DNA of 33,814 nt, taken from NCBI GenBank assembly GCA_031286305.1, contig JAITUM010000093.1, positions 1 to 33,814 on the forward strand. The letters are read 5' to 3'. Position 1 is the stretch's first letter; each line of letters opens with the position of its first letter. The translations under genes and the position numbers were made by a program. The notes under the pieces were generated by a model that saw nothing but the letters and a program-made list of their open reading frames with translations, had not been told where the DNA came from and did not search any database. The stretch is from Candidatus Fibrimonadaceae bacterium (lineage in GTDB: Bacteria > Fibrobacterota > Fibrobacteria > Fibrobacterales > Fibrobacteraceae). Shown piece by piece: positions 1 through 33,814 of this stretch.

Positions 1-802
1 CACGACCCTCGCTACGACCTTTAGCTTCGCCGCGACCAAAGCCTTCTTCCCTAGCGTACTTCAACGCAGCATACCTGTCACGCTCATTCTTCATAGAAGC
101 CTCATAACTATCTCTCTCACTAAGAGTAAAATTAGAAATTCTGGCAATATCAAAAATCTTATCAAACACTTCTTCGCTAAACTCTGAAGGTTTCTCCCTA
201 AGCTTGTGGGCATTACGTAAGGAAAACATGAGCCTATCCTGCAGGGTCTTACACTCGCTCTTGTTTTTTTTGAATTTGCCAAGCCGAACAAATACCAAAT
301 TTATGTAACCATACCTGATTTCAGGATAATTGTCATTGGAAAGAGAAAGATATTGAACAATATCATTGTTTCCAAAGTCAAGGTCAAAATTAAGGAAACT
401 CAAGGAATAAACTGCTGGGTAGTTAAAATCCCAATTCCCTTTTTTGCCGCTTTTGGTTATTGCCATGCAGGCGTAAAAAAGGACTCTTTTGATAAAATAG
501 GCTTGTTTTCCCACCTGAACCTCCACAAGAAATTTGCTTCCTTGTGAATCTTCGCAGAGTATATCAAAAACAGAATCCCTGTTTTCTATGGTTTCTCCCG
601 GAACATAGGGATTTTTGATATCCACATCCACAATTGGGTATGTTAATTTTTTCTCTAGAAAGACATTGAGCATCACAATGAGCGGCTCTTTGTCTTTTTC
701 GTTGGCGAATGTTTTTTTGAATGGCATATCCACCGTTAAATCGGCGTAATATCCTGCGTCAGCTTCTGCATTAACATCAGCGTCCATATCTTTTTCGACC
801 AT
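1..802 (-). CDS. Rpn family recombination-promoting nuclease / PD-(D/E)XK nuclease family putative transposase (partial; C-terminus beyond window edge)
   Basis: Manual translation of the reverse complement from ATG at 802 stays open to position 1: MVEKDMDADVNAEADAGYYADLTVDMPFKKTFANEKDKEPLIVMLNVFLEKKLTYPIVDVDIKNPYVPGETIENRDSVFDILCEDSQGSKFLVEVQVGKQAYFIKRVLFYACMAITKSGKK...ERDRYAALKYAREEGFGRGEAKGRSEGR. The D-x(n)-E-V-Q-V core and charged 'YAREEGxxxGxxxGxxEG' tail are typical of the family. Absent from the ORF track because no stop lies inside the window. Confidence 0.88.
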   Translation of the reverse strand, partial: MVEKDMDADVNAEADAGYYADLTVDMPFKKTFANEKDKEPLIVMLNVFLEKKLTYPIVDVDIKNPYVPGETIENRDSVFDILCEDSQGSKFLVEVQVGKQAYFIKRVLFYACMAITKSGKKGNWDFNYPAVYSLSFLNFDLDFGNNDIVQYLSLSNDNYPEIRYGYINLVFVRLGKFKKNKSECKTLQDRLMFSLRNAHKLREKPSEFSEEVFDKIFDIARISNFTLSERDSYEASMKNERDRYAALKYAREEGFGRGEAKGRSEGR

Positions 803-857
803 AACTGGTTCTCCTATTTTTTGTGTATACTTGTTAGACGGAAAAAACGGGAAAAAA

Positions 858-868
858 AATATAGAAAG
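858..868 (-). promoter_or_regulatory. -10-like box CTTTCTATATT upstream of the Rpn-family gene
   Basis: AATATAGAAAG on + strand; matches the recurring TTTWCTATATT motif of this window. Confidence 0.45.
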
Positions 869-910
869 TGCAAAAAAAGTGAAAAAAGACGAAAAAAGTG
901 CATCTTATTC

Positions 911-1002
911 GGCATTTCCTATGCCTCACCCCTTCGGGGCCAGCTTTTAGCTGTTCGCCTAATGGCACTTCCTGTGCCCGGCGTGCAACTATGAGTTGAC
1001 GC
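911..1002. repeat. Array of short consecutive hairpins
   Basis: GGCAT-TTCCT-ATGCC (911-925), CCCC-TTC-GGGG (929-939), CAGCT-TTT-AGCTG (941-953), GCC-TAAT-GGC (957-966), GGCAC-TTCCT-GTGCC (964-978), GCGTgCAACT-ATG-AGTTGACGC (981-1002). Confidence 0.75.
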
Positions 1003-1007
1003 TTTGA

Positions 1008-1031
1008 CCCTATACCCCATACCCTATACCC
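1008..1031. repeat. Heptanucleotide tandem repeat CCCTATA/CCCCATA/CCCTATA/CCC
   Basis: Direct reading; period 7 bp. Confidence 0.85.
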
Positions 1032-1037
1032 AAACAT

Positions 1038-1067
1038 TGAGTTAATCATTAATTACTTTACTATATT
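1038..1067 (+). promoter_or_regulatory. Promoter-like module TGAGTTAATCATTAATTACT + TTTACTATATT upstream of the giant secreted protein gene
   Basis: The 20-mer TGAGTTAATCATTAATTACT is repeated exactly at 33602-33621 (opposite strand); followed by TTTACTATATT (1057-1067). Confidence 0.55.
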
Positions 1068-1175
1068 CCTGTCATAACTATGACAGAAAGCATGTATTTG
1101 GAGTTTTGCAATTGTTTTGGGCGAAAGCTGCCCGTAGTGGGTCTATACCCTGCTGCACCTCATGCCTATAGTAGC

Positions 1176-1245
1176 AGAGCAGAGCAGAGCAGAGCAGAGC
1201 AGAGCAGAGCAGAGCAGAGCAGAGCAGAGCAGAGCAGAGCAGAGC
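1176..1245. repeat. Pentanucleotide microsatellite (AGAGC)x14 in the leader of the 3551-aa ORF
   Basis: Fourteen uninterrupted AGAGC units, about 100 nt upstream of the ATG at 1348. Confidence 0.97.
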
Positions 1246-1347
1246 GTGTCAAGATAAGATAGAAAATTACTTTTTTTGTCTGAATTTCAATTTGAATGAT
1301 TTTAGTAGTGGCGGGTATTTCACCCTTTCAAACCATAGGAGTTCCTT

Positions 1348-4300
1348 ATGAATAGGTCTAATTTTACTTTTTTTGCGGTTTTGCTGGCATTGCTGGCTTC
1401 AGCGGCGTGGGGGCAACAGCTTAGTGGTGCTGGGACTCCAGGTGATCCATTCCGCATTGAGAGTGATGCGGATATGAGTACCTTTAGAGATTGGATTAAT
1501 GAAGGTAGGAATGTTAGTAGCCATTATCGGGTGACGCGAGATATTACTTGGTGGACTAACGTGGGACGCATTGGGCATCCCGACAGGCCTTTCAGGGGGA
1601 CTTTTGATGGCGGTGGATATACGATAAATTTTGCTGGCGGTATAAACATGGGGGGTATTGACTATGTTGGTTTTTTCGGTTGTGTTAACGGCGCAACTAT
1701 CAGGAATCTGACCATTGAAGGAAACCATATTGATGGACAAGGTTATGTTGGTGGTTTAATCGGGTATGCCACAGGCTCTATTAATCTTCACAATGTGCAT
1801 GTCAGATTAACTGGCACGTCAGATACATATTGGTCTTATTGGGGCGGTTTGATTGGAAATGTGGGTGATGTTAGTACTATAAATATTACTTCCAGTTCCG
1901 CTATAGTTGCCGGTGTACGTTTTCGTAATTCTGGTAATACTATTTGGGGCGGCGGTTTGATTGGGCGTATTGGTGCAAGCGGCACGGCGAATATTACCGA
2001 TTGTATGGCTTCTATAATTATTAGAGATCAAAACAACAACCACCAATATATAGGCGGGCTTATTGGCTCCATATCGGGAGGCGTATCTAAAATAACGCGT
2101 TCCGTTGCCATATCAAATATTAGCAACTCACCGAATGTCTCTACTTCTAGAGGTCCGTTTATCGGCTATTCTGGAGGCAATCTTACTTTAAATGCGTGTT
2201 ATCATAATTTACCAACCCACGAATTTATAGGACATAATAGTAATATTGCTTCTACTATAATAAATAATTCAGACGGAAATATAACCAGCTGGACAGGGAA
2301 CGACCGTGTTTATAGTGCCTTGGAACGTCGTGATGATTCTGGCGCGACTATCAGAAGTGAGAATCGCGGTAATGAAAGTTGGGGATTCGATCATCCCGTC
2401 AATAACCGTCCTAAATTGTCGAAAACGGGTTATGCGGTGTTGGTAACCGCAGGCGGAAATATTGGTAAAATCACCGATCATCGCTTTGCTTCGTCAACAT
2501 CGTATTACGTAAATGCCGATCAGACACTAACCATTGAATCAAATCTCCAACCCAACTCGCGACAACTTGTAGAATATACTTTTACACCAGCTTATACACC
2601 AAGCTCCGGTGCTACTACCCATACTCTTACCAGAACAGGAAACATAGGAAACCTTACCGCTCGCGTTAACGGAACGGTAAGCGCAAAAATTATCAATATT
2701 CCAACCCCTTCTTCACTAAGTGCCACTTTTGATCAATTTGCAAGAAATGGCGGGCAAGTGACACTCAATTGGAGTTTCAGCAATCCTAGCAGTCTGAGTG
2801 GCAGTTTTTGGGTTTATCGTCGTGAAGGAACATTAGATAATTGGACCAGACGTAATGCCACAGGCATTGCTTTGTCAAACAACTCGTCTTATACTGATGA
2901 TACAGAATTCAACAAAACTTATCGATACGCTGTAGTTTATCAGGAGTTTGATATGCCAGCTACATCTTTAGCGAGTTTCCCAAGCACAAATTCGCCGGCT
3001 GTTCAGTACCAAACATTACCAAACGTAAATACAACCCCCGTATTTTTCCCACTTACAGCACAACCAGGTGCTTTAAATGGAGAGATTAATATATCATTTC
3101 TTCCTCATATTAATTTTAACACCGGAAACTTTGATATAGAATTCAGAACTAAAGCTATGGGGACTACTGGTTGGGGTATTTGGAGTGCTCTGTCAGGTGG
3201 CACAGGTTCTCTTGACGGAAGAAACGAGCCATATTCTCGCACACATGGAAATCTTAGCCATTGCAACGACTATGAATATAGAGTAAGTTTTCCCCTTTAC
3301 GATGTACGTTATACTGTGCAGTCAGCAACTGCAAAACCTCGAAGCAACGTAGCATTTATAGACAATAAGCCTCTTAAAGTTTCTAAAGGTGAATACGCTA
3401 ATCAAGTGCGTTTGGAATGGACTATTAGAAATAGTACCACTCAGGAAACTTACCGCATGTCACGTAGGACTGCAGCTACTAACAGCATTCCTGCCGGTCC
3501 GTGGGTCAATCTCGAGATTGTAACAAGCAACACGGCGACAACTTATTGGAATGATAATAACGCTCTTACAGGCGTTTTTTATGACTATATGGTAGAGCTC
3601 ATTCGAGATTGTACCGCCGATTCAATAACCACGGTAACCACGGTATCGACAGCAAAAGATATAGGTTTTACGCAAGCTTTCGGTACGGTTTCGGGGCGCA
3701 TTACTTTCGGAGCCGGAAACGCGTCGCCAAATGTAAACGTGCTGGTGCAGAGAAATGAACTCTCGGAAGGTGAGAACCAATATCGTTCTCTGAGGTCTAC
3801 AGGTGGTGGGCAAAAGTTTGAATGGCTTGCGAATCCGGTTAGTAATTTTAATGATATTTGGACATCCGGAAGGTGGACTTTGCAATTCTGGGTAAATCCT
3901 GATGCTAATAATACTGGAACAAGAGTTATCGGTAATATAGGCGGTCAAGATATTTCGATGATCGCAGTAACTGGTGGTTATCAGATTTTTACTGCTATGC
4001 AAACAGCAACTACGGCTCGTTCAGCAATTATTCCCTCCAATCATTTTTCACATATAACCATTACAAGGGATGGAAGTAATGTCAATATTTATACGGTTGT
4101 TGACAAAGATTCAAGTAACATCAGTATTGCAAACACTTCGTTTACCACAAATGTGTCAATGACAGCACCGGCTGCAGCTAACAGCAAAATAAGTTTAGGG
4201 CACAGTTTGTGGGGTAATATTGACGATGTTCGCTTTTGGAACCGTGCGCTTGATTCGGCTGAAATTAGGCGCAACTACAGCCGTCTTTTAGTCGGCAACG

Positions 4301-7300
4301 AAAACGGTCTGCGCGGTTACTGGACTTTTGATGATGGGTTACCAGGTTACGCTTTTGACATGAGTCGCGTGGGAACGGTATATAACGGCAACCACGCTAC
4401 AACCAATACACTTGCATTCAATACCAACGTGCCCAACGAAACCTATCAGCTCGCGCTTAAAGGCATCACCGACGCCAACGGCAACTATCAAATAGGCGGC
4501 ATTCCATACCAAGGCGAAGGCACAAGCTACTCCATTATCCCCATGCTTGGTGTGCATCAGTTCAACCCCACGCAGCAGCTACGTTATATCAGCCCAACAT
4601 CAATGGTTCACAACGGCACCGATTTTACAAATATATCGTCGTTTGAAGTATCCGGAACTGTAGTTTACGAAGGCGGAACTTATCCGGTGGAAGGTTGTAC
4701 GTTTGAAATTGATGGAATACAGGTTACTCTCGACGGCAAACCTGTAACTAGTAGTTCCGACGGCAGATTTGAAATAAGTGTACCGATTGGTACACACAAA
4801 GTACAAGTCAAAAAGCCAGGACACACTTTTGTCAACGATGGTTATTTGACCGATGGCAATGGTAAAGATCTCAATTACAATGCTCCATTAAGCGAAGTTA
4901 AATTCTATAACACAACACGAGTGAAACTAATAGGCCATATTGTTGGAGGCAAGCTCGAGCATGAAAAAACATCGGGCTTTGGTTTGCGTACAAACAACAT
5001 TGGTTCCAATGCGATAACATTAACCGCAGCCAAAAATTATAGCTTAGCGACAGAGCAAAAAAACACGGTCTTTCAGCATAATACTGGTGACAAATGGGCA
5101 AATTGGACATATCCTAATAATATTAGGCGAGATAGTACTTTTATGAAAATTGAAGAGAATACTATAACCATTACAGTTAGCTCTGCAACCGGCGAATACG
5201 TAGCGTGGGTATATCCCGAACTCTATAATATCCAAAATATTTCTGCTGGTAATTATGGTGCCATTTACGACCGTAACGAATCGTTTGATCTTCGTGATGC
5301 ACCTATTATGGACGATAGGATGTTGCAAAGTAGTGTATATTCATGGCCTGATTCAGTTTTTGTACCTCAACAGGGAAATAGAGCGGCATATTGGGAACAT
5401 ATCACACGCGAAGATACAGTTCGTTATCATAGAGAATGGAGTTTTTACCATCAGGAACAACCGAGCTTTACTATACAGCAGCTTGTGAATGAACAAGTAG
5501 TAAACTATTTTGGCGATAAAGAATTTGAATTAGACAATGCTACCATTGATCTAGTAACGCTTGCTGAAGGAAAGCCACCTTTTTATCACTTTGATAAACC
5601 GATTTTCCGTCAAGGCGAACAATATTCATTCGCTTTATCAGCCTTTGAGGAATACTATAACCCGAAAACCGATGTTGCAAATGTCGTTCCTGTTGCCGGT
5701 GGCACCGTTTCATTTATAGGTGAAATGCTAATGGAAACTAACCCTGCGCCTATTGAACTTGATTCGCTAGGGCAAGGCGTTTTCAGTTTCCTTGGCGGTA
5801 TGGCAGACCTTACCACTGGCATTAGAAATTTAAGCGCAAGGATTCGCATAGACAACCTTTCTTACGATTCCGAAACCTTTGGTACCACAGGATTGAGTGC
5901 TTACGTTCTTGGAGGCAGAAGCACCGGCACCGATTTTGTTACTGCAGCAAGCGATAAAATAGATTTTATTTTACATGATCCACCTGGGTCAAATAGTTAC
6001 GCTTATATAGAGAAAGGCACTGTCTTTAGTACTACCTATGAGAAGAATTATACTGACAAGTTTAGATTACAAACCGAATTAGCTGGTATACTCGGAGTGA
6101 AAACAATCACTTTAGCTGGCATGGGTGTAATGATTGGAGGAGAATTAGAAACTACAAATAAAATTGGAGCTGGAATTGAAGTCGAAACCAGAAATATTCA
6201 CAATAGTAAAAAAGTGGAAACTTTTACTTTTACCGACCGCGTTGAAACTTCTTCCGAGCCTGAGTTTGTAGGGCATCACGCTGACGTGTATGTAGGAAGA
6301 GGTACAAACACGCTCTATGGTTTGACCAACAATATTACAATAGGCAAAACCAATGATTTTGGTGATCCATCTGATGTGCTACTCACCATAGGTGATTACA
6401 CTATAGGTAAACAAACAGCTCTTGCAATGGGTATGGACTTTGGTACGGTATTTTACTATACTGGCTACGAAATAGAAAACATTATGATTCCAAAATGGAA
6501 GGATGTTTTGAAAAATTTGTTTGTTTTTAGCGAAGAAAACATTAATACTGCTACTATTAAAAATCCGGTATATGTATCCAAATTACCTGCCAATGATCCC
6601 AATTTCGGAACACGAAACGATGATGTAGAGGTTTGGGGTACCGAAGCAACAAACGATTTAGAAAATGGACCAAGTTATAAGATGATACTGCCAGACGCAC
6701 TGAAAGAAAAAATGCGAGCAGGATTGGATATTGCTGGAGGAGCGAAAGAAACAATAGAAGTTACCGATTCAATTGCTCATTTAAACCTAATAATCAAACA
6801 ATGGGAAAAATATTTGGCAGATAATGAAAAACGAAAAATAGATGCAATAAATAATAATCAGTATAAGTCAGGTGATAATATTAGTTTCGGATCTGGCGTT
6901 ACTATTGAAAAAAGCCATGACTACACAAAAGAGACTGGCAAGACAGTAGGTAGTGAGTTTGAAGGAAATGCATTAGTTTTTACAGAATTAGGATTTAAAG
7001 CTTTAGGAGTGGGTTGGGAATTAAAAGGCGAAGCAAGCACTGGAGTCTCAACAGGTTCCTCAACAACCAATGATACTTTAAAGTCTAATACCGTAGGTTT
7101 CGTTCTTTCTACAGGCGGCACAGAGGATCAAATCACGGTTGATTACACATTAGATCATAAAAGCATACCCGCTACCTTCATGTTCCGTACACGCGGCGGT
7201 CGCACCAGCTGCCCTTACGAATCTGAAATAAGAACCAAATACTTTGAGCCGGGCAACCACATAATCAACGAAGGCACAATGCAAATTGAAGTACCAAAAA

Positions 7301-10300
7301 TAGCAGTTTCAGGTGGAGCAAATCGCCTACAAGTACCCGCTACACGTGCAGCTTCGTTCGCACTCGACATCACCAACGAATCTGAAACCAACGGCACAGG
7401 CTGGTTCAAACTCACAGTTGACGAATCCACCAATCCACACGGCGCTGTGTTAAAAATAGACGGAATGCCCATCGCCAACGGGCGCTATTTCTCGGTTCCT
7501 TCCGGACAAGTATTGAAAAAAACACTCACAGTAGAAAAAGGACCAAATGAAGACGTCTATGAAAATATTCACCTAATCTTAGCTTCCGATTGCGACCCGG
7601 ATTTATCGGATGAAATCATAATAACCGTTGAATTCTTACCCTCGTGCTCTGAAGTTGCAATAAAATCTCCCTACGATAACTGGCTTATCAACACCGCCAC
7701 CGGCGACAGCATTATGGTAGAGTTAGAAAACTACGATGTCAACTTCACCAACTTTAGCTATGTAGAATTGCTATATCGTTTAAAGTCCGCTCCGCAATGG
7801 TCAAGTGCCATGAAGTTTTATTCCGATCAAACACGTTACGACCAAGCTCAAGGACCAAAAACGCTACTCGGAACAGAATCAAGCATCAAATATTGGTGGT
7901 ACAAAGACCAAAAAATCGACGGTGAATACGAATTCAGTGCTCGTACTATTTGCGAAACAATAGGCGATCAGTTTGTAGCGGATTATGCCACGCCTGCTAT
8001 TAGCGGCGTTATGGACATGAACCCTCCCCGTTCCCTCGGCTTCGCCTCCCCCGCCAGCGGCATTCTCGGCATAGGCGACGAACTCTCAATCACCTTCAAC
8101 AAAGACATCCAAACCGGCATGCTCACGCAAAATAACTTCAGCATAACCGGCGTACTCAACGCCCAAGAAATCGCCGAACCAAGCGCAGGCATCAACTTCA
8201 CCGGCGGCACACAGCAAGCAAAAACCGAACTGCCAATCTACACCGGCGGCTCATTCTCCATAGAAACTTGGTTTAAACACGATGTAGGCAAAGGCGGCAC
8301 CCTCTTCGCTTTTGGCAACTCAAACAACAACAGCATATCGCTCGGCTTCAATGATGCAGGCCGTGCCGTACTCAAAGTTGGCGAAGAAACATACACCTCC
8401 ATAAACTACATCGCAGGCGACCAAACATGGAAATTCATCGCAATGGCTTACGACCACACCAATAACAGCGTATCGGTTTACGAATATGAAGGCGCAACAA
8501 ACAATGTGCTCTTTGCCAACAGAACGCTTACTGCCATTCCCCCAACGCAAGGGCAACTTATCGTAGGCAACAACGTAGCGGGCAACAGCGGCTTCACCGG
8601 TGCAGTTTCACAACTACACTTCTATGGCGCAAAACGTACCGAAGCAGATATTGCTGCAAGCAAAAGCCTTAGCAAATCCGGCAGAGAACACGGGCTTATA
8701 GGCTACTGGGCAATGGATGAAATCGAAGGAACAGTCGCCGTTGACAAAGCACGCGCCAGAAATCTCATGCTGAGTGCGGCTGACTGGTACGTATATCCGT
8801 CTGGCTACGCAATGCAAACTGGTAACGGCAATCATTTCTTCATCCCAACTGCCACCTACCCGCTAAACGAATTCAGCGACTTCACGCTTGAGTTCTGGTT
8901 CCGCAACGCAAGTGGCAGCCAAACCAACAATGTGATTTTCAGTGCAGATAACGGTTATATAGCCGTAAACGCAAGTGGCGGGTTAACGCTTTACAAAAAA
9001 GACGGAACAGAAAATCGTGTACTAACCACAAGCAACCTTATGGATACCAAATGGCATCATGTTGCAATGTCTGTACGTCGTAGCGGAAATGTGAATGTTT
9101 ACATTAACGGACAAAATACAGCAACATTCTCCGAAACTTTGTTAGAATCCTTTGCAAGCGGTTTCTACTACTTTGGAGCAAAACGCACGCCAACAAACAC
9201 CTTCGAAAACTACTTCGCAGGCTACTTCGATGAAATTCGTATATGGAACAGCGCCCTCACTCGCGATGGTATTGTGCTGAACAAAAACAGCAAATTGCGC
9301 GGCAACGAAGCAGGATTACTGGCATACTATCCATTCGAAACCTACACGAAACAGCAAAACAATCTAATTTCTGTAACACCAACAGACAACAATATGGTTG
9401 ATGCTTCCATGGCAGCAAGCGGTGCTACAACATCCACAATTTCCGTGCCTGTAAAAGACGCACGTCCGGTTGAAAGTGTGCCGTTTAGTTATGTTGCCTC
9501 AAACAACAAAATTGTCTTCACTATCGACCCCGCATACTTTGCTCGCGTAGAAGGCTCAACACTCACCCTTGCCGTAAAAGATGTGCGCGATATGCGCGAC
9601 AACAAAAGCAATACGGAACAGTGGACAGCCTTTGTTCGCCGCAATGCACTTCAGTGGGATAGAGAACCCGTCTATATGAGCATGGAAGAAGGTGAAAGCC
9701 GCAGCTTTACAGCAAAAATCACCAACACAGGAGGCACAACTGTAAGCTATAGCGTTGAAAACTTGCCTTCATGGCTGAGCATAGTAAATAGCGTTGGCAA
9801 CTTAGCGCCAATGGCAAGCAGAGACTTAACATTTGTCGTAGTTCCCGGTGTGAACATCGGTAACTACGAAGCAACAATTGGCCTTACAAGCGGCAACGGC
9901 ATAACCGAGGCTCTGAGCGTTCAGCTCAAAGTTTCCGGAAAACGCCCGAATTGGATAGTTAATCCCAATGATTTCGAAGGCTCCATGAGCATCACGGGTA
10001 GAATCGAAATCAACGGCGTGCTCAGCGAAAATACTGAAAATGTGCTGGCTGCCTTTATTGGAGACCAGTGCGTTGGCACAGCCTCGCTTACATACATTAG
10101 CCCAAGCAATGCCTATTTTGTGTTCTCAAATGTTTACGGCAATGCCGCGCATAACAATCAACCTGTAACATTCAAGCTTTGGGATGCCTCCACCGGGCGC
10201 ATTTATCCGAAAGTGGAAACCTCGGTAAGCAATATTCGCTTTACACCTACAAGCGTTTTAGGTTCTCCGCTTAATCCGGTTATATTTAACGCGTTGGATG

Positions 10301-12003
10301 CATATGAACAGATTATTACTTTGCGAAAAGGCTGGAATTGGGTTTCTTCCAATGTGCTAAGCGACAATCCTTCTATTCTTGACCAAACAAAATCATCGCT
10401 TGGCAATGCAGGCGTAATGGTTAAAGGGCAAAACAGCTATATTCAGCAACAGTCTAGCTGGATTGGAACATTGGGCAGCATTTCAGAAAAAAGCATGTAC
10501 CTTATAAACGTCAATCGTGATATTTCACTCTCACTCCAAGGGAACCATGCCAATCCTGCAACGTCTATTGGTATTCACAAAGGCTGGAATTGGATAGGCT
10601 ACATTCCGCAGCACTCGCTATCCGTTCAAAGTGCCCTTGCAGGTATTAATGCACAAACCGGCGATATTATCAAAAGCCAAAACAGCTATGCAGTTTATCT
10701 TGGCAACGGCATTTGGGCTGGAACCCTAACCTTTATGCAGGCAGGCAATGGCTATATGTACCATTCCAACAATGCAGCAACTCAAAGCTTGGTTTATCCT
10801 TCACAAGCCTCGCAGCAAACACAAAGCGCTCCGATGATGGCAATGGCTGCTCCGCCAACTGAACCGTATTGGCAAGTTGATCCAAGCGATTTTTCAAACT
10901 CAATGACGGTCACATCCATCGTTATGCAAGGCAGCAAAGAACTGCGTAGCGCAGAAATTGAAATAGGTGCATTCAGCGGCGAAGAATGCCGTGGCTCGGC
11001 TTTGTTGCAATATGTTCCAAGCGAAGATAAATATGTAGGTTTCTTAGTGGTTCATGGAGAAGGCAGCGAGGAAATAAAGCTGAAAGTTTACGACCATGCA
11101 GAAGGCAAAGAACACAAAGCGAACAATGCAGCAATTAATTTCCTAGCCAACACTATTTATGGCACACCTGATTTCTATGTTGTTAACATTGAAGAAAACG
11201 CAACCCAGCTTGAAGAAGTTTGCATAACCTCCGGCAAAGTATGGCAAAACAACGTATGTCGCGACAGAATTGCTGCCGACTGCGCAACAACCGAGATATT
11301 CGAGAGCGAAACAAAAACTTGCCGTGCGATAATCGCAGGTGATTGCTCTGCAACGCAGGTGTTTGAGGGTGGCGTTTGCCGTGCGATAATTGCAGGCGAC
11401 TGCTCTGCAACGCAGGTGTTTGAGGGTGGCGTTTGCCGTGCAATAACCGCAGATGATTGCTCTGCAACGCAGGTGTTTGAGGGTGGTGTTTGCCGTGCAA
11501 TAATCGCAGACAACTGCTCCGAAGCGCAGGTGTTTGAGGGTAACATTTGCCGAGATAAAACCGAAGCCGAACTCTGCACAGCAAACGGCAAAATATGGCA
11601 AAACAACACATGCCGCAACAAAACACAGCAAGAAATCTGCATAGAAAACGACAAAATATGGCAAAACAACACATGCCGCAGCAAAACACAGCAAGAAGCC
11701 TGCATAGGAGCAGGCTACAACTGGGTTGGTGGTCAATGCGAAACGTCCATAATAGCAAATCAAGAAAATCCTTTAATCAAGGGAATCATGGTTCAGACAA
11801 AAAGCAACGCTATTATACTCACAAACCTCCCCCACAATGCAAAGGTTGAAGTATACAACTTAAAAGGCGAACAAATGTATTCAGCCACTCCCTACTCCCT
11901 ACCCCCCACTTCCCTAAAAATAGAGGTTCAAATAAAAGGTATCTACATCGTAAAAATTTCATTCGGCAACGAAAAACAAATTTTGCGTGTGCCGGTGAGG
12001 TAG
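1348..12003 (+). CDS. Giant secreted multidomain protein (3551 aa): signal peptide, GLUG-like repeats, several LamG/concanavalin-like domains, FN3/Ig-like segments, duplicated GWNW modules, Cys-rich tandem repeats, C-terminal T9SS-type-A-like sorting domain
   Basis: AGGAG ribosome-binding site at 1337-1341; signal peptide MNRSNFTFFAVLLALLASAAWG; LamG-type 'GGSFSIETWFKHD...GYWAMDE' and 'FTLEFWFRNASG...NVYINGQNTATF...YFDEIRIWNSALTRDGI'; tail 'VEVYNLKGEQMYSA...LKIEVQIKGIYIVKISFGNEKQILRVPVR'. Confidence 0.93.
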   Translation: MNRSNFTFFAVLLALLASAAWGQQLSGAGTPGDPFRIESDADMSTFRDWINEGRNVSSHYRVTRDITWWTNVGRIGHPDRPFRGTFDGGGYTINFAGGINMGGIDYVGFFGCVNGATIRNLTIEGNHIDGQGYVGGLIGYATGSINLHNVHVRLTGTSDTYWSYWGGLIGNVGDVSTINITSSSAIVAGVRFRNSGNTIWGGGLIGRIGASGTANITDCMASIIIRDQNNNHQYIGGLIGSISGGVSKITRSVAISNISNSPNVSTSRGPFIGYSGGNLTLNACYHNLPTHEFIGHNSNIASTIINNSDGNITSWTGNDRVYSALERRDDSGATIRSENRGNESWGFDHPVNNRPKLSKTGYAVLVTAGGNIGKITDHRFASSTSYYVNADQTLTIESNLQPNSRQLVEYTFTPAYTPSSGATTHTLTRTGNIGNLTARVNGTVSAKIINIPTPSSLSATFDQFARNGGQVTLNWSFSNPSSLSGSFWVYRREGTLDNWTRRNATGIALSNNSSYTDDTEFNKTYRYAVVYQEFDMPATSLASFPSTNSPAVQYQTLPNVNTTPVFFPLTAQPGALNGEINISFLPHINFNTGNFDIEFRTKAMGTTGWGIWSALSGGTGSLDGRNEPYSRTHGNLSHCNDYEYRVSFPLYDVRYTVQSATAKPRSNVAFIDNKPLKVSKGEYANQVRLEWTIRNSTTQETYRMSRRTAATNSIPAGPWVNLEIVTSNTATTYWNDNNALTGVFYDYMVELIRDCTADSITTVTTVSTAKDIGFTQAFGTVSGRITFGAGNASPNVNVLVQRNELSEGENQYRSLRSTGGGQKFEWLANPVSNFNDIWTSGRWTLQFWVNPDANNTGTRVIGNIGGQDISMIAVTGGYQIFTAMQTATTARSAIIPSNHFSHITITRDGSNVNIYTVVDKDSSNISIANTSFTTNVSMTAPAAANSKISLGHSLWGNIDDVRFWNRALDSAEIRRNYSRLLVGNENGLRGYWTFDDGLPGYAFDMSRVGTVYNGNHATTNTLAFNTNVPNETYQLALKGITDANGNYQIGGIPYQGEGTSYSIIPMLGVHQFNPTQQLRYISPTSMVHNGTDFTNISSFEVSGTVVYEGGTYPVEGCTFEIDGIQVTLDGKPVTSSSDGRFEISVPIGTHKVQVKKPGHTFVNDGYLTDGNGKDLNYNAPLSEVKFYNTTRVKLIGHIVGGKLEHEKTSGFGLRTNNIGSNAITLTAAKNYSLATEQKNTVFQHNTGDKWANWTYPNNIRRDSTFMKIEENTITITVSSATGEYVAWVYPELYNIQNISAGNYGAIYDRNESFDLRDAPIMDDRMLQSSVYSWPDSVFVPQQGNRAAYWEHITREDTVRYHREWSFYHQEQPSFTIQQLVNEQVVNYFGDKEFELDNATIDLVTLAEGKPPFYHFDKPIFRQGEQYSFALSAFEEYYNPKTDVANVVPVAGGTVSFIGEMLMETNPAPIELDSLGQGVFSFLGGMADLTTGIRNLSARIRIDNLSYDSETFGTTGLSAYVLGGRSTGTDFVTAASDKIDFILHDPPGSNSYAYIEKGTVFSTTYEKNYTDKFRLQTELAGILGVKTITLAGMGVMIGGELETTNKIGAGIEVETRNIHNSKKVETFTFTDRVETSSEPEFVGHHADVYVGRGTNTLYGLTNNITIGKTNDFGDPSDVLLTIGDYTIGKQTALAMGMDFGTVFYYTGYEIENIMIPKWKDVLKNLFVFSEENINTATIKNPVYVSKLPANDPNFGTRNDDVEVWGTEATNDLENGPSYKMILPDALKEKMRAGLDIAGGAKETIEVTDSIAHLNLIIKQWEKYLADNEKRKIDAINNNQYKSGDNISFGSGVTIEKSHDYTKETGKTVGSEFEGNALVFTELGFKALGVGWELKGEASTGVSTGSSTTNDTLKSNTVGFVLSTGGTEDQITVDYTLDHKSIPATFMFRTRGGRTSCPYESEIRTKYFEPGNHIINEGTMQIEVPKIAVSGGANRLQVPATRAASFALDITNESETNGTGWFKLTVDESTNPHGAVLKIDGMPIANGRYFSVPSGQVLKKTLTVEKGPNEDVYENIHLILASDCDPDLSDEIIITVEFLPSCSEVAIKSPYDNWLINTATGDSIMVELENYDVNFTNFSYVELLYRLKSAPQWSSAMKFYSDQTRYDQAQGPKTLLGTESSIKYWWYKDQKIDGEYEFSARTICETIGDQFVADYATPAISGVMDMNPPRSLGFASPASGILGIGDELSITFNKDIQTGMLTQNNFSITGVLNAQEIAEPSAGINFTGGTQQAKTELPIYTGGSFSIETWFKHDVGKGGTLFAFGNSNNNSISLGFNDAGRAVLKVGEETYTSINYIAGDQTWKFIAMAYDHTNNSVSVYEYEGATNNVLFANRTLTAIPPTQGQLIVGNNVAGNSGFTGAVSQLHFYGAKRTEADIAASKSLSKSGREHGLIGYWAMDEIEGTVAVDKARARNLMLSAADWYVYPSGYAMQTGNGNHFFIPTATYPLNEFSDFTLEFWFRNASGSQTNNVIFSADNGYIAVNASGGLTLYKKDGTENRVLTTSNLMDTKWHHVAMSVRRSGNVNVYINGQNTATFSETLLESFASGFYYFGAKRTPTNTFENYFAGYFDEIRIWNSALTRDGIVLNKNSKLRGNEAGLLAYYPFETYTKQQNNLISVTPTDNNMVDASMAASGATTSTISVPVKDARPVESVPFSYVASNNKIVFTIDPAYFARVEGSTLTLAVKDVRDMRDNKSNTEQWTAFVRRNALQWDREPVYMSMEEGESRSFTAKITNTGGTTVSYSVENLPSWLSIVNSVGNLAPMASRDLTFVVVPGVNIGNYEATIGLTSGNGITEALSVQLKVSGKRPNWIVNPNDFEGSMSITGRIEINGVLSENTENVLAAFIGDQCVGTASLTYISPSNAYFVFSNVYGNAAHNNQPVTFKLWDASTGRIYPKVETSVSNIRFTPTSVLGSPLNPVIFNALDAYEQIITLRKGWNWVSSNVLSDNPSILDQTKSSLGNAGVMVKGQNSYIQQQSSWIGTLGSISEKSMYLINVNRDISLSLQGNHANPATSIGIHKGWNWIGYIPQHSLSVQSALAGINAQTGDIIKSQNSYAVYLGNGIWAGTLTFMQAGNGYMYHSNNAATQSLVYPSQASQQTQSAPMMAMAAPPTEPYWQVDPSDFSNSMTVTSIVMQGSKELRSAEIEIGAFSGEECRGSALLQYVPSEDKYVGFLVVHGEGSEEIKLKVYDHAEGKEHKANNAAINFLANTIYGTPDFYVVNIEENATQLEEVCITSGKVWQNNVCRDRIAADCATTEIFESETKTCRAIIAGDCSATQVFEGGVCRAIIAGDCSATQVFEGGVCRAITADDCSATQVFEGGVCRAIIADNCSEAQVFEGNICRDKTEAELCTANGKIWQNNTCRNKTQQEICIENDKIWQNNTCRSKTQQEACIGAGYNWVGGQCETSIIANQENPLIKGIMVQTKSNAIILTNLPHNAKVEVYNLKGEQMYSATPYSLPPTSLKIEVQIKGIYIVKISFGNEKQILRVPVR
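11326..11553 (+). repeat. Four tandem 57-bp units encoding AIIAGDCSATQVFEGGVCR-like 19-aa Cys-rich repeats
   Basis: Copies at 11326-11382, 11383-11439, 11440-11496, 11497-11553; the first two translate identically, the others are slightly diverged. Confidence 0.93.
11887..11907. repeat. Heptad repeat ACTCCCT/ACTCCCT/ACCCCCC inside the C-terminal sorting domain coding region
   Basis: Direct reading; encodes the 'TPYSLPP' stretch inserted in the CTD. Confidence 0.75.
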
Positions 12004-12041
12004 CGAAAGCTCCTTCACCCAGCGTTCGGTAAGTTACCCAT

Positions 12042-15000
12042 TTACCGCACAACAATCCGCTTTGCAACACCCGGGCGGTATTCGATGTACACGCCCGGGA
12101 CAGTGGGTTTTTGGACACCCAAAGGTTGACCGCGGAGGTTGTAATAAATTGGGGTATTGAGTATGGGTATATGGGGGTTTGCGATGATTGATGTGGTGAT
12201 GGCCAGGAAGTTCGCTGTTACCGAGATGTTGTTCCAAGCGTGCAGATCTTGGCGTGGGTTGGCAGTGGAGCCATCGCTCCAGCCGGCGAACTCGTAACCA
12301 TCGTTTGGCATTGCTGTGATTTGAGGGCCATTTGTGCCGGGCGCCGTTCTTGCCGTGTACTCGTCTACCAGCGTTTCAACGGCTCCTACTCTGATCTTTC
12401 CGTGCAGATCTGTTTTGTAGGTTAGCAGCCTTGGCAGCGTGAAAAACTCCGCTTCGTGCGCAGTGATGAGCTTGTTGCGGATGTATCTGCCGGAGAGGGT
12501 CAAGTCGTCGGCTGTCCATTTTCCGTTGGTCATCCCTATGTCTGATTTGAGTATGGAAGCGGCCTCGTCCTTGTCGGAGACCGACCAGTTGACCCAGCTC
12601 GTTTTGTGCTGATCTAAAAAGTTCAGCCAGATTGTGGTTGCGGCGGTGTCAATCGGGGTGTTTCCGCTGGCGTGGCACGTGCCGAACTCCGATACAAAGA
12701 GCGCGTAGTTGCGGTTGAGCGCGGTTGTTGCCTTGGTCCGAATGGACGCTCCGTGGCTGTAGGCGTAGAAATGCAGCGAGTAAGTCAGGTTGTTGCCGGT
12801 TACCGGATTAAGCGTGGCAACGTCTACATCCTGGCTCCAGTTGGGAGTGCCAAGTATGATGATATTGTGCGGGTCGATTGCCCTGATGGCGTTGACTACA
12901 GTTTGCGAGTATGTTCTTATCGTGGCCCAGTTCACATCTACGGGTTCGTTGTATATCTCGTATATTACATTGGGAACATCTTTGTAACGCTCTGCCATTT
13001 CTTCGAAAAATGCTTTTGCCGCGTTGGTGTTTGAGTGTGCCTGATGCGAGTGCCAGTCGATTATGACGTAGATTCCTTTTGCGATTGCCGCTTCTACCAC
13101 GTCTGTGACACGCTGCTTGTTTGATACGCCGCCGGAGTTGTCACCGTTTAGGTAACCGGCTTGCTCGTTGTCCCAATCTTCGTCCACACCCATAGCTGCG
13201 CGCACAACGCTCACTTTCCAGTCGTCGGCGAGCCAATTTACCACGTTGGCGTTATAATAGTCGCGACCTTCGCTGGCCATGCTCCAGAACAAGCTCATGC
13301 CGCGCAGTTGCACGATATCGCCGTGCTCGTTGATGATCCTGTTGCCATTAACCGAGAGTCTGCCGTTGCGCTCTACTGGGGTCATACCGTCGTTAATGTC
13401 TAAGATGGGCACCTTTGCCGTGCCGGAAATGGTGGAGTCCATGACGGACGTTGCCGTTATCGTGATGAGATCTGCCGTCTCGTTTGAGGCAACCGTGAGG
13501 AGGCCGGCGGTGCTGATATTGGTTCCCGAGGATGATTTGCCGGCGACGCTCCACGTTACGTCTTGATCGGGCCCGCCGATTCCCGCAACCACCGCGCTGA
13601 ACTGTATGGTGCTGCCCCTTCCCTGCACAGCGTATGCGTTTTGCGGGGTGACGTTGACGCTTGTCACGGCGGCGTCCATAAGGGGTACCGTAGCCGTGCC
13701 GGAGATTGCGGGATTCGCAACGGACGTTGCCGTTATCGTGATAAGATCCGCCGTTTCGTTTGAGGCAACCGTGAGGTTGCCGGTGAGGCTGATATTGGTT
13801 CCCGAGGATGACTTTCCGGCGATGCTCCATGTTACGGTCTGGTCGGGTTTGCCGGTTCCCAAGACTGCTGCGCTAAACTGTATTGTACTGGCCTTGCCCC
13901 GTACGGCCACCGTGTCTTGCGGGGTAACGGAGACACTTGTCACCGTAGGCGGTTCTTTGCTGATGTGTTCGGGCAAGCTTACGGGCGCGCGGAATCCGGG
14001 GAGTTTGCCGTTTTCGGTCACCCAGGGCGCATGAGCGAAACGCCCGCCTAAGGTGCCATTGGCAAGAAGCAGGTCGGACGTAATATCCGCGCCGTTTGGC
14101 AAGTTCGGACCTTTGCTGGACCACGTGTCGGTACCCGCATTGTTGAGCATTTCGTCCCACGCCGCGTTATTGACTAGCGAGCTGTATGTGGTAGTGGAGC
14201 CCGCGATGCGCCCAACGCTTGAAGCCCCCCTAACTCTAGGGCCGAGCGCAACGCTTCCGCGGATCTCGCCGTCCAAATAACCGGCAATGCCGCCTGCCCG
14301 TGCGCTGCTAATTACATCCGCTGTTGAGTAGGCGCTTTCGACGTGGCCCCAACTGGAGACACTGCCCGCTATGCCACCCACGTACTGGTAGCCGTTGATT
14401 GTGCCGGTCACATAGACGTTTGTAAGCGTGCTGTGGAAATCTTGCTGGTTCGTGCCGCCAACGTTGGTGCCGTATCCGCGTATCAACCCAACAACGCCGC
14501 CTGCGTATTCTCCGGCCGTGATGTCGACATCTTCGAGGGCGATGTTCCGCACTATGCCGGTGGCGGACACGCTGCCGATCTGACCGAAAAGCCCTGCGTA
14601 ATCGCGGGTAGTTTGGTTGATATACAGACCGCGGATTACATAACCATTTCCGTCAAATTCACCGCGGAACGGATTAGTGGAATTTCCGATGGGGATCCAG
14701 CCTCTGCCGCTGTTGAACGCAGTGTTGGTTGCACCGTAGCCGTAGAGGTTAATGTCGGCGGTTAAAATAACGAGCCGCCCGGTAAAGTTTCTTCCAGAGT
14801 TGATGGAGTCGGCAAACGCCGCCAATTCAGCCGCCGTGCCGATTCTGTAGGGAACCCGCACGCCGACGGTCGCGCTGCCGAAGAGGCTCGGGTCTGCGTT
14901 GGACGTGGCCCTTATGGTGAGCGAGGTAGCCGTTTCGCTGTCTGCTATGGTGAGCACGCCGGTTGTCTGGTTGATGGACGTAGCGGCATTGGTGCTTCCG

Positions 15001-15557
15001 CTCACGCTCCACGAAACAGTTTGGTTGGGATTATCGAAGTTGCTTACGACCGCGGTAAACTGCCGCGTTTCGCCCGAGGACAGCGTGACGCCGTTGGGGG
15101 AAACGGAAATGCGGGGCGGAGCCTTGACAACGGTAAACGAACCTAAGAGCGTCCCAGTCGTGGTGTTACTCAAGCTGTTGTAGAGGCGTTGGATCAAAAT
15201 GTTTTCAGTATCGTTTGTCGCGTTGGCAGCAGGGTTGAAAGCTGGGAACGGCGGGCTGTCCGAGTAGTAGATAGCGAATGCGCATTCATCATTCCAACGA
15301 TCCGCCGCAATCCAGTACACCTGAATTAAATCACCGATATCAGCTTCGAGGGTGTATGCCGCAGAGTGGCCGGCGCCAATCGTTGGGTTAGGCGTAAGGT
15401 TGTTCCCGTTACGAGTTACCCTTAGTGCCGCGCCATCCCAGCCGTCTCCGTATTCGTCATACAAATTAAAGGTAATCTCCCGCGTTTGCGCCATTACCAT
15501 TTGTGCGATAATTGCTATCGCTGCCAGTAGTTTGAATACCTTACTTCCGTATTTCAT
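12042..15557 (-). CDS. Secreted multidomain GH5-family endoglucanase (cellulase) with GLUG repeats, Big2-like Ig repeats, InlB B-repeat-like module and C-terminal sorting tail
   Basis: Catalytic region 'LRGMSLFWSMASEGRDYYNANVVNWLADDWKVSVVRAAMG...IYVIIDWHSH...VPNVIYEIYNEP...YALFVSEFGTCHASG' with NEP and SEFG motifs typical of GH5_2; 'GYEFAGWSDGSTANPRQ' repeat; tail 'YYNLRGQPLGVQKPTVPGVYIEYRPGVAKRIVVR'. GGAGG precedes the ATG at 15557, preferred over the track start at 15572. Confidence 0.92.
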   Translation of the reverse strand: MKYGSKVFKLLAAIAIIAQMVMAQTREITFNLYDEYGDGWDGAALRVTRNGNNLTPNPTIGAGHSAAYTLEADIGDLIQVYWIAADRWNDECAFAIYYSDSPPFPAFNPAANATNDTENILIQRLYNSLSNTTTGTLLGSFTVVKAPPRISVSPNGVTLSSGETRQFTAVVSNFDNPNQTVSWSVSGSTNAATSINQTTGVLTIADSETATSLTIRATSNADPSLFGSATVGVRVPYRIGTAAELAAFADSINSGRNFTGRLVILTADINLYGYGATNTAFNSGRGWIPIGNSTNPFRGEFDGNGYVIRGLYINQTTRDYAGLFGQIGSVSATGIVRNIALEDVDITAGEYAGGVVGLIRGYGTNVGGTNQQDFHSTLTNVYVTGTINGYQYVGGIAGSVSSWGHVESAYSTADVISSARAGGIAGYLDGEIRGSVALGPRVRGASSVGRIAGSTTTYSSLVNNAAWDEMLNNAGTDTWSSKGPNLPNGADITSDLLLANGTLGGRFAHAPWVTENGKLPGFRAPVSLPEHISKEPPTVTSVSVTPQDTVAVRGKASTIQFSAAVLGTGKPDQTVTWSIAGKSSSGTNISLTGNLTVASNETADLITITATSVANPAISGTATVPLMDAAVTSVNVTPQNAYAVQGRGSTIQFSAVVAGIGGPDQDVTWSVAGKSSSGTNISTAGLLTVASNETADLITITATSVMDSTISGTAKVPILDINDGMTPVERNGRLSVNGNRIINEHGDIVQLRGMSLFWSMASEGRDYYNANVVNWLADDWKVSVVRAAMGVDEDWDNEQAGYLNGDNSGGVSNKQRVTDVVEAAIAKGIYVIIDWHSHQAHSNTNAAKAFFEEMAERYKDVPNVIYEIYNEPVDVNWATIRTYSQTVVNAIRAIDPHNIIILGTPNWSQDVDVATLNPVTGNNLTYSLHFYAYSHGASIRTKATTALNRNYALFVSEFGTCHASGNTPIDTAATTIWLNFLDQHKTSWVNWSVSDKDEAASILKSDIGMTNGKWTADDLTLSGRYIRNKLITAHEAEFFTLPRLLTYKTDLHGKIRVGAVETLVDEYTARTAPGTNGPQITAMPNDGYEFAGWSDGSTANPRQDLHAWNNISVTANFLAITTSIIANPHIPILNTPIYYNLRGQPLGVQKPTVPGVYIEYRPGVAKRIVVR
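13392..13943 (-). repeat. Tandem duplication (unit about 276 bp) encoding two near-identical Big2-like Ig domains
   Basis: 'VTSVSVTPQDTVAVRGKASTIQFSA...GKSSSGTNISLTGNLTVASNETADLITITATSV...' followed by 'VTSVNVTPQNAYAVQGRGSTIQFSA...GKSSSGTNISTAGLLTVASNETADLITITATSV...'. Confidence 0.88.
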
Positions 15558-15586
15558 AGAAAATACCTCCATACCTTATCTTGTAT

Positions 15587-15638
15587 AAAATAGTAAATAA
15601 TGATTAAGTCGTTGCTTGGGAGTGGGGAGTAGGGAGCG
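15587..15638 (-). promoter_or_regulatory. Promoter-like module upstream of the GH5 gene: heptads (15618-15638) + TTAATCATTATTTACTATTTT
   Basis: Reverse complement reads CGCTCCCTACTCCCCACTCCCAAGCAACGACTTAATCATTATTTACTATTTTATAC. Confidence 0.55.
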
Positions 15639-15660
15639 GAGAAATCAGAGTAAATCAGCG

Positions 15661-15671
15661 TTTACTATATT
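15661..15671 (+). promoter_or_regulatory. -10-like box TTTACTATATT upstream of yajC
   Basis: Exact TTTACTATATT, 29 nt before the ATG at 15701. Confidence 0.5.
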
Positions 15672-15700
15672 TTACTTTTCAAACCAAAAGGGATTTCAAT

Positions 15701-16045
15701 ATGAAAATAATAGCAATTTTAATGACGCTGCCGATTTTCGCTATGGCAGAAGGTGCTCAGGAACAGGCTCCAGCCTCGCCGCTGTTTACATTCCTGCCGT
15801 TTATACTCATGTTTGTGGTTATGTATATATTCTTTATATTGCCAAAACAGAAAGAAAACAAGAAAATAGAGGAAATGCGCACCTCTTTGAAAAAGGGCGA
15901 CAAAGTTCTCACGGTAGCCGGCATTGTAGGCACGGTTTCCAATATAGATGACCGTTTTGTTAGCGTCAAAACAGGCGATACTAAAATTGACTTTGAAAAA
16001 GTGGCTATAGTCAAGCTGCTGGAGGCTAATGGAACTTCCACTTAA
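15701..16045 (+). CDS. yajC: Preprotein translocase subunit YajC
   Basis: 'FLPFILMFVVMYIFFILPKQKENKKIEEMRTSLKKGDKVLTVAGIVGTVSNIDDRFVSVKTG': classic YajC transmembrane + KKGDkV motif. Confidence 0.93.
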   Translation: MKIIAILMTLPIFAMAEGAQEQAPASPLFTFLPFILMFVVMYIFFILPKQKENKKIEEMRTSLKKGDKVLTVAGIVGTVSNIDDRFVSVKTGDTKIDFEKVAIVKLLEANGTST

Positions 16046-16544
16046 TATTTACGGCTCTGCGGTTTTGAGAAAAAAAGCCGAGCCTGTTGAAGAAATAACT
16101 CCGGAGCTGTTAGAGCTGGCTCGTGATATGCTTGACACAATGTATAAGGCTCAGGGTATAGGCTTAGCGGCTCCGCAAGTGGGTAAAAGCATTCGTCTTG
16201 TTGTGATTGACCTTTCAAAAGAAGAAGATGAACGCAACCCCATTATATTCTTTAATCCTGAAATCCAGTTTGAAGACGATGATAATCCTTCGGAGATCGA
16301 TGAAGAAGGCTGCCTTTCCGTGCCGGACATTTGGGCGAAAATTTCCAGACCAAGCCGAGTGAACTTAACTTATAAAAACGAAAATGGTGAAACCGTTGAA
16401 ATGCAGAATGTCTCAGGTAAACTGTCTCGCTGCATTCAACACGAGATAGACCATTTGAACGGAGTTTTATTCACAGACAAAATGTCCATAGCAGATAAAG
16501 CAGTGAATATGGGCAAGCTAAAGAGAATGGCAAAGAAACAGTAG
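16029..16544 (+). CDS. def: Peptide deformylase
   Basis: Motifs GIGLAAPQVG, EEGCLSVP, QHEIDHLNG; start overlaps the yajC end by 17 nt. Confidence 0.96.
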   Translation: MELPLNIYGSAVLRKKAEPVEEITPELLELARDMLDTMYKAQGIGLAAPQVGKSIRLVVIDLSKEEDERNPIIFFNPEIQFEDDDNPSEIDEEGCLSVPDIWAKISRPSRVNLTYKNENGETVEMQNVSGKLSRCIQHEIDHLNGVLFTDKMSIADKAVNMGKLKRMAKKQ

Positions 16545-16547
16545 CTT

Positions 16548-17279
16548 CTACTCCTCTTCCGGCAGTTCCGCATTGTGATAAACATCTTGCACATCGTCGT
16601 GGTCTTCCATTTTTTCAATCATCTTCATTAGTTTCTGAGCGTCTTCGCCTTCCAGCTTTACAGTGTTTTCCGGAACATATGTGAGTTCGGCGGAGAGCAT
16701 TTCAATATTTGCGTTTTCAAGAGCCTTGGTCACCGGCTCAAAAGATTCGGGAGAAGTTTCTATTTCATGAACATCGTCTTGCGTGTTTATATCGGTTGCG
16801 CCTGCTTCTAAAATTAAATCCATAACTTTTTCTTCCGGATGGGCAGCAGCATCTACAATTATAATCCCTTTATGTTTGAATGTCCAGGCAACAGAACCTT
16901 GCTCACCCATATTTCCACCGTTTTTGTTGAAAATATTTCTCACATCCGCAACGGAACGCGTGCGGTTATCGGTTAAGCATTGCACCAAAATTGCACAGCC
17001 AGCGGGGCCATAACCCTCATACATAGGCTCTTCCATATTTGCCCCGGAATTTCCGCCTACACCTTTTGCTATTGCGCTTTCAATATTTTTTGCCGGGAGG
17101 CTTTGCCCCTTGGCTTTGAGTATTGCCGCTCTAAGGCGAGGGTTTGCATCAGAATTCCCGCCGCCCAATTTTGCTGCAACGGAAATTTCTTTTATGAGTT
17201 TATTCCATGCCTTGGCTTTGCCAATATCGGTTTTTGCCTTTTTGCGTTTAATGTTAGCCCACTTTGAATGTCCTGCCAT
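16548..17279 (-). CDS. yebC: YebC/PmpR family DNA-binding regulatory protein
   Basis: MAGHSKWANIKRKKAKTDIGKAKAWNKLIKEI... is the canonical YebC N-terminus. Confidence 0.96.
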   Translation of the reverse strand: MAGHSKWANIKRKKAKTDIGKAKAWNKLIKEISVAAKLGGGNSDANPRLRAAILKAKGQSLPAKNIESAIAKGVGGNSGANMEEPMYEGYGPAGCAILVQCLTDNRTRSVADVRNIFNKNGGNMGEQGSVAWTFKHKGIIIVDAAAHPEEKVMDLILEAGATDINTQDDVHEIETSPESFEPVTKALENANIEMLSAELTYVPENTVKLEGEDAQKLMKMIEKMEDHDDVQDVYHNAELPEEE

Positions 17280-17290
17280 ATTTACTCCTT

Positions 17291-17602
17291 TTAACCTTGC
17301 ATCTGTGAGTATTCATCCGAATCAATTGTCTCTTGGTTGCGGAAAATTAAAACCACTATAGCAAGACCTATGCAAGCCTCAGCTGCTGCAACGGCTATAA
17401 CAAAAATTGGTGTTATTTGACCGGCCACGCTTTGCAAAGCGGGCAGGCTCTTTGAAAATCCAATGAAACTCAAATTTGCAGCATTTATTGCAAGCTCCAA
17501 TCCCAAAAAAGCAAAAAATATATTTCTTTTAGAAATAATTGTGGCAATACCAAAGCAAAATAGCACAGCAGCCAAAAGTTGAATTGAAAGCGGAGAAAAC
17601 AT
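17291..17602 (-). CDS. nuoK: NADH-quinone oxidoreductase subunit K (NuoK-like), isolated
   Basis: 'FLGLELAINAANLSFIGF...AVAAAEACIGLAIVVLIFRNQETIDSDEYSQMQG' matches NuoK motifs. Likely start MFSPLSIQ at 17602; the track start is 17635. Confidence 0.85.
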   Translation of the reverse strand: MFSPLSIQLLAAVLFCFGIATIISKRNIFFAFLGLELAINAANLSFIGFSKSLPALQSVAGQITPIFVIAVAAAEACIGLAIVVLIFRNQETIDSDEYSQMQG

Positions 17603-17619
17603 GGGGTAAAGGTAGAAAA

Positions 17620-18528
17620 TTAAAAAATCCCCCACCCAAACAATCCAGCAATCATTGTAATTTTAATCATGTTTTGTGAAAATCGCCACTTTTTTAACAA
17701 AGCAAAAATCACGGATAAAAGCAAACCGGGAAAAACACCAAAAATCACTACCGGCTTAAACAAGGCAAGCATGGCTAAACATTTAAGTTCGCATATTATA
17801 ACAAGTGTCAAAGAGAGGTTTATACCCAACAGCACGGGGAAAGTTTTTAAACCGAGAGCCTTGTCACCTTCCATATCTTCTATGTCTTTTGTTATTTCTC
17901 TTGCAAAAGTTAACATAAAGGCAAAAAATGACAAGTGCAAAAGTTCTGCTTGATTAAATTTTAGCAGGGGAATGACTATAGGCGTTGTGGTTAATAACGC
18001 TACCGCAAAATTTCCGACCAAAGGCAAGCCCTTTAAAAACTTGTTATATATAAAACATAAAACCCCAACTAAAACAAATAACCAAGCAAGTTCAAAACCA
18101 AAAATTACTGCCAAAAAAAAACAGGCAAACGCAACAAGGAAAGCTCTTTTTAAACTTATTTTCCCGCTAGGCAAAGGGCGCTTTGGGCGATTGATTTTAT
18201 CTACTTCAAAATCTACAATATCGTTATGTGCGTTGGCAAAAGAAAGCAGAAAAAATACTCCAACAGAAAGCCAAACAGCTTCGTGAAAATCACTCTTTGC
18301 AATGTAAAAAGAATACACGCACACACCCGCCGCAAACAAAGAATTCCAAACCCGGCACAACACAAAGAATGCGAGTTGAGAGTTGAGAGTTGAGAGTTGA
18401 GAACTCCCTTCCCGCTTTGTATCTCGCTGGTGAACAGCCGAAGGCTGGTAGGTTTTTTTTCTTGAGCGAAACGTTTCCTTTTGCGCCTCGCTATCCCTAA
18501 GCGTAGATTTATGCATTCTAATTCTCAA
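17620..18528 (-). CDS. UbiA-family prenyltransferase (first ~48 aa encoded by a repeat element; true start uncertain)
   Basis: 'NDIVDFEVDKINRPKRPLPSGKIS' and 'DIEDMEGDKALGLKTFPVLLG' are the two Asp-rich UbiA motifs; multiple transmembrane segments. Confidence 0.87.
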   Translation of the reverse strand: MRIRMHKSTLRDSEAQKETFRSRKKTYQPSAVHQRDTKREGSSQLSTLNSQLAFFVLCRVWNSLFAAGVCVYSFYIAKSDFHEAVWLSVGVFFLLSFANAHNDIVDFEVDKINRPKRPLPSGKISLKRAFLVAFACFFLAVIFGFELAWLFVLVGVLCFIYNKFLKGLPLVGNFAVALLTTTPIVIPLLKFNQAELLHLSFFAFMLTFAREITKDIEDMEGDKALGLKTFPVLLGINLSLTLVIICELKCLAMLALFKPVVIFGVFPGLLLSVIFALLKKWRFSQNMIKITMIAGLFGWGIF

Positions 18529-18542
18529 TTCTCAATTCTCAA
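18373..18542. mobile_element. MITE-like element with inverted heptad-repeat ends and a hairpin-containing core
   Basis: (GAGTTGA)x4 at 18373-18400 and (TTCTCAA)x3 at 18522-18542 are imperfect inverted repeats; internal hairpin CAGCC-GAA-GGCTG (18435-18447); core 18403-18434 is repeated at 25901-26023. Confidence 0.5.
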
Positions 18543-18567
18543 CTAAACATATCGCTGTGAAACGTTT

Positions 18568-19515
18568 TTAAGACTCTTGTGCCAAAATTGAAATCGGACT
18601 TTTTCCAATGGCTGTGTCAATGCGGCTGATTAGAGAAATTTCGGTGGATATCTTAGGTTTTATGGAAAAGAGTAAAAGCCCGTGGTGACTTAAAATTGTG
18701 AGCCCGCGACCGGTGTAGTCTTCTATTCCAAGCGGAATGGTTTCCCCTGCAATGGCGCTTTGCCGCCTAATGCGTTCCAAAATTCTCTGCTTGGTCAAAA
18801 GACCGCCGGAATCTTTTACGGATATTCCGTAGAAATCTTTATTCATCACCAAACGCACATTCACTTCTTTGCCTTGCGGAATATTTATATTTGCGTAGTC
18901 TATTATATTGTGAATACTATGGTCTTTTTTGTCGCGGATATAAGCTGTTATGCCTAAAACTCCATAAGCAATTGCATTTGTAACCAATTCGTGACAGTTC
19001 ATCATGAATGTATTTTTTATTGAGCATGGAATTTTATCTATAAAATCTGCAAATTTATTTTCTACCAATTTCAGCATACTTATATTGCCGGAGATAGAAT
19101 AGCTGTTGTCAAAAAGTTTTTCCTTTTCAAAGAAAAAATCTAAACACAAATCTTTTGTTTGAAAATTTTTTAAAATTCCGAGCAATGTATATTCATTTAA
19201 TTTATCCATGTGAATTAAATTACATATATTATATTTGATAGCAAAATCAAAAAAGTTTTCTTTTTCGTTTGGAATAATAACGATCTTGCTTGTTTTTAAA
19301 TTTATTTTGCTCATCAAGTTTTGCGGGTTGTATTTGGTGTCTTTATCAATTGAAACAAAAAACAGATTATCATCATCCGGTTCAAAATTATTCAGTCTCA
19401 AACTTACATCATGCGGAATTAAGCCTTGTTTTTCCAAGTTTTTGTACAGCTGCTGTATTTTTTCTTGAAGAACAGGCGAACAAAATTCGGGAATTATATT
19501 GCAAAAATGTTTCAT
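18568..19515 (-). CDS. HATPase (GHKL/anti-sigma kinase-like) domain protein with a possible receiver-like N-terminal domain
   Basis: N-box-like 'MMNCHELVTNAIAYGV', G-box-like 'GISVKDSGGLLTKQRILERIRRQ...GIEDYTGRGLTIL'; N-terminal alternating strand/helix segment. Confidence 0.6.
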   Translation of the reverse strand: MKHFCNIIPEFCSPVLQEKIQQLYKNLEKQGLIPHDVSLRLNNFEPDDDNLFFVSIDKDTKYNPQNLMSKINLKTSKIVIIPNEKENFFDFAIKYNICNLIHMDKLNEYTLLGILKNFQTKDLCLDFFFEKEKLFDNSYSISGNISMLKLVENKFADFIDKIPCSIKNTFMMNCHELVTNAIAYGVLGITAYIRDKKDHSIHNIIDYANINIPQGKEVNVRLVMNKDFYGISVKDSGGLLTKQRILERIRRQSAIAGETIPLGIEDYTGRGLTILSHHGLLLFSIKPKISTEISLISRIDTAIGKSPISILAQES

Positions 19516-20369
19516 CTTTCAAGTTCCAAATATTTAGAAAGCGAATCTTGCCATGTCAAAATATTTACATCAAAATTTTTCTTTATTTTTGTTTTATCTA
19601 AAGCAGACCAAAAGGGTCGTTTTGCGAGGCTTTTCCACTCGGAGCTTGGAACCGGCAAAATGGGAATTTCCCGTTCAATGAGTTTTTTTTGCAAAGCTTG
19701 TTTTTGAATTTCTTTTGCAAAGTCGTGCCAGCTTGCAATGCCTTCGCCGGTAAAATGATAAATGCCGGGATGTTTTTGGCTTTCTGCTATTTTGAGTATA
19801 GCTGCTGCTAGGTCGCAAGTCCAAGTTGGGTTTCCCAGCTGGTCGTTAACAACGGAAATCTGTTCTTTTGTTCGCATCAAATTTAGCATTGTTTTGGCAA
19901 AATTTTTTCCATGAAACCCATAGAGCCAAGCGGTTCGAATTATCCAGTGATTAGGATTTGCGTTTGCCAAGTTAGCTTCACCCTCAGCCTTTGCTTTGCC
20001 ATATGCGTTTATTGGGTTCAATGGAGCATCTTCTGCTAGCGGGTTGGGAGCGTTGCCGTTTAAAACATAATCCGTTGAAATGTGTATTATGCCAATTCCG
20101 GCTTTTGCAGAGCATTTGCCGAGAATTTCCGGACCAATTGCGTTTAATTTGTGGTTTAATTCCACTTCTGTTTCTGCATTATCCACAGCGGTATAAGCTG
20201 CGCAATTTATTACAAAACTCGGTTTATTTGCGGAAATATAGCCAAAAACGGCAGATTCATCTGTTATATCAACTTCTATATCGCTCTCACAAATTTCAAA
20301 ACAGCCTCCAGCCAAGGCACTCAAATCTCGCCCAAGCATTCCTTTAGAGCCTGTTATCCAGAATTTCAT
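19512..20369 (-). CDS. rfbD: dTDP-4-dehydrorhamnose reductase (RfbD/RmlD-like)
   Basis: MKFWITGSKGMLGRDL, NCAAYTAVDNAE, HISTDYVLNG, NAYGKAKAEGE, IIRTAWLYG. Confidence 0.92.
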   Translation of the reverse strand: MKFWITGSKGMLGRDLSALAGGCFEICESDIEVDITDESAVFGYISANKPSFVINCAAYTAVDNAETEVELNHKLNAIGPEILGKCSAKAGIGIIHISTDYVLNGNAPNPLAEDAPLNPINAYGKAKAEGEANLANANPNHWIIRTAWLYGFHGKNFAKTMLNLMRTKEQISVVNDQLGNPTWTCDLAAAILKIAESQKHPGIYHFTGEGIASWHDFAKEIQKQALQKKLIEREIPILPVPSSEWKSLAKRPFWSALDKTKIKKNFDVNILTWQDSLSKYLELER

Positions 20370-20379
20370 TGTGTAACGT

Positions 20380-20390
20380 AATATAGTAAA
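20380..20390 (-). promoter_or_regulatory. -10-like box TTTACTATATT, 10 nt before the rfbD ATG
   Basis: AATATAGTAAA on + strand; exact match. Confidence 0.5.
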
Positions 20391-21839
20391 TCACAAACTA
20401 TCACCAAAATCTTGCCTGAACTTCGCTATTAGCTTGGACTGCCAGTCTGATACAGGCTCAAGCCTGCCATAGAAGAACCTCAAAATTTTCGGCTCTTCGT
20501 AGAATTTCAAACCCTCGACTAATTGGCGATTTTTATACAACCAAACTAACCTGTCAATAGCATAATTAACTTGCGACAAAGTGAACACTCGTCTGGGCAA
20601 AGCGAGTCTAAGCAGCTCCATATTGGAATATTGCTCTTTGCCATTCTCGTCTCTTTGTTCGCTCAGCGTGCCGCGTTCCATTCCGCGAATTCCGCTGGCA
20701 ATGTAGTAGGCCGAGCCGAGTGCACCGGCTGGGTACTGGCTTTGCGGGATATGGTCTAAGAAAGACATCGCATCAACGTGGCAACCCAAGCCACCCGGCG
20801 GAGTGATAACAGGAATGCCGAGTTTGTCAAGTTCCTTGACCATGTGGTCAATAAATATCGGTCCCTGGCTAATCATATCTTCATCAAGCGTTTCTTCCAA
20901 CCCAACTGCAATAGCTTCCATCTCGCGTACCGACATTCCACCATAGGTCAAAAAACCTTCGTATAGCGGTATCAATTCACGCATTTTCAAAAAGTGTTCG
21001 TGATTATTTGTGCATATGCCGCCGCCGCGCCCAAAACCAAGCTTGCGAGCGGAAAAGTAAATGATGTCCGAGAGTTCGCCAAACTTCAAAACAATCTCGT
21101 GCAGTGTCATATCTTTGCAGGCTGCTTCGCGTTTTTTGTTGAAGTAAAGGTTATCGGCCAAGAGGCTGGCATCAAGCACCAAGGGTATATTATTAGCGCG
21201 GCAAACTTTGCTTGTTTCCGCAAAGTTTTCAAGCGAAAAGGGTTGCCCGCCAACAAGGTTTGTTCCGGCCTCCATGCGCACATAGGCTATTTTGCTTGGG
21301 CCGTGTTTTTTTATAACCTCGTTCAGTTGCTCAATATCAATGTTACCCTTGAATGGTAGGTCGCTCTTGATTTTGAGTCCATCTTTGATTATAAGCTCTT
21401 CGACTGTGCCCCCGTTAACCGTGATTAGCGCCTTAGCGGTGGTGAAGTGATAGTTTGTTGGCACCACATAACCTTTTTTGACAAATATTTTCGATAGTAT
21501 ATTTTCGCACGCACGCCCTTGGTGGGCAGGCAAAAAATATTTACAGCCAAAGAAGTTTTTAATCGACTTCTCAAGCCGGGTAAAGGTTTCGCTGCCGGCA
21601 TAGCTATCATCGGCGTACATCATAGCAGCAACCTGCCGGTCGCTCATGGCGTTCACGCCGCTATCGGTTAGCATGTCCATAAAGACATCCCGATTATGCA
21701 GCAAAAATGTGTTGTTTCCTGCTTCTGCAATAGCCCTACCGCGCTCCTCTATGGGGACAAGGTTCAGCTTTTGGATAATGCGTACCTTGTGCATTTCGAG
21801 GGGAAAGGACTCACCAGTATAAAATTTGACTTCAGCCAT
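20391..21839 (-). CDS. Beta-eliminating lyase, tryptophanase/tyrosine phenol-lyase-like (PLP-dependent)
   Basis: 'DMLTDSGVNAMSDRQVAAMMYADDSYAGSETF', 'PAHQGRACENIL', 'GGTNLVGGQPFSLEN'-type segment, 'SARKLGFGRGGG' candidate PLP lysine, 'GIRGMERGTLSEQRD', 'LPRRVFTLSQVNYAIDRL', 'EEPKILRFFYGRLEP'. Confidence 0.88.
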   Translation of the reverse strand: MAEVKFYTGESFPLEMHKVRIIQKLNLVPIEERGRAIAEAGNNTFLLHNRDVFMDMLTDSGVNAMSDRQVAAMMYADDSYAGSETFTRLEKSIKNFFGCKYFLPAHQGRACENILSKIFVKKGYVVPTNYHFTTAKALITVNGGTVEELIIKDGLKIKSDLPFKGNIDIEQLNEVIKKHGPSKIAYVRMEAGTNLVGGQPFSLENFAETSKVCRANNIPLVLDASLLADNLYFNKKREAACKDMTLHEIVLKFGELSDIIYFSARKLGFGRGGGICTNNHEHFLKMRELIPLYEGFLTYGGMSVREMEAIAVGLEETLDEDMISQGPIFIDHMVKELDKLGIPVITPPGGLGCHVDAMSFLDHIPQSQYPAGALGSAYYIASGIRGMERGTLSEQRDENGKEQYSNMELLRLALPRRVFTLSQVNYAIDRLVWLYKNRQLVEGLKFYEEPKILRFFYGRLEPVSDWQSKLIAKFRQDFGDSL

Positions 21840-21865
21840 TTTCTTTTCCTTGCTTTTAAATGCAA

Positions 21866-21876
21866 AATATAGAAAA
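21866..21876 (-). promoter_or_regulatory. -10-like box TTTTCTATATT preceded by TTAATCATTA, upstream of the lyase gene
   Basis: Reverse complement: ATATTAATCATTATTTTCTATATTTTGC. Confidence 0.5.
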
Positions 21877-21914
21877 TAATGATTAATATATTTTTATATT
21901 TTCCCCCAACATCC

Positions 21915-23030
21915 CTAGCTTTTCTCTTGCAAACAAACTTCTTTGAAGAACCAAGTGCAGAGGGGAACGCCTAAAATAAATCCCCACAAGCCGAATAATT
22001 TTCCGAATATCGTTAAAATACCCAAAACTACAACGGGGTTTAAACGCAGATGAGAACCATAAATGCGGGGATTCAAAATATAAGCTTCTATCATGTGTAT
22101 AAATGTGATTAGACTTATGGCTGCAAACATTAAACCAACGCCATCTTGCTGCAAAGACATCATGCAAATGGGCACAGAAGATATAAATACACCGGCTATC
22201 GGTATAAAACTGCAGAAAAATACGATTGAAATTAAAAACGCCGAATATTTTCCGATTCCAAGTATCAAAAGCACAACAAATGTCAGCATGCTGTTCAGCA
22301 GGGCTATAAAGAATTGCGCCTCAAAAGCACGCCCTACCGTTCTTGCAAACTGAACTATGCCCGGTTTTACCTCTTGAAAAACAAAACCAAAGCGCGATTT
22401 TTCAAATCTTGAAATGGCATGAGTGAGACGAGGATAGTCTAAAATTATCAAAAATGAGAATAGCAGAGACAATAAAAATGAGCTGGCTATGCCCATCATT
22501 TTTCCCGAATACAGAAACACCGTGCCTATGTTTTTCTTGATATTCCCGCTGCTTTCCGCAGTGGGCAAATCAAAAACGCTTTGCAAAATTAACAGAGTTG
22601 GCGACTTCACGGCATTAGCTTCCGGATGCGCAAAATGATGCATGTCTATGAGCATCTGATTTAATAAAGGAGAAGATTCCGCAAGCTTGTTCACTTGTGC
22701 ATCTACCGCTTCTATGTACTTTTCAAAATTTTCAAAGAAAGATATGGTTTGCTTTTTAACTTCGGTTGTCACAAAATACATGGTTCCGCTTATTAAAACC
22801 AAAAATACTAATCCAACTAACCATGTTCTAAGCGCACGATGTTTAATTTTGCCCTTTATTTTTTCGCTTACTCTATATTGCAAAAATGCAAATATAAAAG
22901 TTAAAAATATGAGCAAGAAGAAAGAGCTTAGCCAGTAAATAAGCACTATAAGACCAATCCACACCGCCATTTTAGCCAATTGCGGGTATTTAGTCACTAT
23001 CCATGGGGTTTTAGGATTTGAGTCAGTCAT
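21915..23030 (-). CDS. AI-2E family (PerM/YdiK-type) transporter
   Basis: Multi-TM protein with '...SIVFFCSFIPIAGVFISSVPICMMSLQQDGVGLMFAAISLITFIHMIEAYILNPRIYGSHLRLNPVVVLGILTIFGKLFGLWGFILGVPL'. Start MTDSNPK at 23030 preferred over the track start 23075 because a -10-like box lies at 23039-23049. Confidence 0.88.
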   Translation of the reverse strand: MTDSNPKTPWIVTKYPQLAKMAVWIGLIVLIYWLSSFFLLIFLTFIFAFLQYRVSEKIKGKIKHRALRTWLVGLVFLVLISGTMYFVTTEVKKQTISFFENFEKYIEAVDAQVNKLAESSPLLNQMLIDMHHFAHPEANAVKSPTLLILQSVFDLPTAESSGNIKKNIGTVFLYSGKMMGIASSFLLSLLFSFLIILDYPRLTHAISRFEKSRFGFVFQEVKPGIVQFARTVGRAFEAQFFIALLNSMLTFVVLLILGIGKYSAFLISIVFFCSFIPIAGVFISSVPICMMSLQQDGVGLMFAAISLITFIHMIEAYILNPRIYGSHLRLNPVVVLGILTIFGKLFGLWGFILGVPLCTWFFKEVCLQEKS

Positions 23031-24783
23031 CAAAACGGAATATAGAAAATGCTTTTTCCAATACTTCAACCACAATGTCTGGGGTTAAAATTTCCGGCAA
23101 TAAAATAGGCTCCCCGTGCGAGCTTAACAATAAGTCAAATGGGACCGCGCTACGACCGTAGGTTTCAAAAAATTTTAAAGCCTCGCTGTTAGGCTTGGTG
23201 TAGTCCGCTTGCATTTTGACTATGGGAATTGCAGCAAAAGCCTCTTTAACCCTTTCATTTTCAAATACCGCCTTCTCATTCACTTTGCAAGTTATGCACC
23301 AGTCCGCAGTTCCATTCACCCAAACGGCAATGCCCTCGTTTTGCAAACTGTCCAGTTTTTTGCTTGAAAAAGAAACCCACCCCGTTGCAACGCTTGCTTC
23401 AACAAAATCATCGGAGATTTTCACAAACTGCTGCCATGAAAAAATGCAAAACACAACAAAGGCAAACCACAAAAGAACAAAACGCCACCAAGGTTTTCCC
23501 GGATTTGCAACTAAACCAGAAAGCCATGCAAAAAAAGCGGCAAGGCATAAAAGCAAAGCGAGCACCAAAGAAGCTGATGCCCCTGCCTGCTTGGCAAAAA
23601 TCCAAAAAAGCCAAACTACCGTCAGCAAAAGCGGAAATCCCAAAAACTGCTTTAACACAAGCATCCAGTGCCCGGGTTGCGGAAGTTTTTTTGTCCAGTG
23701 CGGAAAAATGCTCAATACAATGTATGGAGAAGCCAAGCCAAGCGCAACAGCAGCAAAAATTGAGAACAGCTCAATTACCGAAGCCGTAAAAGCAAAACCA
23801 ATGGCCGTGCCCAAAAAAGGAGCCGAGCAGGGAGTGGATAAAAGCACAAGCAAAATCCCATAGGCAAAAGCCCCGCGAGCACCATCTTTTTTTGCACGAT
23901 TCTCCCAAACTTTAATTGCGTTGCCCGGCATCCAAATATCAAAAACTCCCCAAAGACTCAAAGCGAAAATTGCAATACCCAAAGCCATTACTGCCGTATA
24001 AGCCGGATACTGAAATTGAAAACCCCAACCCACCGCGTGTCCCGTTAAGCGGGCAGCCAAAATGGCCAAGGCTATAACAAAAAAGGTGCTCAATACTCCG
24101 CCGGTTGTGGCAAGCCCCCACTTGAGCATATTGCGTTTTGTTTCTCCGGACTTTCGCATCAAATCAAAAACCTTAATAAACAGAACGGGCAACACACAGG
24201 GCATAACATTCAAAAGCAAGCCGCCTAGCAAAGCCAAAAGGAGGTATAAAAGAAATGATTTTTTATTTAAAATGAAGTTTTTTTTTACCGTTTCCGTAGC
24301 GCCGGCATCATTGAACGCAGGCACACTATCAAATGAAACTTCTATGGTTCTTGGGGCCAGGCATATTCTGGAACACGCCTGATAAGTGAATTTGAGTTTT
24401 ACATCATAAGGATTGCATGTTTCCGATACAAAGCTCACAGGCAAACTCACCACAAAAGAATCTTGCAGCAAAAATAAATCCATGTTCAAAACTTCGTTAT
24501 GCAATTTTTCAGGCTCAGGCCATAATGCCAAACCAAACTTCATGCCTTCCGAAACAGGCTCTATGCTACTTGGAATCAAAAAATCATCCGGAACCGTATC
24601 TGCATTTATGTGCCAGCCTTGCGGTATTATAATCTCCACATAAAGGGTATCGCCGGCCTGTGGAATTTCTTGTGAGTAAAACAATTTCGTTTTTGGCGGT
24701 TCCATATTGTTTAAAGATACGGGAACCTGCGTCACTGCAAAGCTTGCGAAAAATGCAATGCTTAAAAAAAACAAACGAATCAT
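23023..24783 (-). CDS. dsbD: Thiol:disulfide interchange protein DsbD-like
   Basis: N-terminal periplasmic domain, central membrane domain 'LLNVMPCVLPVLFIKVFDL' and 'LLSTPCSAPFLGTAIGFA', C-terminal thioredoxin motif 'GTADWCITCKVNEK'. Confidence 0.94.
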   Translation of the reverse strand: MIRLFFLSIAFFASFAVTQVPVSLNNMEPPKTKLFYSQEIPQAGDTLYVEIIIPQGWHINADTVPDDFLIPSSIEPVSEGMKFGLALWPEPEKLHNEVLNMDLFLLQDSFVVSLPVSFVSETCNPYDVKLKFTYQACSRICLAPRTIEVSFDSVPAFNDAGATETVKKNFILNKKSFLLYLLLALLGGLLLNVMPCVLPVLFIKVFDLMRKSGETKRNMLKWGLATTGGVLSTFFVIALAILAARLTGHAVGWGFQFQYPAYTAVMALGIAIFALSLWGVFDIWMPGNAIKVWENRAKKDGARGAFAYGILLVLLSTPCSAPFLGTAIGFAFTASVIELFSIFAAVALGLASPYIVLSIFPHWTKKLPQPGHWMLVLKQFLGFPLLLTVVWLFWIFAKQAGASASLVLALLLCLAAFFAWLSGLVANPGKPWWRFVLLWFAFVVFCIFSWQQFVKISDDFVEASVATGWVSFSSKKLDSLQNEGIAVWVNGTADWCITCKVNEKAVFENERVKEAFAAIPIVKMQADYTKPNSEALKFFETYGRSAVPFDLLLSSHGEPILLPEILTPDIVVEVLEKAFSIFRFDD

Positions 24784-25667
24784 ATTGAGTCAATTAATTT
24801 TTGGGCTAGCCTCACGGTTGCCTTGTCTATCATTCTGCCGTCTATTGCAGCGGCACCGCCAAGGGCAGCTTTTGATGCGGCTAAAACGCGGTTTGCGCGG
24901 TCTATTTCTTCTTGCGAAGGCGAAAACACACCGTTTATGGTTTCTATTTGCCCCGGATGAATTGCCCATTTGCCATCAAAACCAAGAGCAGATGCTATTT
25001 TTGCGCTTTTCACAAGCCCTTGCAAATCTCTGAAACTTCCGTAAGGTGCATCAATTGCCAGCAAATTATGAGCTTTTGCAGTTTGCACAATTTTAGACAT
25101 TGCAAAATTCCATCTATGACCCGGATACATTTCTTCTTCATTTTCGCCGTGCCCGCTAATGCTGCTCAATCTTGCTCCTATGGAGGCACTGTAATCCGCT
25201 ATTCCAAAAATGAGAGAACGAACTCTTGGCGCAGAAGCAATTTCTGCAATATTTTCAATTCCAATTGCAGACTCAATGCTGGCATCTATGGCTATGGGAG
25301 TTTGCGTGCCGGTCTCGGCTTCAATGCCGTCTAGCAGGCGCGAAAGAAAGTGCACATCACCTGCGCTATCTACCTTTGGCAGCACAATGGAATCTATTTT
25401 TGCGGGAGCTGCCTGTGCAACCTCTATAACGTCGCGAAAGCAATAGGGCGTATCAACGCTATTCACTCGCACGGATATTCCGCCATTCCAATTTTCAACA
25501 TTTTTCAAAGCGGCAGTTACTAATTCTCTAGCTGCCGACTTTGCTTCTAGGGGAACGGAATCTTCCATATCCAGCATAACAACATCTGCAGCGAGTTCAA
25601 ATGCCTTTTTGAGCATTTTCTCTGAATGCCCGGGTACGGATAATGTTGATCTTTGTCTACGAATCAT
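24780..25667 (-). CDS. HpcH/HpaI aldolase family CoA ester lyase (CitE/malyl-CoA lyase-like)
   Basis: 'RRQRSTLSVPGHSEKMLKKAFELAADVVMLDMEDSVPLEAK', 'IVLPKVDS', 'AIDASIESAIGIENIAEIA', 'FDGKWAIHPGQIETING'. Start at 25667 (MIRRQR) preferred over 25694. Confidence 0.9.
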   Translation of the reverse strand: MIRRQRSTLSVPGHSEKMLKKAFELAADVVMLDMEDSVPLEAKSAARELVTAALKNVENWNGGISVRVNSVDTPYCFRDVIEVAQAAPAKIDSIVLPKVDSAGDVHFLSRLLDGIEAETGTQTPIAIDASIESAIGIENIAEIASAPRVRSLIFGIADYSASIGARLSSISGHGENEEEMYPGHRWNFAMSKIVQTAKAHNLLAIDAPYGSFRDLQGLVKSAKIASALGFDGKWAIHPGQIETINGVFSPSQEEIDRANRVLAASKAALGGAAAIDGRMIDKATVRLAQKLIDSI

Positions 25668-25673
25668 GAGTAT

Positions 25674-25707
25674 AAGATAGAAATTAGGTTGCATTATTTT
25701 CTATTTT
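25674..25707. promoter_or_regulatory. Divergent -10-like boxes: ATTTCTATCTT (minus, 25674-25684) and TTTTCTATTTT (plus, 25697-25707)
   Basis: Each lies exactly 6 nt upstream of an ATG (25667 minus; 25714 plus). Confidence 0.45.
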
Positions 25708-25713
25708 AATTAC

Positions 25714-25896
25714 ATGCTAAAAAAAATTGCTTTTCCCATTATTGTGGCTACTTACGGCTTTTTCTTAGCCTCATGCAGCTCGGTATTTGAAAAAGTAAAA
25801 GATGTATTAAACGATACTTCACAAAAGCAGGACCAGCCCAATGACCCTAATCCTCCGGCTCAAGATGATTCTGGGCAAAGAAAAACGTCCAAGTAG
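25714..25896 (+). CDS. Small predicted lipoprotein (60 aa)
   Basis: MLKKIAFPIIVATYGFFLASC|SS: signal peptide with LASC lipobox, then a charged Pro/Gln-rich tail. Confidence 0.7.
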   Translation: MLKKIAFPIIVATYGFFLASCSSVFEKVKDVLNDTSQKQDQPNDPNPPAQDDSGQRKTSK

Positions 25897-25900
25897 ATTA

Positions 25901-26023
25901 TTCGCCTTTGGCGATTCACCAGCGAAATGTAAAGAGGGAAGGGAGTACTCGCCCTTAGCGATTCACCAGCGAAATGTAAAGCGGGAAGGGAGTATTCGCC
26001 CTTAGCGATTCACCAGCGAAATA
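25901..26023. repeat. Tandem 47-bp repeat (2.6 copies), core TTCACCAGCGAAATGTAAAGCGGGAAGGGAGT
   Basis: Copies start 25901, 25948, 25995 (last partial). The reverse complement of the 32-nt core matches 18403-18434 at 29/32 positions by manual alignment. Confidence 0.9.
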
Positions 26024-26059
26024 TTCAGCGGTTTCCTAAGGAGGGCTGGGCAAACTGCC

Positions 26060-26082
26060 CCCTCCCCGGAGGGAAATTTTTT
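26060..26082 (+). terminator. Possible intrinsic terminator / hairpin CCCTC-CCCG-GAGGG-AAATTTTTT
   Basis: Short GC stem followed by AAATTTTTT, after a GGGC-AAACT-GCCC hairpin (26048-26060); downstream of the lipoprotein gene. Confidence 0.4.
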
Positions 26083-26153
26083 GCTGTCAAGAATTCTGGC
26101 ATAAAAGTGCTCACCTATGTTTCTGAAATTTTTTACGGTAAACAACTCCTACC

Positions 26154-26480
26154 TTACCCATACTTGAATGGCGCCTCTCTTTGTTTTCTTTTTTCTAGGT
26201 CCTCGTAAAAAATGACTCTTTCAACAAGTAAATGCGTAAAATCTTGAAGACTCATATCAAAACCGCTGGCAAAACAAAGTATGAATTCTAGCTTAGGTAT
26301 TCTTTTCCCGCTTTCAACAAGTGATATATATTGCCTGCTAAAACCGCATTTTTTTGAGAATTCATGCTGAGACATTTTTTTGATACTTCTTTGACATGGA
26401 AGCACAAATCGGAGTGCTTGTTCTATGGACTTTCGTAAGTGGCAGTAATTTTCCATCTTACCTTTTGCTGGATACGCCAT
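26154..26480 (-). CDS. XRE-like helix-turn-helix transcriptional regulator
   Basis: 'MSQHEFSKKCGFSRQYISLVESGKRIPKLEFILCFASGFDMSLQDF' HTH_3/XRE pattern. Confidence 0.85.
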   Translation of the reverse strand: MAYPAKGKMENYCHLRKSIEQALRFVLPCQRSIKKMSQHEFSKKCGFSRQYISLVESGKRIPKLEFILCFASGFDMSLQDFTHLLVERVIFYEDLEKRKQREAPFKYG

Positions 26481-26486
26481 TAAATT

Positions 26487-26497
26487 AATATAATAAA
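26487..26497 (-). promoter_or_regulatory. -10-like box TTTATTATATT, 6 nt before the ATG of the XRE gene
   Basis: AATATAATAAA on + strand. Confidence 0.4.
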
Positions 26498-26672
26498 AAA
26501 ACTCGAAAAAACATAGAAAATATTTAAGAAAAATAAAAAACCTGCATTTGGCAACAATGTGTTGACGTTTTTTTTACCAATATCACGTTTTTCTGTGTTA
26601 GGCAAAGATACGCCGCTTTTCTGCCCTTCGCTGCCACCCCGCCTTCGGCACCGTATATCAGCGTTTATTGTA

Positions 26673-27806
26673 TTACTGAGCAGGTACCAGCGACCGGGCG
26701 CGTAATTCTTTTTTCAATGCGCGTTTTATTTTTGTAGCAGCATAACGCTCAGCGCGGGTGGGTCTGCTAACAAACTCCTCTTCCTCATATTCCTCTACTT
26801 GCACAATATCATCCGGATTGGCGAATATTTGAGGCGGAGGGAATAATTGCAAAGACGCCGTGTCGCCGGTGTTTTGCCGCAATAAATCCAAAGCCTTGCT
26901 CAGCGGCTCATCATCTTCTATTTTGAACTCCATTGTTTTTTTTGTTTTTGGGTGCTTAAATTTTATTCTGCAAGATTGCAAAAGTTGAGCGGGTGCTATT
27001 TCCAAAAGATTTTCCACAACCGAGCGGTAAATGGGAGCTATTCTCTTTGCGCTTTCTTCCCTGCCGTCATAAACAGGGTCGCCAATAACCGGATTTCCCA
27101 AGTAACGTGCATGAACGCGAATTTGGTGAGTTCTGCCTGTGTCTAATTTAAATTCCACAAGAGAGGCAATGCTAAAAGTTTCCAAAGTTTTGTAGTTGGT
27201 GACGGCAGTTTTGCCGTTTGCTTGCACCGCCATTTTTAAACGGTTTTTTTGGTCACGCTCTATGGGTGCACTGATTGTTCCTTCTCGGTCGCGCAATATT
27301 CCCCAAATAACGGCTCTATATGTGCGCTCTAAAGTTCGCTCTTCCAGTTGGCGAGTCAGTTCTTTGTGAGCAAAATCCGTTTTTGCAACAACAAGCAAAC
27401 CCGGAGTGTCTTTGTCTAGGCGATGCAGAATTCCGGGGCGCAGCGGGCCGTTTATTTTTGAAAGGGTTTTAAAGTGCCAAAGCAGACCTGCTGCAAGCGT
27501 ACCCTTGCTTATTCCATTCCCGGGGTGCATAACCATATTACGCGGTTTATTTATTATAACCAAGTGTTCATCTTCAAAAACTATGTTCAAAGGTATATTT
27601 TCCGGCTCCAAAAGGCTTTCTTTTTTTTCAGGCATTTGCAGAATTTCTATTTCTGCGTGGGGGTTGCCGCAAGGGGCAATCCCTACTTGAAAATTTTTCT
27701 GCAAAACTTTTCCGTTCTGCAAAACTTTCCCCTCCGCAATGATTTTTTGCAAATCAGTGCGTGAATATTCTGGATATTTGTGCTGAAGATACTTGTCTAA
27801 ACGCAT
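26673..27806 (-). CDS. rluD: RluA/RluD family 23S rRNA pseudouridine synthase
   Basis: S4 N-terminus 'MRLDKYLQHKYPEYSRTDLQKIIAEGKVLQNG', 'HRLDKDTPGLLVVAKTD', 'DTGRTHQIRVHARYLGNPVIGDPVYDG'. Confidence 0.92.
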   Translation of the reverse strand: MRLDKYLQHKYPEYSRTDLQKIIAEGKVLQNGKVLQKNFQVGIAPCGNPHAEIEILQMPEKKESLLEPENIPLNIVFEDEHLVIINKPRNMVMHPGNGISKGTLAAGLLWHFKTLSKINGPLRPGILHRLDKDTPGLLVVAKTDFAHKELTRQLEERTLERTYRAVIWGILRDREGTISAPIERDQKNRLKMAVQANGKTAVTNYKTLETFSIASLVEFKLDTGRTHQIRVHARYLGNPVIGDPVYDGREESAKRIAPIYRSVVENLLEIAPAQLLQSCRIKFKHPKTKKTMEFKIEDDEPLSKALDLLRQNTGDTASLQLFPPPQIFANPDDIVQVEEYEEEEFVSRPTRAERYAATKIKRALKKELRARSLVPAQ

Positions 27807-27814
27807 CTCTTCAT

Positions 27815-30181
27815 CTACTCATCCACTCTAATCATCTCAATGCGACGGTTTTGTTCTCTGCCGGCAGCAGTTTTGTTGTCTTCTATTGGTATATCTTGAC
27901 CAAAACCTACGGCACTCATGCGGCTCATTGAGACACCCTGGCGAGCCAGATAACCTACAACAGCCCTTGCACGGCGCTCTGAGAGTTCTTGATTAGCCCT
28001 TGGATTCCCAACATTATCGGTATGACCCTGAATTTCAATTTTAACCTGCGGATAAGCCAAAAGCTGCTCCACAACTCCATCGAGAACTTTCATTGCATTC
28101 GGGGTCAAAGTTGCATTGCCACTGCCAAATGTTACGCCCTGCAAATTGACTCGCGCTTCAATAACAGGTGCCGGTGGAGGCTCTTCAACCTCAACTTGCA
28201 CAATTGCAATTTCCGTGCCGCCTTCTCCGGTAGCAGTCAGTTTGAAAACCGTACTTTCATCAAGCTTCACTCTCTTTGTGCCTCTAGCAGGAACCTTGCC
28301 TATGTCGTTATCAATCTCAATTTCGGTGGCATTGGTCACCTGCCAATTCAAGGTGACAGTTTGACCGGCTTGAATAGATTCCGAACTTGCGGTGAATATA
28401 ACCACAGGCGGCGGACCGGATAACACTTCAACTTCCACAGATTCCGTTTTTGTGCCGCCGGGACCCGTTGCTATAAGGGTAAAGGCTGATATTCCGGCAT
28501 CCGAAACCCTAACTCTTCTTGTGCCTTGGGTAGCAACCTTGCCTATGCCTTCTATCTCAACCTCAGTAGCTTCTGTAACCATCCACGTTAGCGTAACGGA
28601 TTGCCCCATCTGCACAGCTTCCGGGCTTGCGCTAAATACAATGACGGGACCAGGCGCAGACTCTACAATTATTTCCAGCGTTTCTCTTCTCACGCCACCA
28701 TCTCCTGTAGCGGTAAGAGTGTATGCAGTTGTTTCCGAAGGTTTAACTCTCCTTGAACCTTGAAGAGATACATCACCTATGCCTTCTATGCTAACCTCAT
28801 TGGCATTGGTAACTACCCAACTCAAAGTTATAAACTGTCCGGAAGATATGGACGCCTGATCCGTATTAAATATGACAGTTGGGAGATCTGCTACAATCTC
28901 TTCCACAGGGCAGCCATTGTTTTCAAGAGGTCCCGGTTCGTAAGGACATAAATCTATGCCGGTGCATATATGCGCAAACTCATGTTGCCTTCCTTCTCTG
29001 GCAACCCAAGGGTCGCAAACTCCATCTCCATCCGTATCGGGATTGCGATATGCTTCATATTCCTCTGGCGGCTCTATAGTAAAGATTTTGAAATTTAAAC
29101 CTCCGAACGCTAGATATTTTGGAATCAAAGCTGCATCGTAAGTTAAATTATTCATTGGGACAGTCAGATTTCTTACGTATTTATCTTCATCTCCAAGCAA
29201 CATTTGAACACCCATTTGCAGGTCAACATATTTTGAAAAATGGAAAGTGGAACCAAAAGTGAACGTAGATGTGTTAACTTCAGCTTCTGTGCTTTTAAAT
29301 ACCGGCAAATTGTTTGGCATATCCATGTAAAATTCGCCAAGAAGTGATATAAAGCGGGAAGGAGTCCATTCTACAGCTGTAGACACAGTTTGAACTACAG
29401 GGTAGTTAGAGCCATCTTCTCCGAGAGCCTGCCTGTACATATAGTTAAAGTGAAACAGCAAAGGAACTTGAGCTTGAAGCTTGTTTAGGTCAAAGGTTAC
29501 CGCTCCGCCGAATTTGAGCGTTGACATTGTGTTTGTATAGGTGGATGCTCCAGGCGCAATCGGTCTGTTTTCTGTTTTTACATTCAAAAGAGACGGATCG
29601 CGAACCCAAAGCCCGTGGTAGCTTGTGCGACCAACACCCATAGAACCTCCAAAAAACGCAGCAATATCAACGGGTATATCGTCACCAAGAGGAATGCGGA
29701 TTTTAGCCAAAATTTGTAAATCTCCTTGACCGCCCGCATTAATGTTGTCTGCGCAGTCTCCAATTAAACAAGGTTCGCTTTGGTTTATTCCTATTCTTTC
29801 ATAATACATGGGCAGGCTTATTCCAAAATCAAAGTAATCGGAAAGACCTAGCGAAATAAAAGGATATCCGTTTATACCGATATAGGAATCGCCTAAAGAC
29901 ACCTTTCTGTTGTCCGGACACATGTCTATATCCATTAAATAATCTGGGGTTGGCGAAACGCAGAGCAGTCCTCCATTTCCTACTAACGGGTTCAAGCCGG
30001 TTCCTTCTATGAAGGCTCCTATTCCAAAGCGGCCGTGCCCAAGAGTTTTTGCGCTTTGCGTTTTGTGAAAACCAAGCTGTCCATAAAAATTGAAATTATC
30101 TGCATTAGCAAATGCAGAAACAGCGAATATTGCAAGAAACAATACTGATCTTACTTTTTTAGAAATTGAAATACACTCCAT
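27815..30181 (-). CDS. OmpA-family outer membrane protein: N-terminal beta-barrel-like domain, TSP3-like segment, three Ig-like repeats, C-terminal OmpA domain
   Basis: 'PQVKIEIQGHTDNVGNPRANQELSERRARAVVGYLARQGV...AVGFGQDIPIEDNKTAAGREQNRRIEM'; 'NPDTDGDGVCDPW'; three repeats 'VIFxAsxExxxxGQxVTLxWxVTxATExEIxxIGkV...RRVK'. Start taken at ATG 30181; the track start 30190 is a TTG. Confidence 0.9.
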   Translation of the reverse strand: MECISISKKVRSVLFLAIFAVSAFANADNFNFYGQLGFHKTQSAKTLGHGRFGIGAFIEGTGLNPLVGNGGLLCVSPTPDYLMDIDMCPDNRKVSLGDSYIGINGYPFISLGLSDYFDFGISLPMYYERIGINQSEPCLIGDCADNINAGGQGDLQILAKIRIPLGDDIPVDIAAFFGGSMGVGRTSYHGLWVRDPSLLNVKTENRPIAPGASTYTNTMSTLKFGGAVTFDLNKLQAQVPLLFHFNYMYRQALGEDGSNYPVVQTVSTAVEWTPSRFISLLGEFYMDMPNNLPVFKSTEAEVNTSTFTFGSTFHFSKYVDLQMGVQMLLGDEDKYVRNLTVPMNNLTYDAALIPKYLAFGGLNFKIFTIEPPEEYEAYRNPDTDGDGVCDPWVAREGRQHEFAHICTGIDLCPYEPGPLENNGCPVEEIVADLPTVIFNTDQASISSGQFITLSWVVTNANEVSIEGIGDVSLQGSRRVKPSETTAYTLTATGDGGVRRETLEIIVESAPGPVIVFSASPEAVQMGQSVTLTWMVTEATEVEIEGIGKVATQGTRRVRVSDAGISAFTLIATGPGGTKTESVEVEVLSGPPPVVIFTASSESIQAGQTVTLNWQVTNATEIEIDNDIGKVPARGTKRVKLDESTVFKLTATGEGGTEIAIVQVEVEEPPPAPVIEARVNLQGVTFGSGNATLTPNAMKVLDGVVEQLLAYPQVKIEIQGHTDNVGNPRANQELSERRARAVVGYLARQGVSMSRMSAVGFGQDIPIEDNKTAAGREQNRRIEMIRVDE

Positions 30182-30184
30182 ATC

Positions 30185-30212
30185 CTGCAATGTAGAAATT
30201 TCTAAATTGCAG
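30185..30212. promoter_or_regulatory. 28-bp near-perfect palindrome between divergent start codons (symmetric bidirectional promoter/operator candidate)
   Basis: CTGCAATGTAGAAATTTCTAAATTGCAG: 13 of 14 positions pair with the opposite arm. Confidence 0.7.
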
Positions 30213-30214
30213 AA

Positions 30215-30766
30215 ATGAAAAAAAATGCAATTTTAGGCATCTTTTTATCGCTTTTTTGCTTTTTTGCGCTAAGTAGCAGTTTTGCGCAGGGTTTGCCTTT
30301 TGTGCTGGGAGCTGTTTTGGAAACGGGCTCCGGTTTGCTTGAAAGCAATAATTATGGTTCGGGAATAGTGAGAACCACGCCTTTTGTGGGAGTTTGGATA
30401 GATGGCATTGGTTTTGCAAGAGTTGGGATTAGCACGGGCAGCAGAGAAATTGACTCCACCGGATTTTCGGAAGAGTTAAAAAGGCTTGATTTTTCCGCAC
30501 AAGTAGGTTTTTCTGCTATTGGCCCGCAGCGACCTTACATTGCAGGTTCTTATGTGAGGAGCAAAGCCTATTCCCCTAGCTCGGACATTGAATGGAACGA
30601 GTTGGGTTTAGGCATTGGTCATAGATTTTCGCTTTCGCCTTTTGCAGCAATTGTTGTAGAGGCTGAGCATAGGTGGATTATGAAACATTACGACCGCATT
30701 CAACGTCTTAACATTTCCGGAACACGATTGCAAATGAATTTTGGCCTGATGGCTCATGTGCTTTAG
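30215..30766 (+). CDS. Hypothetical outer-membrane beta-barrel-like protein (183 aa)
   Basis: Signal peptide MKKNAILGIFLSLFCFFALSSSFAQG, alternating hydrophobic/aromatic strands. Confidence 0.6.
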   Translation: MKKNAILGIFLSLFCFFALSSSFAQGLPFVLGAVLETGSGLLESNNYGSGIVRTTPFVGVWIDGIGFARVGISTGSREIDSTGFSEELKRLDFSAQVGFSAIGPQRPYIAGSYVRSKAYSPSSDIEWNELGLGIGHRFSLSPFAAIVVEAEHRWIMKHYDRIQRLNISGTRLQMNFGLMAHVL

Positions 30767-30767
30767 T

Positions 30768-31526
30768 TTAAAGAATTTCGCTTAACATTAATAATGCTTC
30801 TTTTGTTTCCGGAACGTCGTGTACTCGTAGAATTTTTATGCCTTTTTGTGCGGCTATTATGCCGGAAATTATGCTTGGGATAAGACGGTTGCTGCTTTCC
30901 AGACCTTTGATTTTTGAGATGTAGCTTTTTCTGCTGACTCCCAGTAAAACCGGGTATTTTGTTTGACACAGCTCGTTTATATTTGCTATTAATGCAAGGT
31001 TTTCTTCTTGAGTTTTTCCAAAACCAATGCCCGGATCTATGTATATATTTTTGCCACCATATTTTTCCAATAATTCTGCGCGCTTTAGCAAATAACTTTT
31101 TACACCCTGTACCGAAGATGAGCCTGTGTGCTGCAAAACGGCATCGGCTTTTGTATCTATTATTGTTTTGAGCATTTTGCCATCATGCTCCATTGCAGAA
31201 ATATCGTTTATAATGCTTGCTCCGGCTTTGACCGCTTTCAAGGCCACGTTCGCCTTTGTGGTATCTATGGAAATTTGAAAATCCTCTCTATTTTGCTCTT
31301 TTGCAAGCATTTCTATAACCGGAATAACCCTTGCAAGCTCTTCTTCCTCTGAAATCGGAACAAAACCCGGACGCGTGCTTTCTCCGCCAATATCCAAAAT
31401 ATCCGCACCTTCATCCAAGAGCTTTAAGCCATGTTCAAAAGCTTTTTGCGGTTCGCTATACTTGCCTCCATCAAAAAAGCTATCCGGAGTGCAGTTTATT
31501 ATGCCCATTATTTTGGGAAGAGTCAT
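30768..31526 (-). CDS. folP: Dihydropteroate synthase
   Basis: 'MGIINCTPDSFFDGGKY', 'DILDIGGESTRPGF', 'INDISAME', 'YIDPGIGFGKTQEENLALI', 'VLLGVSRKSYI'. Start MTLPK at 31526 proposed; track start 31553. Confidence 0.94.
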   Translation of the reverse strand: MTLPKIMGIINCTPDSFFDGGKYSEPQKAFEHGLKLLDEGADILDIGGESTRPGFVPISEEEELARVIPVIEMLAKEQNREDFQISIDTTKANVALKAVKAGASIINDISAMEHDGKMLKTIIDTKADAVLQHTGSSSVQGVKSYLLKRAELLEKYGGKNIYIDPGIGFGKTQEENLALIANINELCQTKYPVLLGVSRKSYISKIKGLESSNRLIPSIISGIIAAQKGIKILRVHDVPETKEALLMLSEIL

Positions 31527-31567
31527 TGAAGGGAAAGGTAGTAAAGTAAACATTGATTAAGTCGTTA

Positions 31568-31578
31568 TTTACTATATT
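31568..31578 (+). promoter_or_regulatory. -10-like box TTTACTATATT, 8 nt before the lspA ATG
   Basis: TTGATTAAGTCGTTATTTACTATATTCTACACGGATG. Confidence 0.5.
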
Positions 31579-31586
31579 CTACACGG

Positions 31587-32108
31587 ATGAAACAATTATT
31601 GAACAAAACTCCTTTTTACGTGGCTGTAGCTGCGGTGGCGCTTGTTTTAGACCAGATTACCAAATTCTGGGCAGACTCGCACCCGCCCGGATGGAAAATG
31701 CCTATTATAGGTGATGGTGATGGCTTGCTAAACTTTATTATTGTGTATAATGAAGGCGCGGCTTTTTCCTTGAATCCTCAGAAAATTGTGTCTTGGCTTT
31801 CGCCAACCATATTCTTTGGAATCTTAACCATTATAGCTGTTGTGGGTGCTATCTATTTTTTCAGGAGCCTGGCAAAAGAAGACTACGCATCCAAGCTCGG
31901 CATTGCTCTTATAATTTCCGGAGCGCTTGGAAATTTTTGCGACCGTTTGCGCATTGGCAAGGTGGTAGATTTTATAGATGTTGATTTTCCGGACTTCATT
32001 TTTGAGCGCTGGCCAACATTCAATCTAGCTGACTCCTGGGTCACCATAGGAATAGTGTTGTTGTTTATAGGCGCATACCTAGTGCGACCGGCTAAACAAA
32101 AGGCGTAG
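31587..32108 (+). CDS. lspA: Lipoprotein signal peptidase (signal peptidase II)
   Basis: 'VLDQITKFWAD', 'IVYNEGAAFSL', 'ISGALGNFCDRLRIGKVVDFIDV', 'WPTFNLADSWVTIGI'. Confidence 0.94.
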   Translation: MKQLLNKTPFYVAVAAVALVLDQITKFWADSHPPGWKMPIIGDGDGLLNFIIVYNEGAAFSLNPQKIVSWLSPTIFFGILTIIAVVGAIYFFRSLAKEDYASKLGIALIISGALGNFCDRLRIGKVVDFIDVDFPDFIFERWPTFNLADSWVTIGIVLLFIGAYLVRPAKQKA

Positions 32109-32109
32109 T

Positions 32110-32628
32110 ATGCTTGAACCTTGGTTTATTTTGCGTGTTCCAACAGCTTCTGTTTTTGTTTATGTTATGCCCAAAGGGCGGAATTTAAAAACATGGTCTG
32201 TTGAAATGGTTTCAGCAATTTTGAATGTTCCAAGTATTGAATTTGAAACCGATAATGGCAAGCCTCGCTTGCCTCAGGGTGCAGGTCATGTTAACTGGAG
32301 CCACAGCAAGGGGGAATGCGTTCTTGCTTATTCCAAGGAATGCGAGGTTGGCATAGACTTGGAATTTTACCGAGAAAGAAATTTTGAAGCCATTTCAAAA
32401 AGATTTTTTGCTGAAAGCGAAGCTACAAGCGAGGCAAAAAATTTTTACCATTTGTGGACAAAAAAAGAAGCATATTACAAGTGCATGGGTGGCAGTTTTT
32501 TTTCAACCCTAAAAAACGATTCTTACCTAAACGCAAAAATTTTACACCTGCAAGGGCCGTACAAAGAAAAGCACGAGTTTGCTCTTTGCGCTAAAATCAT
32601 TGCACCCTGTCGAACCACACGCCTCTGA
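32110..32628 (+). CDS. 4'-phosphopantetheinyl transferase (Sfp/AcpT-like)
   Basis: 'VNWSHSKGECVLAYSKECEVGIDLEFYRERNFEAISKRFF' and 'FYHLWTKKEAYYKCMGG' match PPTase motifs. Confidence 0.87.
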   Translation: MLEPWFILRVPTASVFVYVMPKGRNLKTWSVEMVSAILNVPSIEFETDNGKPRLPQGAGHVNWSHSKGECVLAYSKECEVGIDLEFYRERNFEAISKRFFAESEATSEAKNFYHLWTKKEAYYKCMGGSFFSTLKNDSYLNAKILHLQGPYKEKHEFALCAKIIAPCRTTRL

Positions 32629-33256
32629 AAGTTTTAAAACGCCAAACTTGCTTGCCTTTTTCGGTGATATAGTATTCTGCGGTGGCTCCATCGTTTCTTG
32701 TGTATAACACTTGAAAACAATCAACACCATGGATGCGTGCTTTTTTTCCGGTATGCTTGGCTTCTACGGTAAACCAGCCGCCCAAAACAAAAGGAAGCTC
32801 CCAAACAGCAGGAAGCGTTTTTAAATTTTCATTTTTATCGTCTGCATCTATTTTTTCCGCTAAAAAGTAGAGGAACTCTTCCGGTATAATATCATTGTCA
32901 AAGGAAATGGAAGAGGCGGAGTCGCTTTGGTTATTATGCCAATAATTCATTGCCGGGGTTTTTGCATAGTCTCTGAAATTCCACTCGACGGAGTATAAAC
33001 CGCTTCTAGTTGAATTTTGCCAAACAGGCTTTTTTGCAACTGCAAGCCCGGTTGTGTGCATTGAAAAAGACGTGTCAATAGAGCGGTATTGCATTTCCGC
33101 TGAAAATTTAATGCTATCCCCGATTTTTTGGGTGTGAATTCTAGCTGTTACCGGATAAATCTTTGCGCCCATGGGGAGTTTAGCTGAAAACCAAGCGTCA
33201 TTTGCTTTGACCAGACTAATTGCCAAAAGGCAGATGAAAAGAATGCGTTTAGCCAT
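32597..33256 (-). CDS. Secreted DUF3108-like protein (219 aa)
   Basis: Signal peptide MAKRILFICLLAISLVKA; 'KIYPVTARIHTQKIGDSIKFSAEMQYRSID...'. Tail-to-tail 32-bp overlap with the PPTase ORF. Family assignment tentative. Confidence 0.6.
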   Translation of the reverse strand: MAKRILFICLLAISLVKANDAWFSAKLPMGAKIYPVTARIHTQKIGDSIKFSAEMQYRSIDTSFSMHTTGLAVAKKPVWQNSTRSGLYSVEWNFRDYAKTPAMNYWHNNQSDSASSISFDNDIIPEEFLYFLAEKIDADDKNENLKTLPAVWELPFVLGGWFTVEAKHTGKKARIHGVDCFQVLYTRNDGATAEYYITEKGKQVWRFKTFRGVWFDRVQ

Positions 33257-33555
33257 TAAATCAAACGGTCTGCAAGCTGCCCGCTAAATTCCGGTGTGTT
33301 ATAGAAACCGCTCGAAATGCGCTCTTTGGCAAGAGAAATTTTCTCTTCTCTTACTTCTGGCAGGGCATTTGCTCTTGACATAACCAAAGCTTCTGCTGGG
33401 CTTTTGCCGGCATTTGCAGATATGGAAACCTGAACAGCGGAAGTTTTACCCATTTCCGCCTTTCCGCCTTCCTTTTTCGCCTGCACATCACCAGCGGAGG
33501 CTCTTTTAGCCCACTCAGCCGCACCGCTTTGAATATTAATATCAGAAATCTGCAT
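33256..33555 (-). CDS. FlgM-like (anti-sigma-28 factor-like) small protein, 99 aa
   Basis: C-terminal 'ALPEVREEKISLAKERISSGFYNTPEFSGQLADRLI' resembles the FlgM C-terminal pattern VRxEKVxxLKxxIxxGxYxxdxxxiAdxLI. Confidence 0.5.
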   Translation of the reverse strand: MQISDINIQSGAAEWAKRASAGDVQAKKEGGKAEMGKTSAVQVSISANAGKSPAEALVMSRANALPEVREEKISLAKERISSGFYNTPEFSGQLADRLI

Positions 33556-33583
33556 ATCTTTACCTCTAACACTATTATCGGCT

Positions 33584-33649
33584 AATATAGAAAAAAACTT
33601 TAGTAATTAATGATTAACTCAGATTTCATGGCTTTGGGAGTAGGGAGTA
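33584..33649 (-). promoter_or_regulatory. Promoter-like module upstream of the FlgM-like gene: heptads (33636-33649) + TGAGTTAATCATTAATTACT (33602-33621) + TTTTCTATATT (33584-33594)
   Basis: Reverse complement: CCTACTCCCTACTCCCAAAGCCATGAAATCTGAGTTAATCATTAATTACTAAAGTTTTTTTCTATATT. Confidence 0.55.
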
Positions 33650-33725
33650 GGTATGCTCATAAAAAAGTGTGCGATGCAAAGGGTATGCTTCGTTACTTTA
33701 ATTCAAGATATTTATGGTTGGCAAC

Positions 33726-33767
33726 CCGATTTCTGGACTCTTTTCAAGAAAGAGTCCAAAGAATCGG
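33726..33767. other. Long hairpin: CCGATT-tct-GGACTCTTT-tcaag-AAAGAGTCC-aaag-AATCGG
   Basis: 9-bp perfect inner stem with 5-nt loop plus 6-bp outer stem; no U-tract following. Confidence 0.7.
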
Positions 33768-33814
33768 TGCGTAAATTAACGGTAGTAGTTGCTTACTAAT
33801 TGCATTCGCCAGCC

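Follow-up and report, generated by a model that had tools for sequence, protein, structure and literature searches.

The window analyzed here is a 33,814-nucleotide stretch of DNA from a Candidatus Fibrimonadaceae bacterium. It contains four copies of the sequence TTAATCATTA, compared to 0.10 expected in shuffles. The initial annotation had aligned three loci (1008, 15638, and 33649) as a 60-bp module of heptads, CCCAA(A), TTAATCATTA, and a CTATATT box. All of its sequences and coordinates were found in place, and the 20-mer TGAGTTAATCATTAATTACT has the same letters at 1042 and 33608. All three loci are incomplete or short copies of a longer element (Table 1).

The first copy lies 280 nt upstream of a gene whose product carries a Laminin_G_3 domain, the second sits between the divergent GH5 and yajC genes, and the third lies upstream of a FlgM-like gene. 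TTAATCATTA does precede the lyase gene, as had been noted, but heptads are absent there and the site can be no more than a remnant of an element end. CTATATT did not hold up as a component of the module. At 1042 it lies further out because of a 5-bp tandem duplication (TTACTTTACT) in that end, and near 33584 it is a separate box just past the element end. This second box falls inside a match to a sigma-28-type promoter. The predicted promoter fits the FlgM-like gene with no element required. A similar AAAGTTTTT...GCCGATAA follows an element end at another locus (L015).

Three further features stand out in the window. A perfect pentanucleotide array that separates the end of the first copy from the beginning of the 3551-aa gene is a candidate slippage-prone leader. 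The sequence CATAACTATGAC, a possible operator or leader motif, lies just downstream of -10-like boxes at three loci (the window, L015:1614-1625, and L173:421-432). A different heptad array, GAGTTGA, occurs near 18373, and GAGTTGA-like runs adjoin a REP-like module in two other loci (L016 and L048).

TABLE 1 Element copies, neighboring genes, and other features in the window
Feature	Position	Strand	Details
PD-(D/E)XK "transposase" match (PF12784)	2-802		
5'-truncated element copy	1008-1067	+	Heptads CCCTATACCCCATACCCTATACCC, then AAACATTGAG and TTAATCATTA (1042-1051, +); ends in TATATT (1062-1067)
TTACT tandem duplication in this copy	1053-1057/1058-1062		
CATAACTATGAC	1073-1084		Within palindrome TGTCATAACTATGACA
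Pentanucleotide array	1173-1245		(AGCAG)14.6
ATG of 3551-aa gene	1348		
GH5 gene	12042-15572	-	
GH5-facing outer end of 81-bp element	15587-15592	-	Degenerate -10 box TATTTT
Short complete 81-bp element	15589-15669	-	Both ends; heptads CCCTACT/CCCCACT; no core; TTAATCATTA at 15598-15607 (-)
yajC-facing outer end of 81-bp element	15661-15671	+	TTTACTATATT
yajC gene	15701-16045	+	
Heptad array	18373-18402		GAGTTGA x4.3
Beta-eliminating lyase gene	20391-21839	-	
Possible relic of element end	21866-21886	-	TTAATCATTATTTTCTATATT; TTAATCATTA at 21877-21886 (-)
REP-like module	25899-26022		47-bp x 2.6 tandem array
Possible minimal element	31540-31578	+	AGTAAAGTAAACATTGATTAAGTCGTTATTTACTATATT; end 8 nt before ATG of signal peptidase II gene
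Signal peptidase II gene	31587-32108	+	
FlgM-like gene	33256-33555	-	
Predicted sigma-28-type promoter abutting element end	33575-33602	-	TAAAGTTT-N12-GCCGATAA; none in shuffles
TTTCTATATT box	33584-33593		Inside the sigma-28-type match
Truncated element end	33601-33649	-	CCTACTCCCTACTCCCAAAGCC...TGAGTTAATCATTAATTACTAAAG; TTAATCATTA at 33608-33617 (-)

Structure and copy number of the repeat

Across the 3.19-Mb draft genome, TTAATCATTA occurs 39 times, as opposed to 2 in the reversed control, and the longer TTAATCATTANTTNCT matches 22 times, as opposed to 0. The pairing of TTAATCATTA and heptads seen in the window recurs genome-wide at about half of the copies, with C-rich heptads directly upstream in about 20 of the 39. 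When the copies were aligned in register, about 20 shared the layout heptads-CCCAA(A)...GAG-TTAATCATTA-ATTACTATA.

Anchoring on the heptads together with the sequence upstream of them gave the full repeat, TATAGTAAACGCTGATTTACTCGCTT-GGGTATGGGGTATGGGGTGTGGGGTATAGGG-AACTGCACAAATAAACGGCTAAATCTGCTTAAAAACAATGTTTTTTTGCATTG-CCTATACCCTATACCCCATACCCTATACCC-AAACATTGAGTTAATCATTAATTACTATA. It is an interspersed repeat of about 165 bp with the general layout TATAGTAAACGCTGATTTACTCGCTT-(G-rich heptads)-core-(C-rich heptads)-CCCAAACATTGAGTTAATCATTAATTACTATA, and the 60-bp module is one end of it. The element terminates in inverted repeats (TATAGTAA...TTACTATA) and matches its own opposite strand. Thus, the fixed architecture with variable heptads that had been described does reflect a dispersed inverted-repeat element, but the true unit is a two-ended hairpin rather than the 60-bp module.

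BLAST found about 85 matches of the element in its own genome (G000). Among 12 same-genus relatives (Candidatus Fibrimonadales, termite gut), matches numbered 86 in G001, 84 in G003, 36 in G012, 35 in G008, 31 in G004, and 18 in G010, with 0 to 8 in each of the remaining six. Exact left ends numbered 69, compared to 0 for the control. The exact right-end 29-mer had no matches in the genome collection, while a shorter left-end pattern did match. Some copies are full length and others truncated, and some are nested or arranged in tandem. Many contigs break off inside one; the element accounts for many assembly breaks in Fibrimonadales metagenome-assembled genomes. By its size, copy number, and dispersal, this is a short non-coding repeat, as a MITE would be, and at about 165 bp of heptad-rich sequence its coding capacity is too small for a transposase.

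One copy folds end to end as a single hairpin at -83.8 kcal/mol, compared to -38.8 kcal/mol in shuffles (z = -11). At least three heptad subfamilies share identical ends: CCCTATA/CCCCATA, CTAGTCA/CTAACCA, and CCCAATC/CCCTAGT. Left arms paired with right arms of their own subfamily at a mean of -46 to -50 kcal/mol, as opposed to -17 to -37 kcal/mol with the arms of other subfamilies. Since own-subfamily arms pair far better than foreign ones, both arms have changed together, either because selection maintained the hairpin or perhaps because one arm was copied onto the other. No Rfam family matched the window or two further loci (L101 and L102) at the gathering threshold.

Element ends and host -10 boxes

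We gathered 149 distinct element ends from own-genome loci, on which the following statistics rest. Just beyond the terminal TATA, the flank begins with TT in 71 of the 149 ends and with G in 51. Where a TT end (TATATT) has a neighboring gene within 300 bp, it faces the head of that gene, as called by a simple open reading frame rule, in 61 of 66 cases; at least two of the five tail-facing ends look like starts missed by the caller. TATAG ends with a gene within 300 bp face 18 heads and 22 tails (Fisher p = 9e-8 for TT versus G ends; the copies are related by descent, and p-values are indicative only). In 16 cases, TATATT is separated from the ATG by exactly 6 nt, and in 27 cases by 6 to 9 nt. 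Because about 6 nt normally lie between the end of a -10 hexamer and +1, a 6-nt gap would place the A of the ATG at or near +1, as in a leaderless transcript.

Many full copies fill intergenic gaps between divergent genes. The genes behind the copies include those for citrate synthase (gltA), Met-tRNA formyltransferase (fmt), carbamoyltransferase, aminopeptidase P, YajC, an NADH dehydrogenase subunit, and many others. These are unrelated housekeeping functions, and the proposed link between surface or secretion genes and an anti-sigma-like gene does not hold.

To describe the native promoter, we used 665 kb of the element-poor genome G011 (two element matches; loci L229 to L268). The motif CTAYMTT peaks there 6 to 7 nt before ATG, with 152 occurrences upstream of open reading frames compared to 21 in reversed sequence. 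In alignment, these boxes spell TTTWCTAYATT, and no -35 element is evident. Judging from these alignments, promoters in the genus appear to consist of TTTWCTAYATT without a clear -35 element. In the same survey, 7.7% of called starts lie 5 to 7 nt past a box of this type, a leaderless arrangement. Several G011 orthologs of element-fronted genes show the box at matching spacing without an element.

We then compared the two sides of two-ended copies. Among 45 pairs with TT on one side and another base on the other, the far flank reads TT(A/T)C in 21, ends in C in 27, and differs from TT(A/T)C in 24, judged against a simple base-composition null and among related copies; TT stands on both sides in 13 of 72 pairs. 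With the far flank so often TTWC, the joined flanks give TTTWC-TATA-TT, and removing the element with one TATA restores a native box, e.g., CTATTTTC-TATA-TTAAACTC-ATG. At gltA, the joined flanks read CCTTTTTTC-TATA-TTATTAGACTG. The G000 gene reads ...TTTACTATATTATTAGACTGTTG with an element and its G003 ortholog ...TTTACTATATTATTAGCCTGTTG without one, and the leader and -10 register are identical. In G007, the sequence is TTTTCTATATTATTAGAG, and G001 carries an element end of its own at this position. The gltA locus gives the sole well-aligned element-free site, its upstream sequence fails to align, and the flanks are compatible with duplication of TATA or TA alike.

We consider it likely that the module is one end of a MITE, a non-autonomous element bounded by terminal inverted repeats, that spread by entering host -10 boxes. 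Insertion into a native TTTWC-TATA-TT would have duplicated TATA, or possibly TA. The terminal bases of the element, TTTAC-TATA, would then form the gene-proximal junction TTTAC-TATA-TT, which would restore the -10 box without a shift in register and keep the gene transcribed; the remaining part of the original box (TTTWC) would stay behind at the far end. A preference for -10 boxes, or a tolerance of insertion there, may explain where the copies lie. A stronger version, which we offer tentatively and lean slightly against, is that the transposition system targets the -10 box itself, through either its transposase or bound RNA polymerase/sigma, and that the element ends have come to mimic the box's upstream half, so that every insertion would rebuild the promoter and do almost no harm. 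If so, this would be a bacterial parallel to promoter-targeting retrotransposons. Literature searches gave no papers on promoter-box target specificity and, by title or abstract, nothing on leaderless Fibrobacter promoters. A phylogenomic study of the Fibrobacteres mentions neither repeats nor promoters (PMC4704652).

Insertion in a promoter should mostly harm the host. If the -10 box is both the target and regenerated, the element would illustrate how a parasite can build up a high copy number in housekeeping promoters (citrate synthase, fmt, and yajC) at low cost. It would also have put hairpin and heptad DNA in front of many genes simultaneously, a natural experiment on the amount of promoter upstream of the -10 box that these poorly known bacteria need.

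Could the ends instead be promoters themselves, with copies kept where they drive genes and no prior host -10 box? We regard this as unlikely, since the far flanks look like the upstream part of a -10 box that was cut in two, element-free orthologs have the box at the same spacing, and gltA retains both register and leader. It would account for the match between element ends and the host -10 consensus, and outward promoters are carried by Correia, BrickBuilt, and other MITEs (PMC10969869, PMC4596501). The TTTTC variant is also commoner at gene-facing ends (23/87) than at far ends (2/49; p = 0.001), as if tuned after insertion, an excess that also fits selection for, or conversion to, the native form that is more common. 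The mobile promoter cassette suggested in the initial annotation was close to right, in that the element ends fall on -10 boxes where genes start, but the evidence favors insertion into pre-existing promoters over delivery of new ones.

A regulatory element family, also suggested there, would be a set of protein- or structure-dependent operators (hairpin or G-quadruplex heptads) that selection had dispersed and that control a regulon. The downstream genes are functionally unrelated, copy number runs from 0 to 86 inside one genus, truncated, tandem, and nested copies occur as in mobile DNA, and some ends face gene tails. These observations make a static operator improbable, despite the fixed architecture adjoining gene starts, the complementary arms, and GGG heptads that could form quadruplexes (compare PMC4692102). 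We give almost no credence to coincidence, under which the heptads would be a short tandem repeat in its own right that happens to adjoin an AT-rich promoter box. Heptads do occur alone (e.g., GAGTTGA x4 at 18373), and their type varies while the ends stay identical; however, complete copies can be aligned along their whole length of about 165 bp, which refutes this idea, and the excess of TTAATCATTANTTNCT over its control also speaks against it.

Comparison with known elements and candidate partners

We compared the MITE-like element with known systems through published descriptions rather than sequence alignment, and it appears Correia-like in kind only. Correia elements (CREE/NEMIS) of Neisseria are small high-copy MITEs with TA at their termini, a stable stem-loop, and outward promoters, mostly located just upstream of genes (PMC10969869, PMC2229807). 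The likeness lies in the terminal inverted repeats, TA at the termini, stem-loop, small size, high copy number, and location upstream of genes, together with putative outward promoters. Unlike Correia, the present element has heptad arrays in its arms, flanks that suggest insertion in an existing -10 box, and a host with partly leaderless promoters. BrickBuilt of Porphyromonas gingivalis is an intergenic MITE with an internal tandem-repeat array and bidirectional promoter activity (PMC4596501), but its repeats are 23-bp direct repeats with variable target duplications, whereas ours are 7 bp long and stand in opposite orientation on the two arms. The G-rich heptameric repeats (GGGNATC) in Xanthomonas and Nostoc form many convergent inverted pairs, are underrepresented between divergent genes, and have no identified regulatory role (PMC4692102). 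In contrast, the heptads described here belong to a defined element and often lie between divergent gene starts.

The pneumococcal RUP is an IS630-linked MITE of about 107 bp with inverted repeats, a TA target, and about 108 intergenic copies (PMC2229807). The present host differs, as the IS630-type gene DDE_3 (PF13358) is absent in all 12 relatives, element-rich ones included, and G000 has a single decayed copy without TACTATA. Two other transposase families were examined as mobilizers, PDDEXK_2 and Y1_Tnp, and none of the three fits. PDDEXK_2 gene counts do not track the element (G009 has 19 genes and 0 elements). The PF12784 match at the edge of the window is one of 38 in its own genome, and the genus carries 3 to 38 per genome. 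Y1_Tnp was not found in the element-rich G003, and a different REP family, with the module CATTTCGCTGGTGAA, flanks the RAYT-like Y1 gene of G000 (L331:1168-1932, contig C145) on either side. The hairpin element is represented at this locus by a single truncated end (L331:289-310). Some element ends form pairs 320 to 5000 bp apart, candidate boundaries of a larger autonomous element. The REP-like module consists of CATTTCGCTGGTGAA and a small stem-loop preceded by CCCTTCCCGC; it is dispersed, with 26 copies in the examined own-genome loci, and is often nested in the hairpin element.
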